Of a stretch of DNA of 64,000 nucleotides, positions 1 through 64,000 are shown one piece after another. Each line of letters begins with the position of its first letter. Positions within the stretch are counted from its first letter, which is position 1. This stretch comes from Amycolatopsis acidiphila (GTDB lineage: Bacteria; Actinomycetota; Actinomycetes; Mycobacteriales; Pseudonocardiaceae). The notes beneath the pieces were generated by a model. That model had not been told where the DNA came from and did no database searches. It saw only the letters and a program-made list of their open reading frames with translations. The stretch is taken from positions 8,060,001-8,124,000 of the forward strand of contig NZ_CP090063.1 of the NCBI RefSeq assembly GCF_021391495.1, given 5' to 3'. The translations under genes were made by a program, and so were the position numbers.

Positions 1-228
1 ACCATCGCCGTGACGGTGATCCTGTTCATCCCGCGTGGCGGGCACTTCGACTGGACGATCTTCGACGGCGGCGCGACCTTCGCCTCGCAGATCGCCACGA
101 ACGCCAGCGAGTTCAACAACCCCACCTCGGCCGGTGCTTACATCGCGTCGGGGCTGGTGCTGTTCGTGCTGACCTTCGCGGTGAACTTCGGGGCGCGAGC
201 CATCATCGGTGACAAGAAGGGCGACTGA
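1..228 (+). CDS. pstC: Phosphate ABC transporter permease PstC, C-terminal end (partial)
   Basis: Membrane subunit of the PstSCAB high-affinity phosphate importer. Only about 75 C-terminal codons lie in the window; the frame is open from the edge to TGA at 226-228. A final hydrophobic segment ([20 protein letters not shown]) is followed by a short charged tail ending KKGD, as expected for the last helix of this family. The identity rests mainly on position: pstA begins 3 nt after the stop and pstB follows. The residues alone would not prove PstC over another permease. Confidence 0.85.
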
Positions 229-231
229 GTC

Positions 232-1158
232 ATGACGAGCACGCTCTCCGAGACCGAGCGGCCGGCGATCTCACCGGCGTTCCAGCAGATCAGCACCGCC
301 CGCAAGGTCAAGAACGGCGTCGCGACGGTGCTGGTGTGGCTGTCGTTCCTGGTCGCCGTTGTGCCCCTGGTGTGGGTGCTCTACACGGTGGTCGCCAACG
401 GCATCAAGCGCATCCCCTACACGAACTGGTGGACGCAAGACTTCGGCTCGGTGCTGTCCGACGAGGTCGGCGGCGGCGTGCTGCACGCGATCATCGGCAC
501 CCTGGAGCAGGGGCTGGTGTGCGCGGTCGTCGCGGTGCCGCTCGGCCTGCTGGTCGCCATCTACCTCGTCGAGTACGGCCGCGGCACCAGGCTCGCGAAG
601 CTCACCACGTTCATGGTCGACATCCTCTCCGGGGTGCCCTCGATCGTGGCCGCGCTGTTCGTCTACGCGCTGTGGATCACCACGCTGGGCATGCCGCGCA
701 GCGGGTTCGCGGTGTCGCTGGCCCTGGTGCTGCTGATGATCCCGGTGGTCGTGCGGTCGGCGGAGGAGATGCTCCGCATCGTGCCGGACGACCTACGCGA
801 GGCCTCGTACGCGCTGGGCGTGCCGAAGTGGAAGACGATCATGAAGGTCGTGCTGCCCACCGCGTTGTCCGGCATCATCTCCGGCATCATGATGGCGCTG
901 GCCAGGGTGATGGGCGAGACCGCGCCGCTGCTGGTGCTGGTCGGCTACTCGGCCTACGTCAACTGGAACCTGTTCGACCACGAGCAGGCCGCGCTGCCGC
1001 TGCTGATGAACAACGAGCGGGCGACCAACACCATGGATCCCGGTAGCGTCGGCTTCGACCGCATCTGGGGAGCTGCGCTGACGCTGGTCCTCATCATCGC
1101 CCTGATCAACCTCGTCGCCACGGTGGTCTCCCGCCTGGTCGCACCGAAGAAGAAGTGA
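232..1158 (+). CDS. pstA: Phosphate ABC transporter permease PstA
   Basis: Second membrane subunit of the phosphate importer, 308 residues, near the family length. About six hydrophobic segments are visible, the first at about residues 28-55. The cytoplasmic EAA-type coupling loop (LREASYALGVPKWKTI) before the last helices contacts the PstB ATPase. The ATG is 3 nt after the pstC stop, with GAAGGGCGA just upstream inside pstC, so translation is probably coupled. It is co-transcribed with pstC and pstB. In other actinobacteria the operon answers phosphate starvation through PhoP/SenX3-RegX3-type regulators; the operon promoter is outside this window. Confidence 0.97.
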   Translation: MTSTLSETERPAISPAFQQISTARKVKNGVATVLVWLSFLVAVVPLVWVLYTVVANGIKRIPYTNWWTQDFGSVLSDEVGGGVLHAIIGTLEQGLVCAVVAVPLGLLVAIYLVEYGRGTRLAKLTTFMVDILSGVPSIVAALFVYALWITTLGMPRSGFAVSLALVLLMIPVVVRSAEEMLRIVPDDLREASYALGVPKWKTIMKVVLPTALSGIISGIMMALARVMGETAPLLVLVGYSAYVNWNLFDHEQAALPLLMNNERATNTMDPGSVGFDRIWGAALTLVLIIALINLVATVVSRLVAPKKK

Positions 1159-1169
1159 GCTGATCCGCC

Positions 1170-1949
1170 ATGGCAAAGCGAATCGACGTCAAGGATCTGG
1201 ACATCTACTACGGCAAGTTCCACGCCGTGGACAGCGTGACGCTGTCGGTGCCGCCGCGGATGGTCACCGCGTTCATCGGGCCGTCGGGGTGCGGCAAGTC
1301 GACAGTGCTGCGCACACTGAACCGGATGCACGAGGTGATCCCGGGCGCCCGCGTCGACGGCGAGGTGCTGCTGGACGGGGAGAACATCTATGCGTCCAAT
1401 GTGGACCCGGTGCAGGTGCGGCGCACCATCGGCATGGTGTTCCAGCGGCCCAACCCGTTCCCCACGATGTCCATCCGGGACAACGTGGTCGCCGGGCTGA
1501 AGCTGGCGGGCGGGGCGGGCAACAAGAAGCAGCTCGACGAGATCGCCGAGCGGGCGCTGCGCGGGGCGAACCTGTGGAACGAGGTCAAGGACCGGCTGAA
1601 CAAGCCGGGCGGCGGGCTCTCGGGCGGGCAGCAGCAGCGGTTGTGCATCGCGCGGGCGATCGCGGTGCGCCCCGACGTGCTGCTGATGGACGAGCCCTGT
1701 TCGGCACTGGACCCGATCTCGACGCTGGCGATCGAGGACCTGATCGGTGAGCTGAAGAAGGACTACACGATCGTCATCGTCACCCACAACATGCAGCAGG
1801 CGGCGCGGGTTTCGGACCAGACGGCGTTCTTCAACCTCGCCGGCGTCGGCCAGCCCGGCCGGCTGGTCGAGCTGAACGACACGGAGAAGATCTTCTCCAA
1901 CCCGAACGAGAAGGCGACCGAGGACTACATCTCCGGCCGCTTCGGCTGA
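1170..1949 (+). CDS. pstB: Phosphate ABC transporter ATP-binding protein PstB
   Basis: ATPase that powers phosphate uptake by PstCA. The 259-residue protein has a Walker A motif GPSGCGKST at residues 37-45, the signature LSGGQQQRL, Walker B VLLMDEP, and a switch histidine in VTHNM. The PstB-typical phrases [16 protein letters not shown] and FQRPNPFP are present, which separates it from other ABC ATPases. The gene starts 11 nt after pstA and is last in the operon; a strong hairpin follows at 1984-2010. Confidence 0.98.
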
Positions 1950-1983
1950 GGTTCTGCGGGTTTGCGGCGGCTCGGCGACCGGC

Positions 1984-2010
1984 GGCGCGGTGCGCGGCCC
2001 GCACCGCGCC
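1984..2010 (+). terminator. Hairpin terminator after pstB
   Basis: A perfect 11-bp inverted repeat, GGCGCGGTGCG / CGCACCGCGCC, with a 5-nt loop starts 34 nt after the pstB stop. There is no T-run, as is common in GC-rich actinobacteria. It probably separates the pst operon from the EamA gene. Confidence 0.6.
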
Positions 2011-2072
2011 TGACCCGTCATCCCGGAAGACCTCTGTCGGAAACTGTCGGACCCCCCGGTTACGGTCGGGAC

Positions 2073-2981
2073 GTGGTTTCGGTACACGTGGAAGACGCCG
2101 GGAACCGGCTGCCCCGGCCCCGGCCGCCGGCGAGCGCCGGCCGGGTGCTGGGTCTCGTCCCGGCACCGCTGCAGGTCCTGGTCGGGATCGTCAGCGTGCA
2201 GGTCGGCGCCTCGCTGGCCAAGCAGCTGTTCTCCGTCGCGGGCCCGGCGGGCACGGTCGCGGTGCGGCTGTTCTTCGCCGCGCTGGTCCTGCTGCTCGTG
2301 TGGCGTCCGGCGCTGCGGCTCGGCCGCCGCGCGTGGCCGGTCGTGCTCACCTACGGCGTCGTGCTGGCGCTGATGAACCTGAGCTTCTACCAGGCCCTCG
2401 CCCGGATTCCGCAGGGCATCGCCGTGACGATCGAGTTCCTCGGCCCGCTGGTCGTCGCGCTGGCCGGGTCACGCAGGCTGATCGACGCGCTGTGGGCGCT
2501 GCTCGCAGCGGGCGGCGTCGTGCTGCTCGCCGAGACGCGCGGCGACCTGTCCACGGCCGGTCTGCTCTTCGCGCTCGGCGCGGGCGTCTGCTGGGGCGCG
2601 TACATCCTGCTCAGCGCGGCGCTGGGCAGCCGCACGTCCGAGGGCAAGGGGCTCGCACTGGGCATGGCCGTCGCGGCGATCATCGCGATGCCCGCCGGCG
2701 TCACCGAGGCCGGCACCGGGCTGCTCTCCCCGTGGATCCTGCTGATCGGGCTCGCGGTGGCGCTGCTGTCGTCGGTGATCCCGTACTCGCTGGAGCTCGA
2801 GGCACTGCGCAAGATCCCACCCCGCGTGTTCGGGGTGCTGATGAGCCTCGAACCGGCGGTGGGCGCGCTGGCGGGCCTCGTGCTGCTGGGCGAGTCGCTG
2901 CACGCCCTGCAGTGGGCCGCGCTGTGCTGTGTCGTGGCGGCCTCGATCGGGGCCACGCGCTCCGCCAGGCCGGAGGTGTGA
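2073..2981 (+). CDS. EamA/RhtA-family transporter (DMT superfamily)
   Basis: Inner-membrane drug/metabolite superfamily protein, 302 residues, with about ten hydrophobic helices in two EamA repeats. It resembles the RhtA group, which exports threonine and homoserine; the substrate here is not shown. Typical phrases include LSFYQALARIPQGIAVTIEF in the first repeat and SLEPAVGALAGLVLLGE in the second. The start is set at GTG 2073 because TACGGT lies exactly 6 nt before it at 2061-2066 with no Shine-Dalgarno sequence, the pattern of a leaderless actinobacterial transcript. An upstream in-frame extension from 1962 would run through that promoter. Confidence 0.9.
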   Translation: MVSVHVEDAGNRLPRPRPPASAGRVLGLVPAPLQVLVGIVSVQVGASLAKQLFSVAGPAGTVAVRLFFAALVLLLVWRPALRLGRRAWPVVLTYGVVLALMNLSFYQALARIPQGIAVTIEFLGPLVVALAGSRRLIDALWALLAAGGVVLLAETRGDLSTAGLLFALGAGVCWGAYILLSAALGSRTSEGKGLALGMAVAAIIAMPAGVTEAGTGLLSPWILLIGLAVALLSSVIPYSLELEALRKIPPRVFGVLMSLEPAVGALAGLVLLGESLHALQWAALCCVVAASIGATRSARPEV

Positions 2982-3075
2982 CCTCGACTCAGCGAAGTGA
3001 CGGCAGGACCGTGGACACGCTGCGGTACAAGGGACTCGAGCCGAGCATGTCCGTGCTGCGCAAGCGAATTCGCCG

Positions 3076-3741
3076 CTAGATGTCCTCGGCGGAGCCGTAG
3101 CCGGGCATCTTGCCGGTGGCGACGAAGACCATCCGCTTGGCGACCGACACCGCGTGGTCGGCATAGCGCTCGTAGAACCGGCCCAGCAGCGTGACGTCGA
3201 CGGCGGCGGGCACGCCGAACTCCCAGTCCTTCGCCATGATCACGCTGAACAGGTGGCGGTGGATGTCGTCGACCTTGTCGTCCTCGGCCTCGAGCGAACG
3301 CGCGGCCTCGACGTCCCTGGACTTGATGACCTCTTCGGCGCGCAGCGCCAGCTTCACGACCGCGTCGCCCATCTCGGCGAAGTACGGGCGCACCGGCTCG
3401 GGCAGGGCGTGCTCGGGGTGCCGGCGGCGGGCCGCCTTGGCCACGTGCAGGGCGAGGTCGCCCATCCGCTCCAGGCTCTCCGCCGCGTGGATGACCGCGA
3501 GCACCGTCCGCAGGTCGGTCGCGACCGGGGCCTGCAGCGCCAGCAGGGCGTAAGCCTGCTCCTCGCACTCGGCCCTGATGTCGTCGATCTTGGCGTCGTC
3601 GCCGATCACCTGCTCTGCCAGGGCGAGATCCGCCCCCAGCAACGCCCGGGTGGCCTTCTCCATGGCGTTCGCGACCTGAACGGACATGCCCGCCAGGTTC
3701 CCGGCCAGCTGTTCGAGTTCGACGTGGTAAGCCTCGCGCAT
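3076..3741 (-). CDS. phoU: Phosphate signalling regulator PhoU
   Basis: PhoU links the Pst transporter to phosphate-responsive signalling and damps the response when phosphate is ample. The 221-residue protein contains two three-helix PhoU repeats. Characteristic stretches are MREAYHVELEQLAGNLAGM at the start and ATDLRTVLAVIHAAESLERM in the first repeat; the acidic metal-binding patches of the family are partly visible (GDDAKID, EAEDDKVDD). ATG 3741 is preferred because AAGG lies about 8 nt upstream; GTG 3747 would add two residues. The gene is on the opposite strand from pstCAB, facing them across eamA. Confidence 0.96.
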   Translation of the reverse strand: MREAYHVELEQLAGNLAGMSVQVANAMEKATRALLGADLALAEQVIGDDAKIDDIRAECEEQAYALLALQAPVATDLRTVLAVIHAAESLERMGDLALHVAKAARRRHPEHALPEPVRPYFAEMGDAVVKLALRAEEVIKSRDVEAARSLEAEDDKVDDIHRHLFSVIMAKDWEFGVPAAVDVTLLGRFYERYADHAVSVAKRMVFVATGKMPGYGSAEDI

Positions 3742-3817
3742 GGCCACACCTTACGGGCTGAGCAGGGCGAACACCGCATCGCAGGATGAACCGGCGGTGA
3801 ACCCCGCCTAACGAATG

Positions 3818-6800
3818 CTACTGATCGGACTGGTGGCTGCCGGCCGCCGTGCCGTTGCCGGCCTGGTTTTCCGGCGGAGGCGACGCCGGGGCGGTGCCCG
3901 GTAACGCTGTGTTGTCGATGAGCGCCTGGAACACCGCCTTGGCCTTGCTCTCCAGCAGCACCTCGTTGCCACGCGAGTTCGACTCACCGGTCGTCGGCAC
4001 GGTCATGAAGTTGACCTTGGACGGGTCGAGGCCCTTCATCGACTGGGCCAGGGTGAGCATCTGGTCCACGCCGATGTTGTCGCCGAAGGTCGACTTGGCG
4101 AACGCGGTGACGAAATCCGACAGCTGCGTCGGGTTGGTCAGCACGCCGTGCGACATCACCTTCGCCATCAGCGCGCTGATGAACTCCTGCTGACGCTTGA
4201 TACGGCCGTAGTCCGAGGTCGGGTCGCCGATCACGTGCCGGGCCCTGACGAAGCTGAGGGCCTGGTCGCCGGAGATCGTCACGTCGCCGGTCTGGGAGAC
4301 GACCATGCCGAGCACGCTGTCCTTGATCGGCGAGTCGACGTGCACGGTCACACCCTGCACGGCGTCGACCATGTCCTTGAACCCGCTGAAGTCGATCCCG
4401 ACGAAGTGGTTGATCTTCATCCCGGTCAGCTGCTGCACCCACTTGGTGAGGCAGCGCGGGCCGCCGACGGCGTACGCGGTGTTGAGCTTGACCTTCGTCG
4501 CCGCGGGGACGAGCTCGCTGGTGTAGTCGTTCTTGGCGGAGTCGAACCGCTCGCAGGCGGGCCGGGAGATCTCCAGGTCGCGCGGGAACGAGATGACCAC
4601 GGCGCGCTTCCGGTCGGCCGGGATGTGGGCGAGCATCACGGTGTCGGACCGGGCGCCCTCGACGTCGTCGGCGCTGCCGACGTTCTCCTCGGCCGTCGCG
4701 CCGGCGCGGGTGTCGGACCCGGCGATGATGAAGTTCTCGTCGCCGAGTTGCGCGTTGGCGTTCTGGATGTCGGTCGAGTTCTCGTCCAGCGCGGCGATCT
4801 GGGTGAACTTGCTGTTGAACCAGGTCTTCGTGCCCCACGCGGCGCCGGTGCCGAGGAAGACGAGCACCGCGAGCACGACGACGGTGATCCGTCCGATTCG
4901 GACGGTGCGTTCGTTGTGCCGCTGTTTCTTTTCCTGCAAACGGGTTTGTGGCGCGACCTCTTCGGCGGACTGGGCTTCTTCGACGGCTTCCGCCGGGGCG
5001 ACCATGCGAGTGGCGGCGTCCTTCGCGGGACCGACGACGCGCTGCAGCCGGGTGCGGGTCTGCTCGAGCAGCTGCGCGGGGCGCGCGGTGAGCTTTTCGA
5101 GACGCTGCTTGCGTTTCGCCTCTTCGGCCTCGAGCTGGTCGTGGGCCGCGGAGAACCGGGCGAGGGTATTGTCGATCTTGCGACGCACCATGGTGCTGTC
5201 GTCGATCGGCTCCATCTCGTCGGTCATCGTCAGCCGGTCCTCCGGCGTGACGACGCGAGCCTTGGGTCTGGCCGGGCGAGCGGGGCTCGCTCCCTCGGCC
5301 GGCAACTCGGCCACCGGCTGCCCCGACGCCGCGTCGGCAGTGGGGCGGCCGTCCGCGCCGGCTTCCGGCGACGGGGCGGCACGCCGCGGCGGCTCGGCCG
5401 GCCCACGACGACCACCCGGCACCGGCACGTTGGCACCGACGGGACGACCGTTCGCTTCGGCCACGGGAGGCTCGGCGGGCCCGCGGCGATTGCCGGGCAA
5501 CGGCATGTTCGGTGCCGACCGGCGGCCTTCCGGTTCGGCGGGCAGGTCGGTCGCCGAGCGGCGGGGGTCCGGCTCACCGGCGAGGCGGCGGACGGCCGGC
5601 GGCTCCGCCGCGAACCGCCGGGACTCGGGTTCCGGCGCCGCACGCCGGCCCGCGGGAAGCGGGCGGGAGGTCGGGCCCAGTGCTGGCTCGGCCCCAGCGG
5701 GACCGGGCCCCGCCTGCCGCGGGCCGCCACGCCGGGCATCCGGCGGCGGAGCCTGGCGGGATTCGGAGGGCTCCGGCGCAGACCAACGCCCCTCCAGCGA
5801 CTGCGGCCCACCCCGCCGAGCCTCCGGCGGCGGAGCCTGGCGCGCATCAGGTGGCTGCGGGGCGACTCGGCGTTCCGGCGGCGGAACCTGGCGAGACTCC
5901 GAAGGCTCCGGCGCTGACCAGCGCGGCGGCGCAGGCGTCGCGTGGCGGGATTCCGGCGGCGGCACAGCACGACGCGATTCGGAAGACTCCGGCGCGGACC
6001 AGCGCGGCTCGGGAGGCAGTGGCGCAGCATGGCGCGACTCGGTCGCTTCCGGCGGCACAGCACGACGCGACGCGGGCCCCGGCGCACGGCGAGGATCCGA
6101 AGGCTCGGGCGCAGCACGGCGAGAGTCGGCGGGCGGGGGAACCGCACGGCGGGACTCGGAGGTCTCCGGCGCGGACCAGGGCTGTCCCGGCGCAGCGCGG
6201 CGCGCACCGGAAGGCGGCGGTACCGCGCGGGGCGGCTCCGGCGCGGAATGCCGGTTTTCCGGGACCTCCGGAGCGCCACGGCGACCATCGGGGCGCGGGC
6301 CCGAAGGCGCACCGGAGTGAGGTGGAGCGGGTGGCTCGGGCACCGCGTGGCGGGACTCGCCAGTCGCTCCGTGCTGCGGCTCCGGCCGCGCCGGCGGTTC
6401 GGCAGGCACACCCCGCCGCGCATCAGCAGGCACACCACGCCGGGACTCGGGCCGCGCGGGCGGCTCGGCGGGTACACCGCGTCGGGGCTCCCGCGGCGAC
6501 GGCTCGCCACTCACACCGGGCTGTGGCTCCACCGGCACCGCGTGCCGCGACTCCGGCTGCTCGGCGCCGTGCCGGGGGGCGGAGTGGCGGGACTCGGGCG
6601 GGTCCGGGACCACGCGCAGCGGCGGGCGGCGCGTCGCGGGGGGCGGGGCCGCCGGCCGCCGGGGGACCGGGGGGTCCGCCGCGGGACGACGGTTCGCCGG
6701 GGGCAGCGACGGGTGCGAGTCCTTCGCATTGCGTTCGTGGGAGCTGGGGGTCTCCGTCGCCTCGAAGGTCGGCCGGATGCCGGTGTGCTGGGCCAGCACG

Positions 6801-6907
6801 TCGGACACGCTGATCCCGCCATGGGTGTCTATCGAACGACGCCGACGGGCACGCGAGTGCCCACCACTGCCACGGGAACCGGGGCCGGCGGCATGATCGT
6901 CTGGCAC
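3818..6907 (-). CDS. LytR-CpsA-Psr (LCP) family protein with a giant disordered N-terminal region
   Basis: LCP enzymes attach secondary polymers such as teichoic acid or arabinogalactan to peptidoglycan outside the cell. Of 1029 residues, the last third holds the recognisable protein: a cytoplasmic basic and coiled segment, one membrane helix at about 672-691 (ITVVVLAVLVFLGTGAAWG), and an LCP core at about 719-910. The core shows GSDTRAG, RSDTVMLAHI, VISFPRDL, and RARHVIGDPTSDYGRIKRQQ with the conserved polyphosphate-binding arginines. Residues about 70-560 are low-complexity Pro/Arg/Ser/Ala with degenerate ESRRAVPPP and WSAPEPSES units. GTG 6907 is supported by GGAAGGAG 5 nt upstream. Family members are usually 350-550 residues, so the linker is exceptional. 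Confidence is high for LCP, low for the exact polymer. Confidence 0.95.
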   Translation of the reverse strand: MPDDHAAGPGSRGSGGHSRARRRRSIDTHGGISVSDVLAQHTGIRPTFEATETPSSHERNAKDSHPSLPPANRRPAADPPVPRRPAAPPPATRRPPLRVVPDPPESRHSAPRHGAEQPESRHAVPVEPQPGVSGEPSPREPRRGVPAEPPARPESRRGVPADARRGVPAEPPARPEPQHGATGESRHAVPEPPAPPHSGAPSGPRPDGRRGAPEVPENRHSAPEPPRAVPPPSGARRAAPGQPWSAPETSESRRAVPPPADSRRAAPEPSDPRRAPGPASRRAVPPEATESRHAAPLPPEPRWSAPESSESRRAVPPPESRHATPAPPRWSAPEPSESRQVPPPERRVAPQPPDARQAPPPEARRGGPQSLEGRWSAPEPSESRQAPPPDARRGGPRQAGPGPAGAEPALGPTSRPLPAGRRAAPEPESRRFAAEPPAVRRLAGEPDPRRSATDLPAEPEGRRSAPNMPLPGNRRGPAEPPVAEANGRPVGANVPVPGGRRGPAEPPRRAAPSPEAGADGRPTADAASGQPVAELPAEGASPARPARPKARVVTPEDRLTMTDEMEPIDDSTMVRRKIDNTLARFSAAHDQLEAEEAKRKQRLEKLTARPAQLLEQTRTRLQRVVGPAKDAATRMVAPAEAVEEAQSAEEVAPQTRLQEKKQRHNERTVRIGRITVVVLAVLVFLGTGAAWGTKTWFNSKFTQIAALDENSTDIQNANAQLGDENFIIAGSDTRAGATAEENVGSADDVEGARSDTVMLAHIPADRKRAVVISFPRDLEISRPACERFDSAKNDYTSELVPAATKVKLNTAYAVGGPRCLTKWVQQLTGMKINHFVGIDFSGFKDMVDAVQGVTVHVDSPIKDSVLGMVVSQTGDVTISGDQALSFVRARHVIGDPTSDYGRIKRQQEFISALMAKVMSHGVLTNPTQLSDFVTAFAKSTFGDNIGVDQMLTLAQSMKGLDPSKVNFMTVPTTGESNSRGNEVLLESKAKAVFQALIDNTALPGTAPASPPPENQAGNGTAAGSHQSDQ
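5230..6720 (-). repeat. Degenerate Pro/Arg/Ser-rich coding repeat inside the LCP gene
   Basis: About 1.5 kb of the LCP gene encodes imperfect tandem units of roughly 10-20 residues, built on ESRRAVPPP, WSAPEPSES, DARRGGP and RRGVPAEPPARP. Unit spacing is irregular, so this is a drifting low-complexity repeat, not a clean satellite. Its GC skew makes long open frames on the opposite strand that I regard as artefacts. Confidence 0.8.
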
Positions 6908-7114
6908 CCGGTCTCCTTCCAGTCTCTATCGACAGGCGAAATGCTGTCCCAAACCTTGATCGCCCGAACGGCGAGCATCGTTATCGTACGGATACTTGCT
7001 GTTCCTGACGACACCCTCCCGCGACTTTTTTCACATAGAGTGCGAGAAGGGGTGCGAGCTGCGACAAACGGGGTGAACCGATTGGCCTAATACGGAGGAA
7101 ATACCCTCCGGAAA

Positions 7115-7834
7115 CTACGGACAGTATTCGACGACCTGGTCGCCCGTCCGGTCCCGGTAAGCGACCCGATTGCGCCCCGCGTGCTTCGCGGCGTATAGGA
7201 GGTCATCCGCCTCCAGCACCTGCCCGCGATTCGCGACCGCCTCTCCCGATTCGTACGCGAGACCCACGCTGATCGTCACCGAAAGCCCCTGACACAGAGC
7301 TGACCAGGGATGATCTTCGACTCGTGCCCGTGCCAGCTCGGCGATGCGGACCGCGGTGTCGGGTGGGACCGCGGGCAACACCAGCATGAACTCCTCGCCA
7401 CCGTAGCGTGCGCAGAAGCCGTGCGACGGGAGGCCTTCCCGCAAGAGCGTGGCGACCCGCCGCAGCACCTGGTCGCCGACGACGTGACCGAACGTGTCGT
7501 TCACGTTCTTGAACAGATCGATGTCGACGAGCGCGACGGCGAGCGGCTTGTGGGCATCCGACAGCAGATCCTCCAGCCGTCGGTCGAGATACCGCCGGTT
7601 GTACACGGCGGTGAGCGCGTCGCGCAGGCTCTCCTCGCGGGCCTGCGCCCGTTCGCGGCGCAACCGGTCCACCTCACGGCGCAGCTGCTCGGGAATCGAC
7701 GGTTCGGCGCGGGCCAGATCCAGCGCCACCCGCAGGTGTTCGTACGCGCGACGCCAGTCGCCCTGCGAGGCGAGCGTGCCCGCGATCGACTCGTGCAGGC
7801 TTGCCTCGCCGGGCGCGACCTGCTTCGGCGTCAC
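7115..7834 (-). CDS. GGDEF-domain diguanylate cyclase
   Basis: Likely makes cyclic di-GMP from two GTP. The 239-residue product has a short helical N-terminus with a TPR-like look (residues 10-45), a coiled linker rich in Arg/Glu (about 50-70), and a GGDEF domain from about 70. The domain shows DALTAVYNRRY, LVDIDLFKNVND with the metal-binding Asp, and the active-site GGEEF at 145-149. No RxxD inhibitory site precedes GGEEF, so product feedback is probably absent. No membrane or known sensor domain is seen. The start is GTG 7834 because GGAGG lies 8 nt upstream; the frame stays open to TTG 7921, so a longer form is possible. A small 6-bp hairpin at 7093-7110 may end the transcript. Confidence 0.9.
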   Translation of the reverse strand: MTPKQVAPGEASLHESIAGTLASQGDWRRAYEHLRVALDLARAEPSIPEQLRREVDRLRRERAQAREESLRDALTAVYNRRYLDRRLEDLLSDAHKPLAVALVDIDLFKNVNDTFGHVVGDQVLRRVATLLREGLPSHGFCARYGGEEFMLVLPAVPPDTAVRIAELARARVEDHPWSALCQGLSVTISVGLAYESGEAVANRGQVLEADDLLYAAKHAGRNRVAYRDRTGDQVVEYCP

Positions 7835-8095
7835 CGCTTCCACCTCCGTCACCCAGTTCTTGTCGTCTACATAGAGGCACGGCTTGAGTGATGAGTACGA
7901 GCAAACACGAATATCGCTCAACCGGACGACGACAGGTGGCTCTGTGTGTCCGTCACTACGACAGACGAGGCCCGTCGGCCCTTGCCCGAAGTGGCGTCGA
8001 TCACCACCCGCAGCAGGTGAAATCCTTGTCTCAAAAGGAAAGTAACGAGGCCCGGCGGTTTCGGGTGAAAAGCTGGCGAGTACTCGGAGGGAGAA
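7835..8095. other. Noncoding stretch upstream of the GGDEF gene
   Basis: About 260 nt between the GGDEF start and the 3' end of the next gene on the same strand. I see no conserved RNA or coding signal, only moderately AT-richer DNA towards 8030-8095. The first part could instead be an N-terminal extension of the GGDEF protein. Confidence 0.4.
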
Positions 8096-8452
8096 TTAAT
8101 GGCTTTCCGAATCGAATGCGTTGCGTAACTTCACCGAAGCCCTACGGCGCCAGGATTCCGTAATCAGCTCGGCCAGTTGTGTGCGGCCGACCCGCTCTAG
8201 ATCGACGAGAATCGACGGGTAGCCGTCGTAGTGCGGGGTGGTGAAGAAGGCCGGGTCACCCGAAGCGAGCAGCGCTTCCTTCTCTGCGTGATCGCACATC
8301 AGCACCAGGCCGCCCTCGGCCTCGGTGCGCAGCCGGGCAAAGCCCTTGCCCGCGACCTTCAGCGCCGGGGTGCGGTACCACGTCGACTCCTCGACGCCGG
8401 GCAGCGCTACCCCGATCGCCACCACTTCTTCCCAGGTCGGCATGCGGCCCAT
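8096..8452 (-). CDS. MmcQ/YjbR-family DNA-binding-like protein
   Basis: Small cytoplasmic protein of 118 residues in the YjbR (CyaY-like fold) family, whose role is unsettled; some members bind DNA. Family features visible are the N-terminal helix TWEEVVAIGVALPGVEEST, the GKGFARLR strand, the acidic loop CDHAEKEALL, and PHYDGYPSILVDL near the end. It may start at ATG 8452 or ATG 8443; neither has a clear ribosome site. It lies 41 nt downstream of the 5'-nucleotidase gene on the same strand and could be co-transcribed. Function is not inferable from this context. Confidence 0.85.
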   Translation of the reverse strand: MGRMPTWEEVVAIGVALPGVEESTWYRTPALKVAGKGFARLRTEAEGGLVLMCDHAEKEALLASGDPAFFTTPHYDGYPSILVDLERVGRTQLAELITESWRRRASVKLRNAFDSESH

Positions 8453-8493
8453 TGTGCGCGAGCCACATGCCGACCGGCTTGGAGAAAACGGAA

Positions 8494-10194
8494 CTACGGC
8501 ACCACGGTGATGCGGTCCGCCGGCGGCGGGGCGATGCCCGGGTGCGTGCCGAGGTAGGCGACCAGCGCGTCGAGGTCGACCGGGCCACCGGCGAGATCCG
8601 TGCCCTTGGTGAACTCGGTGAACCCGTCCCCACCGGCGGCGAGGAAGTTGTTCACCGACACCCGGTAGCTCCCGTTCGGGTCGACGGGCACCCCGGCGAC
8701 GGTGATGGCCGAGACGCGGGAGCCGATCGGCGCCGACTGCGAGTACGTGTAGTGCAGCGACGAGGAGATCTGCAGGATCCGCGTACTGGTCGCGGTCCAC
8801 TGCTGCTCCAGCACGTTCTTCAGGTTCGCCCCGGTCAGCGTGATCGTCTGCATGATGTTCGAGAACGGCTGCACGGTGAACGCCTCGCCGTAGGTCACCA
8901 CGCCGTCGCCCTCGCCGTTCGGCGAGGACGCGTAGGTCAGGTCGGCGCGGATACCGCCCGGGTTGGTGATCGCGAGCTGCGGGTTGTTCGCCGCGGTGCC
9001 CTCGAGCTGCGCGTCGGCGATCACGTCGCCCAGCGCCGACTCGCCGGACGGCGCGCCCGCGGCCCTCAGGTCCGCGGTGATGGTGCCGACCTGCTTGTTC
9101 GCGGTGGGCGCCGACTCCGTCGTCGCCTTGTCGACCAACTTCTGCACCGCCGGGTCCGGGGTGACGTCGCGGGTGACGATCTCGTTGTGCGCCGTCGTGG
9201 CCGAGCGCACCACGTCCCGGGTCCTGGTGTCGATCTTCAGGTCGACCACCGACAAGAGCCTGCCGAACGAGGCGCCCTGGATGACTGTGCGCGGGTTGCC
9301 CGCGGGGTCGTTGATCACGCAGTTGTACTGCTGGTGGCTGTGCCCGGTGAAGATCGCGTCGACGCTCGCCGAGACGTTCTTCGCGATCTGCGTAGCGGCA
9401 CCGGGCGTGACGTTGCAGTCGTCGGGACCGCCGGTGGGCGCGTTGTCGCCCTGGTGCAGCAGCACGACCTGCGACCTGATGCCCAGCCGGTCGAGCCAGC
9501 CCGAGGTCCGGTTGATCGCCTCGACCTCGTCGTCGAACTTCAGGCCCTCGATCGCGGTCGGGGTGACGACGGTCGGCAGGTCCTCCAGCGTCGCGCCGAT
9601 GACGCCGATCGGCATGCCGCCGGAGATCTTCACCGTGAACGGCAACAGCGCGGGCAGACCGTTGTCGAAGTAGACGTTGCTGCCCAGGAACGGGAAGTTC
9701 GCGCCCCGGTAGGACTTCTCGTACTGGCAGCCGTCGGTCGGGTGGCAGCCACCGAACTGCATGCGCTGCAGCTCCTGGTACCCCTCGTCGAACTCGTGGT
9801 TGCCGACCACGGAGGCCTGCACACCGATCTCGTTCAGGAAGTCGATCGTCGGCTCGTCGTGGAACAGCGCCGAGGTGAGCGGTGAGGCGCCGACGTTGTC
9901 GCCCGCCGACAGCAGCAGCGAGTTGCGCACCTGCGACTCCAGCTGCTTGACGTGCGTCGCGAGGTACGCCGCGCCTCCGGCGTCCACGGTGGTGCCGTCC
10001 GACAGCGTGACGCGGCCGGACGAACCGGCGGGAGGCTCGAGGTTGCCGTGGAAGTCGTTGAGCGTGATCAGCCGGACATCCGTGGTCGGGTCGGGCCGCT
10101 GCGCGGACGCCGGTGCGGCGGTGGCCACGAGACCGGCGAGCACCGCGGCGGTCACCGCTACCGTTCGCCGCAACAGGCGGGGTGAAAGCGTCAT
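8494..10194 (-). CDS. Secreted bifunctional metallophosphatase/5'-nucleotidase
   Basis: Exported enzyme that hydrolyses nucleotides or UDP-sugars to salvage phosphate and nucleosides. The 566-residue protein has an N-terminal signal peptide (RRTVAVTAAVLAGLVATAA, ending ASA). It is followed by a metallophosphoesterase domain with LITLNDFHGN, VGNHEFDEGY and TGHSHQQYN metal-ligand motifs, then a 5'-nucleotidase C-terminal substrate domain with AITNPGGIRADL and YRVSVNNFLAAGGDGF. The ATG at 10194 has a strong GGAGGG 4 nt upstream. No cell-wall sorting motif is seen. It fits the phosphate-acquisition theme of the nearby pst and phoU genes, although it is not in their operon. Confidence 0.96.
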   Translation of the reverse strand: MTLSPRLLRRTVAVTAAVLAGLVATAAPASAQRPDPTTDVRLITLNDFHGNLEPPAGSSGRVTLSDGTTVDAGGAAYLATHVKQLESQVRNSLLLSAGDNVGASPLTSALFHDEPTIDFLNEIGVQASVVGNHEFDEGYQELQRMQFGGCHPTDGCQYEKSYRGANFPFLGSNVYFDNGLPALLPFTVKISGGMPIGVIGATLEDLPTVVTPTAIEGLKFDDEVEAINRTSGWLDRLGIRSQVVLLHQGDNAPTGGPDDCNVTPGAATQIAKNVSASVDAIFTGHSHQQYNCVINDPAGNPRTVIQGASFGRLLSVVDLKIDTRTRDVVRSATTAHNEIVTRDVTPDPAVQKLVDKATTESAPTANKQVGTITADLRAAGAPSGESALGDVIADAQLEGTAANNPQLAITNPGGIRADLTYASSPNGEGDGVVTYGEAFTVQPFSNIMQTITLTGANLKNVLEQQWTATSTRILQISSSLHYTYSQSAPIGSRVSAITVAGVPVDPNGSYRVSVNNFLAAGGDGFTEFTKGTDLAGGPVDLDALVAYLGTHPGIAPPPADRITVVP

Positions 10195-10373
10195 TTTCCC
10201 TCCAAAAGGCGCACAACCCGCTGGATCTTGCCTCCGCACCGCAACGGCCACCAGGTCCGAACGGCGGAAGCCGGCGTAAACGTCAGGTGATCGGCCATCC
10301 GGCCGATGCCGGACGCCCGGGTCCGGCTGGTCGACCGATCCGCGGCGGCACCTCCCGGCCATACGGTCGGATC

Positions 10374-11006
10374 ATGACATCAGCGCAGGTCACGGCCTTG
10401 GCCACCGGACTACTCGTGTTCCTCGGACTCTGGGCGACCGTGCTCGTCCCGCAGCTCATCGTGCAGCGGGCGCGGTTCGGCCGGGTCGTCCCCGGCCGGG
10501 TGGCGGCAACCGCGGCGCTGCTCTGCTACGCGTGCCTGGCACTGGCGGTGGTGTTCCTGCCGCTGCCCGGTCCGCACGCGCGCCAGCTCTCGCAGACCAT
10601 TCAGCTGGTGCCGTTCCAGTGGATCGCCGACGTGCACCGGGACGCGGCCGGCCCCGGCCTGCTCAACGCGCTGAGCACTACGGCGTTCGAGCAGATGACG
10701 CTGAACGTCGTGTTGTTCGTGCCGCTGGGCATCTTCGCGCGGATGCTGTGGCGACGCGGCTTCGTCGGGACGACACTGCTGGGCTTCGCGTGCTCACTGC
10801 TGATCGAGGTCACGCAGCTCACCGCGAACTGGGGCACCGCGCCGTTCCAGTACCGGATCTTCGACGTCGACGACCTGATCACCAACACCAGCGGTGCCGC
10901 ACTCGGCTGGATCGCCGGTGCGTTGATGCTGGCCCTGCGGGCTTCAGCGGTCCGTGCGGAGACGCGCCGCGGGGTCGAACTCAGTGGCGCGCAGCGCCTC
11001 CGTTGA
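10374..11006 (+). CDS. VanZ-family membrane protein
   Basis: Polytopic membrane protein of 210 residues with four to five helices. VanZ in enterococci gives low-level teicoplanin resistance; most actinobacterial members are uncharacterised. The diagnostic core is LNVVLFVPLGIFARMLW, then CSLLIEVTQL and FDVDDLITNTSGAALGW, which is the classical VanZ signature with its acidic FDVDD loop. The start is ATG 10374: TACGGT at 10362-10367 is followed by exactly 6 nt and no Shine-Dalgarno sequence, indicating a leaderless transcript. Its last 63 nt overlap a small convergent gene. Confidence 0.92.
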   Translation: MTSAQVTALATGLLVFLGLWATVLVPQLIVQRARFGRVVPGRVAATAALLCYACLALAVVFLPLPGPHARQLSQTIQLVPFQWIADVHRDAAGPGLLNALSTTAFEQMTLNVVLFVPLGIFARMLWRRGFVGTTLLGFACSLLIEVTQLTANWGTAPFQYRIFDVDDLITNTSGAALGWIAGALMLALRASAVRAETRRGVELSGAQRLR

Positions 11007-11174
11007 GGGTGGCGGTGGGAGACGGGCGGGCGGGTCCACCTCACCCAGGCGCGCTAGCCGCGCGGCTCGGCGAACGGCTTCCCGGCGAGCGGCCCGACGG
11101 TCCTCGAAGGCCACAGTCACCCCAGCGGCCGCGAAGATCAGCACTACGAGGCCGAGGACGATCGCGAGTTCCAC
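10944..11174 (-). CDS. Small single-pass membrane protein, unknown function
   Basis: A 76-residue protein that I do not recognise. One N-terminal helix (ELAIVLGLVVLIFAAAGVTV) is followed by a strongly basic stretch rich in Arg/Ala (DRRAARREAVRRAARLARL) and a Pro-rich tail, so the charged end should face the cytoplasm. GTG 11174 is backed by a good GGGAGG site 5 nt upstream, the main reason for calling it. Its 3' end overlaps the end of the VanZ gene on the other strand by 63 nt. It could be a chance frame, but the ribosome site and clean topology argue for a gene. Confidence 0.6.
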   Translation of the reverse strand: MELAIVLGLVVLIFAAAGVTVAFEDRRAARREAVRRAARLARLGEVDPPARLPPPPSTEALRATEFDPAARLRTDR

Positions 11175-11246
11175 GCCGCCTCCCTTGGCGTCGTCCTTGT
11201 GTGGCAGATCACACAGAGTACGCCTTCGGTGTGCTTTTAGCCACTG

Positions 11247-11879
11247 TTAGTCCGAAGAGGCGGAGAACCAGGTGGCGGTCGGGGTGAGGAAGCGGTCGAA
11301 CACGAGGCCGGCCCCGGCGAGCAGGGCTTCGAGTTGTGGCTGATCCAGGCGCCGCGCGGTGAAGGACTGGGCCCACGAACGGCCGTGAGCCGTGTATCGA
11401 ACAGTCGCTTCAAGAAGGTCGGCGTCGCGGGCGATCCCGGACAACCTGATCCCGACCTCGCCCAGCACGCCGCCCGCCCCGTCCTCGACGGTGTCGAACC
11501 ACGCGGGCGGATGCCATTCGACGATCGCCCGGCCGCCCGGCGCGAGGTGCCGCGCGACCGCGGCGAGCACCGGAGCGCTGTCCGGTGCGTTGATCAGGTG
11601 GCTCGCCAGCAGGACCGCGTCGAAGCGGCGGTCCAGCCGCAGGTCCTCGATGCGGGAGCAGACCCGCTCCGCCCGCACGTGCGCCAGCATCTCCGGCGAG
11701 TCGTCGACCGCGGTGACCGGATGGCCCAGTGCCATCAGCCCGTGGGCGACGCGGCCGGTGCCGCACCCGAGGTCGAGCACGGCCGCCCCCGCGGGGACGG
11801 CGGCGTGCACGATCTCCGCCTCGCCGGCGGGTGGCAGGAGCGTGTAGAGCTCGACCGAACAGCCGTCCGCGGTCGTCAT
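11247..11879 (-). CDS. Class I SAM-dependent methyltransferase
   Basis: Cytoplasmic methyltransferase of 210 residues with a Rossmann fold. The SAM-binding motif I is VLDLGCGTGRVAHGL (about residues 34-48), followed by acidic motif II (VTAVDDSPEML) and LAPGGRAIVEW. It resembles the Methyltransf_25 group of small-molecule enzymes; the acceptor is unknown. ATG 11879 is chosen as the first ATG before the SAM motif; the ribosome site is weak. It lies 17 nt downstream of the VOC gene on the same strand, so the two are probably one transcript. Confidence 0.9.
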   Translation of the reverse strand: MTTADGCSVELYTLLPPAGEAEIVHAAVPAGAAVLDLGCGTGRVAHGLMALGHPVTAVDDSPEMLAHVRAERVCSRIEDLRLDRRFDAVLLASHLINAPDSAPVLAAVARHLAPGGRAIVEWHPPAWFDTVEDGAGGVLGEVGIRLSGIARDADLLEATVRYTAHGRSWAQSFTARRLDQPQLEALLAGAGLVFDRFLTPTATWFSASSD

Positions 11880-11896
11880 CCCGCCAGCCTGCCAGG

Positions 11897-12259
11897 TCAG
11901 CGGGCGGGCAGTACGCAGAACTCGTTGCCCTCCGGGTCGGCCATGACCACCCACGGGAACTCCGGCTCGTCCGCCAGCTGCTTCGCGCCGAGGCCGATCA
12001 GGCGCCGGACCTCGTCGGACTGGCCGCCCTCGACCGGGAAGAGGTCCAGGTGCAGGCGGTTCTTGACCACCTTCTCGTCGGCGACCGGCTGGAACAGCAG
12101 CATCGGCTCGCCCTCGCCGCCCTCGATCTCCACGTACTCGACCCCCTTCGCGTCCTTCCAGCGCTTCGTCACGCGGTAGCCGAGCGCGCCGCACCAGAAG
12201 GCGGCCAGCGCTTCGGCATCACGGCAGTCAACGGCGATGGCTAGGATCCGGCTGTTCAT
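11897..12259 (-). CDS. VOC (glyoxalase/bleomycin-resistance fold) family protein
   Basis: Protein of 120 residues with paired beta-alpha-beta-beta-beta modules typical of the vicinal oxygen chelate superfamily. Visible are AIAVDCRDAEALAAFWCGALGY at the start, NRLHLDLFP in the middle with a metal-ligand-like His, and the closing MADPEGNEFCVLP with its Glu. Substrate is unknown. It belongs to the glyoxalase-like group common in actinobacteria. ATG 12259 has a good GGAAGGAAG site. The start codon shares the palindrome CATG with the start of the divergent mug gene, so each gene's leader lies inside the other. Confidence 0.9.
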   Translation of the reverse strand: MNSRILAIAVDCRDAEALAAFWCGALGYRVTKRWKDAKGVEYVEIEGGEGEPMLLFQPVADEKVVKNRLHLDLFPVEGGQSDEVRRLIGLGAKQLADEPEFPWVVMADPEGNEFCVLPAR

Positions 12260-12812
12260 GACTTCCTTCCGACCGACCAAGGCGCAGCTCGCGGCCGCCC
12301 ACGGCACGACGATCCCCGATCTCGTCGCGCCCGGCCTGCGAGTGCTGTTCTGTGGCATCAACCCGGGGCTCTACTCCGGCGCGACCGGATACCACTTCGC
12401 CCGTCCCGGTAACCGGTTCTGGCCGGCCCTGCACGCGGCCGGCTTCACCCCGCGCCGGCTCGACCCGAGCGAGCAGCACGAGCTGCCGGCCCTCGGCCTC
12501 GGTATCACCAACCTCGTCGCGCGCGCCACGGCCCGTGCCGACGAGCTGACCGACGCCGAACTGCGCGAAGGCGGCGAACTCCTGACGCAGAAGATCGAGC
12601 GGTACCGGCCGCGCTGCCTCGCCGTGGTCGGCATCACCGCCTATCGCAGTGCGTTCGGCCGGCCGAAAGCCACGATCGGCTTACAATCCGATTCGATTGC
12701 CGAAACTGCCGTTTGGGTATTGCCCAATCCGAGCGGGCTGAACGCCCACTGGACACCCGCGACGCTCGCACAGGCGTTCGCCTCGCTCCGGGAAAAATTC
12801 TACTCAGAGTAG
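12258..12812 (+). CDS. mug: G/U mismatch-specific uracil-DNA glycosylase Mug
   Basis: Base-excision repair enzyme removing uracil or ethenocytosine opposite guanine. The 184-residue protein carries the Mug motifs: LFCGINPGLYSGATGYHFARP (active-site Asn in GINPG), then NLVARATARADELT, and VLPNPSGLNAHW, the DNA-intercalating loop. The start at ATG 12258 gives about 12 residues before the family core (DLVAPGLRV). It overlaps the VOC start on the other strand within CATG. TAGGAT at 12242-12247 is a plausible -10, which would leave almost no leader. An ATG at 12237 is possible but lies deeper in the VOC gene. Confidence 0.95.
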   Translation: MTSFRPTKAQLAAAHGTTIPDLVAPGLRVLFCGINPGLYSGATGYHFARPGNRFWPALHAAGFTPRRLDPSEQHELPALGLGITNLVARATARADELTDAELREGGELLTQKIERYRPRCLAVVGITAYRSAFGRPKATIGLQSDSIAETAVWVLPNPSGLNAHWTPATLAQAFASLREKFYSE

Positions 12813-13010
12813 TCCTGCACTCGGCTGGGTGAACCCGCGTCACACCCCTCCGCCCGGCTACTCCCACAATGGACGAGGAGTCAGGCCCGGCCGGTCCCAG
12901 CAGGGGGGATCGGATTGTGGCGCCGGGAGCGCCCGGAAGGACCGTCGAGGGGGCGGCCCGTCCGGACCCGGCGCCCCCAGGCGCTGACCGTGCGAGACGG
13001 AGTTGTTCTG

Positions 13011-13805
13011 ATGACGCGCAGTAACGAACCCAGCCGGGCGCCACAGGGCTCTCCACCGGCCCGCAGCCTCGGCGTCGCGGCCGTCGACCCAGTTCCGTTC
13101 TGCCGCGAAGGACTCTCCTCGATCGTCCAGCGCACTCCCGGCCTGCACTGGGCCGGGCACGCGGGGAATCCGCACGCCGCCCTGCAGCTCGCCGAACAGG
13201 TGCATCCGGACGTCATCCTGCTCGACTCCGGGCTCGACCCGAACGGTCATCTGACCAAACTGCTCGTCGGCGGTGACCCGGCATTGCTGGTCATCGTGCT
13301 GGTCCGGGAGGCGCACCGGACCGCGGCCTACCTGCAGACCGCGACACTCGCGGGCGCGCACGGCGCGCTGCCGCGGACGGCCGAAGGCCGCCGCCTCGTC
13401 GAGGCCATCCGCCGCGTGCACCTCGACCGCCGTTACCTCGACCCGGCGCTGGCGCCCCTGACGAGCCAGCAACGGCAGGGCGGCCTGCGGCCCGGCGACC
13501 CCGTCGTCGCGGCCCGCCGGCCGCGGATGCCGTTGTCGCGGCGGGAGTTCCAGGTGCTGCAACTGGTGGCCGAGGGCCTGGAGAACGCGGCGATCGCGAA
13601 GATCCTGTACCTGTCGGTCGAAACCGTGCGAACGCACGTGAAGAGCATCCTGCGCAAGCTCACCGCACGAGACCGCACGCACGCCGTCACGATCGCCTTC
13701 CGCGGCGGCATCCTGATCGCCCAGCCCGAGGACTCGCCCGAGCTCGGAACGCCTGGTCAGACGCCACTTCCGCCGTCCGGGATGGCCGAGCACCGGGCGC
13801 GCTGA
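13011..13805 (+). CDS. LuxR/NarL-type regulator with a degenerate receiver domain
   Basis: DNA-binding regulator of 264 residues. The N-terminus (about 20-135) is folded like a response-regulator receiver but is altered. A phosphoacceptor-like Asp remains at D72 (VILLDSGLDPNG), the acidic pair is reduced to VDP, and the conserved Lys is replaced by Arg at about 122 (GALPRTAEG). The C-terminal LuxR helix-turn-helix is intact (LSRREFQVLQLVAEGLENAA and SVETVRTHVKSILRKL). No sensor kinase is adjacent. ATG 13011 has GGAG 8 nt upstream; GTG 12990 is an alternative. It probably works without normal phosphorelay, or through ligand binding. Confidence 0.88.
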   Translation: MTRSNEPSRAPQGSPPARSLGVAAVDPVPFCREGLSSIVQRTPGLHWAGHAGNPHAALQLAEQVHPDVILLDSGLDPNGHLTKLLVGGDPALLVIVLVREAHRTAAYLQTATLAGAHGALPRTAEGRRLVEAIRRVHLDRRYLDPALAPLTSQQRQGGLRPGDPVVAARRPRMPLSRREFQVLQLVAEGLENAAIAKILYLSVETVRTHVKSILRKLTARDRTHAVTIAFRGGILIAQPEDSPELGTPGQTPLPPSGMAEHRAR

Positions 13806-13849
13806 CCGGTGATCTCCGGATCACAACGGGCTGGTTTTCCTTGCCGTGG

Positions 13850-13863
13850 TTACCGGTAGGTAA
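13850..13863. promoter_or_regulatory. Inverted repeat upstream of fadE5 (putative operator)
   Basis: TTACC and GGTAA flank a 4-nt centre at 13850-13863, and a related half site GTTACCGG follows at 13873-13880. The pair lies 60-90 nt before fadE5. The form suits a TetR-type repressor of fatty-acid genes; no regulator is adjacent, so this is inference. Confidence 0.4.
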
Positions 13864-13937
13864 TATCCTGAAGTTACCGGCCAGTAGGGGACCAGCATGC
13901 GCCCAGCCGGAAGACTCGATACCAACGGAGCGACGAC

Positions 13938-15779
13938 ATGGGCCACTACAAGAGCAATGTCCGAGACCTGGAGTTCAATCTCTTCGAGGTGCTCGGCGTC
14001 CAGAACCGCCTCGGCAAGGGCGTACTCGCGGACTCCGACGAGGAGACCGCGCGCGGCGCGCTGGCCGAGCTGAACAACCTCGCCACGGGCCCGCTGGCGG
14101 AGTCCTTCGCCGACGCCGACCGCAACCCACCGGTGTACGACCCGAAGACCTTCTCCGCGACGCTGCCGGAGTCCTTCAAGAAGAGCTACCAGCAGCTCTG
14201 GGACGGCGAGTGGTGGCGGCTGGGCCTGACCAACGACCTCGGCGGCCTCGGGCTGCCCCCCACCGTGCAGTGGGCCGCCTCCGAGCTGATCCTCGGCGCG
14301 AACCCGGCGCTGTTCATGTACCTCGCGGGCCCGAACTTCGCGATGATCCTCGACCGCAACGGCACCGAGGAGCAGCAGCGCTGGGCGCGGATCATGATCG
14401 AGCGCGGCTGGGGCGCCACGATGGTGCTCACCGAGCCGGACGCCGGCTCCGACGTGGGCGCGGGCCGCACCAAGGCCATCAAGCAGGAGGACGGCTCCTG
14501 GCACATCGACGGCGTGAAGCGCTTCATCACCTCCGCCGAGCAGGACATGACCGAGAACATCATGCACCTGGTGCTGGCCCGTCCCGAGGGTCCCGGCATC
14601 GAGTCCCGGCCGGGCACCAAGGGCCTGTCGCTGTTCCTGGTGCCGAAGTTCCACTTCGACACCGAGACCGGCGAGCTCGGTGAGCGCAACGGCGCCTTCG
14701 TCACCAACGTCGAGCACAAGATGGGCCTGAAGGTCTCGACCACCTGCGAGCTCACCTTCGGCCAGCACGGCACCCCCGCCAAGGGCTGGCTGCTCGGCGA
14801 GGTGCACGACGGCATCGCGCAGATGTTCCAGGTCATCGAGTACGCCCGGATGATGGTCGGTACCAAGGCCATCGCGACCCTGTCGACCGGCTACCTCAAC
14901 GCGCTCGAGTACGCCAAGGAGCGCGTGCAGGGTGCGGACCTGACCCAGATGCTCGACAAGGCGGCGCCGCGCGTCACCATCACCCACCACCCGGACGTGC
15001 GCCGGTCGCTCATGCTGCAGAAGGCCTACGCCGAGGGCCTGCGCGCGGTGTACCTGTACACGGCGTCGTTCCAGGACCAGATCTGGACGCAGGAGGGCGA
15101 CGAGGCGTCGCTGAAGCTGGCCGAGCGGGTCAACGACCTGCTGCTGCCGATCGTCAAGGGCGTGGGCTCCGAGCGGGCCACCGAGCAGCTCGTGCAGTCG
15201 CTGCAGACCCTGGGCGGCTCCGGCTTCCTGCAGGACTACCCGATCGAGCAGTACATCCGCGACTCGAAGATCGACTCGCTGTACGAGGGCACCACGGCCA
15301 TCCAGTCGCAGGACTTCTTCTTCCGGAAGATCGTCCGCGACAAGGGGCAGGCGCTGGGCCACATCGCGAACGAGATCACCCAGTTCATCGAGTCCGAGGC
15401 GGGCAACGGCCGGCTCAAGAACGAGCGGCAGCTGCTCAAGCAGGCCCTCGAGGACGTGCAGGGCATGCTCGGCACGATGATCGGCTACCTGACCGCCTCG
15501 CAGGAGGACGCGAAGAACCTGTACAAGGTCGGCCAGCACACCGTGCGGTTCCTGCTCTCGGCCGGTGACCTCCTCGTGGGCTGGCAGCTGCTGCGCCAGG
15601 CGGAGGTCGCGCTGACCAAGCTGGACGGCGCCTCGGCCAAGGACCAAGCGTTCTACCAGGGCAAGCTCGCGGTGGCGTCGTTCTTCGCCAAGAGCGTGCT
15701 GCCCGAACTGACCGCACGCCGCGCGGTCGTCGAAGGCGCCGACAACGACCTCATGGAGGTTCCGGAAGCGGCCTTCTGA
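13938..15779 (+). CDS. fadE5: Acyl-CoA dehydrogenase, FadE5-type
   Basis: FAD enzyme for the first step of beta-oxidation of acyl-CoA thioesters. The 613 residues match the large mycobacterial FadE5 type (about 611), not the usual 380-residue dehydrogenases. The start [20 protein letters not shown] is characteristic. Later come [17 protein letters not shown] (FAD/substrate loop), the C-terminal FAD domain with [19 protein letters not shown], and [16 protein letters not shown], where the YEGT glutamate is the expected catalytic base. An extra helical C-terminal domain follows. GGAG lies 7 nt before the ATG. It is monocistronic, ended by the hairpin at 15793-15825. In Mycobacterium tuberculosis fadE5 lies beside fadA2-fabG4-htdX; here those genes are about 10 kb away. 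Confidence 0.95.
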
Positions 15780-15792
15780 TCCGCTCTCACCG

Positions 15793-15825
15793 CGAAGGGC
15801 CCCGTCGACGCGACGGGGCCCTTCG
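15793..15825. terminator. Strong hairpin terminator after fadE5
   Basis: A perfect 15-bp stem (CGAAGGGCCCCGTCG / CGACGGGGCCCTTCG) with a 3-nt loop starts 14 nt after the fadE5 stop. It is symmetrical and would also stop leftward transcription from the arsR-like gene. Confidence 0.85.
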
Positions 15826-15844
15826 TCGCTTCAGGACCAGGCGG

Positions 15845-16003
15845 GTCACCGTCCTCGGCCAGCTCGTAGCGGACCACGCTGTCCTCCACGATGCGCTGGT
15901 GCCACTCGTGTTCCAGGACGTGCGGAGGGCCCCGGACCAGGATCTTCCCGGTCATCCGCTTCGCGCCGGGTGGCGCGGGCGGATCGTCGGCCAGCGAGGT
16001 CAT
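15845..16003 (-). pseudogene. Remnant of an SRPBCC/AHSA1-family gene coupled to arsR
   Basis: The ATG at 16003 overlaps the ArsR stop as ATGA, the usual layout of ArsR-SRPBCC pairs. After eight residues (MTSLADDP) the reading jumps straight into what looks like the middle of an AHSA1 domain: GAKRMTGKILVRGPPHVLEH, then EWHQRIVEDSVVRYELAEDGD. About 50 N-terminal residues of the fold are missing. The C-terminal half is also gone: the frame runs through the fadE5 terminator and into fadE5 antisense. I therefore call a doubly deleted relic. A very short functional protein cannot be excluded. Confidence 0.6.
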
Positions 16004-16320
16004 CGCTCGTCGGGGGACTCCGTCCGGGAGAGGTGCGCTTGCAGTGCGTCCAGGTGCCGCGGCCAGTACCGGCGGTACCGGCTGATCCACGCGTCGATCT
16101 CGAACAGCTTGTCCACACGCAGGGCGTAAATACGCCGCTGACCGTCCGGTCTGACCTCGACCAGCCCGGCCTCGCGCAGGATGCGCAGATGCCGGGAGAC
16201 GGCGGGCTGGGTGAGCCCGGGCAGGCTCGCGACCAGCTCGCCCGCGGGGCGCTCACCCTCGGCGAGCAGGTCCAGCAACACCCGACGGTGTGGTTCTGCC
16301 ACCGCTTCGAACACATCCAC
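16000..16320 (-). CDS. ArsR-family transcriptional regulator
   Basis: Winged-helix repressor of 106 residues. The helix-turn-helix is seen in PAGELVASLPGLTQPAVSRH followed by LRILREAGLVEVRPDGQRRIY, the typical ArsR/SmtB wing. No cysteine metal site is present, so it is the metal-independent kind that usually controls an adjacent SRPBCC gene. That partner is broken here (15845-16003). GTG 16320 follows a clear promoter. Tandem CGTATATA motifs overlap the promoter and are a likely autoregulatory site. Confidence 0.92.
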   Translation of the reverse strand: MDVFEAVAEPHRRVLLDLLAEGERPAGELVASLPGLTQPAVSRHLRILREAGLVEVRPDGQRRIYALRVDKLFEIDAWISRYRRYWPRHLDALQAHLSRTESPDER

Positions 16321-16327
16321 CTGCGAA

Positions 16328-16365
16328 TTATCACATCATGCGTATATAAGCGTCAACGTATATAT
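16328..16365 (-). promoter_or_regulatory. arsR promoter with CGTATATA repeats
   Basis: On the minus strand TTGACG (16356-16351) and TGATAA (16333-16328) are separated by exactly 17 nt, a near-consensus vegetative promoter unusual in this GC-rich DNA. Two CGTATATA copies at 16341 and 16357 (plus strand) sit in and beside the spacer, as expected for an ArsR operator. Confidence 0.6.
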
Positions 16366-16432
16366 CCCTGTCCGGTTTGGCAACGGAACCACCGCGGTAT
16401 CCCCAAGCAAGCCAGCGACATAAGGAGTTTCG

Positions 16433-16708
16433 ATGACCATCACCAACATCATCATGGCGATCATCGTTGGTCTCATCATCGGCGTGCTCGGACGCCTGCT
16501 CGCCCCTGGCAAGCAGAGCATCCCGATCTGGCTGACCATCGTGATCGGCATCGTCGCCGCCTTCATCGGGACGGCGATCGCGCGAGGCATCGGCTATGCG
16601 GACACCAAGGGGTTCGACTGGCTCGAACTCATCACCCAGGTGGTGCTGGCCGCGATCGGAGTCTCGCTGGCGAGCGGCATGTACGGCCGCCGCAGGGTCA
16701 ACAGGTAG
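16433..16708 (+). CDS. GlsB/YeaQ/YmgE-family stress-response membrane protein
   Basis: Small integral membrane protein of 91 residues with three hydrophobic helices (about 5-24, 32-51, 62-83) and the GlsB-type GRLLAPGKQ loop between helices one and two. The family is general-stress linked, formerly called transglycosylase-associated protein; its biochemical role is unknown. AAGGAG lies 6 nt before the ATG. It is divergent from arsR, with AT-rich DNA between, and ends before a strong hairpin at 16725-16759. Confidence 0.93.
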   Translation: MTITNIIMAIIVGLIIGVLGRLLAPGKQSIPIWLTIVIGIVAAFIGTAIARGIGYADTKGFDWLELITQVVLAAIGVSLASGMYGRRRVNR

Positions 16709-16724
16709 CTGCTTTCCCGGGACC

Positions 16725-16759
16725 GGTGGGGGAAGGCGCGGCGGGCGCCTTCCCCCACC
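16725..16759. terminator. Bidirectional hairpin between convergent genes
   Basis: A perfect 15-bp stem GGTGGGGGAAGGCGC / GCGCCTTCCCCCACC with a 5-nt loop fills the 54-nt gap between the GlsB-type gene and the convergent secreted-protein gene. Confidence 0.85.
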
Positions 16760-16762
16760 TCT

Positions 16763-17140
16763 TCATGCCCGGAAGACCGCGCAGCCGACGGCCACGTAGG
16801 ACTTCTGGGGCGCACGCCAGGCCACCTCTGCCCACCGGTTGTCGGTGAGCTGCTTGCCGTCCGACCCGACGCAGGTGTAGACCCCGCCGGTCGCGTACGG
16901 CCCGCACGGCACGTCCGTCGCCGAGACGCACGTCGTGTAGTTGGTGCAGCTCAGGGTGGCGAGCAGGGTCGAACCGACGTCGGCGCCGGCCCGCACGTTG
17001 AGCTTGCAGTCGTTCTGCGGCGAGGCGTGCACCAGCGCCTGTTCCGGTTCCGCCGCGCTCGCCGCGTGCGGCAGGACCACCATCGCACCCGCGACGCTCG
17101 CCCCGACGACGAGCAGCTTGGCGGGTGACCACGTTCTCAA
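16763..17140 (-). CDS. Small secreted cysteine-containing protein, SH3-like
   Basis: Exported protein of 125 residues. A signal peptide (KLLVVGASVAGAMVVLPHAA, cleavage near ASAAE) leads a mature part of about 95 residues with six cysteines. A bacterial SH3-like pattern is visible: CKLNVRAGADVGSTLLATL, then DNRWAEVAW and KSYVAVGC, resembling wall-binding SH3b domains. Function is not established. The start is TTG 17140 because GGAGG lies 8 nt upstream and no ATG or GTG precedes the signal peptide in frame. It faces the GlsB-type gene across a hairpin. Confidence 0.75.
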   Translation of the reverse strand: MRTWSPAKLLVVGASVAGAMVVLPHAASAAEPEQALVHASPQNDCKLNVRAGADVGSTLLATLSCTNYTTCVSATDVPCGPYATGGVYTCVGSDGKQLTDNRWAEVAWRAPQKSYVAVGCAVFRA

Positions 17141-17198
17141 GACAACAACCTCCAGAGCACAGAGTTACAACTGGCAACGGAGAGTATCGGGAGTGGCG

Positions 17199-19067
17199 CT
17201 AGCAGATGACTGCCGCCCTCGGCGCATACGTCACGGCGCGGCTGTCTCGGCGGACCTCGGCGCCTGAGGCCAGGTCGTAGAGCACGCGGGTGTCGCTGGT
17301 GCTGAAGCCGACCGAGCCGGGCGAACGTTGGCAGCCCGGAGGGGCCGGCTGGATCGGCGGCGGCGTGAAGTTGGTGCGCGGGCCGGTGCTGCTCTCAACG
17401 CGGTACTTCCGGGTGCCCCAGATCCGGACCGTCACCGTCGAGCCCGACGAGTAGGCCTGGATCGCGACGCCGCTCGCCAGGTTGTCCGTGAACTTCAGGT
17501 CCACGGGCGAACCGTCGTCCCCGATGGCCGTCGCGTCGCGGGCGGGCGGGTAGCGGTCGAGGTAGTAGGGGTGCTCGCTGTGCCCGGCGTCGGCGAGGCC
17601 CGCGAAGTACTCGGCGTTGTACAAGGTCGTCGCGAACTGGGAGACGCCACCGCCCCTGACGACGGGGCCGGTGCCGTCCTCGTTCACCGGCGCGGGCACG
17701 AAGCCCGAGCCGAACGAGCCGGTGCGGGCGAGCAGGCTGAACGTCTCGCCGGGCTTGAGCAGCGCGCCGTTGACCTTCGCCGCCATCGCCTGCACGTTGC
17801 TCGCCGCGGCGCCGGAGAGGCCGCCGGTGCTGAACTCGCCGACAACCTCCTTGACGCCCAGTGCGTTGGCGTCGTCGGTGCTCAGCTTCGGTTTCTGGGT
17901 CTGGTACCGGACCGGCACCTCGCGGCCGTCGGCCTTGACGAAGATCGTCATGAGCGGTTTGAGCGTGTCGGTCCAGTCGATCCGGCGCGCGTCCTCCGAC
18001 GGCTGGACCACCGGTGCCCCACCGGCGAACACGATCTGCGCGTCCTTGCCCGGCTTTTCCGTCATGCTCAGCTGTGGCTGCAGGTTCTGTTGCAGCTTCG
18101 CGGGATCCACCCGGACGTCGAGCCCGCCGTCGGCACGCGCGACGAACCGCATCGCGGCGGAGATGGCGATGGGCTGGAGGACCCCGTCCGCACCGTCGCC
18201 GTGGACCACCACGGGCTTGGCCACCGCGGGACGCACGATGGTGTCCAGTGCCGCGTGCACGCCGGCGGAGGTGGCTTTGACGGGGGTGAGGTCGACCGGC
18301 AGCCGCACCCCGCTCTTGTCGAGCCAGCGCGCCTTCACGATGCTCGCGGCGCCGGGCACGTCCGTGAGCGTCTGACCGGCGCGCGGCTCGATCGCGAACG
18401 CGCTCACGCCACCGTCGTTCCCTTGTGCGGGGCGGAAACCGATGCTGCCCTCGGTCGGCGGGTGGTCGAGCTGGTCGCTCGCGAGCCTGCCGACGGACCG
18501 GCTCAGCGAGTCCGGGTCCACCGTGGTCACGACCTCGACGTCGCGCTTGGTGAAGAACGAGCGGATCCGGGCGAGCGGGTCGAGCGGCTGGTGCCCGGCC
18601 TGCGCAAGGGTGGACGGCCAGTCCAGCCCCAGCCCGGAGTGCACGGGGTCGAGGCTCGTCCGCACGTCGCCGGCGACGACCGGAACCGGCTCGGTCAGCC
18701 GGGGCTCCAGCTCGCGCCGGAGCTTCGCCTCGGCGTCGGCGCGGCTCAGCCCGCCGACCTCGACCCCGGCGACGACCACGCCACGCGGCACCTCGCCGGC
18801 GCTGAGCAGGAGATCCACCGCGTAGAGCACGACGCCGACGATGAGCACGCCGCCGGTGACCATGAGCACGCGGGCGAGAAAGCGCTTTCCGGCAGACCGT
18901 GGCGCGAAGACTTTCCGGTCGCCCTGCAGCAGTTCCTCGACCAGCGCGTCCTCGTGCGCGTCGAGCGGTTCCTCGGCCAGGAACTCGGGCGATGTCTGCG
19001 GGCCGATGATCCGCTCTGTCGGCTGATCGTCGAAGTCCCAGTCCGGCCAGTAGTGCTCCTCGCGCAC
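17199..19067 (-). CDS. VanW-family protein with peptidoglycan-binding-like domain
   Basis: Membrane-anchored extracytoplasmic protein of 622 residues. A cytoplasmic acidic start (about 1-60) precedes one helix at about 64-88 (RVLMVTGGVLIVGVVLYAVD). An outside part follows with YoaR-like beta-strand repeats (VAGVEVGGLSRADAEAKL) and a VanW domain near the end: LLKPGETFSLLARTG, then GGGVSQFATTLYNAEYFAGL and DRYPPARDATA. VanW was first seen in glycopeptide-resistance clusters, but its activity is unknown. GTG 19067 has GGGAGGGG upstream. The GroES-like gene lies 18 nt upstream on the same strand, so the two may be co-transcribed. Confidence 0.92.
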   Translation of the reverse strand: MREEHYWPDWDFDDQPTERIIGPQTSPEFLAEEPLDAHEDALVEELLQGDRKVFAPRSAGKRFLARVLMVTGGVLIVGVVLYAVDLLLSAGEVPRGVVVAGVEVGGLSRADAEAKLRRELEPRLTEPVPVVAGDVRTSLDPVHSGLGLDWPSTLAQAGHQPLDPLARIRSFFTKRDVEVVTTVDPDSLSRSVGRLASDQLDHPPTEGSIGFRPAQGNDGGVSAFAIEPRAGQTLTDVPGAASIVKARWLDKSGVRLPVDLTPVKATSAGVHAALDTIVRPAVAKPVVVHGDGADGVLQPIAISAAMRFVARADGGLDVRVDPAKLQQNLQPQLSMTEKPGKDAQIVFAGGAPVVQPSEDARRIDWTDTLKPLMTIFVKADGREVPVRYQTQKPKLSTDDANALGVKEVVGEFSTGGLSGAAASNVQAMAAKVNGALLKPGETFSLLARTGSFGSGFVPAPVNEDGTGPVVRGGGVSQFATTLYNAEYFAGLADAGHSEHPYYLDRYPPARDATAIGDDGSPVDLKFTDNLASGVAIQAYSSGSTVTVRIWGTRKYRVESSTGPRTNFTPPPIQPAPPGCQRSPGSVGFSTSDTRVLYDLASGAEVRRDSRAVTYAPRAAVIC

Positions 19068-19085
19068 CGCGCCCCTCCCGGCGAG

Positions 19086-19430
19086 CTACAAGTACAGCCC
19101 CGTTCCGTGCTCCGTGCGTTCCGTCGCGACCGCGTGGATGTCGCGCTCCCGCATCACCAGGAGCGCCTCGCCCTGGACCTCGACCTCCAGCTGGTCCTCG
19201 GGGTTGAACAGCACCCGGTCGGAGACCTTCACGTTCCGTACGTTACTGCCCACCCCCAGTACATCGCCCCAGGCGAGGCGACGCGCCACCTGGGCCGTCG
19301 CGGGGATCACGATGCCTCCACTGCTGCGGCGCTCGCCCTCGTCGGAGGACAACCGGACCAGTACCCGGTCGTGCAGCATCTGAATCTCTAGTTTCGGGCT
19401 GGGACCCGGCAGACTCGTGGCATCCGACAC
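19086..19430 (-). CDS. GroES-like co-chaperone family protein
   Basis: Small protein of about 114 residues with the GroES beta-barrel: LHDRVLVRLSSDEGERRSSG, GIVIPATAQ (mobile-loop region), GDVLGVGSNVRNVKVSDRVL and DIHAVA. It differs from housekeeping GroES in lacking the DKAQEKP-like start, and no groEL is nearby, so it is a divergent paralogue of unknown partner. The start is uncertain: GTG 19430 (used here), GTG 19448 or ATG 19379 are all in frame and none has a clear ribosome site. It overlaps nothing essential at 19430; the longer form would overlap the upstream gene's end. Confidence 0.8.
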   Translation of the reverse strand: MSDATSLPGPSPKLEIQMLHDRVLVRLSSDEGERRSSGGIVIPATAQVARRLAWGDVLGVGSNVRNVKVSDRVLFNPEDQLEVEVQGEALLVMRERDIHAVATERTEHGTGLYL

Positions 19431-19440
19431 CCGGGTAATG

Positions 19441-20802
19441 CTACGCACCCGCCCCGGCCGCTACCGGCTGACGCCTGTCCTCGAGCGCGAAGTCCTCGCG
19501 CCGGGTGACCCCCTCGCGGACGGGGATCCGTCGCACCGCCGAAAGCAGCCCGGGAGCCGAGACCACCACGTCGACGAACTGCTCGGTCAGCCCGGTCACC
19601 GCATAGGCGCCGTCGTCGCCGGCGATCGTGCGCACGAGTTGCTGGCCTCGCCCGTCGGTGATGGTGACGACCGCCCGGCGCACCGGTTCGCCGTCGACGG
19701 TCCGGACGGTCCCGCGGACCATGGGCTCGAGCCTGCCGAAGTGGCGCGAGTGCGCGGGAAGTGCCGTGGGGCGCGGCATTTCCAGGGCCGGGTCCTCCAC
19801 CGGCGGCTCGGCGACGGCCTCCACGGCTTCGTCGCTCCGGCGCCGCTGCCACAGGGCGTGCCCGGCGATGAGCAGCACACCGACCAGCACCCACGCGCAC
19901 AGCACGAGGACCGGTCGCAGGACCCCTACGCCGTGGAAGTAGAAGACACCGCGGGCGGCTTCGATCAGGTTGCCCATCGGCATGAACGGGTGCAGCGCGC
20001 GGAAGAAGCCGGGCACCAGCTGCACCGGCACCGCGCCACCGCTCGACGGCATCGACAGCAGCACGAACAGGCCCATCGCCACGCCGGGGAAGAACTGTTT
20101 GGCGAGCGGAACGAGCCCGAAGGAGGTCAGCGAGATGCCGAGGCTGAGCAGGAAGGCCAGCGGGATGATCTGCGGGTCGTTCGGGATGACGTGCATCGCC
20201 AGCCCGCCGAGGTAGCCGGCGACGCTCAGGAACGCGGCCCAGCCGACGAGGGTCCACAGCTTGGCGCGACGGGTCATGGTGACCGCACGCAGCAGCATCA
20301 TCACCACGATGTAGCTCGGGATGTTCCACACCAGCACCAGGTAGAACATGCCGGTGCCCATCGGGTCGCCGCTCGCGGTCGGGGCGAGCTCGACGGTCGC
20401 GAGCGTGCCGCCGCCCTGCGCGGCGATCGGCGTGAACGTCTGGGTCAGGATCGACTCGAGCATGTAGCCGTCGGCCTTGGCGACGTACAGGGTCGGGTGC
20501 GCCGGGTCGGCGGAGAACCCGGCGGTGGCGTCGCGGTCGAGCACCGACTGGCGGGCGGCGTCAGCGGTCGGCGCCGACACGACGTCGAACGCGCCCGGGC
20601 TGGCCTTGCCCAGCGCGGACTCGATCTTCGTGGCGGCGGCCGGGTCGGCGACGGCGACCTTGACGTGGTGCGGCGTCGGCTGGTGGAACGCGAGCAGGTA
20701 GCAGACCAGGAACCCGCAGAAGAAGAACACTGGGAACCAGAGGCTCTCGGCCAGGGTGCGTACGAGTGACTGCTTCGGTTCCGTATCCGCTTGTTCCGCC
20801 AT
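19441..20802 (-). CDS. ABC-2/YhgE-like membrane protein with C-terminal carboxypeptidase-regulatory-like domain
   Basis: Membrane protein of 453 residues. One helix near the N-terminus (about 19-38) is followed by an extracytoplasmic part of about 100 residues, five to six further helices (about 150-320), and a C-terminal domain of about 90 residues. That domain resembles a carboxypeptidase regulatory-like Ig fold: RGTVRTVDGEPVRRAVVTIT then GDDGAYAVTGL. The membrane layout resembles the ABC-2 permease/YhgE-Pip group, but no ATPase gene adjoins. The start is ATG 20802: TACGGT lies 7 nt upstream with no Shine-Dalgarno sequence, suggesting a leaderless message. It is divergent from a TetR gene, with a perfect palindrome between them, so repression by that regulator is likely. 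Substrate unknown. Confidence 0.75.
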   Translation of the reverse strand: MAEQADTEPKQSLVRTLAESLWFPVFFFCGFLVCYLLAFHQPTPHHVKVAVADPAAATKIESALGKASPGAFDVVSAPTADAARQSVLDRDATAGFSADPAHPTLYVAKADGYMLESILTQTFTPIAAQGGGTLATVELAPTASGDPMGTGMFYLVLVWNIPSYIVVMMLLRAVTMTRRAKLWTLVGWAAFLSVAGYLGGLAMHVIPNDPQIIPLAFLLSLGISLTSFGLVPLAKQFFPGVAMGLFVLLSMPSSGGAVPVQLVPGFFRALHPFMPMGNLIEAARGVFYFHGVGVLRPVLVLCAWVLVGVLLIAGHALWQRRRSDEAVEAVAEPPVEDPALEMPRPTALPAHSRHFGRLEPMVRGTVRTVDGEPVRRAVVTITDGRGQQLVRTIAGDDGAYAVTGLTEQFVDVVVSAPGLLSAVRRIPVREGVTRREDFALEDRRQPVAAGAGA

Positions 20803-20819
20803 GGGTACCACCGTACCAC

Positions 20820-20840
20820 TTTTTGCATTATCTGCAAAAA
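20820..20840. promoter_or_regulatory. Palindromic operator between TetR and membrane-protein genes
   Basis: Perfect 8-bp arms TTTTTGCA and TGCAAAAA surround a 5-nt centre. A further TGCATTA follows at 20841. The site lies just upstream of the -10 hexamers of both divergent leaderless genes, the right position for TetR autorepression and control of the membrane protein. Confidence 0.7.
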
Positions 20841-20858
20841 TGCATTAGTGTAAGAAGG

Positions 20859-21452
20859 GTGACAGAACCGGGACTCCGTGCGCGGAAGAAGGAAGCGACA
20901 CGAGAGGCGCTGCGGCACGCGGCGATCACGCTCTATCGCGAGCACGGGCCGCAGGCTGTCACCGTCGAGGACATCTGCGCGAAGGCCGACGTCTCGCCCA
21001 GGACCTTCTTCAACTACTTCGAGACCAAGGACGAGGCGGTGCTCTCGCTCGACGTCAGCGCGCCGATCGTGCGGCAGCGGATCGTCGACCGGCCTGCGGA
21101 CGAGAGCCCGCTCACCGCGCTGCGGGCCGTGTTCGCGGAGCGGTTCGCGCAGGTGACCGGCAGCGAGACGTTCCGCGAGCGCACGCTGCTGCTGCGCGAA
21201 CACCCCGAACTGGTGCCCCGGCTGACGCACACGAACAAGGCCTTCGAGGAGGCCGTCGTCCAGGGTGTCGCCGAGCGCGTCGCGCTGCCGCCGGAGGACG
21301 TCTACGTGCGCACCACGGCGGCCGCCGGGTTCGGCGCCAACCGGGCGGCGCTGATGTGCTGGCAGCCCGACGAGGGACCCGACCTGGTGACACTGCTGCA
21401 CCAGGCGATGGACGTCCTCGAGCGGGGTTTTACGCCGTCCCGGCCAGGATGA
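20859..21452 (+). CDS. TetR-family transcriptional regulator
   Basis: Repressor of 197 residues. The N-terminal helix-turn-helix runs from about residue 10 to 55: ATREALRHAAITLYREHG, VTVEDICAKADVSPRTFFNY and FETKDEAVL. The C-terminal ligand domain is of the type found in regulators of export systems. GTG 20859 fits: TAGTGT is 7 nt upstream (leaderless) and the protein begins just before the DNA-binding domain. It is divergent from the ABC-2-like gene, which is its probable target through the palindrome at 20820-20840. Its 3' end overlaps the convergent thioredoxin-NHL gene by 23 nt. Confidence 0.93.
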   Translation: MTEPGLRARKKEATREALRHAAITLYREHGPQAVTVEDICAKADVSPRTFFNYFETKDEAVLSLDVSAPIVRQRIVDRPADESPLTALRAVFAERFAQVTGSETFRERTLLLREHPELVPRLTHTNKAFEEAVVQGVAERVALPPEDVYVRTTAAAGFGANRAALMCWQPDEGPDLVTLLHQAMDVLERGFTPSRPG

Positions 21453-23277
21453 GCTGGAGGCTGCCCGGCCCGCCGTCCTCGAACCGGATCGGCACACCCC
21501 AGTCCTGGCGCGTCACGCGGCAGACCGGGTGCTCGGCGTCGGAGTCGCAGCTCGCCGCCTGCGCGACGACCTGCAGCACACCCTCGCGGTGGCCTTCGGC
21601 CAGCGTGATCCGGCGGGTCAGCTCGGTGCCCGTGCCCCCGCCGTCGACGAGCAGCTCGGGCGGCGACGCACTGACCTCCAGCCGGGTCGACGGGCCGAAC
21701 CTGTCGTCGAGCTTCTCGCCGGGCGGCGGCGTGAACACGACGGACAGCTCCACCTCGCCCGGCGCGAGCACGCTCGGCGGGCGGCGCACCGCGTGCGCGT
21801 CCCCGGCGTGCTGGGTGCCGTCGGCCGAAAGCGAGAGCGTGCGCAGCTGGTGTGCGGCCGACTCGACGACGAGCAGGGCGTCCTCGGTGACGAGCAGTCC
21901 GGACGGCTCGGCCAGGCCGTTCGCGAGCGTGGCCACCTCGCGGCTTTCCGGGTCGTAGCGGCGGATCGCGCCGTTGTAGGTATCGGCGACGGCGATCGTC
22001 CCGTCGGGCAGGGCCGCGACGCCCAGCGGGTGCTGCAGCAGCGCGTCGTCGGCGTCCCCGTCGCGGTGCCCGAAGGAGAACAGGTCCGTGCCGACAGCGG
22101 TGTGCACCTCGCCGTCCTCGATCCACCGCAGCGCGGAGGTCTCGGCGTCGGCCAGCCAGAGCCGGTTCCCCTGCACGGCGAGACCCGAGGTCTGCGCGAA
22201 GAACGCCTCGGCGAGCGCGCCGTCACGAAGGCCCTCGACCGTGGTGCCCGCGTAACGGGAGATGGTGCCCTTGACGGGGTCGAACAGGTCCAGCGTGTGG
22301 TTGCCCGCCATCGCGACCACGACACCGCCGGCCGGCTCCCACCACGCGACGTCCCAGGGACTGGTGAGGTCGATCTCGCGGGCCGGGCCGTCGGTCTCGC
22401 CGTTGCGCCACTGGTTGCCGGTACCGGCCACAGTGGACACTTCGCCGTTGATGAGGTTGATGCCGCGCAACAGATGTCCGGCCGTGTCCGCGACGAGCAG
22501 GTGGTAACCGACCTGCTCCGCGACCGCTGCGGGCAGCAGCGTCAGGCCAGAGGGCTCGGCGAAGGTGGCGATGTCGAACGCGCCGTCGGCCGCGCCACGC
22601 CCGCCGCTGCCGAAGCGCCGGACGACGGTCTCCCCGTCGGAGGCGAACTCGACGACGGAGTGGTGTGCGGTGTCGGCGACGAGGATGCGGCCCTCGGCGG
22701 TCGCGACTGCCTTGCTCGGGAACGCCAGTTCCGCCTGCTGCTCCTCGGCCGGCACGTACAGGCTGCCGCCGCGGCGGAGTGTGCCCTTCGCCTCGTGCTC
22801 GGCCACCAGCTCGCCGATCACCCGGCGCAACCCCTCGGCGTGCCCCTCACCGGCGGCGACGTGCACGACGTAGCCCGCCGGGTCGACGAGCACCAGCGTC
22901 GGCCACGCCTTCACCGCGTACTGCGACCACGTCCGCATGTCCGGGTCGTTGAGCACCGGGTGGTGCACCGCGTACCGGCGGACGGCCGCCTCGATCGCCG
23001 CGGCCTCGCCCTCGTGCAGGAACTTCGGTGAGTGCACCCCGATCGTCACCAGGACGTCGGCGAACTCCTCCTCCAGCGGCCGCAGCTCGTCGAGCACGTG
23101 CAGGCAGTTGATGCAGCCCGAGGTCCAGAAGTCGAGGAGCACGATCTTGCCGCGCAACTCCGCCAGCCGCACCTGCTTGCCGCCGGTGTTGAGCCACACG
23201 TCACCTGACAGCTCGGGCGCGCGCACGCGGGCCTGGCGTTGCACAGAGTTCACATCCAGGAGCAACGAGGCGTTCAC
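21430..23277 (-). CDS. Thioredoxin-like domain fused to NHL-repeat beta-propeller
   Basis: Protein of 615 residues resembling NHLRC2-type proteins. The N-terminal part (about 20-170) is thioredoxin-like with an active-site CINC at 55-58 (DFWTSGCINCLHVLDEL) and a cis-Pro-like KAWPTLVLVD. The rest forms NHL repeats: GRILVADTAHHSVVEF, HLLVADTAGHLLRGIN, GTIAVADTYNGAIRRYDPES, and a C-terminal beta domain. No signal peptide is seen, so it is probably cytoplasmic. GTG 23277 is used because upstream codons look non-coding, but no ribosome site supports it. Partner and substrate are unknown. Confidence 0.9.
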   Translation of the reverse strand: MNASLLLDVNSVQRQARVRAPELSGDVWLNTGGKQVRLAELRGKIVLLDFWTSGCINCLHVLDELRPLEEEFADVLVTIGVHSPKFLHEGEAAAIEAAVRRYAVHHPVLNDPDMRTWSQYAVKAWPTLVLVDPAGYVVHVAAGEGHAEGLRRVIGELVAEHEAKGTLRRGGSLYVPAEEQQAELAFPSKAVATAEGRILVADTAHHSVVEFASDGETVVRRFGSGGRGAADGAFDIATFAEPSGLTLLPAAVAEQVGYHLLVADTAGHLLRGINLINGEVSTVAGTGNQWRNGETDGPAREIDLTSPWDVAWWEPAGGVVVAMAGNHTLDLFDPVKGTISRYAGTTVEGLRDGALAEAFFAQTSGLAVQGNRLWLADAETSALRWIEDGEVHTAVGTDLFSFGHRDGDADDALLQHPLGVAALPDGTIAVADTYNGAIRRYDPESREVATLANGLAEPSGLLVTEDALLVVESAAHQLRTLSLSADGTQHAGDAHAVRRPPSVLAPGEVELSVVFTPPPGEKLDDRFGPSTRLEVSASPPELLVDGGGTGTELTRRITLAEGHREGVLQVVAQAASCDSDAEHPVCRVTRQDWGVPIRFEDGGPGSLQLILAGTA

Positions 23278-23338
23278 GGCGGGTTGTTCCCGGTGACGGG
23301 CATGTGGAACTTCACAGCGTTCGTGCCACGCTGACGAC

Positions 23339-23495
23339 GTGAGACTGGTCTTCGTGCACGGCGCGCTGGTCCGCGACGGGGCGTGGTGGTGGAGACGGTG
23401 ACTTGCACGACGCCGCCGCGGCGGGGGCGACGGCACGGCTGACCGAGCAGTCGGAGGTGGTGTTCAGCCAATCTCCGCGGTCGATCGGGTGGCGT
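23339..23495 (+). pseudogene. Relic of an alpha/beta-hydrolase gene (internal and C-terminal deletions)
   Basis: GTG 23339 opens RLVFVHGALVRDGAWWW, the usual beginning of an alpha/beta-hydrolase with its oxyanion HG motif, then stops at 23399-23401. In the next frame from 23400 the DNA encodes DLHDAAAAGATARLTEQSEV followed by VFSQSPRSIGWR, which resembles a stretch much nearer the C-terminus of such enzymes. The catalytic Ser region (GHS-type) and everything after the tryptophan are absent. This fits one internal deletion joining two distant parts out of frame, plus loss of the end. It sits in the otherwise empty gap before fxsA. Confidence 0.6.
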
Positions 23496-23538
23496 CCGCC
23501 GCCGGGAGCAAACCGGGCACGCTGCGCGTTGAAGGGGT

Positions 23539-23968
23539 ATGGCTGCTTTGTTCCTGCTCTACGTGGTTGCCGAGGTGGCCGCCGTCTGGGCGGTGGGCTC
23601 GGCCGTGGGCGTGCTCGGCACGCTCGGGTTGCTGCTGGCCGGCGCCCTGCTCGGCTCCTGGCTCGCGCGCCGGGAAGGCGCCCGTGCCGGTCGCGCCTTC
23701 ATGGCCGCCGCCCGGGCGGGACGGTCGCCGCAGGCCGAGGTCACCGACGGGATGCTCGTCGGCCTCGGCGGCCTGCTGATCCTGGTGCCCGGGTTCCTCA
23801 GCGGACCTCGCCGGGCTGCTGCTGCTCCTGCCGCCGTCCCGCGGTGTACTGCGCCGCGCGTGGTTGCGTCGCGCCGAGAAGCGGATGACCGCGAGCGATC
23901 GCGTGATCGTGGTCGACAGCGAGGTCGTGCCGGACGACCGCGCGCATCCGGTCATCGAGGGGCGCTAG
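23539..23968 (+). pseudogene. fxsA: FxsA-family membrane protein, frameshifted
   Basis: FxsA is a small cytoplasmic-membrane protein that in E. coli alleviates phage-T7 exclusion by F. The first 88 codons read normally: LLYVVAEVAAVWAVGSAVGV, LLLAGALLGSWLARREG and TDGMLVGLGGLLILVPGFLS. Then the frame goes wrong. Removing one G in AGCGGACC near 23803 restores SDLAGLLLLLPPSRGVLRRA, then WLRRAEKRM and a tail ending IEGR at TAG 23966-23968, a normal FxsA ending. As read, the frame continues with an Arg-rich nonsense tail to 23982. It may be a sequencing error or a recent mutation. The restored gene overlaps the convergent SCP2-like gene by 17 nt. Confidence 0.8.
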
Positions 23969-24515
23969 GAATGTCGAAGTAGCCGGACAGCCGCACCGCC
24001 GGGGCGTACTCGCCCTTCACGCGCACCCGGCCGGTCACGAACATCGTCGCGACCGCCGCGTTGCCGGTCGCCACGCGGAAGAAGTCGTCCGCCGCCATGG
24101 TGATCGTGGTGTCCGGCTCGCGGCCGAGGTCCGCCCCCGACACGCACATCCCGTCCTCGATCACCGTCTGGAACCGGTCGTAACCGCCGTCCCCGTCGCC
24201 GCCGGAGAACCGCCAGTTCACGACGACGGACGAGTACCTTGCCTTTTCCGGCAGGAAATGGTCCGTCATCCGCCGGAAGATCTCCTCCAGGAACACCCGC
24301 CGCAGCTCCGGATGCTCCGCCACCGCGTGCAGCTGCTCCTTCGACGCCCGGCCCACCACGTCGACCAGCGTCTCCGTCGACATGCCGCGCATCTCCACCC
24401 CGGCTCCCGCCGAGCCGAGCATGTGCAGGGTTTCCAGCAGCCGGATGAACTGCCCGGCGCTCAGCTTCGACAGGTCGAGCCGGCGCGCGAACGCGTCGAT
24501 CACCTCCGAAGACAC
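23952..24515 (-). CDS. SCP2-like sterol/lipid carrier-domain protein
   Basis: Protein of 187 residues. A helical N-terminal half (FARRLDLSKLSAGQFIRLLE and ETLVDVVGRASKEQLHAVA) precedes an SCP2-like C-terminal half: VVVNWRFSGG, FQTVIEDGMCVSGADLG, ITMAADDFFRVATGNAA and FVTGRVRVKGEYAPAVRLSG, the last being characteristic of the SCP2 fold that binds lipids. It probably handles acyl-CoA or lipid. GTG 24515 fits a leaderless start, with TACGAT 7 nt upstream. It is divergent from the TetR gene at 24561 and close to the htdX/fabG4/fadA2 lipid cluster, so the regulator may control it. Confidence 0.8.
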   Translation of the reverse strand: MSSEVIDAFARRLDLSKLSAGQFIRLLETLHMLGSAGAGVEMRGMSTETLVDVVGRASKEQLHAVAEHPELRRVFLEEIFRRMTDHFLPEKARYSSVVVNWRFSGGDGDGGYDRFQTVIEDGMCVSGADLGREPDTTITMAADDFFRVATGNAAVATMFVTGRVRVKGEYAPAVRLSGYFDIPSAPR

Positions 24516-24560
24516 GGGAAGGATCGTACCGGTGCGGAGCCGACGATGTAGCTTCTCACT

Positions 24561-25214
24561 GTGACCGACGACGTGAAACCCCCGCCGCCCCGGTCGCGGC
24601 GCCTGCCCAGAGCCGTCCGCGAACGGCAGATCCTCGACGCCGCCGTCGAGGTGTTCTCCCGGCACGGCTACCACTCGGCGTCGATGGACGAGATCTCCGA
24701 CGTCGCGGGCGTCTCCAAGCCGATGATCTACTCCTACCTCGGCGCCAAGGAAGACCTCTTCGCCAAGTGCATCCGGCGCGAGGCCACTCGTCTGCTGGAG
24801 GCGGTGCGCGAGGGCGTGCGCTCCGAACTGCCGCCGGACATGCAGCTGTGGTACGGCCTGCGCGCGTTCTACCGCTTCGTCGCGGAGTACCGCGACTCGT
24901 GGACGGTGTTGCACCGTCAGGCGCTCACCGTCGGCGGCCAGTTCGCGGGAGAGATAAACCTGTTGCGCAGCAAGGCGATCGACATGGTCGCGGCGCTCGT
25001 GGTCACCGCGGGCACCAAGAAGGGCCTCGGCCAGATCGCCGAGTTCTCCGGGCCCGCGCTGGCCGTTTCCCTCGTCGGCGCCGCCGAATCGCTCGCCGAC
25101 TGGTGGCTGGACCATTCCGACGTGTCCGACGGCGTGCTCGCGTCGTGGTTGATGAACCTGGTGTGGCTGGGGTTCAACGACCTGATCGAGGGTGAGGTCT
25201 GGCAACCGAGCTGA
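24561..25214 (+). CDS. TetR-family transcriptional regulator
   Basis: Repressor of 217 residues. The DNA-binding domain is at about residues 15-65: RAVRERQILDAAVEVFSRHG, SASMDEISDVAGVSKPMIYS and YLGAKEDLFAKC. The rest is a TetR ligand-binding bundle. GTG 24561 is exactly 6 nt after TAGCTT (24549-24554), so a leaderless message is likely. It is divergent from the SCP2-like gene across 45 nt, and its 3' end overlaps the convergent htdX gene by 41 nt. The neighbours suggest control of lipid metabolism, which is inference. Confidence 0.93.
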   Translation: MTDDVKPPPPRSRRLPRAVRERQILDAAVEVFSRHGYHSASMDEISDVAGVSKPMIYSYLGAKEDLFAKCIRREATRLLEAVREGVRSELPPDMQLWYGLRAFYRFVAEYRDSWTVLHRQALTVGGQFAGEINLLRSKAIDMVAALVVTAGTKKGLGQIAEFSGPALAVSLVGAAESLADWWLDHSDVSDGVLASWLMNLVWLGFNDLIEGEVWQPS

Positions 25215-26076
25215 TCGTGCCTTCCAGGTGTGGCTTGGGCTTCTTCGCGTTCCAGAGTTCGAACGCCCACCCCCCCGACCGCCGCCCCTCATCGGGGCGC
25301 TCCGCGCCGCTGTTATCCGTCTGCCACGAGGTGAACGCCACCTTCGCGGGCAGCAGCACGGGCAGCTTGAACCGCACGTCCACGGTGTAGGCCTCGGGCA
25401 GCCTGCCTTCGAACGCCGCGAGCGTGCGGGCCTTGGTCCACATGCCGTGCGCGATCGCGGCCGGGAAGCCGAACAGCCTGGCCGTCAGCGGATGCAGGTG
25501 GATCGGGTTGCGGTCACCGGAGACCTCCGCGTAGCGGCGGCCGATGTCGCCGGGCACCCGCCAGATCGCGTTCGGCGACGGCGCGGCGAGCTGCTTGCCC
25601 TGCGAGGAACCCGCACCGCCACCGCGCCGGAGATAGGTGGAGACCTCGCTCCACACCACACCGTCCTCAGTGGACAGTTCGCTCAGCACGTCGAACTGGC
25701 GGCCCTTCTCGTGCGGCCGCAGGTTTTCCGCGCGCACCCGGACGGTCGCCCGCTCGCCGAGGCGGACGGGACGGAGCTGGGTGATCCGGTTGGCCACGTG
25801 CACCATGCCCAGCAACGGGAACGGGAAGTCCTGCTGGGTCATCAGCGCCATCTGCAACGGGAACGCGAGCATGTGCGGGTAGGTCGCCGGCAGCTCATCG
25901 CTCAGCCGGAACCCGCACACCTGGTTGTACGCGGCCAGATGCGCCGGATCGAACTCGATGCCCGAGCGCACGTATTCGGTGTCGGGCAACGCCTCGCCGC
26001 CGTGCGAGGGCAGCAACGCCTTGGCGTACAGCGGCGCCAGCCGTGGTGCGCCGTGCAGTTCCTTCGTCGTCGTCAT
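25174..26076 (-). CDS. htdX: MaoC-family (3R)-hydroxyacyl dehydratase, HtdX-like
   Basis: Double hotdog-fold protein of 300 residues that by family would interconvert 3-hydroxyacyl and 2-enoyl thioesters. The C-terminal half has the hydratase-2 motif: YAEVSGDRNPIHLHPLTARL followed by FGFPAAIAHGMW, with catalytic Asp and His. The N-terminal hotdog lacks it, as in HtdX. The ATG overlaps the fabG stop by one base (TGATG), so translation is coupled. The order htdX-fabG4-fadA2 equals Rv0241c-Rv0242c-Rv0243 of M. tuberculosis. Its end overlaps the convergent TetR gene by 41 nt. Confidence 0.93.
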   Translation of the reverse strand: MTTTKELHGAPRLAPLYAKALLPSHGGEALPDTEYVRSGIEFDPAHLAAYNQVCGFRLSDELPATYPHMLAFPLQMALMTQQDFPFPLLGMVHVANRITQLRPVRLGERATVRVRAENLRPHEKGRQFDVLSELSTEDGVVWSEVSTYLRRGGGAGSSQGKQLAAPSPNAIWRVPGDIGRRYAEVSGDRNPIHLHPLTARLFGFPAAIAHGMWTKARTLAAFEGRLPEAYTVDVRFKLPVLLPAKVAFTSWQTDNSGAERPDEGRRSGGWAFELWNAKKPKPHLEGTISSVARPHPRSGR

Positions 26077-27419
26077 CACGCCCCCAGCAGAGCCTGGCCG
26101 CACACGCGGACCACGTTGCCGTTGACCGCGGCCGACGCGGGGTTCGCGTACCAGGCGATGGTCTCCGCGACGTCCACGGGCAGCCCGCCCTGGCCGAGGC
26201 TGGACAGCCGACGCCCGGCCTCGCGGATGAACAGCGGCACCGCGGCGGTCATCTGCGTCTCGATGAACCCGGGGGCGACGGCGTTGATCGTGCCGCCGTA
26301 CTCGGCGAGCTTCGGCGCGCCCTCGTTCACCATCCCGATCACGCCCGCCTTGCTGGTGGCGTAGTTGGTCTGGCCGACGTTGCCCGCGATCCCGGCGATC
26401 GAGGAGACGCCGATGATGCGGCCGTTCTCGCGCAGCACCTTGTCCGCGAGCAGCTTGTCGTTGACGGCGAGCTGCGCGGCCAGGTTCACCGTCAGCACGG
26501 CGTCCCAGCCGCCTTCGGTGAGGTTGCCGAGCGTCTTGTCCCGCGTGATGCCCGCGTTGTGTACAACGATGTCGACGCCGCCGTGCCGCTCCTTCAGGTA
26601 CGCGGCGAGCTTCTCCGGCGCGTCGGCGCCCGTGATGTCCAGCTGCAGCGCCGAGCCGCCGATCTTGTTCGCCACCCGCGACAGGTCCGCGCCCTGCGCC
26701 GGGATGTCGAGCGCGACGACGTGCGCGCCGTCGCGGGCGAAGACCTCGGCGATCGCCGCGCCGATCCCGCGGGAGGCACCGGTGATGAGCGCGACCTTGC
26801 CCGCCAGCGGCTTCTCCCAGTTCTCCGGCGCGGACACCGCCGGAATGCCCTGCGCGCCGACGCGGATGACCTGGGCGTCGACGAACGCCGACTTGGCCGA
26901 CAGCACGAACCGCAGGGTCGACTCGGCGGCCTCCTCGGCGCCGGGCGCGACGTAGATCAACTGCGCGGTCGCGCCCCGCTTGAGCTCCTTGCCGACCGAC
27001 CGGACGAAGCCCTCCAGCGCGCGCTGCGCGATCCGCTCGCGGCCCTCGGCCAGCTCGGGCGGGGTGCCGAGCACCACGACCCGGCCGGACGCGCCGACCT
27101 TGCGGATCACCGGGTGGAAGAACAGGTACATCTCCCGCAGCTGCGCGGGATCGGTGATACCGGTGGCGTCGAAGACGAGCGCGCCGTGACGCCGGTCGTC
27201 GGCGGGCACGGTCAGCACCTCGATGCCGGCGTCGGACAGCTGCGTCTTCACCGTCTTGTCCAGCCGTCCGCCGGGCGCGGCACCGAGAAGTGCGGGACCA
27301 TCGAGTGGCGGCTGACCAGGCCGGTAGCGGCGCAGCGTGGTGGGATTGGGCAGGCCCAGCTTGGGTACCAGGAACTTCCCGACGGGTGTCTTGGTGAACT
27401 GCTGATAGCGGTCGGCCAT
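26076..27419 (-). CDS. fabG4: Two-domain 3-oxoacyl-ACP/CoA reductase, FabG4-type
   Basis: Short-chain reductase of 447 residues, about 200 longer than ordinary FabG. The N-terminal domain (about 1-205) is a degenerate flavodoxin/Rossmann-like part as in mycobacterial high-molecular-weight FabG4. The C-terminal domain is catalytic: VALITGASRGIGAAIAEVF for the nucleotide, HNAGITRDKTL, VSSIAG with the catalytic Ser, and NYATSKAG with Tyr and Lys. FabG4 prefers NADH and CoA substrates in mycobacteria; the preference here is not shown. ATG 27419 has AAGGAGGG upstream. It is first in a two-gene operon with htdX and divergent from fadA2 across a palindrome. Confidence 0.95.
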   Translation of the reverse strand: MADRYQQFTKTPVGKFLVPKLGLPNPTTLRRYRPGQPPLDGPALLGAAPGGRLDKTVKTQLSDAGIEVLTVPADDRRHGALVFDATGITDPAQLREMYLFFHPVIRKVGASGRVVVLGTPPELAEGRERIAQRALEGFVRSVGKELKRGATAQLIYVAPGAEEAAESTLRFVLSAKSAFVDAQVIRVGAQGIPAVSAPENWEKPLAGKVALITGASRGIGAAIAEVFARDGAHVVALDIPAQGADLSRVANKIGGSALQLDITGADAPEKLAAYLKERHGGVDIVVHNAGITRDKTLGNLTEGGWDAVLTVNLAAQLAVNDKLLADKVLRENGRIIGVSSIAGIAGNVGQTNYATSKAGVIGMVNEGAPKLAEYGGTINAVAPGFIETQMTAAVPLFIREAGRRLSSLGQGGLPVDVAETIAWYANPASAAVNGNVVRVCGQALLGA

Positions 27420-27443
27420 CAGGCCCTCCTTGCGCTCGCACAC

Positions 27444-27463
27444 AACCTACTCATCAGTAGGTT
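27444..27463. promoter_or_regulatory. 20-bp palindrome between fabG4 and fadA2
   Basis: AACCTACT and AGTAGGTT are perfect 8-bp arms around CATC. It lies in the 85-nt gap between divergent genes, and TACACT, a possible -10 for fadA2, begins 1 nt after it. Likely a dyad for a TetR-type regulator controlling both sides. Confidence 0.75.
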
Positions 27464-27504
27464 ACACTGTTCGCAGAGTTCCACCATCGGAGCGGGAGGA
27501 AACC

Positions 27505-28776
27505 ATGGACGTCCGCAAGGTCGCGATTCTCGGCGGCAACCGCATCCCGTTCGCGCGCTCGAACGGGCCGTACGCCCAGGCTTCGAACCAGGACATGCTC
27601 ACCGCCGCGATCGACGGGCTGGTCAGCCGGTTCTCCCTGCAGGGCGAGCGGATCGGCGAGGTCGCCGCGGGCGCGGTGCTCAAGCACGCACGCGACTTCA
27701 ACCTGGCCCGCGAAGCCGTGCTCGGCAGCAAGCTCGCGGCCGAGACCCCCGCCTCGGACGTGCAGATGGCCTGCGGCACCGGCCTGCAGGCGATCGTCAA
27801 CGTGGCGAACAAGATCGCGCTCGGGCAGCTCGACTCCGCCATCGCGGGCGGCGTCGACACCACCTCCGACGCGCCGCTGGCCGTGAACGACGACCTGCGC
27901 CGGATCCTGGTCCGGGTCAACGCGGCGAAGTCGCTGGGCGAGCGGCTGCGGCTGCTGACCAAGATCCGCCCCGGCCAGATCGCGCCGGAGATCCCGCGCA
28001 ACGCCGAGCCGCGCACCGGACTGTCGATGGGCGAGCACGCCGCGCTGACGGCGAAGGAATGGGACATCTCCCGCGAGGCACAGGACGAGCTAGCCGCGAC
28101 GAGCCACCAGCGGCTCGCGGCCGCGTACGACCGTGGCTTCTTCGACGACCTGGTCACGCCGTTCCTCAAGCTGACCCGGGACCAGAACCTGCGCGCGGAC
28201 TCGACGGCCGAGAAGCTCGGCAAGCTCAAGCCGGTGTTCGGTGGGTCGTCCGGCACCATGACGGCGGGCAACTCCACCCCGCTGACCGACGGCGCGTCGA
28301 CGGTGCTGCTGGCGAGCGAGGAGTGGGCGAAGGCGCACAACCTGCCGGTCCAGGCGTACCTGACGTTCTCGCAGACCGGCGCGGTCGACTACGTCCACGG
28401 CGGCGAGGGGCTGCTGATGGCGCCCGCGTACGCGGTGCCGCGGATGCTCGCGCAGGCCGGGCTGACGTTGCAGGACTTCGACTTCTACGAGATCCACGAG
28501 GCGTTCGCGTCGCAGGTGCTGGCGACGCTGAAGGCGTGGGAGGACCCGGGCTTCGCCAAGGAGAAGCTGGGTCTGGACGCGCCGCTGGGCTCGATCGACC
28601 GGGCGAAGCTCAACGTCAACGGCTCGTCGCTGGCCGCGGGGCACCCGTTCGCCGCCACCGGCGGCCGGATCGTGGCCACGCTCGCGAAGCTCCTGCACGA
28701 GAAGGGCTCCGGGCGCGGGCTGATCTCGATCTGCGCCGCCGGTGGTCAAGGCGTCACCGCGATCCTGGAGAAGTAG
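27505..28776 (+). CDS. fadA2: Acetyl-CoA C-acyltransferase (thiolase), FadA2-type
   Basis: Thiolase that cleaves 3-ketoacyl-CoA with CoA in the last step of beta-oxidation. The 423 residues have the nucleophile Cys90 (VQMACGTGLQ), the GNSTPLTDGAS loop, HEAFASQVLATLK with active-site His, GHPFAATGGR with another His, and the second cysteine in ISICAAGGQG. GGGAGGA lies 4 nt before the ATG. It is divergent from fabG4-htdX and shares the palindromic region. The same three genes are neighbours in mycobacteria. It ends 1 nt before the convergent DoxX gene's stop. Confidence 0.96.
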   Translation: MDVRKVAILGGNRIPFARSNGPYAQASNQDMLTAAIDGLVSRFSLQGERIGEVAAGAVLKHARDFNLAREAVLGSKLAAETPASDVQMACGTGLQAIVNVANKIALGQLDSAIAGGVDTTSDAPLAVNDDLRRILVRVNAAKSLGERLRLLTKIRPGQIAPEIPRNAEPRTGLSMGEHAALTAKEWDISREAQDELAATSHQRLAAAYDRGFFDDLVTPFLKLTRDQNLRADSTAEKLGKLKPVFGGSSGTMTAGNSTPLTDGASTVLLASEEWAKAHNLPVQAYLTFSQTGAVDYVHGGEGLLMAPAYAVPRMLAQAGLTLQDFDFYEIHEAFASQVLATLKAWEDPGFAKEKLGLDAPLGSIDRAKLNVNGSSLAAGHPFAATGGRIVATLAKLLHEKGSGRGLISICAAGGQGVTAILEK

Positions 28777-28777
28777 C

Positions 28778-29284
28778 TCAGCCGGGGAGGATGTCCCGGG
28801 CCGCGCCCGCCGTGTCGGCCACGTGCTTGGAGGCCTTCCTGGTGGCGCGGCGGGCACGCCAGCCCAGCGAGGGCTTGCCCTCGGTGTCCGCGGCCGCGAT
28901 CAGCAGGCCGCCCGCGAGACCGGCGTTCTTCAGGAAGTGGATGATCTGATCCTGCTTCTCACCGTCGTCCTTGGCCTCCCAGAACGGGTGGCCGGCGGCG
29001 GTGGTCGGCACGAGGCTGCCGATCAGGGCGAGGGCGGACAGCCGCGGCAGCTTGCCGAACGCGAACGCGGTGCCGGCGACGATCTTCACCGCGGCGTCCA
29101 CCTTCACCAGGGTCACCGGATCGGTCGGCAGCTGCTCCGGCAGCTTGCCCTGCTGCTGACCGACGGTCTTGTCGAGCAGCGGTTTCGCCACCTCGGCGTG
29201 CCCCTCCGCCTGGCGCAGGGCGTTGATTCCGCCGTAGATGAAGATGGAGGCCAGCATGGGCCTGGCCAGTCGACGCAAGATCAC
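28778..29284 (-). CDS. DoxX-family membrane protein
   Basis: Integral membrane protein of 168 residues with about four helices: ARPMLASIFIYGGINAL at the start, AAVKIVAGTAFAFGKLPRL, ALALIGSLVPTTAAGHPFW and LKNAGLAGGLLIAA. In mycobacteria DoxX joins SodA and SseA in a membrane oxidoreductase complex for thiol stress, but many paralogues are uncharacterised. GTG 29284 is preferred over a longer frame because GGAGAAAGG precedes it and the first helix begins directly after it. A basic tail follows the last helix. Confidence 0.88.
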   Translation of the reverse strand: MILRRLARPMLASIFIYGGINALRQAEGHAEVAKPLLDKTVGQQQGKLPEQLPTDPVTLVKVDAAVKIVAGTAFAFGKLPRLSALALIGSLVPTTAAGHPFWEAKDDGEKQDQIIHFLKNAGLAGGLLIAAADTEGKPSLGWRARRATRKASKHVADTAGAARDILPG

Positions 29285-29344
29285 GGTCGTCGCCTTTCTC
29301 CGGTTGCCGTTCTGTTGCTCCGCGAAGTACCCATTCCACCGCGT

Positions 29345-29468
29345 CTTCAAAGCTCTAGGCAATTATTGGCTAGATCCTAGATAGTTCTATAAAGCGGTAG
29401 CGACACGCCGATAGCACTATCTCGGCAAATATCCGGCGAGCACTAGAAAGCTGGATACCGTCGTAGCC
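29345..29468. promoter_or_regulatory. AT-rich CTAG-clustered leader of the AAA ATPase gene
   Basis: CTAG occurs at 29355, 29370, 29377 and 29443, with CTAGATCCTAGATAG at 29370-29384. Two more CTAG sites lie just after the gene at 30685 and 30697. The tetranucleotide is generally rare in GC-rich DNA. These may be protein-binding sites for the ATPase or its regulator; that is inference. Confidence 0.4.
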
Positions 29469-30665
29469 GTGGATCCCATCCGCAACCCCTTCGCGCCTGG
29501 CGCCGGGCAGCGGCCACCCGAGTTGGCCGGACGGGAACGTGAACTTCACGCGTTCGAGGTGGTGCTGCAGCGGGTCGCGCGGGGGAGGCCCGAGCGGAGC
29601 CTGATCCTGACCGGGCTGCGTGGTGTCGGCAAGACGGTGCTGCTCGGCGAGCTGCGGTCGATGGCGGTGAAGCACGGCTGGGGCGCGGGCAAGATCGAGG
29701 CGCGGCCGGACGCCGAGCTGCGGCGTCCACTGTCGGCGGCGTTGCACCGGGCGATCCGCGACCTCGCGGTCCGCCATCGCGCGCCGGACCGCGTCGAGGA
29801 GGTCCTCGGCGTGCTCAAGGCGTTCGCGCTCAAGGCCAACAAGCCCGACGCGAAGCTGCGGGACCGCTGGCAACCCGGTATCGAGGTGCCCGCGGCGCAG
29901 GGGCGCGCCGACTCCGGCGACATCGAGATCGACCTCGTCGAGCTGTTCACCGACGTCGCCGAACTGGCGGCGGACGTGGGCACCGGTGCCGTCATCCTCA
30001 TCGACGAGATGCAGGACCTGAAGGCACCGGACGTCTCGGCGCTGTGCGCCGCGTGTCACGAGCTTTCCCAGTCCGGCGCGCCACTGGTCGTCGTGGGCGC
30101 GGGCCTGCCGCACGTGCCTGCCGTGCTGTCCGCGTCGAAGTCGTACTCCGAGCGGCTGTTCCGGTACGCCCGGATCGACCGGCTGGACCGCGACGACGCC
30201 GACCGCGCGGTGCTCGCGCCGATCGAGCGCGAGGAAGCGGACATCGAGCCGGAAGCACTGGACGCCCTGTTCGACGCCTCCGGCGGCTACCCCTACTTCA
30301 TCCAGGCGTACGCGAAGGCCGCCTGGGACGCCGCGCCGGCGGACCCGATCACCATGCAGGACGTGCAGGTCGCGGCACCCGAGGCCGAGCAGGAGCTGGC
30401 TGTCGGCTTCTTCGGCTCCCGCTACGAGCGGGCGACCCCGGCCGAGCGCGAGTACCTGCTCGCGATGGCCGAGCTGACGCAGGGTCGCGACGAGGGGGCC
30501 GGCACCTCGGACATCGCCGTCTACCTGGGCCGGAAGCCCTCGTCGTTGTCGCCCGCGCGCGACAACCTGATGAAGAAGGGCCTGGTGTACTCCGCGGAAC
30601 GCGGGCTCATCGCCTTCACGGTGCCGCACTTCGGGCACTACCTGCTCGGTCGCACCGACGATTGA
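29469..30665 (+). CDS. AAA-family ATP-binding protein, Orc1/Cdc6-like P-loop ATPase
   Basis: Cytoplasmic ATPase of 398 residues. Walker A is GLRGVGKT at 49-56, Walker B is AVILIDEMQDL at about 175, and a sensor-like stretch LVVVGAGLPHVP follows. The C-terminal part has a winged-helix-like fold: SDIAVYLGRKPSSLSPARDN then LMKKGLVYSAERGLIAFTVP, suggesting DNA binding. An NPFAPGAGQRPPELAGRERE start is typical of this actinobacterial group. The role is unknown. GTG 29469 is 7 nt after TACCGT with no Shine-Dalgarno sequence. Both flanks are unusually AT-rich with clustered CTAG sites, unlike any other gene here. Confidence 0.85.
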   Translation: MDPIRNPFAPGAGQRPPELAGRERELHAFEVVLQRVARGRPERSLILTGLRGVGKTVLLGELRSMAVKHGWGAGKIEARPDAELRRPLSAALHRAIRDLAVRHRAPDRVEEVLGVLKAFALKANKPDAKLRDRWQPGIEVPAAQGRADSGDIEIDLVELFTDVAELAADVGTGAVILIDEMQDLKAPDVSALCAACHELSQSGAPLVVVGAGLPHVPAVLSASKSYSERLFRYARIDRLDRDDADRAVLAPIEREEADIEPEALDALFDASGGYPYFIQAYAKAAWDAAPADPITMQDVQVAAPEAEQELAVGFFGSRYERATPAEREYLLAMAELTQGRDEGAGTSDIAVYLGRKPSSLSPARDNLMKKGLVYSAERGLIAFTVPHFGHYLLGRTDD

Positions 30666-30846
30666 TCGGGTCTTCTACGAATTTCTAGGTTTTTGACTAG
30701 ATATCAAGATCGTTCGCAATAGGGCTCCTCAGCCTACGAATCATCGGCCCGTGCGCCAGATCACCGGACGATCGTTGGTACCCTTGTGAAAAAAGGCGCA
30801 TACTGGGAGCACAACCACCAAGACATCTGAGGGGATGCGAAAACCC

Positions 30847-30996
30847 ATGGGCAACATCGCCGCCAAGCTCCGGGCCCGCCGCGCGGAGACTCGTACCCGC
30901 CGCGCGGTGAACCGGGCGATCGACACCGCGGCCAGCGCCACGGTGCGCCAGGAGCTCATCGCGATCGCGCAGGCGCATCAGACGCACATGCGCTGA
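30847..30996 (+). CDS. Small basic protein (49 residues), unknown function
   Basis: Encodes MGNIAAKLRARRAETRTRRA, then a helix ending HQTHMR. It is predicted to be all-helical: strongly positive in the first 25 residues and amphipathic afterwards (IDTAASATVRQELIAIAQAH). GAGGGG lies upstream at 30829-30834; that is far from ATG 30847 but adjacent to the alternative in-frame ATG 30835. A classical T-tailed hairpin terminator follows at 31065. The independent terminator and clean codon use support a real gene. I do not recognise its family. Confidence 0.6.
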   Translation: MGNIAAKLRARRAETRTRRAVNRAIDTAASATVRQELIAIAQAHQTHMR

Positions 30997-31064
30997 ACGA
31001 GTGACCTGGACCACATAAGATTCTTGGTGTAACGCCGGCCCCGAATGCGGCGATACCCCTTACG

Positions 31065-31112
31065 ACCCCGTGATGCTGGCGGACCCCCGACCTGGCAGCA
31101 TCACGGGGTTTT
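31065..31112 (+). terminator. Rho-independent terminator after the 49-residue gene
   Basis: A perfect 14-bp stem ACCCCGTGATGCTG / CAGCATCACGGGGT with a 17-nt loop is followed by TTT. It is the best canonical terminator in the window and lies 69 nt after the small gene's stop. Confidence 0.85.
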
Positions 31113-31148
31113 CCATTGCCCTTTTCCGGTTGACTCGCTCGCTACTCT

Positions 31149-31161
31149 TTGACTAAGTCAA
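31149..31161. promoter_or_regulatory. Palindrome before the MarR-GNAT gene (putative operator)
   Basis: TTGACT and AGTCAA are perfect arms around a single A. A second TTGACT at 31130-31135 could serve as -35. The palindrome is 21 nt before the start codon, a fitting place for MarR autorepression. Confidence 0.5.
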
Positions 31162-31181
31162 CGAGTTGGTTGAGGTGGGCA

Positions 31182-32111
31182 ATGAACGATCGGAAGCTGC
31201 TGGACCGCGTCACCCGTGTCCGCGAGTTCAACAGGCTCTACACCGGTGTGATCGGCGTGCTCGACGAAGGACTGGTCGGCACGGAGTACTCGCTCAGCGA
31301 GGCGCGCGTCCTCTACGAACTCGAACAGCAGGGCGTCACGGAAGTGACGGAGCTGCGGCGCAGGCTCGCCATGGACGCCGGCTACGCGAGCCGTCTGCTC
31401 GGCAAGCTCGAAGGCCGCGGCCTGCTCACACGTGAACGCTCGGACACCGACGCCCGCCGCCAGCTCGTCCGCCTCACCGAGGCCGGTCGCGCCGCGCAGC
31501 ATTCGCTCGAGGAGCGCACCATCGAGCAGATCGGCGAGCTGCTGGGCCGGTTCACCGACGAGGACCAGCACCGCCTCCTCAGCTCGATGGCAGCGATCAC
31601 GACGGTGGTCGGCGAGCGCGCGCGGGACAGCGCAGTCGTCCTGCGGCCGCCCCGGCCCGGCGATTTCGGCTGGGTCGTGCAGCGCAATGGCGCTCTCTAC
31701 GCCCAGGAGTACGGGTGGGACGCGACCTACGAAGCGCTCGTCGCCCGCATCGTCGCCGACTACGTCGACAAGCACGACCCGAAGCGCGAAGCGGCGTGGA
31801 TCGCCGAAGTCGACGGCGAGCGCGCGGGCTGCGTGTTCTGCGTCCGTGGCTCCGACGAGCACACCGCGAAGCTCCGGCTGCTCATCGTCGAACCGAGCGC
31901 ACGCGGGCACGGGCTCGGCAAGCGGCTCGTCGCCGAATGCGTCGCGTTCGCCAAGGCCCACGGCTACCAGGGCATGGAGCTGTGGACCAACAGCGTGCTC
32001 GTCGCGGCGCGGGCGATCTACGCGAAGACCGGGTTCGAGCTCGTCGCGAGCGAGCCGCACCACAGCTTCGGCCACGACCTGGTCGGCGAGACGTGGCGAC
32101 TGGAGTGGTGA
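31182..32111 (+). CDS. MarR-type regulator fused to a GNAT acetyltransferase
   Basis: One 309-residue polypeptide with two domains. Residues about 1-145 are a MarR winged helix (YSLSEARVLYELEQQGVTEV, RLAMDAGYASRLLGKLEGRG, LLTRERSDTDARRQLVRLT). Residues about 155-309 are a GNAT N-acetyltransferase with the acetyl-CoA loop VEPSARGHGLGKRLV and a C-terminal YAKTGFELVASEPHHSFG. This fusion is a known bacterial architecture; the acetyl acceptor is unknown. GAGGTGGG lies just before ATG 31182. A dyad at 31149-31161 suggests autoregulation. A small Cys-rich gene follows 1 nt after its stop. Confidence 0.95.
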   Translation: MNDRKLLDRVTRVREFNRLYTGVIGVLDEGLVGTEYSLSEARVLYELEQQGVTEVTELRRRLAMDAGYASRLLGKLEGRGLLTRERSDTDARRQLVRLTEAGRAAQHSLEERTIEQIGELLGRFTDEDQHRLLSSMAAITTVVGERARDSAVVLRPPRPGDFGWVVQRNGALYAQEYGWDATYEALVARIVADYVDKHDPKREAAWIAEVDGERAGCVFCVRGSDEHTAKLRLLIVEPSARGHGLGKRLVAECVAFAKAHGYQGMELWTNSVLVAARAIYAKTGFELVASEPHHSFGHDLVGETWRLEW

Positions 32112-32112
32112 G

Positions 32113-32394
32113 GTGTTCCTCGTCTACTGCCCGACCTGCGACCGGCACAGCCTCCTCGGCGTCGACGAGGTCGACTGCGTGCACAACCTCTCGCCCGGGG
32201 TGATCTCGGTGTCGGGCACCTGCCCGCGCGGGCATCCGGCCGTGCTGCTGACCGGCGAGGCCTTCACCCCGCGCGCGGACCCCAGGGTCTGGCAGCCCTC
32301 GCCGTGGGTGCGCCTGGCCGGCCGGCAGCGGCGCTGGTGGTCGCGGCTGTTCGAGATCCGCCGCGACCTGCCGGCGATGTTCGCCCGGTTCTAG
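32113..32394 (+). CDS. Small zinc-ribbon-like protein, unknown function
   Basis: Protein of 93 residues starting FLVYCPTCDRHSLLGVDEVD. Cysteines and histidines are spaced like a metal site: CPTCDRH near the start, then a Cys-Val-His, then GTCPRGHPAVLLTG. The C-terminal half is basic and rich in Trp/Arg. GTG 32113 begins 1 nt after the MarR-GNAT stop, with GGAG about 8 nt upstream inside that gene, so the two are translationally coupled. I do not recognise the family. Confidence 0.75.
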   Translation: MFLVYCPTCDRHSLLGVDEVDCVHNLSPGVISVSGTCPRGHPAVLLTGEAFTPRADPRVWQPSPWVRLAGRQRRWWSRLFEIRRDLPAMFARF

Positions 32395-32427
32395 CCGGTC
32401 GAGCAGGCCGCCGAGAACTGGCCAGGC

Positions 32428-32988
32428 CTAGCGGCCCATCCCGTAGAACTCCGGGTTGGGCCGCAGCGCGGTGAGGTGCGCGAGCCGGTTGGACATCGCG
32501 AACAAGGCCGTGATCGCGCCGACGTCCCAGATCTCGTCCTCGGTGAGGCCGGCTTCGCGTGCCGCGGCCAGGTGCTGCTCACCGAACAGGTGCGAGTCCT
32601 GCGCGAGCGCCAGCGCCAGTTCGACGATCGCACGGCCGCGCTCGTCCAGCTCGACCTGCCACGGGTTGCTCGACACCTTGTCGGCCAGCTCGGGGTCCTT
32701 CGCGCGGATCCGCAGGATCGCACCGTGCGCCACCACGCAGTAGGTGCAGTGGTTCGCGCCCGACGTGGCGACCACGACCAGCTCCCGCTCGGCCTTGGTC
32801 AGCCCGTCGGCGCGATCCATCAGGGCGTCGTGGTAGTCGAGGAACGCCCGCAGCTCCGCCGGCCGGTGCCCGAGCGCCCGGAAGATGTTCGGCACGAACC
32901 CGGACTTCTCCGCGATCACGCCGACCCGGTCGTGGAGGTCGTCGGGCAGCCCGTCGAGCTCCACGACCGGGAAACGGCTCACTGCCAT
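32428..32988 (-). CDS. Peroxidase-related AhpD-like protein (carboxymuconolactone decarboxylase fold)
   Basis: Helical protein of 186 residues with the AhpD-type redox motif: Cys81, Cys84 and His88 in HCTYCVVAHGA. Other family marks are SGFVPNIFRALGHRPAELRA in the first third and GLTEDEIWDVGAITALFAMS near the end. It belongs to the group annotated as peroxidase-related; alkylhydroperoxidase activity is plausible but unproved. It starts 1 nt after the symporter stop on the same strand, so it is the last gene of the DUF3311-symporter operon. Confidence 0.93.
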   Translation of the reverse strand: MAVSRFPVVELDGLPDDLHDRVGVIAEKSGFVPNIFRALGHRPAELRAFLDYHDALMDRADGLTKAERELVVVATSGANHCTYCVVAHGAILRIRAKDPELADKVSSNPWQVELDERGRAIVELALALAQDSHLFGEQHLAAAREAGLTEDEIWDVGAITALFAMSNRLAHLTALRPNPEFYGMGR

Positions 32989-32989
32989 G

Positions 32990-34654
32990 TCAGTGCACCC
33001 CGATCGCGCGGAGGTCCTTGTCGTGCTCGTCGGCGTGGTAGTCCGTCCCCTCGGTGTCGTCGGTGCCGTTGAAGATCTTCAGCTGCCGCGCGATCACCGT
33101 GCCGATCACGGCGACGACGAGGTTCGCGACCAGCGCGACGAACCCCGGGTAGATCTGCGTCGTGACGCCGGAGAACGGGTGCCAGCCGAAGATCGACAGG
33201 TTGCCCAGCGGCATCGCCGAACCACCGAAGTGCGCCTTGCCGGTGTTCGGGTTGGGGATGTTGTAGAGCATGATCAGGCCCCAGCCCATGCCGACGACCC
33301 AGCCCGCGATCAGGCCCCAGCGGTGCAGCCAGCGGGTGTAGAGCGAGATCGCCACCGCGGGCAGCGTCTGCAGGATCAGCACGCCACCGATCAGCTGCAG
33401 GTCGATGGAGAACTGCGGGTCGATGAACAGGATGAACGCCACCGCCCCGAACTTCACCACCAGCGAGGCCAGCTTCGCCTGCTTCGCCTCCTGCCTCGGC
33501 GTCGCGTCCCGCCTCAGGTACTCCTTGTAGATGTTGCGGGTCCACAGGTTCGCCGCCGCGATCGACATGATCGCCGCCGGGACGAGCGCGCCGATCCCGA
33601 TCGCCGCGAACGCGATGCCCGCGAACCACGACGGGAACTGCAGGTCGAACAGCACCGGGATGACGGTGTTGGAGTCGGCGTTGCCGGTGGCCGCGTTGGT
33701 GATCGGCTTGACCCCGGCCGCGATCGCCACGTACCCGAGCAGCGCCAGCAGGCCCAGCAGGAACGAGTACGCGGGCAGCGCCATCATGTTCCGCTTGATC
33801 ACCTTGCGCCCGCGCGAGGCGAGCACGCCGGTCACCGAGTGCGGGTAGAGGAACAGCGCGAGCGCCGAGCCGAGCGCCAGCGTGATGTACTGCAGCTGGT
33901 TGGTCCCGGTCAGCAGCACCGACCCGGCGGGCTTGCCGGTCTTGGGGTTCGGCTGCGCCAGCTTCGCGGCGGAGGTGTCGATGATGTGCGACCAGCCGCC
34001 GAGCTTCGCCGGCAGGTAGAACACCGCCACCAGGATCACCACGTAGATCAGCCCGTCCTTGACGAACGCGATCAGCGCCGGCGCGCGCAGCCCGGACTGG
34101 TAGGTGTAGAGCGCCAGGATGATGAAGGCGATCAGCAGCGGCAGGTGCCCGACGATGCCCGAGCCGTTGAGGCCCATCGTGCGCAGCACCGCCTCGAGGC
34201 CGACCAGCTGCAGGGCGATGTACGGCATCGTCGCGACGATCCCGGTGATCGCGATCAGCAGCGCGAGCGTCGGCGAACCGAACCGGCCGCGCACGAAGTC
34301 CGCCGGCGTGACGTAGCCGCGCGAGCGCGAGACCGACCACATGCGCAGCGCCGGCAGGAACACGATCGGGTAGAGGATCACCGTGTACGGCAGCGCGTAG
34401 AAGCCGAGCGCGCCGGCGCCGAAGACCAGCGCGGGCACGGCGACGAAGGTGTACGCGGTGTAGAGGTCACCGCCGACTAGGAACCAGGTGACCCAGGCGC
34501 CGAACTTGCGCCCGCCGAGGCCCCACTCGTCCAGGTGGTCCAGCGAGGCGGCCGACTTCCAGCGCGCCGCCACGAACCCCAGCACCGTCACGAGCAGGAA
34601 CAGCACCACGAAGACGCTCAGCTCGGTCCACTGCAGCCCACTGCCCGGTGTCAT
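32990..34654 (-). CDS. Sodium:solute symporter, MctP-like monocarboxylate permease
   Basis: Secondary transporter of 554 residues with about 13 hydrophobic helices of the SSS fold. Features include the N-terminal WGLGGRKFGAWVTWFLVGGD, SRGYVTPADFVRGRFGS, and the helix GIGALVPAAIMSIAAANLWT followed by RNIYKEYLR, the SSS signature. Pairing with a DUF3311 protein is typical of MctP-type permeases for lactate, pyruvate or acetate. The ATG overlaps the DUF3311 stop as ATGA. Substrate is inferred from this pairing only. pckG lies about 2.7 kb away, compatible with growth on organic acids. Confidence 0.93.
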   Translation of the reverse strand: MTPGSGLQWTELSVFVVLFLLVTVLGFVAARWKSAASLDHLDEWGLGGRKFGAWVTWFLVGGDLYTAYTFVAVPALVFGAGALGFYALPYTVILYPIVFLPALRMWSVSRSRGYVTPADFVRGRFGSPTLALLIAITGIVATMPYIALQLVGLEAVLRTMGLNGSGIVGHLPLLIAFIILALYTYQSGLRAPALIAFVKDGLIYVVILVAVFYLPAKLGGWSHIIDTSAAKLAQPNPKTGKPAGSVLLTGTNQLQYITLALGSALALFLYPHSVTGVLASRGRKVIKRNMMALPAYSFLLGLLALLGYVAIAAGVKPITNAATGNADSNTVIPVLFDLQFPSWFAGIAFAAIGIGALVPAAIMSIAAANLWTRNIYKEYLRRDATPRQEAKQAKLASLVVKFGAVAFILFIDPQFSIDLQLIGGVLILQTLPAVAISLYTRWLHRWGLIAGWVVGMGWGLIMLYNIPNPNTGKAHFGGSAMPLGNLSIFGWHPFSGVTTQIYPGFVALVANLVVAVIGTVIARQLKIFNGTDDTEGTDYHADEHDKDLRAIGVH

Positions 34655-34929
34655 CGCTCGTTCCCCTCGTCCAGCTCCTCCATGGCCAGCCGGTCCGGCT
34701 TGCCCTTCACCACGGGCGCGTCCTTGGTCATGACGTAGACCAGGGCGACCGAGGCGACCCCGACGAACACGAAGACGAACTGGAACCAGTAGAAGAACGG
34801 CAACCCGAGGAACCTCGGCTTGTCGAAGTTGAACCACGGCGTGACCAACATCAACAACGGGATCAACAGGACAAGGTTCCACGGGCTGAACTGCAACCCG
34901 GTCACCTTGCCGGGCGCTTTGCCAGACAT
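34651..34929 (-). CDS. DUF3311-family small membrane protein, symporter partner
   Basis: Membrane protein of 92 residues with two helices (NLVLLIPLLMLVTPWF and FFYWFQFVFVFVGVASVALV) and the sequence FNFDKPRFLGLPFFYWFQF between them, typical of DUF3311. Such proteins nearly always precede a sodium:solute symporter gene and are thought to be accessory subunits. The stop overlaps the symporter ATG (ATGA). It is the first gene of the operon, with the promoter presumably in 34930-35110. Confidence 0.93.
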   Translation of the reverse strand: MSGKAPGKVTGLQFSPWNLVLLIPLLMLVTPWFNFDKPRFLGLPFFYWFQFVFVFVGVASVALVYVMTKDAPVVKGKPDRLAMEELDEGNER

Positions 34930-35110
34930 GGGACCTCGCTAGGACGATCGGACGGCCGTCAGAACCTTAAGTCCTCCGGCGGGTCCCGTCACGCATGTCC
35001 GGTGTATCGATTCGATCGGCGAATGCCCGACCAAGGCAGGTTGCCGGGATCTCCCCCGACCGATATCAATGTGCGACCGATCGGTGCCGTCAAGTGACGA
35101 AGGGGAGAGT

Positions 35111-36715
35111 ATGAGGTCGTTACGCTACGCGGTGGTGATCCCGGCATTGGCCGGCACCCTGCTGGCGGGAAGCACCGTGGCCTTCGCGGCCCCGGCCGGG
35201 CCAGAGCCGTTGAACTCCACCGGCATTCCCGGCAGGTACGCGAGCCAGACGCTCGGCTGGCACACCTGCACCTCCGACGAGTTGTCGGGCCAGACCCCGC
35301 CCGCCGGCGCCGAGGGCATCGAGTGCGCCACGTACCGGACCCCGCGCGACTGGTACCACCCGGGCGACAACGTCGACCTGACCATCGCGGTCAGCAGGCT
35401 CAAGGCGACGGGCGACGCGACCGCCAGCGTGCTGGTCAACCCCGGCGGCCCCGGCGGCCCGGGACTGATCTTCCCGGCGCGGCTGCGCAACCAGGCGAAG
35501 CTGCGCGCGCACCAGGAGATCGTCGGCTTCGACGTGCGCGGCACCGGCAAGAGCACGAACATCACCTGCGGCGGCGCGATCGACACGGGGAAGACGCTCG
35601 ACCCGCGCGACCGCAGCAAACCGAACCTCAACCTGATCCTGGACGCGACGAAGTACGCCGCCGACTCGTGCCAGGTGAAGTCGGGCGACCTCGGGCCGCT
35701 CATCAACACCGACCAGACCGTGCACGACCTGGACCTGCTCCGGGTGCTGCTGGGCAGGCAGAAGGTCAACTGGGTCGGCTACTCGGCGGGCACCTGGCTG
35801 GGCGCGCACTACGCGCAGGAGTTCCCGGACCGGGCCGAGCACTTCGTGCTGGACTCGAACACCGAGTTCACCACCACCTGGCAGAAGTCGTTCGACTGGC
35901 AGCCGCTGGGCTTCGAGCGCCGCTGGCGCGAGGACTTCCTGCCGTGGCTGGCGAAGTACGACAGCCTGTACCACTTCGGCACCACCGGCGACACCGCACG
36001 GCAGACCTACGAACAGGTACGGGCGGCGCTGGCGAAGCAGCCGGTCGACGTGGACGGCACGCCGCTGTCGGCGAACGAGTTCGACGCGTTCATCTCGTCG
36101 GAGCTCTACAGCAAGCGCTCGTTCCCGGACCTGGCCGACTACCTGGTCAACGTCCGCACGCTGACGCAGGGCGCACCGGCGGACCAGCAGGTCACCGCGA
36201 AGCAGAAGGTCAAGGCTTCGGGCGCCGACGAGAAGGCGCTCGGCCCACAGCCGCTGGTCGTGCCCGACGACTACGACGACGCGTACGACGCGAGCTTCTG
36301 GTCGATCCCCTGCAACGAGGGGCCGTGGTTCGGCAACCGGCAGAGCGCGGTCCAGCAGTCGGCGCAGCTGGGCCCGAAGTACCCGCTGCTGGGCTGGGGC
36401 TGGCTCATCCAGCCGTGCATCTTCTGGAAGAACCGGCCGGTCCAGCTGCCCCTGCTCGACGGCCGTGGCGTCCCGCCAGTGCTGATGGTCCAGTCCACCC
36501 ACGACCCGGCGACGCCGATCGAGGGAGCACAGCGTGCCCACCAGGCGTTCAAGGGCTCGCGGATGATCACCGTGACCGGTGAGGGCGACCACGGGATCTA
36601 CGCCGGCGGGAACGCGGCCGTGGACAAGGTTGTGGAGGACTACCTCGTGGACGGCATCGTGCCGAAGGATCAGAGCCTGCCGGGGATGCCGCTCCCGGTG
36701 CCACCGGGCGCCTGA
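35111..36715 (+). CDS. Secreted alpha/beta-hydrolase (TAP/SlpD-like peptidase)
   Basis: Exported serine hydrolase of 534 residues, close to Streptomyces tripeptidyl aminopeptidases. Signal peptide about 1-26 (VVIPALAGTLLAGSTVAFA). Catalytic features are the oxyanion loop NPGGPGGPG at about 110, nucleophile Ser225 in VGYSAGTWLG, Asp in STHDPATP and His in GEGDHGIYAGG; these last two lie in the C-terminal TAP-like domain. Even cysteines suggest disulfides. AGGGGAG lies 4 nt before the ATG. It is monocistronic, with a hairpin at 36727-36762. Substrate is inferred to be peptides with free N-termini. Confidence 0.93.
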   Translation: MRSLRYAVVIPALAGTLLAGSTVAFAAPAGPEPLNSTGIPGRYASQTLGWHTCTSDELSGQTPPAGAEGIECATYRTPRDWYHPGDNVDLTIAVSRLKATGDATASVLVNPGGPGGPGLIFPARLRNQAKLRAHQEIVGFDVRGTGKSTNITCGGAIDTGKTLDPRDRSKPNLNLILDATKYAADSCQVKSGDLGPLINTDQTVHDLDLLRVLLGRQKVNWVGYSAGTWLGAHYAQEFPDRAEHFVLDSNTEFTTTWQKSFDWQPLGFERRWREDFLPWLAKYDSLYHFGTTGDTARQTYEQVRAALAKQPVDVDGTPLSANEFDAFISSELYSKRSFPDLADYLVNVRTLTQGAPADQQVTAKQKVKASGADEKALGPQPLVVPDDYDDAYDASFWSIPCNEGPWFGNRQSAVQQSAQLGPKYPLLGWGWLIQPCIFWKNRPVQLPLLDGRGVPPVLMVQSTHDPATPIEGAQRAHQAFKGSRMITVTGEGDHGIYAGGNAAVDKVVEDYLVDGIVPKDQSLPGMPLPVPPGA

Positions 36716-36846
36716 TCACCCTCTCCCAGGACCCCGTCGGGCTTCGGCTCGGCGGGGTCCTGCGCGTTGCGGAACCGACCGCACAGCACGGCCGCCACCA
36801 GGTAACCGAACGCGAGGAGGAGCATCGCGCTCGCGGCGATCGCCAT
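36670..36846 (-). CDS. Possible small membrane protein (58 residues)
   Basis: One hydrophobic N-terminal helix (AIAASAMLLLAFGYLVAAVL) is followed by a short hydrophilic tail rich in Asp/Pro/Gly. ATG 36846 has AAAGGGGG about 8 nt upstream. Its 3' end overlaps the hydrolase gene by 46 nt, and the terminator-like hairpin 36727-36762 lies inside it, which weakens the case. No family recognised. Confidence 0.4.
   Translation of the reverse strand: MAIAASAMLLLAFGYLVAAVLCGRFRNAQDPAEPKPDGVLGEGDQAPGGTGSGIPGRL
36727..36762 (+). terminator. Hairpin after the secreted hydrolase gene
   Basis: CAGGACCCCG / CGGGGTCCTG form a perfect 10-bp stem with a 16-nt loop, 11 nt after the stop. Confidence 0.6.
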
Positions 36847-36902
36847 GACCGCCACCCCCTTTCCCGCCCTGTGCAAGGTGAGACGCGTCGATCAAGGAAA
36901 AC

Positions 36903-36948
36903 GTTGCCCACAGGCTGTGCACAGACTTGTCCACAGCCTGTGGGCAAC
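36903..36948. repeat. Long perfect hairpin with three DnaA-box-like motifs
   Basis: A perfect 17-bp inverted repeat (GTTGCCCACAGGCTGTG at 36903-36919, its complement at 36932-36948) with a 12-nt loop. It contains TTGTCCACA at 36927-36935, identical to the high-GC DnaA-box consensus, and TTGCCCACA in both arms. It ends 9 nt before the -10 hexamer of the XRE gene. It could be the regulator's operator, a DnaA-titration site, or both. Confidence 0.7.
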
Positions 36949-36969
36949 TGAGGTGGATAGACTGGGCGC

Positions 36970-37215
36970 ATGGTGCGAGTGCCGCTGACCGAAGCCGAAC
37001 GTGCACGCGGCGAGCGGCTCGGCGCCGTCCTCCGGGAGGCGCGGGGCGCCCGGAGCATGGTCGAGGTGGCGGCCGAGGCCGGGATTTCGGTGGAAACGCT
37101 CCGCAAGATCGAGACCGGCCGCATCCCGACGCCCGCCTTCTTCACGGTCGTCGCGGTGGCCGACGCCGTGGGCCTGCCCCTGGAAGCCCTGCGCGGCGCG
37201 GTGCCGACGGGTTAG
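36970..37215 (+). CDS. XRE-family helix-turn-helix regulator
   Basis: Compact DNA-binding protein of 81 residues, essentially one Cro/C1-type domain: LGAVLREARGARSMVEVAAE, AGISVETLRKIETGRIPTPA and FFTVVAVADAVGLPLEAL. No ligand domain is attached. ATG 36970 is exactly 6 nt after TAGACT (36958-36963), so the message is probably leaderless. The 46-nt hairpin at 36903-36948 covers the -35 region and is a natural candidate for its operator. It stands alone, between a hydrolase and pckG. Confidence 0.88.
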   Translation: MVRVPLTEAERARGERLGAVLREARGARSMVEVAAEAGISVETLRKIETGRIPTPAFFTVVAVADAVGLPLEALRGAVPTG

Positions 37216-37296
37216 CCGAGCAACTCGATGACCGGCGCGAAGGCGTCCAGGTCACGCTGACCCGGCTCGGCCCGAGCTTGTCCCGGTTCTCCCGCA

Positions 37297-37340
37297 CGCG
37301 AAAACAGCCGGCCTTCCGAAGAAAGCCGGCTGTTTTCGCG
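37297..37340 (-). terminator. Terminator of pckG
   Basis: CGCGAAAACAGCCGGC / GCCGGCTGTTTTCGCG form a perfect 16-bp stem with a 12-nt loop, ending 7 nt from the pckG stop. The AAAA/TTTT pair in the stem gives a T-run on the minus-strand transcript. Confidence 0.85.
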
Positions 37341-37347
37341 GAACGAA

Positions 37348-39171
37348 TCAGGCGAGGCGCTGCTTCAACTGCTCCAGCTCGTCATGCAGGTTCGACGGGA
37401 CCTTGTCCCCGATCTTCTCGAACCACTCCTCGATGAGCGGGATCTCCTGACGCCACTCCTCGGGCTTGACGTCCAGCGCGGCCTGGATGTCGGCCAGCGG
37501 CTCCTTCAGGCCCTCGGTGTCGAGGTCCTCGGCGCGCGGCACGAAGCCGATCGGCGTCTCGGCGGCACCCGCAGTGCCCTCGATTCGCTCGACGACCCAC
37601 TTGAGCACGCGCGAGTTCTCGCCGAATCCCGGCCACAGGAAGCGCTTGTCGTCACCGCGACGGAACCAGTTGACGTAGAAGATCTTCGGCAGCTTGGTGC
37701 CGTCGGCCGACTTGCCAAGCTCGATCCAGTGCTTGAAGTAGTCCGCGGCGTGGTAGCCGAGGAACGGCAGCATCGCCATCGGGTCGCGCCGGACCTCGCC
37801 GACCTTGCCCGCGGCGGCCGCGGTCTTCTCCGAGGACATCGTGGCGCCCATGAACACGCCGTGCTGCCAGTCGCGGGCCTCGTTCACCAGCGGCACCGTG
37901 GTGGCGCGGCGGCCGCCGAACAGGATCGCCGAGATCGGCACGCCCTTCGGGTCGTCCCACTCGGGCGCGAGGATCGGGCACTGCGACATCGGCGTGCAGT
38001 AGCGCGAGTTCGGGTGCGCGGCAGGCTCTGTCGACTCCGGCGTCCAGTCCTGCTTCTTCCACGAGGTCAGGTGCTCGGGCTTGCCCTCCATGCCCTCCCA
38101 CCAGATGTCGCCGTCGTCGGTCAGGGCCACGTTGGTGAAGACCGTGTTGCCCTTCTCGATGGTGCGCATGGCGTTCGGGTTGGTGTGCCAGTCGGTGCCC
38201 GGCGCGACGCCGAAGAAGCCGAACTCGGGGTTGACCGCGTACAGCCGGCCGTCCTCGCCGAAGCGCATCCACGCGATGTCGTCACCGAGGGTCTCGGCGC
38301 GCCAGCCCGGGATGGTCGGCTGCAGCATCGCGAGGTTGGTCTTGCCGCAGGCGCTGGGGAACGCGGCCGCGATGTAGTACGCCTTGTTCTCCGGCGAGAT
38401 CAACTTGAGGATCAGCATGTGCTCGGCGAGCCAGCCCTCGTCGCGGGCGATCACCGAACCGATGCGCAGCGAGTAACACTTCTTGCCCAGCAGCGAGTTA
38501 CCGCCGTAGCCCGAGCCGTAGCTCCAGATCGTCCGGGTCTCCGGGAAGTGCGTGATGTACTTCGTGTCGTTGCACGGCCAGGACACGTCCTTCTCGCCCG
38601 GCTCCAGCGGCTTGCCGACCGAGTGCAACGCCGGCACGAACGAACGCTCGGTGCCGTCCTCGGCGACGAACTTGTCCAGCGCCGCCTTGCCCATCCGGGT
38701 CATCACGCGCATCGAAGCCACGACGTAGGCGAAGTCGGTGACCTCGATGCCCAGCTTCGGGTCGTCGGCGCCGAGCGGGCCCATGCAGAACGGGATCACG
38801 TACATCGTGCGACCCCGCATGCAGCCCCGGTAGAGCTCGGTCATGGTCGCCTTCATCTCGTCCGGGTGGACCCAGTTGTTGGTCGGCCCGGCGTCCTCCT
38901 CCCGCTCGGAGCAGATGAAGGTGCGCTCCTCGACGCGCGCCACGTCACTGGGGTCCGAGGCGGCCCAGAACGAGTTCGGCTTCTCCTTCAGTGGAACGAA
39001 GGTGCCCGCCTCGACGAGTTCGGAATTGATCCGCGCGGCCTCTTCCTCGGAGCCGTCACACCACACCACTCGGTCGGGAGTGGTGAGCTCGGCAACCTCT
39101 CGCACCCACGCAAGCACTCCGCTGTGCGAGGTCGGCGCCTTGTCCAGTCCCGGGATGGCTACTGCAGTCAT
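37348..39171 (-). CDS. pckG: Phosphoenolpyruvate carboxykinase (GTP)
   Basis: Converts oxaloacetate and GTP to PEP, CO2 and GDP, the entry to gluconeogenesis from organic acids. The 607 residues fit the GTP-type enzyme. Motifs visible are the P-loop [24 protein letters not shown] (metal-binding region), the substrate loop [20 protein letters not shown], and [18 protein letters not shown] 39171 is preceded by AGGAGAAGGA; the longer upstream frame lacks family similarity. It is monocistronic with its own terminator. The monocarboxylate symporter nearby could supply substrates. Confidence 0.98.
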
Positions 39172-39511
39172 TCCTTCTCCTGACTTCGACGGGAGGAGCC
39201 CGCGACCGGACGCTGGATGTCCTGACGCGGGCTCCATCGCCGGCGACCGAATGGCTTCGCGCACCGGTTGGCGACCGGTGTGCTGGAAATTGGGATTCCT
39301 TGAGAGTAGCCAAGCCCAGGCCCCATAACCGACCCCTGAGCTGTCGGTTCTCTCACAAGAACGATCAGGGAATCGATTCAGATATCGCTGAACCGGCCTA
39401 GCCGAAAAAGTTTTCCGGTGCGGTCGTGATCTCCCTGATACCTGCGTTGGTCCGGATGAACGACAACGGGCCGGCTTCCTGCGCGGAAGACCGGCCCGTT
39501 GCGAGGAAAAT
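39172..39511. other. 340-nt intergenic region upstream of pckG
   Basis: No open frame here looks coding. It holds the pckG leader and promoter (AT-richer part about 39340-39420) and, at its far end, the terminator of the next minus-strand gene. I saw no riboswitch-like or palindromic element I could support. Confidence 0.5.
39464..39501 (-). terminator. Terminator of the DxDxDG-repeat protein gene
   Basis: CAACGGGCCGG / CCGGCCCGTTG, an 11-bp perfect stem, with TTCC/GGAA extending inside. It ends 11 nt from the stop of the minus-strand gene at 39512. Confidence 0.8.
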
Positions 39512-40195
39512 TCAGTTCTGGGAGATCCACTGTCCGGTCACGGAGTCGATCTTCGCGACCCCTTCGACGACGGTGTCGTGGCCGACGCCGCCCCACAGTT
39601 GGTCGCTGTCGGCGCTGGCCCCGTTGCCCGCCGTCTCGGTCCACTCGCCGGGACCGGTGTGCTCGTAGGTGTGTGACTCCCCGTCCGGCGTGATGATCGT
39701 CTGCACGTCCGCGGTGCCGTCGCCGTCGGTGTCGGTGAACAGCCGGGTGTTGCCGTCGGCGTCGGTCACGATCGCCGTGTCCGCGGTGCCGTCGTTGTCG
39801 CTGTCGACAGTCGCGTGCCCGAGGTCGACCGTGCCGTCGGACATGTCCGCGGTGATGTCGCCCTGGTGCCCCGCCTGGCTGTCGCCACCGGGCGAGCCGG
39901 GGCCGTCGGTGTCGGCGACCCAGTCCCCGGTGGTGGCGTCGAGCCGGGCCATGTCCACGACGTTGCCCTCGGTGTCGGTGTGCATGTACTCGTCGGCGCG
40001 GCCGTCCCCGTCGCTGTCCACGTACGCGGTCATCGTGCCGTCGGAGTTGTCCAGGCGGACCGCGTCGTCATGGCCGTCGTGGTCGATGTCGAAGTTCTCG
40101 TCAGCGGTGTAGGTCTGGCCCTCGACGGAGATCTCCAGCTCGCCGTCGTGCCCGGTGCCCGTCGTGTCCGCGCCACCAGTCTCGTCGATCCACAC
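39512..40195 (-). CDS. Acidic DxDxDG calcium-binding-like repeat protein
   Basis: Protein of 227 residues, very acidic. Four loops match the DxDxDGxxD calcium pattern: [29 protein letters not shown] and DTDGDGTAD. Each is followed by a beta-like strand, as in thrombospondin-3 or FG-GAP-like repeats. There is no signal peptide, so it is cytoplasmic or exported by another route. GTG 40195 is chosen because GGGGAG lies about 10 nt upstream and earlier residues look non-coding. It has its own terminator and lies just downstream of the dynamin-GrpE-dynamin operon; a hairpin at 40253-40281 separates them. Function unknown. Confidence 0.75.
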
Positions 40196-40252
40196 GGCCC
40201 GCTTCTCCCCACTTCGAAGTAAGTGATCTCCGAACTTGGACTCACCGTATGC

Positions 40253-40281
40253 CGGTTCGGTTCCCGGACACAACCGAACCG
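40253..40281 (-). terminator. Terminator of the dynamin operon
   Basis: CGGTTCGGTT / AACCGAACCG, a perfect 10-bp stem with a 9-nt loop, 13 nt from the stop of the last dynamin gene. It ends with T-rich pairs on the minus strand. Confidence 0.7.
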
Positions 40282-40293
40282 TTCCGACGGTGC

Positions 40294-42120
40294 TCAGTGC
40301 TGGTCACGAAGCGTCCGAATCCTGGACAGGAAGCTCTCCGCGCGGTCCCGGCCGTCGCCGACCTCCCGCACCCGGCGGTTCAGCTCGGCGAGCTTGCGCG
40401 CGCGTTCCTGGGTGTCCATCTTGATCGCCTTGTCGACTTCCTTCAGCTCGGCCTCGATCGTCTCGATCCGCCTGGCCAGCGCGTCGTCCAGGGCCAGCGA
40501 GAGCTGCTGCTCTGCCTCGATGAGCTGCTCGGCGACCAGCTGGTCCAGCGTCGAACGGGCGTCGGCGATCGACTCGACGAGCCACTGCTTCATGTGCTGC
40601 TTGTCCGCCGCGTGCTTGCGCGTGCGGGCCATCCACCAGCCTGCGCCGAGCCCGATCACGATCGTCGCGGGCAGCACGACCGGGTTGAGCAGGGCGACCC
40701 CGGCCAGCGGCAGCGCGGCGATCTTTCCCGCGCCGACCCCGCCCGAGACACCCATGAACACCAGCAGCTTGTCCTCGGGCGTCGGCGGCCGCTTGTCCGG
40801 CGGCCGCAGCACGACCTGCGGGCCGCCGGCACGCAGGAACTGGGCGCGGATGACGTCGAGCTCCTCGGTGGAGAACAGGTCCGACAGCGCGATGTCGGTG
40901 ACCCGGTTGAGGCGGTGCGCCATGGTCCCGGACACCCGCTGCGAGATCATCTGCAACGCCGCGTCCACCTGCTGCGGCAGCTCGTGCAGCTGGTCGCGCT
41001 TGGCCGCCTCGATCTGCTGGCGGAACCAGGACTGGGCGTCGCGCATCTGCCGGCTCGACTCGTGCCCGAGATCGACCCTGGCGCGCTGGATCTCGCCGCG
41101 CAGCTTGAGCTGCCAGCCGCGGGTGGAGGAGCGGCGCTCGACCGCGAGCTGGTCCCGGCGGCCGCGCAGCACCTCGGCCTCGGCCTCGCCGGAGGACAAC
41201 GCGCGCTGCTCCGCCTTCAGCTTCGCGTGCTGCTCGCCCAGTGCCGTGGCGAGCGCGCGCATGGTGTTGGCCTCGCCGAGCATCGCCGACCGGCCGACCA
41301 GCTGCTCCTGCATCGCCGCCTGTAGCGCGATCACCCCGGACTGCTCGCGCAGCATCGTGGCCGCCTGCTCGCTCGGCGCGCGCGCCGCCAGCTCGAACAT
41401 GCGGGGCGAAACGGGATGGAACACGATGTCGGCGAAGCGCGGCGCGTGCTCGTCGAGCAGCCGGCGGTCCGCGTCGAGGACCTCGCGCCAGCCGCGGAAC
41501 TGGTCCGTTTTGGACAGTGTGAAGAGCACCGTCTCGACCCGGTCGCCGACCTTGCGCAGGAAGTCCAGCTCCCCGGCGGTGAACGGGGCCGAGGCGTCGA
41601 CCACGAACACCAGCGCGGTCGCGTTCGCGGCGGCCTCCATCGCCAGCTCACCGTGCATCGAGTTCAGCCCGCCCACACCTGGTGTGTCCACTATGGACAC
41701 CCGCTCGAGGATCGGCACCGGCCCGGCCACCTCGACGTAACGCGGCGGCAGCTGGCCTTCGGGCAGCTCGTGCGCGGCCGACACCCAGCGGACGAGCTCC
41801 GTGAGCGGGATCCCGACGGGCGCGAGCTGCCCCGGATAGCAGGCCTGCGCCGTCCACTCGGGCGCGTGCTCGAACACCAGATACGTCGCGGTGGCCACGT
41901 CCGCGTCCACCGGGGACAGTCCCGGCGTCGCGAGCAGCGCGTTCACCAGCGAGCTCTTGCCGCGGTTGGTCTCGCCGACCACCACGACGGACGGCTTGCG
42001 CGGCCGCGCGCGGCGGATGTCCTCGACCCACTTCGCCGCCTGCGGGTCGTTTTCGCGCAACAGCGTCAGCAGGGCGTCCCGGGCCTGCTTGACCTGGTTG
42101 GGCAGCGTGGCGGCTGTCAT
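40294..42120 (-). CDS. Dynamin-family GTPase (second of pair)
   Basis: Large GTPase of 608 residues likely acting on membranes. G1 is GETNRGKSS at about 49-57, G3 is VSIVDTPGVGGL, and G4 is weak (TLSKTD). Long helical stretches follow (LREQSGVIALQAAMQEQL to about 450). A hydrophobic hairpin IAALPLAGVALLNPVVLPAT followed by IVIGLGAGWWMA at about 480-515 resembles the membrane paddle of bacterial dynamins. Coiled coil fills the end. The ATG overlaps the GrpE-like stop (ATGA). Bacterial dynamins work in pairs (DynA/DynB, IniA/IniC); this gene and the one two upstream form such a pair. Confidence 0.9.
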   Translation of the reverse strand: MTAATLPNQVKQARDALLTLLRENDPQAAKWVEDIRRARPRKPSVVVVGETNRGKSSLVNALLATPGLSPVDADVATATYLVFEHAPEWTAQACYPGQLAPVGIPLTELVRWVSAAHELPEGQLPPRYVEVAGPVPILERVSIVDTPGVGGLNSMHGELAMEAAANATALVFVVDASAPFTAGELDFLRKVGDRVETVLFTLSKTDQFRGWREVLDADRRLLDEHAPRFADIVFHPVSPRMFELAARAPSEQAATMLREQSGVIALQAAMQEQLVGRSAMLGEANTMRALATALGEQHAKLKAEQRALSSGEAEAEVLRGRRDQLAVERRSSTRGWQLKLRGEIQRARVDLGHESSRQMRDAQSWFRQQIEAAKRDQLHELPQQVDAALQMISQRVSGTMAHRLNRVTDIALSDLFSTEELDVIRAQFLRAGGPQVVLRPPDKRPPTPEDKLLVFMGVSGGVGAGKIAALPLAGVALLNPVVLPATIVIGLGAGWWMARTRKHAADKQHMKQWLVESIADARSTLDQLVAEQLIEAEQQLSLALDDALARRIETIEAELKEVDKAIKMDTQERARKLAELNRRVREVGDGRDRAESFLSRIRTLRDQH

Positions 42121-42569
42121 CGCTTCGTGTACACCGTGACGACGGGCGCGCGCAGCAGCTGTTCGTGGTCGGCGAACCCGACCACCTCCGTCTCCGCGAC
42201 CACGCCGTCGAGCGCCGGGTCGTCGGTCAGCACCGCGCCGCCCGCCTCGTGGCACGACGGGTCGAACCGCTGGCCGTCCGGGCGGACCGCGGTCACCCCG
42301 ATCCCGGCCAGACCCTGCTCGATGCGCTCGACGACCCCGCCACTGCGGGCCCGGTCCAGCGCGTACAGGCACAGCTGGATCAGCGCCTGGCGATCGGCCA
42401 GTGCCCGCGTCAACACGGTCTCCACATCGGCGTCCGACGCGTCGGGGGACTCGGCGGTTCCGTCGGCCTCCTCGATGATCTGCGCCATGTGCACGGCCGG
42501 GATCTGCCCGGTCGGGTCGTCGGTGTCGGCGTCCGGCTCCCGGCGGAACCACGCAGGCATCCCGCTCAC
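42117..42569 (-). CDS. Short GrpE-like nucleotide-exchange-factor protein
   Basis: Protein of 150 residues whose C-terminal half carries the GrpE beta domain: IGVTAVRPDGQRFDPSCHEA (the FDP..HEA hallmark) then VVAETEVVGFADHEQLLRAP and VVTVYTKR. The N-terminus is acidic and disordered, and the long GrpE coiled coil is much reduced (about residues 48-85). It is therefore a divergent paralogue, not the housekeeping grpE. No dnaK or dnaJ is adjacent. Start GTG overlaps the upstream dynamin stop (GTGA) and its stop overlaps the next ATG (ATGA), so it is locked into the dynamin operon. Confidence 0.85.
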   Translation of the reverse strand: MSGMPAWFRREPDADTDDPTGQIPAVHMAQIIEEADGTAESPDASDADVETVLTRALADRQALIQLCLYALDRARSGGVVERIEQGLAGIGVTAVRPDGQRFDPSCHEAGGAVLTDDPALDGVVAETEVVGFADHEQLLRAPVVTVYTKR

Positions 42570-44116
42570 CTCCGGTTCTCGCGCAGTTGTTGCCAGATCA
42601 GGAAGTACGCGCGATGCACGACGTGGGCCACCCTGCTCTGCGCCGGCGTCGCACCGAAGGACGCGAACGAGCGCCACCAGCCCGCCCGTTCGAGCGCGTG
42701 CGCGGCGAGGTCCGCCCGGGTGCCGCCGGGAAGGCCGAGCTGGGCGTCGATGTCGGCGTTGCTGCCGACCCGCAGCACCTCCTCGGCGAGGTCCTCCGGC
42801 ATGTCCACCGCGCCGGCCACCACCAGCGTCAGTGCCTCCAGCAGGCGCAGCTGGTGTGCCTCGGGCTTGGCGAGCAGCACCTCGATCGCGTCGTGCACCC
42901 GCTGCCGCTCGGCCGGATTGCCCGAGGCGTGCGCGAGCGCCGTCACCGACGCGAGCGCGGCGGCGGCCTTGATGCCGTCGGCGCGCGCGGCGAACACGAC
43001 GTTGAGCCGGGCCCGGACCCCGGCGAGACCCGACGCTTCGAGCAGCATCCGGCGCAGCGAGCCCGCGGTGATCTGCGGGTCGGCGCGGATCGCGTCGATC
43101 GCGCAGCGGACGCCGTAGAGGTCGAGCTTCTCCAGCAGCCGCAGCCGCGTGCCGGTGGGCACGTCGCATTCCCAGCTGGTGAAGATGTCCGTCGCGACGA
43201 GCATGGTCTCCAGCACGGCTTCGTCCAAAGTGGACAACTGTCGCAGCGCCTCGGCGTCGGCCGAGGTGAACTGGCCGGACTCGGCGGACTCGGCGATCAG
43301 CCCGATCACCGGCAGCACGTCGGCGACCCGGGGCTTGAGCAGCGCCGCCTGCTTCTCGGCAAGGATCGTGGCCGCCTTCCAGATGTCGTTGCCCGCGCCC
43401 TGCACGGACTCCGGCGCGATGGTGTCGGCCTTGTTCAGCACCGCGATCGCGTTGACCGGGCCTGCCTCGCGGCCGGCCGTGGCGGCGGTGAACGCCGCGA
43501 GGACCTGCTGGTCGTCCGCGCGCACGCCCTGGGTCACCACGTAGAGCACCGCCTCCGCGCCGGCGACGGCGTTGTGCGACGTGCGGTCGAGCTCGCCCGG
43601 GTTCTCCGCCCCCTCGTCCTGCTTGGCGGCACCGAGCAACTCCTCGGTGCGGGAGACCGAGGCGGCGTCGAGCGAGCCGAGCCCCGGGGTGTCGATGACG
43701 GTCATGCCCTGCAGGACCGCGTTCGTCAGGTAGGCCTCGATGTGCGAGACCTCGGCGATGTCCACCCCCAGCTCGGCGGGAATGCTCCCGTCGGGCGCGA
43801 ACGGCAGCACCTGCTTGCGGCCGCCCGCGAACACCACCTCGATGCGGTCCACGGTGCCGTACTGGAACCGGGTGACCAGCCGGGTGCACTCGCCGACGTC
43901 CGTCGGCGCGACCCGGCGCCCGATCAGGGCGTTGACCAGGGTGGACTTGCCGGACTTGATGCGCCCGGCGACCGCGACCTGCAGCGGCGCGCTCAGCCTG
44001 CGGACGACCTCGGCGAACCCGGCCGCGGTGCGGGCGGACACCTGCGGCTGCAACCGGTGGCAGAGGTTGGCCACCGACATCGACAGGGGGCCCGCCAGCC
44101 GGCCCTGGTCCGTCAC
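42566..44116 (-). CDS. Dynamin-family GTPase (first of pair)
   Basis: GTPase of 516 residues. G1 is AGRIKSGKSTLVNALIG at about 50-66, G2 a conserved Thr in GECTRLVTRF, G3 is VIDTPGLGSLD, and G4 is VLNKADTI. An assembly-type helical region follows from about 280. No clear membrane hairpin is present, so it may rely on its partner for membrane contact. GTG 44116 has GGGAGGGGG about 5 nt upstream. It heads the three-gene operon. The 122-nt gap upstream is shared with the divergent sensor-kinase gene at 44239. Confidence 0.9.
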   Translation of the reverse strand: MTDQGRLAGPLSMSVANLCHRLQPQVSARTAAGFAEVVRRLSAPLQVAVAGRIKSGKSTLVNALIGRRVAPTDVGECTRLVTRFQYGTVDRIEVVFAGGRKQVLPFAPDGSIPAELGVDIAEVSHIEAYLTNAVLQGMTVIDTPGLGSLDAASVSRTEELLGAAKQDEGAENPGELDRTSHNAVAGAEAVLYVVTQGVRADDQQVLAAFTAATAGREAGPVNAIAVLNKADTIAPESVQGAGNDIWKAATILAEKQAALLKPRVADVLPVIGLIAESAESGQFTSADAEALRQLSTLDEAVLETMLVATDIFTSWECDVPTGTRLRLLEKLDLYGVRCAIDAIRADPQITAGSLRRMLLEASGLAGVRARLNVVFAARADGIKAAAALASVTALAHASGNPAERQRVHDAIEVLLAKPEAHQLRLLEALTLVVAGAVDMPEDLAEEVLRVGSNADIDAQLGLPGGTRADLAAHALERAGWWRSFASFGATPAQSRVAHVVHRAYFLIWQQLRENRR

Positions 44117-44238
44117 GTCGCCCCCTCCCAGACCGGGTTTCCAGAGCCCGAATCCTGCCACGGATCGTCCCCTGGTCCTACCGAAGGTGCTACCGGCGGA
44201 TGACGCGCAGTCGACGGGGGCGGACCTAGGGTGAACAG

Positions 44239-45420
44239 GTGCGGCGACTGAGTCTGTGGATGCGAGCGCACCCGATGGCCGGGGACACCCTGCTCGCCGC
44301 GTTGCTGCTGCTCTTCGACCTGCTGCTGCTGATCGCCGCGGCGCCGGCCAGCTCGATGAAGCCGTGGTACGTCGCGGTGCCGGTGGACCTGGCGATGACG
44401 GTGCCGATCGTGTTCCGGCGCCGGTCCCCGATGATCGTCGCGTACGTCGTGCTGGCCGTCAGTGTCGTGCACAGCTCGTTGCACCTGGGGTCCGCCAGTC
44501 TCACCGCGAGCGCGATCTCGCTGTACACGCTGATCGTCTACGTGGGACGCAAGCAGGCGGGCCTGTACCTCGGGGCGCAGGTGATCTGCACCGGCGTGCA
44601 GCTCGCCCTGGGCTGGGAGGCGGGCAACTGGGTCATCGTGATCATCGCGGCACTGGTGGGGGCGTTCACCTGGGTGCTCGGCGAGTTCGTCGGGGCGCGG
44701 CGGGCCTACCACGCGGAGGTCGAGGCGCGGCTGCACCTGCTGGAGACCGAGCGCGACCAGGCCAGCCGCATCGCCGTCGCACAGGAGCGGGGCCGGATCG
44801 CCCGCGAGCTGCACGACGTCGTGGCGCACGCGGTGAGCGTGATCGTGGTGCAGGCCGACGGGGCGTCGTACGCCGTGCGGTCCAACCCCGAGCTGGCCGA
44901 GCGGGCGGTGCAGACGATCTCGAACACCGGGCGGGAGGCGCTCGCCGAGCTGCGGCGGCTGCTGGAGGTGCTGCGCAACGAGGACGGCGCGGGCGTGCCG
45001 CGCATCCCGCAGCCGGACGCCGAGTCGCTCGCCGAGCTGGTCGAACGCGTGCGGCAGGCCGGGGTGCCGGTCCGGCTGGAGATCGAGGGCACGCTCGCCG
45101 GGCTGCCCGCCGGGGTGTCGCTCGGGGTGTACCGGATCGTGCAGGAGTCGCTGACGAACACGCTCAAGCACGCGGGCCGGGGGGCGCGGGCGGACGTGCG
45201 GATCGAGCGCGGGGAGGAGCTGGTGGACGTCGTCGTCACCGACGACGGGGCCGGCAAGGCGCGTGAGCTCGTGCCCGCGGAACGGCAGCTGCCCGGCGGC
45301 AACGGCGTGATCGGGATGCGCGAGCGCGCGAACGTGTACGGCGGTTCGCTCGACGTCGGTCCCGCGCCCGGTGGCGGGTGGCGGGTGCACGCGCGGCTGC
45401 CCATTAGGTTGGCGCAGTGA
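44239..45420 (+). CDS. NarL-type two-component sensor histidine kinase
   Basis: Membrane sensor of 393 residues. Four to five N-terminal helices (about 17-150) have almost no external loop, so it may sense within the membrane. A short coiled coil leads to the HisKA_3 dimerisation box with His192 (RELHDVVAHAVSVIVVQ), and an ATP-binding domain with RIVQESLTNTLKHA (N box), VTDDGAG and GNGVIGMRERA. GTG 44239 is exactly 6 nt after TAGGGT (44227-44232), so leaderless. It is coupled to the response regulator by a GTGA overlap and divergent from the dynamin operon. Confidence 0.94.
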   Translation: MRRLSLWMRAHPMAGDTLLAALLLLFDLLLLIAAAPASSMKPWYVAVPVDLAMTVPIVFRRRSPMIVAYVVLAVSVVHSSLHLGSASLTASAISLYTLIVYVGRKQAGLYLGAQVICTGVQLALGWEAGNWVIVIIAALVGAFTWVLGEFVGARRAYHAEVEARLHLLETERDQASRIAVAQERGRIARELHDVVAHAVSVIVVQADGASYAVRSNPELAERAVQTISNTGREALAELRRLLEVLRNEDGAGVPRIPQPDAESLAELVERVRQAGVPVRLEIEGTLAGLPAGVSLGVYRIVQESLTNTLKHAGRGARADVRIERGEELVDVVVTDDGAGKARELVPAERQLPGGNGVIGMRERANVYGGSLDVGPAPGGGWRVHARLPIRLAQ

Positions 45421-46073
45421 TCAGTGTTGTCGTCGTCGACGATCAGGAGCTGATGCGGGCCGGGTTCCGCATGGTGCTCGGCGCGCAGGAGGGCATCGAC
45501 CTGGTCGGCGAGGCCGCCGACGGCGCCGAGGCGGTGCGGCTGGCCGAGCGGCTGCGGCCCGACGTGGTGCTGATGGACGTGCGGATGCCGGTGCTGGACG
45601 GGGTGGAGGCGACGAAGCAGATCGTCGAGGCCGGGACCTCGCGGGTGCTGGTGATGACGACGTTCGACCTGGACGAGTACGTGTACGCGGCGCTCCAGGG
45701 CGGGGCCAGCGGGTTCCTGCTGAAGGACACACCCCCGGCGCACCTGGTGTCGGCGCTGCACGCGGTGGCCGGCGGGGAGGCGGTGGTGTCGCCGTCGGTG
45801 ACGCGGCGGCTGCTCGACCGGTTCGTCGGCGCGGGCGGCGGCACGCTGCGGGACGAGTCGGAGCTGCAGCCGCTGACCGAGCGGGAGCGGGAGGTGCTCG
45901 TGCTGATCGCGAAGGGTCTGTCGAACGTCGAGATCGCGGAGACGCTGTTCCTCTCCGAGGCGACGGTGAAGACCCACGTCGGGCGGATCCTGTCGAAGCT
46001 CGGCCTGCGGGACCGGGTGCAGGCGGTGGTGCTGGCCTACGAGACGGGGTTGATCCGGCCGGGACAGGGCTGA
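45417..46073 (+). CDS. NarL/LuxR-type response regulator
   Basis: DNA-binding response regulator of 218 residues. The receiver is intact: acidic pair DD at 8-9, phosphoacceptor Asp54 (VVLMDVRMPVLDG), Thr at 81 and Lys103 (GFLLKDTPP). The LuxR helix-turn-helix reads LTEREREVLVLIAKGLSNVE and SEATVKTHVGRILSKLGL. The GTG overlaps the kinase stop (GTGA). The likely targets are the system itself and perhaps the adjacent dynamin operon; that is inference. Confidence 0.95.
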   Translation: MISVVVVDDQELMRAGFRMVLGAQEGIDLVGEAADGAEAVRLAERLRPDVVLMDVRMPVLDGVEATKQIVEAGTSRVLVMTTFDLDEYVYAALQGGASGFLLKDTPPAHLVSALHAVAGGEAVVSPSVTRRLLDRFVGAGGGTLRDESELQPLTEREREVLVLIAKGLSNVEIAETLFLSEATVKTHVGRILSKLGLRDRVQAVVLAYETGLIRPGQG

Positions 46074-46110
46074 GTGCTGCGGCGCGTGGTGCTCGCCGAG
46101 CCGGTGCCCC

Positions 46111-47022
46111 TCAGCGGAACAGGGAGGCGGCCACCGTCGCCGGGTCCACGCCTGTCTCGCGGACCTCGGTGAGCCATCGGCCGAAGTCCGGCTGGGTGCC
46201 GTCCGTGTCGGTGAAGCCGTAGGTGTGCATCAACGTCCATGACGCGAGCGTCCGGCCCGCGAACCGGGAAACGTCGGGATCGCTCGCCAAAGCGGCGACG
46301 CCGCGGGCGAGATAAGTAGGAGTTTCCGAAACCGCGAAATCGACCGGCGCAATTTGACCCACCGCATCGCGCCAATCGCCCTCCGTCACTCCGAAGATCT
46401 CGAGCATCATTTCCGACCGCAGAAATCCCGGTGTCACCGCCAGCCCGGTGGCGCCGAATTCCGCGAGCTCCACCCCGAGCGCCCGGCCGATGGCGCGAAT
46501 ACTGCTTTTCGACACGTGATATCCGATGGTCGGCCCCACGTATGCGTCGTTGTCCCCGTCGGTCACCTCGAGCACCAGGCCGCCGGGCTCGGCCAGCACC
46601 AGCGGCAGCAGCCGGTGCAACGCGATCAGATGCGAGTCCACCCCGTTGTGCACCATCGACAGCGCCTTGTCGAGATCGGCCTCCCAGTACGGCACCTCCC
46701 ACTCGATGAACCTGTCCCCGCCCCAGACGTCGTCGACCAGGACGTGCACCGGACCGCCGATCGCGTCGCGCAGGGCGTCCACATCGGACACCGACGTGAA
46801 GTCGCAGCGCACGGGTATCCCGTGGCCACCCGCCGCGTCCACCAGCTCCGCGGTCTCCTCGATGGTCTCCGGCCGCCCCATCGGCGAAACCGACTCCCGC
46901 GTCGTACGCCCCGCGGCGTACACCGTCGCGCCGAGCCGGCCCAGCTCGACCGCGATCGCCCTGCCACATCCCCTGGTCGCACCCGTGACGACTGCGACCT
47001 TTCCCGCCAGTGTGTCGGTCAT
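46111..47022 (-). CDS. Short-chain dehydrogenase/reductase
   Basis: NAD(P)-dependent oxidoreductase of 303 residues. The nucleotide site is VAVVTGATRGCGRAIAVELG; Ala-Gly-Arg (AAGRTTRES) after strand two suggests NADPH. The active site is YHVSKSS (Tyr and Lys). The usual NNAG motif is changed (VDDVWGG), seen in some subfamilies. ATG 47022 is 6 nt after TACGGT on the minus strand, so leaderless. Substrate unknown. Confidence 0.93.
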   Translation of the reverse strand: MTDTLAGKVAVVTGATRGCGRAIAVELGRLGATVYAAGRTTRESVSPMGRPETIEETAELVDAAGGHGIPVRCDFTSVSDVDALRDAIGGPVHVLVDDVWGGDRFIEWEVPYWEADLDKALSMVHNGVDSHLIALHRLLPLVLAEPGGLVLEVTDGDNDAYVGPTIGYHVSKSSIRAIGRALGVELAEFGATGLAVTPGFLRSEMMLEIFGVTEGDWRDAVGQIAPVDFAVSETPTYLARGVAALASDPDVSRFAGRTLASWTLMHTYGFTDTDGTQPDFGRWLTEVRETGVDPATVAASLFR

Positions 47023-47233
47023 GGCCGGACCGTACCGGGCACCCCCGACAAAACCGGCCCGAAAGCTCAGGGGCGACTCAGGGTCATTCCCGATCGCGCC
47101 CGACCCCGGGCCACGGGAGGCTACTACCGAAGTCGGGTGGAAGTTAGACCTCCAGGATGACGCGCTCGCACCGCCCGATCGGAAAAGATGAGCACCGAGG
47201 GGCAATCGAAGACCTGACCACAGGGGAGCAGTC

Positions 47234-48175
47234 ATGATCGAGGCAGTTGGCCTCACCAAGCGATACGGCAGGACACTGGCGGTGAACAACCTCTCGTTCA
47301 GTGTCGAATCCGGCCAGGTCACCGGTTTTCTCGGGCCGAACGGAGCCGGGAAATCCACCACAATGCGAATGATTCTCGGGCTCGACAATCCGACTTCCGG
47401 TCAGGTGCGCATCGGGGGAAAGCGCTACCACGACCTGAAGCAGCCGCTGCGCACCGTCGGCGCCCTGCTCGACGCGAAGTGGGTGCACCCGAACCGGTCC
47501 GCGCGCGCCCACCTGGCGTGGATGGCCAGGTCGAACAAGCTGCCCGCCCGCCGCGTCGACGAGGTGCTCGACACGGTCGGTCTCAGCAGCGTCGCCGGCA
47601 AGCGCGCCGGGGGCTTCTCGCTGGGCATGTCGCAGCGGCTCGGCATCGCCGCCGCCCTGCTGGGCGACCCGGAGGTGCTGCTGTTCGACGAGCCGGTGAA
47701 CGGCCTGGACCCGGAGGGCATCCTCTGGATCCGCAAGTTCATGCACCGGCTGGCCGACGAGGGCCGCACGGTGTTCGTCTCCAGCCACCTGCTCTCGGAG
47801 ATGGCGCTGACCGCGTCCAACCTCATCGTGATCGGCAAGGGGGAGCTGATCTCGCAGAGCACGACGAAGGAGTTCGTGGCCCGCGCCGCGGAGAACACCG
47901 TCAAGGTGCGCAGCCCGCAGCTCGACCGGGTCCGCGCCCTCGTGCAGCAGGCGGGCGGCACGGTCACCGAGTCCGACGACGGTCTGCTCGTCTCCGGCAT
48001 GGAGAGCGACAAGATCGGCGAGCTGGCCGCGGAGAACCGCCTGGTACTGCACGAGCTGAGCCCGCAGACGGGTTCGCTGGAGCAGGCGTTCATGCAGATC
48101 ACCGGCGATGCCGTCGAGTACCACACCGGCCTGGAGGCCGAAGCACAGCAGGTGCTCGAGGCGAGCGCCAAGTAG
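47234..48175 (+). CDS. ABC transporter ATP-binding protein (DrrA/BcrA-like)
   Basis: ATPase of 313 residues from the drug-export type. Walker A is GPNGAGKST, the signature is FSLGMSQRL (variant of LSGGQ), Walker B is VLLFDEPVNGLDPEG, and the switch His is in SSHLLSEM. A C-terminal extension of about 90 residues is typical of DrrA/BcrA. It is followed 14 nt later by its permease and ends with the operon terminator at 49036. Substrate is unknown; peptide antibiotics or lipids are usual for such pairs. Confidence 0.94.
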   Translation: MIEAVGLTKRYGRTLAVNNLSFSVESGQVTGFLGPNGAGKSTTMRMILGLDNPTSGQVRIGGKRYHDLKQPLRTVGALLDAKWVHPNRSARAHLAWMARSNKLPARRVDEVLDTVGLSSVAGKRAGGFSLGMSQRLGIAAALLGDPEVLLFDEPVNGLDPEGILWIRKFMHRLADEGRTVFVSSHLLSEMALTASNLIVIGKGELISQSTTKEFVARAAENTVKVRSPQLDRVRALVQQAGGTVTESDDGLLVSGMESDKIGELAAENRLVLHELSPQTGSLEQAFMQITGDAVEYHTGLEAEAQQVLEASAK

Positions 48176-48189
48176 GGGAGACGAAAACC

Positions 48190-48960
48190 ATGACGCTGCT
48201 CGCAGTGGAACGCATCAAACTGTTCACCACGCGCTCGCCCTGGTGGTGCGCGCTCGTCACGCTCGTGCTGACCATCGGCTTCTCGGCGCTGGTCGTGGGC
48301 AACTCCAACGACGGCGAGTTCGCCGCCACGGTCGCCTCGACGCAGTTCGGCTACAGCTTCGGGATGGCCGTGATCATGGTGCTGGCCGCGCTGGCCGTCA
48401 CCACCGAGTACCGCTTCGGTACGATCCGCGCCACCTTCCAGGCGATCCCGCACCGCACCTCGGCGCTGCTGGCCAAGACCACCGTCGTCGCGGTGCTGGC
48501 GCTGGTCATCGGTGAGCTGAGCGCCTTCGGCTCCTGGGGCGTCGCCAACCTGCTCAAGCCGAACGCGGACCTCGCGCTCAACAGCGGGGCGGACTGGATC
48601 AACGTGGCCGGGGTCGGCGTCGTCTACGCGCTGGCCGCCGTCATTGCGGTCGCCGTCGGCATCCTGATCCGGCACAGCGCGGGTGCCATCGCGCTGCTGC
48701 TGATCTACGCACTGGCCGTGGAGAGCCTGATCCGGCTGATCCCGAGCGTCGGCGAGGACATCTTCAAGTGGCTGCCGTTCAACGTCGCGGAGAAGTTCCT
48801 GACCGGGGACGGCGCGTCGAACATGGGCCGCAACGCCGCTGCCGGGGCGCCGCTGTCGACGGCGACGCTGAGCCAGGGCTGGGCGCTGGCGTACTTCGCG
48901 GCCTTCGCGGTCGTCCTGCTGATCGGCGCGATCACCGCCGCGAACCGGCGGGACGCGTAG
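48190..48960 (+). CDS. ABC transporter permease (ABC-2 type)
   Basis: Integral membrane protein of 256 residues with six helices. It starts MTLLAVERIKLFTTRSPWW, the usual cytoplasmic ABC-2 start, and has the EYRFGTIRATFQA coupling segment after helix two. It works with the ATPase encoded immediately upstream. The ATG follows the ATPase stop by 14 nt, with GGGGAG about 10 nt before. No regulator is in the operon; the nearest is the two-component system 1.2 kb away. Confidence 0.92.
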   Translation: MTLLAVERIKLFTTRSPWWCALVTLVLTIGFSALVVGNSNDGEFAATVASTQFGYSFGMAVIMVLAALAVTTEYRFGTIRATFQAIPHRTSALLAKTTVVAVLALVIGELSAFGSWGVANLLKPNADLALNSGADWINVAGVGVVYALAAVIAVAVGILIRHSAGAIALLLIYALAVESLIRLIPSVGEDIFKWLPFNVAEKFLTGDGASNMGRNAAAGAPLSTATLSQGWALAYFAAFAVVLLIGAITAANRRDA

Positions 48961-49035
48961 GACCCACCACAGGGGAACCCCGGCAACGAGCGCGAAATTC
49001 GGGGCGCGCCGAGCCGGACAAGGGGGAAGAAGGAA

Positions 49036-49073
49036 AAGGCCCGGGCCACCATTCGGGGGGTGGCCCGGGCCTT
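49036..49073 (+). terminator. Terminator after the ABC exporter operon
   Basis: AAGGCCCGGGCCACC / GGTGGCCCGGGCCTT form a perfect 15-bp stem with an 8-nt loop, 75 nt after the permease stop. Confidence 0.85.
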
Positions 49074-49184
49074 CCCACGTCCGGTGCACGGACGAAATGC
49101 ACGTGCGTTCGATTAATCTTCGGTGACTGTTGGCCTATCTAGGTTAATTGCCCGTAAATGATCTGTGCTTGGCCTCACAGGGGG

Positions 49185-49197
49185 CAGACATCCCCGG
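49185..49197. repeat. First copy of a 13-nt direct repeat
   Basis: CAGACATCCCCGG occurs here and again at 49908-49920, 723 nt apart, each upstream of a gene start. See the second copy for its promoter position. Confidence 0.5.
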
Positions 49198-49251
49198 TTC
49201 TGACCAGGGAATATGGAGTCACCACGTCAGGAAACCCGATGGAGGTGACCC

Positions 49252-49827
49252 TTGACGGTGGACATCGGACGAGAAATCGGTATCCCCGTTCCCGCGCCGC
49301 GCAGTGCCGCGCATCAGCCTTTGCTCGAACCCCTGGACGGCCTTCAGTGGTCGCAGGCGATCGAGCTGCCGCGGGACGCCGCGATGGCGACCAGACCCGC
49401 GGAGATCCGCCGAGCCTGGATCCACCGCGCCCCGGAGAGCGAGGTCCTGAGCCTGTTCCGCGCGGTGACGGCGAGCGGTGAGCCGATCCCGTCCCCCTGG
49501 TGGTTGCGCGCGCTGGCCGACGGGCGGCTGCAGTCGCGTGCCGACGGGTTCCGCGTCGAGGACCGGACAGCGCAGCTGCTGTCGCGCCGGCCGGGCTGGG
49601 AGTACGTGCCGTGGGCCGCCGACGGCGAGTCGGGGTACTGGGAGTTCATGCCGTCCGAGCGTGGCCGGTCGGGCCACCGGATCCCGACCACCTTGCTCAA
49701 CACCAGCAGGCACTCGGGCTGGCTCGACGTGCTGCCCGCGCACAGCGGGACCACTCCGGAGCCGATCGCGGTCGCCGGCCTCGCCGGGCTGCGCTCGCGA
49801 CTGGGGGAGTTCGAGGCAGTGCGCTAG
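49252..49827 (+). CDS. Hypothetical protein, 191 residues
   Basis: I do not recognise this protein. It looks globular and cytoplasmic, with no signal peptide or membrane helix. It is rich in Trp and Arg: GLQWSQAIELPRD, EIRRAWIHRAPESEVLSLFR, PSPWWLRALADGRLQSRADG and RPGWEYVPWAADGESGYWEF. TTG 49252 is chosen because GGAGG lies 6 nt upstream; GTG 49258 would put the site 12 nt away. It stands alone between an ABC operon terminator and trmB, and has AT-rich DNA upstream (49100-49170). Codon use matches its neighbours. Confidence 0.75.
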   Translation: MTVDIGREIGIPVPAPRSAAHQPLLEPLDGLQWSQAIELPRDAAMATRPAEIRRAWIHRAPESEVLSLFRAVTASGEPIPSPWWLRALADGRLQSRADGFRVEDRTAQLLSRRPGWEYVPWAADGESGYWEFMPSERGRSGHRIPTTLLNTSRHSGWLDVLPAHSGTTPEPIAVAGLAGLRSRLGEFEAVR

Positions 49828-49907
49828 GCCGGTTTCCGAAGCGGCGAAGCCGGTTTCTCCACCCGGGCGGCCGGCACCGCCGCTCGCACCGCCCCGCAAG
49901 CTGGGTT

Positions 49908-49920
49908 CAGACATCCCCGG
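49908..49920. repeat. Second copy of a 13-nt direct repeat, in the trmB promoter
   Basis: CAGACATCCCCGG ends 1 nt before TAGTTT (49922-49927), the probable -10 of leaderless trmB, so the repeat fills the spacer and part of the -35 region. Confidence 0.5.
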
Positions 49921-49933
49921 CTAGTTTGGGCGG

Positions 49934-50638
49934 GTGGAGAGCGAGCACCAACCGCGGCTGCGCAGTGTTGTCAGCTACGTGCAGCGCGGGGGCCGGATGA
50001 CTGTCGGCCAGCAGCGTGCGTGGGAGCACAACTGGCCGGACCTCGGCCGCAAGGTGGCCGGGCTGCCGCCGGGGCCCGTCGACTTCGCGGAGTGGTTCGG
50101 CCGCTCCGCGCCCGTGCTGCTGGAGATCGGCTCCGGCATGGGCGAGACGACAGCGCAGCTCGCCGCCGCCGAGCCGGAGGTCAACTACGTCGCCGTCGAG
50201 GTGTACGAGGCGGGGCTGGGCCAGCTGATGCTCCGTGCCGAGAAGCTCGCGCTGGAGAACCTCCGGCTGCTGCACGGCGACGCCGTGGTCCTGCTGACCC
50301 GGCACATCGGGCCCGAGTCCCTGTCGGGCGTGCGCATCTTCTTCCCCGACCCGTGGCCCAAGAAGCGGCACCACAAGCGGCGGCTGGTGCAGCCCGAGTT
50401 CATCTCGCTCGTCGCGTCGCGGCTGGCGCCCGGCGGAATGCTGCACCTGGCCACCGACTGGGCGCACTACGCCGACCAGATGCTCGAGGTGTGCAGCGCG
50501 GAACCGCTGCTGCGCAACCGGTTCCCGGACTGGGCCCCGCGCCCGAGCTGGCGCCCGGTGACGAAGTTCGAGCAACGCGCGAACGAGGAAGGCCGGGTCA
50601 GCCGTGACCTGATCTTCGAACGGCTGCCCGGCAGCTGA
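49934..50638 (+). CDS. trmB: tRNA (guanine-N7-)-methyltransferase TrmB
   Basis: Makes m7G46 in the variable loop of tRNA using SAM. The 234 residues show the family start (LRSVVSYVQRGGRMTVGQQR), SAM motif VLLEIGSGMGETTAQLA, and the diagnostic IFFPDPWPKKRHHKRRLVQ, then GGMLHLATDWAHYADQM. GTG 49934 is exactly 6 nt after TAGTTT, so a leaderless message is likely. It is followed by a hairpin shared with the convergent permease gene. Confidence 0.97.
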   Translation: MESEHQPRLRSVVSYVQRGGRMTVGQQRAWEHNWPDLGRKVAGLPPGPVDFAEWFGRSAPVLLEIGSGMGETTAQLAAAEPEVNYVAVEVYEAGLGQLMLRAEKLALENLRLLHGDAVVLLTRHIGPESLSGVRIFFPDPWPKKRHHKRRLVQPEFISLVASRLAPGGMLHLATDWAHYADQMLEVCSAEPLLRNRFPDWAPRPSWRPVTKFEQRANEEGRVSRDLIFERLPGS

Positions 50639-50642
50639 GCCG

Positions 50643-50678
50643 GGGTGCCGCCCTTCCCCCGACGAAAGGGCGGCACCC
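50643..50678. terminator. Bidirectional terminator between trmB and the FtsX-type gene
   Basis: GGGTGCCGCCCTT / AAGGGCGGCACCC, a perfect 13-bp stem with a 10-nt loop, fills the 46-nt gap between convergent genes. Confidence 0.85.
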
Positions 50679-50684
50679 GGGAGC

Positions 50685-52898
50685 TCACTCGTCGGCGAGC
50701 GGCTCCGCGCGGACGCGGTTGAGCGCCGGCGTGCACACCGACGCGGCCAGCACGGCGACCCCCAGCCCGAGCACCACCGGCGCGAGCAGCCAGGGGGTCA
50801 GCACCGCGGAGACGCCTTCCCGGCCCTCCTGGATCATGCTGAACAAGCCGAGCCCCACGAGCATTCCGACGACGCCGGCGCCGACCGTCGCGGCCAGTGC
50901 GGGCAGTGCCGCTTCCGCGCGCAGCGCCCGGGACAACAGCCGGACGGGCGTGCCCGCCGCCATCAGCGCGCCGAAGGTGCGGCGCCGGTCGAGCACCGAG
51001 CCCGCGGTCGCGATCGCCGCGCTGCAGCCCGCGAGCACCGCCGCCGCGACCAGGCCGATCACCGTGACCCGTCGCAGGTCGTCCAGCTCCGTCTGCTGAC
51101 CGGCCAGGTAGACGTCCCGGCTGTAGACGCTCTCCCCGCTGGCGGCCAGCGCCGTCCGCACCGTCTCCGGGTCACTGCCCGTCGTGGACACCGCGACCTT
51201 GGCCTGGCCGGGTACGACTCCCGCGGGCAGCGCCGCCGGATCGACGATCGCGTCGACGCTGACGTCGGAGTCGAGCGGCCGCAGGCTCCGCACCTGTGTA
51301 CCCGCCACGAGCGGCACGCCCGGCTCGTCGTAGTTGCCGCTCACGCGGTACCCGGACAGGTCCCCGAGCCCATACACCGCGGGCGCGGAATCGCAGGTCA
51401 GCGCGACGCGCAGCAGCTCGTTCGCCTGCGCGCACGGCACCACGAGGGCCTGCAGCCGCGAGCCGTTCACCGACGACAGCACCACCTCGCCGACCTCGGC
51501 CGCCCGCGCCCGCTGGCCGTAGCCGGCGAGCCGGGCGTTCGTCTGCGCGGTGACCTCGCGGGCGCGTTCGGACGAGGTGCTCACCGACAGGACCGGGTCG
51601 CGGAAGGTGCCGCCGCCACCGGCCATGCTCTCGAAGCTGGGCATCAGGGTCAGCGCCATCGAGCCGATGAACACCGCGAGCACCACACCGGCCGAGGCGC
51701 GGTAGGCGCCCCGCGGGTCGTCCAGCAGCCGCCGCCCGGCCAGCAGCCCGGCCGGCCTGCGCCAGCGCTGCACGAAGATCCGCCCGACGGCGAAGGTGAT
51801 CCACGGTCCGACGAGCACCGCCGACGCGACCACCAGTAGCAGCCCGAGCAGGACCATCGCCGCGCTGGAGTCGTTCGAGGACACCACGAAGAAGAAGAAC
51901 GCCCCGGCCACCGGCAGCGCGAGCAGCCGCCACGCGTGCAGCGGTTTCGGCGTGTGCGAGGACGCCGCGCCGATCGGGTTGCCCACCACGCGGCGCAGCC
52001 CGAGCACGGCCGCGGCCAGCACGAGCACCGGCATCGCCACGACCAGGAACACCGTCACCCCGGCCGGCAGCCCGAAGTCGCTCGGCAACCAGGTGCCGCC
52101 GTCCCACGGCACCAGGGTCGCGAGCGAGTGCAGCAGCGGGCTCACCGCGAGCCCGATCAGGGCGCCCACCACCGCGGCGACCCCCGTCTCCGCCGCGACG
52201 ATGCCGGTGACCTGACCCGGGGTGGCGCCCGCGAGCCGCAGCGCCGCGAGCCGTCGTTCCCGGCGCGCGGCGGTCAGCCGCGACGAGGAGGCGACCAGCA
52301 CCAGGCTCGGCACGATCAGCACCACGACGCCGACCCCGGCCAGCAGCTCCAGCAGCGGATCCACCTCCGCGTTGGCCGCGGGCTGGAAGCCCGCCACCTG
52401 GTAGGAGCCCGCCGGCTGCTGCTCCGGGCTGTGGCCGACGAGCGCGACCAGCTGGTCCGGGTACCTCAGCGCGCGGTCGTCCAGTGTGCCGACGACAGTG
52501 CCCTGGAACCGGTCGGCGAGCTGCGAGGCGGGCAGTTCGTGCATGCGCTCGAACAACGCGGGCGACACCAGCACCTGGCCGGCGCCGGGAAAGCTCGGCA
52601 CGCCCGCGGGCAGCGCGATGGTGTGCGGGTCCACTGTGGACGACACGTCGAGCCGGGTGATCTCCTGGCCCCCGGTGAAGTCCGTGCCCTGCACGATGAG
52701 CATCGCCGAGCCGGAGGAGCGGTAGTCGACCTCCTGCCAGATGGACCGTTCCGCCCTGGCCTTCGTCGCGAACGGGAGGCTCACCAGCAGCAGCACCAGC
52801 CCGGTCGCGACCGCCACGCCGACGGCCGTGAGGACCGTCGAGGTCCGGGTGCGCCCGTCGACGCGCAGCACCCGGAACGCGAGCTGCACCGGGTTCAC
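50685..52898 (-). CDS. FtsX-like ABC transporter permease
   Basis: Membrane protein of 737 residues with two FtsX/MacB-like blocks. A first helix (about 22-46) is followed by a large extracytoplasmic region, then three helices (GVGVVVLIVPSLVLVASSS region, about 200-300). Two more helices, a second core and final helices lead to a short tail. RRERRLAALRLAGATPGQV is the coupling helix before a transmembrane helix. Such permeases act as mechanotransmitters or export peptides and lipids. GTG 52898 overlaps the ATPase stop (GTGA). The divergent two-component system 0.8 kb away is a likely regulator. Confidence 0.92.
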   Translation of the reverse strand: MNPVQLAFRVLRVDGRTRTSTVLTAVGVAVATGLVLLLVSLPFATKARAERSIWQEVDYRSSGSAMLIVQGTDFTGGQEITRLDVSSTVDPHTIALPAGVPSFPGAGQVLVSPALFERMHELPASQLADRFQGTVVGTLDDRALRYPDQLVALVGHSPEQQPAGSYQVAGFQPAANAEVDPLLELLAGVGVVVLIVPSLVLVASSSRLTAARRERRLAALRLAGATPGQVTGIVAAETGVAAVVGALIGLAVSPLLHSLATLVPWDGGTWLPSDFGLPAGVTVFLVVAMPVLVLAAAVLGLRRVVGNPIGAASSHTPKPLHAWRLLALPVAGAFFFFVVSSNDSSAAMVLLGLLLVVASAVLVGPWITFAVGRIFVQRWRRPAGLLAGRRLLDDPRGAYRASAGVVLAVFIGSMALTLMPSFESMAGGGGTFRDPVLSVSTSSERAREVTAQTNARLAGYGQRARAAEVGEVVLSSVNGSRLQALVVPCAQANELLRVALTCDSAPAVYGLGDLSGYRVSGNYDEPGVPLVAGTQVRSLRPLDSDVSVDAIVDPAALPAGVVPGQAKVAVSTTGSDPETVRTALAASGESVYSRDVYLAGQQTELDDLRRVTVIGLVAAAVLAGCSAAIATAGSVLDRRRTFGALMAAGTPVRLLSRALRAEAALPALAATVGAGVVGMLVGLGLFSMIQEGREGVSAVLTPWLLAPVVLGLGVAVLAASVCTPALNRVRAEPLADE

Positions 52899-53596
52899 GC
52901 GACCGCCCCCACGCCGGTCGCGGCGATCCGGCCGTCCCGGATGGTGACGGTCCTCGGCAGTGAGTCGGCCAGCTCGCGGTCGTGCGTCACGATCAGCACC
53001 GACGCCCCCGCGTCGGCGGCCGCGACCAGCAGGGCGTCCATGGTCTCCTTGCCGGTGCGGGTGTCCAGCGCCCCGGTCGGCTCGTCCGCGAAGATCACCT
53101 TCGGCCGGTGCGTCAGCGCCCGCGCGATCGCGACGCGCTGCGCCTGCCCGCCGGACAGCTCGCCCGGCCTGCTGCCGCCGCGACCGGCGAGGCCGAGCCG
53201 GTGCAGCCACTCCCGCGCGGCACCGAGGGCCTGCTTGCGCCCCGTGCCGCCGAGCAGCATCGGCAGCGCGACGTTCTCCTCCGCCGTCAGCTCCGCGACC
53301 AGCATCCCCTGCTGGAAGACGAAGCCGAACTCACTGCGGCGCAGCTCGCTGCGCTTCTTCTCGGAGAGCTGGTCGATCCGTTGTCCGCCAAGGAAGATCT
53401 CCCCCTCGTCGGAACGCAGGATGCCGCCCAGCACGTGCAGCAGCGACGTTTTGCCCGATCCCGACGGCCCCACGATCGCCACGGCCTCGCCCGGCTGGAC
53501 GTCGATGTCCACCCCCGCCAGCGCGAACTGCGTGCCGTACCGCTTCACGAGCCCCCGTCCGGACAACACCGCCCGGTCGTTCCACTGTGGATTCAT
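52895..53596 (-). CDS. ABC transporter ATP-binding protein (LolD/MacB-like)
   Basis: ATPase of 233 residues. Walker A is VGPSGSGKTSLLHVLGG, the signature is ELSGGQAQRVAIARAL, Walker B is VIFADEPTGALD, and the switch is VTHDREL. These, plus the ADEPTGALD phrase, mark the LolD/MacB group that partners FtsX-like permeases. ATG 53596 is the only reasonable start. It heads the operon, with a 26-bp palindrome 31 nt upstream at 53627-53652, shared with the divergent kinase gene. Confidence 0.95.
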   Translation of the reverse strand: MNPQWNDRAVLSGRGLVKRYGTQFALAGVDIDVQPGEAVAIVGPSGSGKTSLLHVLGGILRSDEGEIFLGGQRIDQLSEKKRSELRRSEFGFVFQQGMLVAELTAEENVALPMLLGGTGRKQALGAAREWLHRLGLAGRGGSRPGELSGGQAQRVAIARALTHRPKVIFADEPTGALDTRTGKETMDALLVAAADAGASVLIVTHDRELADSLPRTVTIRDGRIAATGVGAVA

Positions 53597-53626
53597 GCCT
53601 GCAGGTTCCCAACGCGGCCGGGGCCG

Positions 53627-53652
53627 CCGGATCGGCCGATCGGCCGATCCGG
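53627..53652. promoter_or_regulatory. 26-bp perfect palindrome between LolD-type and kinase genes
   Basis: The sequence is self-complementary across all 26 positions and is built from CGGCCGATC units (CCGGATCGGCCGA plus its complement). It lies in the 108-nt gap between the divergent genes at 53596 and 53705, a position expected for the response regulator's binding site. Such a long dyad also forms a cruciform. Confidence 0.65.
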
Positions 53653-53704
53653 GGTGGCCGCACGGCCAAGGTGCGCGGGCCCGCGAATCCTCTACCGTTC
53701 CGTT

Positions 53705-55411
53705 GTGCCGTTCTCCGACCGACTACAACCGACCTGGCGCAAGCTGGGCCTCGAAGGCGTCGTCCTGCTCGCGGCACTGCTCTGCGACCTGGTGATCGTC
53801 CTGCCCTCCGCGTTCGACAACATCGGCCCGCGGGGGCGGGATCTGCTCCTGCTGCCCGGGATCCTCGCCGTCTCCGCCTGCGCACTGTGGGCCCGCGAGC
53901 ATCCGGCTCGGGGCGCCTTCGCCGGGGCCGCGGTGCTCGTCGGCTCCACCGCGTTGATCCGGATCACCGACGCCGCCGCGTTCTCGACGCTGCTGACCGA
54001 CCTGTCGCTGACCGAGACGGTCGCCGGGTTGGAGCTGGTCTACTTCGCGGTCCGCCGGCTGCGCCCGGGAATGGCCGCCGCCGCGACGATCACGCTGGTG
54101 GTCGCCGGGCTGTTCGCGGCGACCACGCGGTCGGGCTACTCGATCTCCTCCGGACGCTTCGAGCGGACCATGCTGCTGGGCGCGGTGCTGCTCATCGCGG
54201 CGGTGGCGGTCGGCCTGCGGTTCCGGCTCGCGGGCGGGGCGAGGGCGTCGAGCCGGGCGGCCGAGCTGTTGCGCAGCCAGTGGCCCCTGATCGGGGTGCT
54301 GTGCCTGCCGTTGTTCCTGGACCTCTACCAGGTGCTGAACGACGGGCCGCGGCTGCTGCCGCTGTGGCTGTGCTCGGCGGCGAGTGCGGCGCTGGCCGTG
54401 TTCGCCTCCCGCAAACCGGTCGTGTCAGGTGTGCTGGTCTCGGCCGTGTTCGCCGTTTCGGTGGTCGCGGTCTGGATCGCCCCCAAGTCCTACGACATGC
54501 CGTTCGACTCCCTGCCGACGACCGAGATCCTGGCCGGCACGGTGATCGTGGTGTTCCTCGTGCGCTCGGCTCGCCCGGCGCAGGCCTGGCCGGTCATCGC
54601 GCTGATGTCGGCCGTCGTCGGCGTGACGACAGCGGTCAACGTCACGTCCGGCCGCGGCCTGTACGACCTGCATTCGCTGTTCATCGCGGCCCTGCTGGTG
54701 CTCGGGACCGCGGTCGCGGTCGGGCTGTACTTCCGGGCGCGGGACTCGGAGCGGACGAAGGTGGTCGAGGCCGCGGTCACCGAGGCGCAGACGTCGGAGC
54801 GGATGGCGCTGGCGCGCGAGCTGCACGACGTCGTCGCACACCACGTCACCGGGATCGTGGTGCAGGCGCAGGCCGCGAGGATGATGGGCGGCAAGAACCC
54901 GGCGCTGGCGATGGACGCGCTCGGCCGGATCGAGGAGGCGGGCACCGAGGCGCTCGTCGCGATGCGGCGGCTGGTGCGCAGCATGCGCAGCAACGCCGCC
55001 GCCACCGAGCAGGCGACCACCGATCTGGACGCGGACCTGCGCCGCCTGGCCGAGACGGCGCACCACGGCGTGCCGACCGAGGTGGAGCTGCACCTGACGC
55101 CGGACATCCCGCAGGAGGTCGCGCGGTCGGCGTTGCGGCTGGTGCAGGAGTCGCTGACGAACGTCGGCAAGCACGCCGCGGGCGCGACCAGGGTGGCCGT
55201 GCTCGCCGAGGTGCTCGACGGCGAGCTGCACGTGCGGGTGAGCGACGACGGGCGCACGGGAGACGAGCGCCCGGCCGGTGGCAGCGGGGGATACGGTCTC
55301 GTCGGAATGCGTGAGCGGGTCGAGCTGCTGCACGGACGGCTCACCGCCGGTCCGGCCGGCGGCGGCTGGACCGTGGAAGCGTGGCTGCCGCTTGAAGGGG
55401 AGACCGAATGA
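53705..55411 (+). CDS. NarL-type two-component sensor histidine kinase
   Basis: Sensor of 568 residues with a large membrane part of about ten helices (residues about 15-340) instead of the usual four. The kinase core follows: His373 in RELHDVVAHHVTGIVVQAQA, the N box RLVQESLTNVGKHA, and VSDDGR and GLVGMRERVELLHGRL. GTG 53705 is 6 nt after TACCGT at 53693-53698, so leaderless. The ATGA overlap at its end couples it to the regulator. It is divergent from the LolD/FtsX operon, its likely target. Confidence 0.93.
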   Translation: MPFSDRLQPTWRKLGLEGVVLLAALLCDLVIVLPSAFDNIGPRGRDLLLLPGILAVSACALWAREHPARGAFAGAAVLVGSTALIRITDAAAFSTLLTDLSLTETVAGLELVYFAVRRLRPGMAAAATITLVVAGLFAATTRSGYSISSGRFERTMLLGAVLLIAAVAVGLRFRLAGGARASSRAAELLRSQWPLIGVLCLPLFLDLYQVLNDGPRLLPLWLCSAASAALAVFASRKPVVSGVLVSAVFAVSVVAVWIAPKSYDMPFDSLPTTEILAGTVIVVFLVRSARPAQAWPVIALMSAVVGVTTAVNVTSGRGLYDLHSLFIAALLVLGTAVAVGLYFRARDSERTKVVEAAVTEAQTSERMALARELHDVVAHHVTGIVVQAQAARMMGGKNPALAMDALGRIEEAGTEALVAMRRLVRSMRSNAAATEQATTDLDADLRRLAETAHHGVPTEVELHLTPDIPQEVARSALRLVQESLTNVGKHAAGATRVAVLAEVLDGELHVRVSDDGRTGDERPAGGSGGYGLVGMRERVELLHGRLTAGPAGGGWTVEAWLPLEGETE

Positions 55412-56058
55412 TCCGGGTGCTCATCGCCGACGACCAGAGCATGGTGCGCACCGGGTTCCAGATGATCCTGGAGAGCCAGGAAGACATCGAGGTGGTCGCG
55501 GACGTCGCGGACGGGGTGGCCGCCGTGACGAAGGCGCGCGAGCTGCGGCCCGACGTGTGCCTGCTCGACATCCGCATGCCGGGGCTCGACGGGCTCGAGG
55601 TGACTCGCCGGCTGGCCGGTCCCGATGTCGCCGACCCGTTCAAGGTGGTCGTGGTCACGACCTTCGACCTCGACGAGTACGTGCACACGGCGTTGCGCAA
55701 CGGCGCGAGCGGCTTCCTGCTCAAGGACGCCGGGCCGGCGCTGCTGATCGAGGCCGTGCGCGCGGCCGACCGGGGCGACGCGCTGGTGTCCCCGCAGATC
55801 ACCGTCCGGCTGCTCAAGCACTTCGACGGCGGCGGCGCCCGGCGCGCCGTCGACCCGCCGAAGGAGCCGCTGACCGCACGCGAGCTCGACGTCGTGCGCG
55901 CGGCGGCACGGGGGCTGACCAACACCGAGATCGGCGGAGAGCTGTTCCTGTCGCTGTCGACGGTCAAGACCCACCTCGCTGCCGTCCAGGGCAAGATCGG
56001 GGCGCGCAACCGGGTCGAGATCGCGGCATGGGCCTGGCGAAGCGGTTTGATGGACTGA
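55408..56058 (+). CDS. NarL/LuxR-type response regulator
   Basis: Response regulator of 216 residues. Receiver with acidic pair DD at 8-9, Asp54 (VCLLDIRMPGLDG), Thr at 84-85 (VVTTFD) and Lys106 (GFLLKDAGP). The LuxR domain reads LTARELDVVRAAARGLTNTE and SLSTVKTHLAAVQGKIG. ATG overlaps the kinase stop (ATGA). It probably binds the palindrome at 53627-53652 and controls the LolD/FtsX operon; that is inference from the divergent layout. Confidence 0.94.
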   Translation: MIRVLIADDQSMVRTGFQMILESQEDIEVVADVADGVAAVTKARELRPDVCLLDIRMPGLDGLEVTRRLAGPDVADPFKVVVVTTFDLDEYVHTALRNGASGFLLKDAGPALLIEAVRAADRGDALVSPQITVRLLKHFDGGGARRAVDPPKEPLTARELDVVRAAARGLTNTEIGGELFLSLSTVKTHLAAVQGKIGARNRVEIAAWAWRSGLMD

Positions 56059-56123
56059 CAGTCGCGCGAAGCGCGGCCGCTGCGGTGGTGGAGGGGAAGC
56101 GGCCGGCCTCCTAAGATCGCCTG

Positions 56124-57428
56124 ATGTCGTCGAGATTCACCGCTCCTGTCGTCCTGCCCTGCGACCCCGCCTGTTCGGTCGTACGAGACGGGGTGGTGGA
56201 CGTCGACGACGACGGCCGCATCGGGTACTGCGGGCCCGCTGAGGCGGCGCCCATGTCGGCCGCGCCGGTCACCGCGTTGTCCGGGATCCTGTTGCCCGGC
56301 CTGGTGAACGCCCACGCGCACAGCCCGATGACGTTGCTGCGCGGGATGGGCGGCGACCTGCCGCTGCTGCGGTGGCTCAACGAGATCATCTGGCCCGCCG
56401 AGGCGAAGCTGCGTGCGGAGGACGTGCACGCCGGGATGGTGCTCGGGTCGCTGGAGATGCTGTCCCACGGCGTGACCACCAGCGCGGAGATGTACTTCCA
56501 CCCCGAGGAGATGGCCGAGGCGGTGCTGACCACCGGGGCGCGGGTGGTGCTCGGCGGCCCGATCATGGACCTGCCCGGCCTGGACTGGCGCGCGATGATC
56601 ACCGCGACCGGACGCTGGATCGACGCCGACGGCCTGCGCTTCGGGCCCGGCGAGCGGATCGAGCTGTCCTTCGCCGCGCACTCGGCGTACATGCTGCCGC
56701 CGGAAGCCCTGCGGCTGACGGCGGAAGCGGCCGCCGCGCGGGGTGCGCTGGTGCAGATCCACGTGGCGGAGGCAGCGGACGAGGACCAGAAGCAACGCGT
56801 GGAGTTCGGTTCCGTGCCGCGGCTGCTCGACGAGGTGGGCCTGCTGGACGGGCGGGTACTGGCCGCGCACGCGGTGCATCTGTCCGATGAGGACATCGCG
56901 CTGTTCGCGGCGAGGGGGGTCGGGGTGGCGCACTGCCCGGGTTCGAACGGGAAGCTCGCGTCCGGCATCGCCCGGCTGGCCGACCTGCGGGCGGCGGCGA
57001 TCGCGGTCGGACTGGGCACGGACGGGCCTGCCAGCAACGACGACCTGGACCTGTGGGAGGAGCTGCAGCTCGCCGCGATGCTCGCTCGTTTGTCCACGAA
57101 GGACTCGACCGCGCTGGACGCGCCGGCCGCCCTGCTGCTGGCCACCCGTGGCGGCGCGGCGGCGCTCGGCCGGGACGACATCGGGGCGCTCGAGGCGGGC
57201 CGGTGGGCGGACATGGTCCACATCGAGACGGACGGCTTCGCCTTCGCGACGGGACTGGCGGTGCCGGACGCGCAGCTGCTGTCGAACCTGGTGTGGGCGG
57301 CGGGTTCGCGGCGGGTGCGGGACGTCTGGGTCGCCGGCGAGCAGGTCCTGGCCGACGGCGAGTCCACTCGCACCGACCGGAGGAAGGCGGCCGAGGCGGC
57401 GAAGGAATCCGCGGCACGGCTGCGCTAG
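56124..57428 (+). CDS. Amidohydrolase (MtaD/SAH-deaminase-like)
   Basis: Metal-dependent deaminase-fold enzyme of 434 residues. Metal ligands are in LVNAHAHSPMTLLRGMG (HxH), VQIHVAEA (His/Glu), AHAVHLSD (His), and GLGTDGPASNDDLDLWEE (Asp). The combination HAHSPMTLLRG, IHVAEA and GTDGPASN is typical of the MtaD/SAH/guanine deaminase branch; the exact substrate cannot be read. ATG 56124 is 6 nt after TAAGAT (56112-56117) with no Shine-Dalgarno sequence, so leaderless. It stands alone. Confidence 0.92.
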   Translation: MSSRFTAPVVLPCDPACSVVRDGVVDVDDDGRIGYCGPAEAAPMSAAPVTALSGILLPGLVNAHAHSPMTLLRGMGGDLPLLRWLNEIIWPAEAKLRAEDVHAGMVLGSLEMLSHGVTTSAEMYFHPEEMAEAVLTTGARVVLGGPIMDLPGLDWRAMITATGRWIDADGLRFGPGERIELSFAAHSAYMLPPEALRLTAEAAAARGALVQIHVAEAADEDQKQRVEFGSVPRLLDEVGLLDGRVLAAHAVHLSDEDIALFAARGVGVAHCPGSNGKLASGIARLADLRAAAIAVGLGTDGPASNDDLDLWEELQLAAMLARLSTKDSTALDAPAALLLATRGGAAALGRDDIGALEAGRWADMVHIETDGFAFATGLAVPDAQLLSNLVWAAGSRRVRDVWVAGEQVLADGESTRTDRRKAAEAAKESAARLR

Positions 57429-57456
57429 CGGACGGCAACGGACCGAGCCGGCCTCC

Positions 57457-58146
57457 CTAGCGGCGGCGGGGGCGGACGATCACGTCCGTCGGGTGGGCGT
57501 CCGGGGTGGCGGAGACCGCGCCGAGTACCGCGGCGGCCACCGAGTCCGGGCTGAGGTAGTCGTCCGGGCTGTACGGGATGCCTTCGGCCGCGGTGACCGC
57601 CTCCTGCATCTCCGTCGCCGTGCGGCCGGGGAACACCGACGTCACCCGCAGGCCGTTCGGCTCCTCCTCCAGCCGCAGGGTGTCGGCGAACGCGCGAGCC
57701 GCGAACTTGCTCGCCGAGTACGCGCCCCAAGCCGCCTTCGTGTTCATGCCCGAGCCCGAGTTGATCACCACGACGTGCCCGCCCGCGGCCCTCAGCGCGG
57801 GCAGCAGCAACCGGGTCAGCTCCACCACCGCGAGCACGTTGATCTCGTAGTTCCGCCGCCAGGACGCGCTGTCGGACTGCTCGATGGTGCCCAGCTCGGC
57901 CACCCCCGCCGAGTGCACCAGCACGTCGAGCCGGTCGATGCCGGCGACCGCGGTGCCCAGCGAGGCGAGGTCGCCGAGGTCCGCCGGCCAGGCCTGCGCG
58001 TCCCGCAGCTCCTCGGCCACCTTCCCGAGCGCGTCGGCGTCACGGCCGCCGAGCAGCAGGCGGTGCGTGGGCGACAGGGCGCGCGCGACGGCGGCGCCGA
58101 TGCCGCGGGAGGCGCCGGTGACCAGGGCGAGGGGGGTTTTCGACAT
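57457..58146 (-). CDS. Short-chain dehydrogenase/reductase
   Basis: Oxidoreductase of 229 residues, the short classical SDR form. Nucleotide site ALVTGASRGIGAAVARALS, NADPH-preferring GGRD after strand two, VHSAGVAELG (NAG variant), catalytic YSASKFAARAF, and FPGRTATEM. ATG 58146 is 6 nt after TACCGT on the minus strand, so leaderless. It is divergent from the MFS gene at 58202 with a 55-nt gap. Substrate unknown. Confidence 0.95.
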   Translation of the reverse strand: MSKTPLALVTGASRGIGAAVARALSPTHRLLLGGRDADALGKVAEELRDAQAWPADLGDLASLGTAVAGIDRLDVLVHSAGVAELGTIEQSDSASWRRNYEINVLAVVELTRLLLPALRAAGGHVVVINSGSGMNTKAAWGAYSASKFAARAFADTLRLEEEPNGLRVTSVFPGRTATEMQEAVTAAEGIPYSPDDYLSPDSVAAAVLGAVSATPDAHPTDVIVRPRRR

Positions 58147-58201
58147 GCCTACACGGTAATTGGTTCTTGACGAACAGCCGGAGGTGGCCTGAAATGCGTG
58201 G

Positions 58202-59530
58202 ATGTCGACGAGGACTGCCACCGCGGGCGATCGCGTGCTCACGAAGGTCGCGGTACGCATCATGCCGTTCCTGGCGCTGCTGTACTTCGTGAACTACCTC
58301 GACCGGGTCAACATCGGTTTCGCCGGCCCCAACGGGCTCAACAAGGAGCTCGGGCTCTCCGCCACCGCGTTCGGCTTCGCCTCGGGCATCTTCTTCCTGG
58401 GCTACCTGATCCTCGAAGTACCGAGCAACCTCGCGCTGCACCGCTTCGGCGCGCGGCGCTGGCTCGCCCGGATCATGCTCACCTGGGGGATCGTCGCGAC
58501 CGTGCTGGCCTTCGTGCCGAACGCGACGACGCTGGTCGTCCTGCGGTTCCTGCTCGGCGTCGCCGAAGCCGGGTTCTTCCCCGGCATCATCCTGTACCTG
58601 ACCTACTGGTTCCCCGCCGCGCAACGGGCCAAGGCGGTCGCGCTGTTCATGGCCGCGATCCCGGTGTCCTCGGCGCTCGGCTCCACCATCTCGAGCCTGC
58701 TGATCGTGCACGGGCACGGCATCTTCGGGTTGTCCGGCTGGCGGTTCATGTTCCTGGTCGAGGGCGTCCCGGCGATGCTGCTCGCGTTCGTCACCTGGTT
58801 CTACCTCACCGACCGCCCGGAGAAGGCCAAGTGGCTGACCGAGGACGAGCGGCAGTGGCTCGCCGGCGAGCTCGACCGCGAGCACCGCGCCACCGAGTCC
58901 GAGTTCCACTGGCCGCTGCGGAAAGCGCTTACACATCCGCGGATCCTGGCGCTGGCCTTCGTGTACTTCGCGATCGCCTACGGGTTGTACGCGCTGGGCT
59001 TCTTCCTGCCGACGATCATCGCGGGCTTCGGCGCCGAGTTCGGCACCAAGCTGTCGGTGATCCAGTCCGGCCTCGTGACGGCGGTGCCGTACGTGATCGC
59101 CGCATTGGTCATGGTGTTCTGGGCCCGGCACGGCGACCGCACCGGCGAACGCAAGTGGCATGTCGCGCTGCCGATGCTGATCGGCGGCGTCGCGATCCCG
59201 ATCGCGCTGTACCTGGGCAACCCGTACGCGGCCATGGCCGCGGTGACGATCTGCGCCGTCGGCGTGTGCTGCGCGCTGCCGACGTTCTGGGCGCTGCCGT
59301 CCAACTTCCTCGCGGGCGCGGCGGCCGCCGGCGGCATCGCGCTGATCAACTCGCTCGGCAACATCAGCGGGTTCGCCGCGCCCTACATCACCGGCTGGCT
59401 ACGCGACCTGACCGGCAGCCAGCGCACCGGCCTGTGGGTCGTCGGCGTCTGCATGGTCGCCGGCGCCGTCGTCGCGCTCGCGCTGGGCGCCAGGCCGCGC
59501 AAGTCCCTGGCGCCCGACGGAAACCGCTAG
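58202..59530 (+). CDS. MFS transporter, anion:cation symporter (ACS) family
   Basis: Twelve-helix transporter of 442 residues. The ACS signature is near the start: PFLALLYFVNYLDRVNIGFA and GIFFLGYLILEVPSNLALHR, then GVAEAGFFPGIILYLTYWFP. Members carry organic acids such as phthalate, tartrate or glucarate; substrate unknown here. ATG 58202 is close to a weak -10 (TGAAAT) and lacks a ribosome site. Its stop overlaps the convergent MFS gene's stop within CTAG. Confidence 0.95.
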   Translation: MSTRTATAGDRVLTKVAVRIMPFLALLYFVNYLDRVNIGFAGPNGLNKELGLSATAFGFASGIFFLGYLILEVPSNLALHRFGARRWLARIMLTWGIVATVLAFVPNATTLVVLRFLLGVAEAGFFPGIILYLTYWFPAAQRAKAVALFMAAIPVSSALGSTISSLLIVHGHGIFGLSGWRFMFLVEGVPAMLLAFVTWFYLTDRPEKAKWLTEDERQWLAGELDREHRATESEFHWPLRKALTHPRILALAFVYFAIAYGLYALGFFLPTIIAGFGAEFGTKLSVIQSGLVTAVPYVIAALVMVFWARHGDRTGERKWHVALPMLIGGVAIPIALYLGNPYAAMAAVTICAVGVCCALPTFWALPSNFLAGAAAAGGIALINSLGNISGFAAPYITGWLRDLTGSQRTGLWVVGVCMVAGAVVALALGARPRKSLAPDGNR

Positions 59531-60744
59531 AGCTCCTCGCCCACCAGTGCCGACCCCGCGGGTATTTCGCGGGGATCCGCCGTCTTCTCCTTCACCAACA
59601 GCAGGCCACCGGCGATCACGCAGAGCACCGCCGCGACGACGAACGGGGCGTGCGGCGAACCGAACCAGCTCGCCACGTGACCGACGAGGGTCGCGGCCGC
59701 CGCGCCGCCGAGCCACCGGCAGAAGTTGTAGCCCGCGCTGGCGACCGGCCGCGGCGCGTCGCTGATCGACATCGCGGTGCCGGTGAACAGGGTGTTGAGC
59801 AGGCCGGAGATCAGCCCCGAGACGATCACCCCGGCCACCACGACCGGCTTGCTCGGCACGGCGAGCACGACCATCAGCACGGCGTACCCGAGCACCGAAA
59901 CGGCGGTCGCGTGCCGCTCACCGAGCTTGTGCGCGAGCTTCGGCGCGAGCACGACGCCGGCGACCGCGACGCACAGGCCCCAGCCGCAGAAGATGAGGCC
60001 CACCGCGACCGCGCCCCATTCGAGCACGAACGGGGTCCAGGCCAGCACGGTGAAGAACGCGGCCGTGTAGAGCGCAGAGCCGATCGAGGTCCGCAGCAAA
60101 CCCTTGTGTGCCAGAGCCCGCAACGGGTCGGTCAGCCGGATCCGGGGCCGTTTCTCGTGCGAGTCGCGGGCCAGGAAGATCGAGCACAGGACCAGGGCGG
60201 CCGCCATCAGCACCGCGGTGCCGACGAACGGCCCGCGCCACGAGATGCTGCCCAGCAACGCGCCGAGCAGCGGTCCGACCGCCAGGCCGACACCGAGCGC
60301 CGCCTCGTAGAGCAGGATCGCGCCTGCCTGACCACCGGTGGCCGCGCCGACGATCACCGACAACGCGGTCGCGATGAAGAAGGCGTTGCCGAGCCCCCAC
60401 ACCGCCCGCAGCGCGACGAGCTGCCCGATCGAGCCCGCGGCCGCGCACAGGGCGGTGGCGAGCACGATCAGCACGAGCCCGGTGAGCACCGTGCGCTTCG
60501 GGCCGAACCGGGCGCTCGCGGCGCCGGTGATCAGCATGGCCAGCACCTGCACGCCGAGGTAGGACGAGAACAGCAGGGTGACCTGGGACGCCGTGGCGTG
60601 CAGCCCGTCGGCGATGGACAGCAGGATGGGATCGACCAGGCCGATCCCCATGAAGGCGATCACGGCCGCGAAGGCGGTGATCCAGACCTGTTTCGGCTGG
60701 CCCTTCAGCGCGTCCAGCAGACTTCCGTGCGCTTTAGTGCTCAT
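59527..60744 (-). CDS. MFS drug-efflux-type transporter
   Basis: Twelve-helix major facilitator protein of 405 residues. Motif A-like loops and FAAVIAFMGIGLVDPILLSI, SSYLGVQVLAMLITGAASA, RFGPKRTVLTGL (motif A) and EAALGVGLAVGPLLGALLG (motif C of drug/H+ antiporters) are seen. ATG 60744 has a strong AAGGAGGAG site 7 nt upstream inside the marR gene, with which it overlaps by 11 nt, so the two are coupled. The MarR regulator is likely its repressor, and the transporter probably exports a toxic compound. Confidence 0.95.
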   Translation of the reverse strand: MSTKAHGSLLDALKGQPKQVWITAFAAVIAFMGIGLVDPILLSIADGLHATASQVTLLFSSYLGVQVLAMLITGAASARFGPKRTVLTGLVLIVLATALCAAAGSIGQLVALRAVWGLGNAFFIATALSVIVGAATGGQAGAILLYEAALGVGLAVGPLLGALLGSISWRGPFVGTAVLMAAALVLCSIFLARDSHEKRPRIRLTDPLRALAHKGLLRTSIGSALYTAAFFTVLAWTPFVLEWGAVAVGLIFCGWGLCVAVAGVVLAPKLAHKLGERHATAVSVLGYAVLMVVLAVPSKPVVVAGVIVSGLISGLLNTLFTGTAMSISDAPRPVASAGYNFCRWLGGAAAATLVGHVASWFGSPHAPFVVAAVLCVIAGGLLLVKEKTADPREIPAGSALVGEEL

Positions 60745-61189
60745 CCAGCAACTCCTCCTTCTTCGCTGGATCAATGAGCCGTCTCAGGGCGGGCAGCGCG
60801 GCGTCGATGGCCGCGCGCTCGCTCGGGTCCAGAGCGGTGAGCCGCTCACGAAGGAACTCCTCCCGCGCCACGACGACCTCGTCGAGGTACCGCACGCCCG
60901 CCTCGGTGGCCGCGACCAGCACCGCGCGCCGGTCGCCGGGATCGGCCGTCCTGGTCACCAGTCCGAGCCGTTCCAGCCGCCGGACCAGGTCGGTCATCGA
61001 CGGCTGCCGGACGCTCTCGAGCTCGGCGAGGACGCTCATCCGGCGCGGGCCGCCGTTGACCAGCTCGGTCAGCACCGAACCCTGGGCCAGCGTGAGCTGG
61101 TGCTGGGGCGTGAGACGGCGGACCATGTAGTACAGGCGAAAGACGAGGGGGCGCAGTTCGTGCGCGAGCTCGTGCACTCCGGACATCAC
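60734..61189 (-). CDS. MarR-family transcriptional regulator
   Basis: Winged-helix repressor of 151 residues: TLAQGSVLTELVNGGPRRMS, VLAELESVRQPSMTDLVRRL and ERLGLVTRTADPGDRRAVLV (wing with DPGDRR). GTG 61189 is preferred because TAGGAT lies exactly 6 nt upstream (61196-61201), with no ribosome site; ATG 61186 is next. An inverted repeat ATCCTAA / TTAGGAT at 61196-61219 covers this -10 and is a likely operator. The MFS gene follows with overlap. Confidence 0.94.
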   Translation of the reverse strand: MMSGVHELAHELRPLVFRLYYMVRRLTPQHQLTLAQGSVLTELVNGGPRRMSVLAELESVRQPSMTDLVRRLERLGLVTRTADPGDRRAVLVAATEAGVRYLDEVVVAREEFLRERLTALDPSERAAIDAALPALRRLIDPAKKEELLDEH

Positions 61190-61195
61190 TTAGCT

Positions 61196-61219
61196 ATCCT
61201 AAGCAATTTTAGTTAGGAT
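61196..61219. promoter_or_regulatory. Inverted repeat over the marR promoter
   Basis: ATCCTAA (61196-61202) and TTAGGAT (61213-61219) flank a 10-nt AT-rich centre. One arm is the -10 of marR. It lies between marR and the divergent HAD gene (start 61251). Confidence 0.6.
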
Positions 61220-61250
61220 GTCGAAGTAACTCGGCTCACAGGGAGCGGTA

Positions 61251-61886
61251 TTGGACGCGGTGGTTTTCGACCTCGACGGAGTGCTCGTCGACTCCGAACG
61301 AACCTGGGACGAGGTGCGGCGCGCGGTCGTCGCCGAGCACGGCGGGCATTGGACGGACGCGGCGACCCGTGCGATGCAGGGGATGAGCACCCCGGAATGG
61401 GCGCGGTACCTGGTCGAGGAGCTCGGCGCGCGGCTCACGCCGGAGCGGATCGCGGAGGTCGTGGTCGACGAGATGGCCAAGCGCTACGCGGACGGGCCGC
61501 CCGTGCTGCCGGGAGCCGAGGAGACCGTGCGCGCGGTCGCCGAGCGCTACCCGGTGGCGATCGCCAGCTCCTCGCCACCGGTGCTGATCAAGGCGTTCCT
61601 CGAGGCCACCGGGCTCACCGGACTCGTGCGGACGGCGGTGTCCAGCGAGCAGGTCGCGGCGGGCAAGCCGGCCCCGGACGTGTACCTGCGGGCGGCGGAG
61701 CTGCTCGCCGTCCGGCCGCAGACCTGCGCGGCCGTCGAGGACACCACCAACGGGATGCGCTCGGCGCTCGCCGCGGGGATGGCGGTCTACGCGGTGCCGA
61801 ACCCGCATTTCCCGCCGGACCCGGCGGTACTCGCCGAGGTCGCTTTCGTGCTGGACGACATCACGGAGCTTCCCTCCCGCCTCTAG
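61251..61886 (+). CDS. HAD-family phosphatase/phosphoglucomutase-like hydrolase
   Basis: Haloacid dehalogenase hydrolase of 211 residues. Motif I is VVFDLDGVLVDSE (nucleophile Asp), motif II is AIASSSPP, motif III is the Lys in AAGKPAPDVYL, and motif IV is AVEDTTNGMRSALAAGM. The cap between motifs I and II fits the beta-phosphoglucomutase/GS1-like group. TTG 61251 has GGGAG 5 nt upstream. Its stop overlaps the convergent TetR stop in CTAG. Substrate unknown. Confidence 0.92.
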   Translation: MDAVVFDLDGVLVDSERTWDEVRRAVVAEHGGHWTDAATRAMQGMSTPEWARYLVEELGARLTPERIAEVVVDEMAKRYADGPPVLPGAEETVRAVAERYPVAIASSSPPVLIKAFLEATGLTGLVRTAVSSEQVAAGKPAPDVYLRAAELLAVRPQTCAAVEDTTNGMRSALAAGMAVYAVPNPHFPPDPAVLAEVAFVLDDITELPSRL

Positions 61887-62533
61887 AAGCCGCGGTCGGT
61901 CGCCCGCAGCCGCCCCGCCAGCCCGGGTTCCGCGCCTGACAACGTTGTCTTCGGCTCGGCGAGCTCGTACATCCGGTACAGCCGGCGGCGGACCTGCTCC
62001 ACCGGGTACTGCGGGCCGTAGACCACGGCCTTGTAGATGACGCCTTCGAGCACGCTGCGCAGCATGATCTCCTCGACCGCCGGGTCCTCGGCGCCGCGCT
62101 GCTCGAACAGCTCGCGCAGGCTGTCCTCCAGGAGGCTCAGCCGCTCGTCCTTGCGGGCCTCGACCTCGGCGAAGATCGGATGGGTCGAGGGCTGCACGAC
62201 CAGGCTCAGGATCACGCCCTGCACCGGCAGGTTCGACATCATCCCGCCCAGCACCCCGTCGATGATCCCGCCGAGCCGCTCGTCCGGACCGCCCGGTACG
62301 TCGATGATCGCCGCGACGCCGTCGAGGTAGGCGTCGAGCAGCTCCTCGACCAGCAGGTGCTTGTTCGGGAAGTAATAGGAGGCCAGTCCGCGGGACACCC
62401 CGGCGCGCTGGGTGATCTCGGTGATCGTGGCGCCGTGGTACCCCTTCTCGGCGAACACCTGCAGGGCCGCGGCCAGGATCTTCTGCCGCGCCTGGGTACG
62501 CATCTCCTCGTTGGCGCTGGACGATCGGGGCAC
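61883..62533 (-). CDS. TetR-family transcriptional regulator
   Basis: Repressor of 216 residues. DNA-binding domain at about 10-60: ARQKILAAALQVFAEKGYHG, ATITEITQRAGVSRGLASYY and FPNKHLLVEELL. The C-terminal domain is a standard TetR bundle. GTG 62533 has AAGGAG 4-5 nt upstream. A palindrome TGTACGTACA at 62626-62635 lies about 90 nt upstream. No obvious target is adjacent on the divergent side, since ino1 is on the same strand upstream. Confidence 0.93.
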   Translation of the reverse strand: MPRSSSANEEMRTQARQKILAAALQVFAEKGYHGATITEITQRAGVSRGLASYYFPNKHLLVEELLDAYLDGVAAIIDVPGGPDERLGGIIDGVLGGMMSNLPVQGVILSLVVQPSTHPIFAEVEARKDERLSLLEDSLRELFEQRGAEDPAVEEIMLRSVLEGVIYKAVVYGPQYPVEQVRRRLYRMYELAEPKTTLSGAEPGLAGRLRATDRGF

Positions 62534-62625
62534 CGGACTCCTTCACTGACGAAACCGGCGCTCGCCGGCAGACCCCCTCTACTCTGCCTGCCGGTGAGCA
62601 CCGGAACCCCGGGTTCAGCGTTGAC

Positions 62626-62635
62626 TGTACGTACA
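62626..62635. promoter_or_regulatory. 10-bp palindrome upstream of the TetR gene
   Basis: TGTACGTACA, embedded in TTGACTGTACGTACATCCAG. TTGACT may serve as -35 on the plus strand. The site is a plausible autoregulatory operator but short. Confidence 0.35.
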
Positions 62636-62654
62636 TCCAGTTGAAAGGGTGACG

Positions 62655-62687
62655 ACTCTCCCCCGGCCGGGGAGGCCAGGGGAGAGT
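62655..62687 (-). terminator. Terminator of ino1
   Basis: ACTCTCCCC / GGGGAGAGT, a 9-bp stem with a G/C-rich 15-nt loop that can extend the stem, ends 7 nt from the ino1 stop. Confidence 0.7.
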
Positions 62688-62693
62688 GAGAGG

Positions 62694-63785
62694 TCAGCGC
62701 TCGACGTCGCCGCGGATGAAGGCCTCGACGGAGTCGCGGGCCTGCGAGTCGTTGTACTGCACCGGCGGCGACTTCATGAAGTACGAGGACGCCGACAGCA
62801 GCGGGCCGCCGATCCCGCGGTCCAGCGCGATCTTCGCGGCGCGGACGGCGTCGATGATGATGCCGGCCGAGTTGGGGGAGTCCCACACCTCGAGCTTGTA
62901 CTCCAGGTTGAGCGGGACGTCGCCGAACGCGCGGCCCTCGAGCCGGACGTAGGCCCACTTGCGGTCCTCGAGCCACTGCACGTAGTCCGACGGGCCGACG
63001 TGCACGTTCGCCTTGCCCATGTCGCGGTCGACCTGGGAGGTCACGGACTGGGTCTTGGAGACCTTCTTGGACTCCAGGCGCTCGAGCTCCTTCATGTTCT
63101 TGAAGTCCATGTTGCCGCCGACGTTGAGCTGCATCGTGCGGTCGAGCTGGACACCCCGGTCCTCGAACAGCTTCGCCAGCACCCGGTGCGTGATCGTGGC
63201 GCCGACCTGGGACTTGATGTCGTCGCCGACGATCGGCAGACCCGCGTCGGTGAACTTCTGCGCCCACTCCGGGTTCGAGGCGATGAACACCGGGATCGCG
63301 TTGACGAACGCCACGCCCGCGTCGATCGCGCACTGCGCGTAGAACTTCTGCGCCGCGTCCGAGCCCACCGGCAGGTAGGACACCAGCACGCTCGCGCCCG
63401 ACTCCTTGATCGCGGCGACGACGTCGACCGGCGTCTCGTCGGACTCCTCGATGGTCTCCTGGTAGAACCGGCCGAGCCCGTCGAGGGTGTGGCCACGCTG
63501 CACCGGCACGCCCAGCGGCGGCACGTCGGCGATCTTGATCGTGTTGTTCTCGCTGGCCAGGATCGCCTCGGACAGGTCGTGCCCGACCTTCTTCGCGTCC
63601 ACGTCGAACGCCGCGACGAACTCCACGTCCCGCACGTGATAAGGGCCGAAACGCACATGCATCAGCCCGGGCACCCGCGCGGCCTCGTCAGCGTCCGCGT
63701 AGTAGTGCACCCCCTGCACCAGCGATGCCGCGCAGTTGCCGACGCCAACGATGGCCACCTTGACGCGGCCGCTGTTGTCGCCCAT
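62694..63785 (-). CDS. ino1: myo-Inositol-1-phosphate synthase
   Basis: Converts glucose-6-phosphate to inositol-3-phosphate using NAD, the source of inositol for mycothiol and phosphatidylinositol. The 363 residues fit the actinobacterial type. NAD site [17 protein letters not shown], then [35 protein letters not shown], and the catalytic region [20 protein letters not shown] and [17 protein letters not shown] lies 9 nt before ATG 63785. A probable PadR gene sits 60 nt upstream on the same strand, as in mycobacteria. Confidence 0.98.
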
Positions 63786-63845
63786 GCCGGATTCTCCTTC
63801 GGTCGTTTCTTGTTCAGGTCAGTGCTGCTCGTCCGCGGGCGGCCG

Positions 63846-64000
63846 CTAGTTCTGCGCGCCGCGCTGCTCGGCCTGCTCGTGCGCGATCAGCTCGTTGAGC
63901 CAGCGGACTTCGCGCTCGCTGCTCTCCAGGCCCAGCCGGTGCAGCTCGCGGGTGTAGCGGTCGATCTTCTCTTCGGCTCTGGCCATGGCCGCCCGCAAGC
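63846..64000 (-). CDS. Probable PadR-family regulator, C-terminal end (partial)
   Basis: The minus-strand frame enters from the window edge and ends at TAG 63846-63848. It encodes about 51 residues: LRAAMARAEEKIDRYTRELH, then RLGLESSEREVRWLNELIAH and EQAEQRGAQN. This is a helical coiled-coil tail as in PadR regulators. The assignment to PadR relies on the tail's appearance and on the mycobacterial order PadR-ino1; the DNA-binding part is outside the window. Confidence 0.5.
   Translation of the reverse strand, partial: LRAAMARAEEKIDRYTRELHRLGLESSEREVRWLNELIAHEQAEQRGAQN

Follow-up and report, generated by a model that had tools for sequence, protein, structure and literature searches.

How bacterial cells control their dynamins is largely open. 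Two dynamin genes lying side by side are known for Cj-DLP1/2 (PMC6104087) and for DynA/DynB of Streptomyces (PMC8748795), and the available sections of these papers mention no chaperone partner. Two mentions of DnaK-like genes next to dynamins were found in the literature available in part to us; one concerns M. smegmatis, where a dnaK-like gene adjoins iniR and iniB is missing, according to the accessible text of PMC5760070. A dedicated GrpE with dynamins was not found in the portions of the literature examined: titles and abstract beginnings on dynamin and GrpE held nothing about a bacterial dynamin operon, the section on the cyanobacterial dynamin-like 'chaperone clade' names neither a GrpE nor a dynamin pair, and the available part of PMC13413693 mentions neither Hsp70 nor GrpE. 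Here, we describe a locus in a stretch of 64,000 nucleotides from Amycolatopsis acidiphila (the window) that resembles Cj-DLP1/2 and Streptomyces DynA/DynB in its dynamin pair, and differs from them in carrying a chaperone-type gene. These dynamins, membrane-shaping proteins of Amycolatopsis-type soil bacteria, are encoded together with a small helper protein and, in some relatives, beside a membrane-anchored relative of Hsp70, which suggests that membrane remodelling may be switched in an unusual, ATP-driven manner.

Organization of the operon

The features of the locus, in positions of the window, are as follows.

44239-46073, plus strand: histidine kinase (HisKA_3) and LuxR-type response regulator, divergent from the operon; candidate regulators
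42566-44116, minus strand: DynC, IniC-type dynamin-like GTPase, first gene of the operon; GTG start, 516 aa, Pfam Dynamin_N E = 9e-13
42566-42569, minus strand: GTGA overlap of the dynC stop and the grpE-like start (sequence and translations)
42117-42569, minus strand: GrpE-like protein of 150 aa, with an N-terminus that varies, a short helical stretch, and a GrpE head
42117-42120, minus strand: ATGA overlap of the grpE-like stop and the dynA start (sequence and translations)
40294-42120, minus strand: DynA, IniA-type dynamin-like GTPase; ATG start, 608 aa, Pfam Dynamin_N E = 6e-14
39512-40195, minus strand: acidic DUF6802 protein with repeated DxDxDG motifs, 3' of dynA; Pfam DUF6802 3e-8

A sequence-only reading had described two dynamin genes flanking a GrpE-like gene with GTGA and ATGA overlaps, and all three genes were indeed found in this place on the minus strand. 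It had also noted the lack of dnaK and dnaJ, in agreement with our searches: none of the five Hsp70 matches of the genome falls inside the window, and Pfam detected no J-domain in the trio, the gene behind it, or ten neighbours (35-51 kb). As expected for Dynamin_N GTPases, the translations contain the P-loops GRIKSGKST in DynC and GETNRGKSS in DynA, each along with DTPG. DynA matches IniA (6j72) over residues 31-583 (phmmer E = 4.3e-16) and shows hydrophobic stretches at approximately 452-490, based on hydrophobicity. DynC, for which an alternative in-frame GTG start is possible at 44161, shares 32% identity over 324 aa with its IniC-like counterpart from a second locus in the same genome.

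The DUF6802 gene, whose start is uncertain and whose open reading frame extends to 40273, lies downstream of the trio in 77 of the 80 named loci, in 72 of those on the same strand, and its product is possibly a fourth operon member. In 61 of the 78 named loci with dynC, the kinase and the LuxR regulator are both present in divergent orientation, no more than about 5 kb upstream.

Conservation of the gene order

The supposition that this gene order reaches beyond a single strain was borne out, and far beyond it. Order and strand were the same in 19 of 20 relatives, whose loci were chosen among 68 positive relatives, and in 78 of the 80 named loci, at identities to the window proteins down to about 37-49%; the remaining two named loci lack dynC since the contig starts at the GrpE-like gene. 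This recurrence argues that the trio is not a chance arrangement. The GrpE-like gene adjoins dynA in all 78 loci (78/78) and dynC in 62, the other 16 carrying an insert of 0.65-4.8 kb with other genes behind dynC. Four-base overlaps occur between dynC and the GrpE-like gene in 33 of the 78 loci, and between the GrpE-like gene and dynA in 51.

Exceptions exist. In three genomes (G024, G052, and G116), dynA comes directly after dynC and the GrpE-like gene is missing, and G116 has nevertheless retained the class-A Hsp70 described below, approximately 6 kb upstream, so that some lineages can do without the factor. A joint loss of the GrpE-like gene and Hsp70 was considered and discarded, as two of these three pairs lack the Hsp70 and one has it. 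In G069, the GrpE-like gene is present and no dynamins adjoin it, and in family f8, tentatively taken as Mycobacteriaceae, this gene reaches 100 bits in no genome. A phylum-wide search at E 1e-12 or better returned the own genome alone among 396 genomes, part of which belongs to the same order; this sample defines the breadth covered outside the host's order.

Fold and motifs of the GrpE-like protein

The Pfam GrpE family (PF01025) matches the 150-aa protein at E = 2.1e-6 over residues 82-146 only, with 27.9 bits against a cut-off of 25.8. The 12 best Foldseek matches of its model are all GrpE, and its predicted fold agrees with structures of GrpE bound to DnaK. In the alignment, which included the genome's own canonical GrpE, all rows keep the F, D, H, and E of the FDPxxHEA motif together with the Gly that follows the helix, and the Arg before the last strand is kept in all or nearly all. 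Pfam, model, fold match, and alignment thus agree on a beta-rich GrpE head with an FDPxxHEA-type motif. The N-terminal part, modelled as a monomer, contains one predicted 28-residue helix (46-73), with block means of 60-76 for residues 1-50. At two of the loci (L061 and L062), the protein contains two hydrophobic segments.

An atypical Hsp70 is linked to the trio in relatives

A search for a linked Hsp70, as the sequence-only reading had advised, was successful in the trio loci of relatives. It is an atypical protein (class A): its Hsp70 ATPase domain is followed by a long disordered linker and then a transmembrane helix, and a substrate-binding domain is lacking. Two members score 119 and 103 bits with PF00012, and the profile match stops at 368 and 372 of 599. 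The predicted structure has a DnaK-like ATPase fold, with DnaK as first Foldseek match, and the phosphate and adenosine motifs align with those of DnaK, as befits an Hsp70 ATPase domain. The conserved Hsp70 linker pattern was found in none of the 120 class-A homologues listed, and 114 of these 120 show a transmembrane-like segment after residue 355. In the modelled member, the linker has a pLDDT of about 40 and is followed by an end helix (557-578). Alignment with DnaK revealed that about nine loop residues are missing in one lobe; in DnaK, the lobe with this loop is the one turned to GrpE.

Among the 69 genomes with both genes, 19, from 9 genera in several families, have this Hsp70 no more than 10 kb from the GrpE-like gene. 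In 11 of them it is found upstream in the same orientation (in 10 at most 5 kb away, and in G070 at 8.7 kb), in seven it is downstream and convergent, and in one it is divergent, which indicates that the linkage outlasts rearrangement. The predicted gaps between Hsp70 and dynC measure about 40-75 nt in L059, L065, and L066. Two divergent modules (G176 and G203) with a linked Hsp70-like gene of 312-327 bits were left out of this count. When the Hsp70s in the 20 trio loci were compared with queries that included both DnaKs of the own genome, all were nearest to the atypical Hsp70.

For the co-occurrence analysis a dedicated profile (A3) was used; the Pfam Hsp70 family, applied to 298 genomes, yielded mostly ordinary DnaKs. 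Class-A Hsp70 was present in 69 of 88 genomes positive for the GrpE-like gene and in 2 of 44 negative ones (Fisher p 3e-17, kinship ignored), which pools two sets (44/49 versus 1/29, and 25/39 versus 1/15). Within families, positives compared with negatives as 43/60 versus 0/8 (f1), 6/6 versus 1/10 (f4), and 8/8 versus 0/6 (f15). Every member observed of genera g33, g38, and g8 is among the 19 positive genomes without class-A Hsp70; other Hsp70-like proteins persist in these 19. Of the 43 genomes of family f1 that carry the Hsp70, 42 show no linkage, and in one genome (G041) another copy lies at a distance of 12.8 kb.

The window's genome encodes its class-A Hsp70 at G000:C1:6161394-6162455, 1.9 Mb from the trio and without a GrpE beside it. 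It also contains two ordinary DnaKs, each adjoining a full GrpE, and the sole other GrpE match is that of the window. Fusions of dynamin with GrpE or Hsp70 were absent from the Pfam columns, both among the 120 listed of 1683 DynC homologues and among the 120 listed of 4881 Hsp70 homologues.

A second, iniBAC-like locus

The genome has a second paralogous locus, iniB-iniA-iniC-like, which is accompanied by a LuxR-type regulator and, in divergent orientation, by a short Hsp70-like gene. This short sister ATPase was found, divergent and within 10 kb, in 14 of the 22 genomes with an iniA-type gene (36 searched). The own IniB-like protein, a low-complexity query and therefore a weak test, had no match at the 20 trio loci. 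Judged by architecture only, LuxR/AAA regulators at L060-L062 appear IniR-like, and they align well with the second-locus regulator in the LuxR domain only.

Discussion

Gene order, Hsp70 co-occurrence and linkage, domain make-up, the predicted folds of both partners, and retained ATP-site motifs delineate a module. It would be a dedicated one of Hsp70 type, with the operon as its dynamin part. In the reading that we favour, with a probability of roughly 55%, a membrane Hsp70 switch controls DynC/DynA and has the GrpE-like protein as its exchange factor. The anchored Hsp70 would switch between an ATP and an ADP state at the membrane, with the GrpE-like protein as a nucleotide-exchange factor private to it, and this switch would recruit, assemble, or reset a DynC/DynA hetero-oligomer; binding, ADP release, and an effect on dynamins or membranes are the steps that we infer. 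The pairing of the GrpE-like protein with the class-A Hsp70 was reached by elimination, because both DnaKs of the genome already adjoin a full GrpE. The earlier idea of an Hsp70 cycle acting on dynamins gains from the linked Hsp70 in relatives, but this Hsp70 is not a DnaK of the genome, and since it is membrane-anchored and lacks a substrate-binding domain, a classical folding cycle on the dynamins is not suggested.

A structural dynamin adaptor, with a binding head devoid of exchange activity, would account for the position of the gene between both dynamins and always next to dynA, for a GrpE head that alone is recognised, barely above the cut-off, and for the 19 genomes without class-A Hsp70; the Hsp70 link would then reflect a shared envelope-stress context rather than a direct partnership. 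We consider this rather unlikely, as the GrpE-typical head residues have been retained and Hsp70 linkage across 9 genera would have to be coincidence. Even less probable is the version of the sequence-only reading, in which the protein works for the ordinary DnaK machine, steering its folding cycle to dynamin assemblies: the predicted fold does resemble DnaK-bound GrpE structures, but each DnaK has its own full GrpE, and the Hsp70s at the 20 trio loci all resemble the atypical one most.

Compact operons often have four-base overlaps, and the GrpE-like gene is missing from three dynC-dynA pairs, which would fit mere co-transcription from a shared promoter without a joint function. The conserved order (19/20 and 78/80 loci) at the identities given above makes this highly improbable.

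Returning to the membrane Hsp70 switch, it may tentatively be extended to the dynamin pairs of the host's order in general: acting like a signalling ATPase that has an exchange factor to itself, it would load or reset the dynamins at the envelope, and the shorter sister ATPase would serve iniBAC-type dynamins, although we find this extension doubtful. Purified IniC is unstable, according to the accessible part of PMC6715688, and a missing partner might explain this.

If the module works as proposed, it offers a testable answer to the question of dynamin control: dynamin assembly would be under ATP-driven control, exerted by a relative of Hsp70 that has a private exchange factor, Hsp70 would serve as a switch and not as a folding machine, and work on the drug-induced iniBAC system would gain a lead.

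With the canonical DnaK-DnaJ-GrpE machine, the module has the GrpE head fold and the Hsp70 ATPase domain in common; it differs in the absent substrate-binding domain, the lack of a J-protein near the window trio, the apparently shortened GrpE, and the membrane anchor. With iniBAC of mycobacteria, regulated by IniR, the trio shares the pair of an IniA-type and an IniC-type dynamin. No iniB match was found with the low-complexity query, and the trio differs in that the C gene comes first instead of the iniA-then-iniC order, and that a GrpE-like gene is placed between the two dynamins.

Results

The sequence-only reading had described two dynamin genes around a GrpE-like gene, joined by GTGA and ATGA overlaps, and this arrangement was borne out by coordinates, translations and Pfam matches. 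The window spans G000:C1:8060001-8124000 of a genome that measures 8.18 Mb, and the trio with its downstream neighbor is as follows.

42566-44116, minus strand: DynC, IniC-type dynamin (Pfam Dynamin_N)
42117-42569, minus strand: GrpE-like protein (Pfam GrpE, head region only)
40294-42120, minus strand: DynA, IniA-type dynamin (Pfam Dynamin_N; matches IniA of known structure)
39512-40195: DUF6802 protein with DxDxDG repeats

Relatives of the GrpE-like protein were found by sequence search in 68 of 100 nearby genomes, and across the order 79 of 298 genomes scored at least 100 bits against its profile. The next matches were those of G176 and G203 (88 and 53 bits), and matches below these, at 44 bits or less, were taken as canonical GrpEs. 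Among 396 genomes sampled across the phylum, a search at E 1e-12 matched only the genome of origin. The three-gene order, sought in relatives as the same reading had proposed, is kept: dynC-grpE-dynA lies on a single strand in 19 of 20 loci picked from the 68 positive relatives, the exception (L064) having the GrpE-like gene only, and 78 of 80 named loci (the best 80 of 212) carry the complete trio in this order on one strand, the contigs of the other two starting at the GrpE-like gene. The nearest of these best 80 is Amycolatopsis alkalitolerans (86% over ~4.7 kb). In all 78 complete trios dynA adjoins the GrpE-like gene, and dynC does so in 62; in the other 16 (L110, L129 and others) an additional 0.65-4.8 kb separates dynC from the GrpE-like gene, with open frames that vary from locus to locus. 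In one relative, the GrpE-like gene and dynA are separated by a gene for a fatty-acid desaturase (L059:10946-11980; PF03405, 6.6e-70). L088, which bears the title Rhodococcus rhodnii NRRL B-16535, is perhaps mislabelled; its trio scores and coordinates are nearly those of Kibdelosporangium aridum (L089).

A DUF6802 gene follows the trio in 77 of the 80 named loci, on the same strand in 72. We take the DxDxDG repeats of its product to have a calcium-binding look, and a literature search found no paper on this protein. Upstream, genes for a histidine kinase and a LuxR-type regulator point away from the trio in 61 of 78 named loci, and the window is alike. Divergent LuxR-type regulators of 799-866 aa adjoin the trio in three picked loci:

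L060:5606-8005
L061:4748-7231
L062:4203-6803

An Hsp70 cycle had been suggested from the sequence, with no dnaK or dnaJ in the locus itself; when a linked Hsp70 was sought in relatives, one was present near the trio in 8 of the 20 picked loci (L057, L059-L063, L065 and L066), immediately preceding dynC in the same orientation in L066, L065 and L059. All eight best match one atypical Hsp70 of the window's genome, here called class A, at 6.16 Mb (G000:C1:6161394-6162455), where its flanking genes are presumably recA and a helicase. The class-A ATPase domain aligns with DnaK, phosphate and adenosine motifs included, and the modelled fold of one member is predicted to be DnaK-like. A substrate-binding domain was not found in class A, where the Pfam match reaches no further than position 368 or 372 of the 599-position profile. 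The linker is predicted to be disordered, and the C-terminal end of the modelled member is predicted to form a transmembrane-type helix. Among the matches listed, 114 of 120 class-A homologues have a transmembrane-like segment beyond residue 355, and five of the six that lack it are at most 405 aa long.

The two canonical DnaKs of this genome (5275560 and 7947906) each adjoin a canonical GrpE (5274980 and 7949954), and the third of its three GrpE matches is the GrpE-like protein of the window. Its atypical Hsp70 matches are also three, namely class A, a paralogue, and a short protein of a second dynamin locus.

G000:C1:661297-662385 (L015:9285-11141): related Hsp70-like paralogue, with a transmembrane-like segment
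G000:C1:206-215 kb (L014:6345-14972): second locus, with iniC-, iniA- and iniB-like genes

Many genomes of the family have matches scoring like the 661297 paralogue (about 400-425 bits).

Co-occurrence was scored with A3, a profile of the class-A ATPase domain, on 80 genomes and then 54 more, calling class A at 475 bits or above and leaving out G176 and G203. The genome-level border was clean (weakest positive 475.8 in G090, which is linked, versus strongest negative 438.8 in G025); in one genus (g16), other Hsp70-like paralogues score about 470-480 bits. Class A was present in 69 of 88 GrpE-like-positive genomes versus 2 of 44 negative ones (G067 and G116; Fisher p 3e-17, kinship ignored), and in 28 of 34 positive genera. 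Within families, the positive versus negative counts were 43/60 versus 0/8 (f1), 6/6 versus 1/10 (f4) and 8/8 versus 0/6 (f15). By gene coordinates, class A lies within 10 kb of the GrpE-like gene in 19 of the 69 genomes with both (upstream in the same orientation in 11, downstream and convergent in 7, and divergent in 1), and draft contigs may hide more such linkage. Three of the 80 named loci contain a complete class A, L094 and L132 (Allokutzneria) and L126 (Virgisporangium), and L090 has a weakly matching fragment at the edge of its locus.

The association of the GrpE-like gene, class A and dynamins is thus strong but not obligate, since 19 GrpE-like-positive genomes, among them all members seen of g33, g38 and g8, lack class A, dynA directly follows dynC in G024, G052 and G116, the last retaining the class-A Hsp70 ~6 kb upstream, and G069 (the genome of L064) has a GrpE-like gene (118 bits) with neither dynamins nor a class-A Hsp70 nearby.

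In the second locus, whose iniB-like gene we name from its N-terminus, a divergent gene for a 380-aa Hsp70-like ATPase is followed by a LuxR-type regulator. DynA and DynC are distant paralogues of its IniA- and IniC-like proteins (26% and 32%, respectively). An iniA-type match of at least 150 bits was found in 22 of 36 genomes searched, and in 14 of these the short ATPase match is divergent and within 10 kb, two of them (G117 and G143) with weak ATPase matches of 54 and 42 bits. In the other eight, the two genes are on different contigs (G004) or 54 kb apart (G268), or the ATPase match is absent (six genomes of f8). G022 and G044 have additional iniA-ATPase pairs that are not divergent. Several iniA-plus-ATPase loci each were seen in G020, G022, G044 and G059.

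Discussion

In the mechanism that we propose, the membrane Hsp70 would act as a nucleotide switch, the GrpE-like protein would release ADP from it, and the Hsp70 would bind or reset a dynamin hetero-oligomer; we infer every one of these protein-protein steps. In the literature searched, which covered part of the papers on dynamin with GrpE, we found neither a dedicated GrpE beside dynamins, nor a membrane-anchored Hsp70 without a substrate domain, nor the conservation of a dynamin-side GrpE together with a membrane Hsp70.

Formation of hetero-oligomers is known for the dynamin pair of Campylobacter (PMC6104087). The Hsp70-dynamin neighborhood as such is not new, because in M. smegmatis a dnaK-like gene adjoining iniR was described by Boot et al. 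(PMC5760070), and for one clade of cyanobacterial dynamins a review points out that proteins with a DnaK domain are encoded downstream (PMC5827413). The architecture described for IniR resembles that of the LuxR-type regulators beside the trio in L060, L061 and L062.
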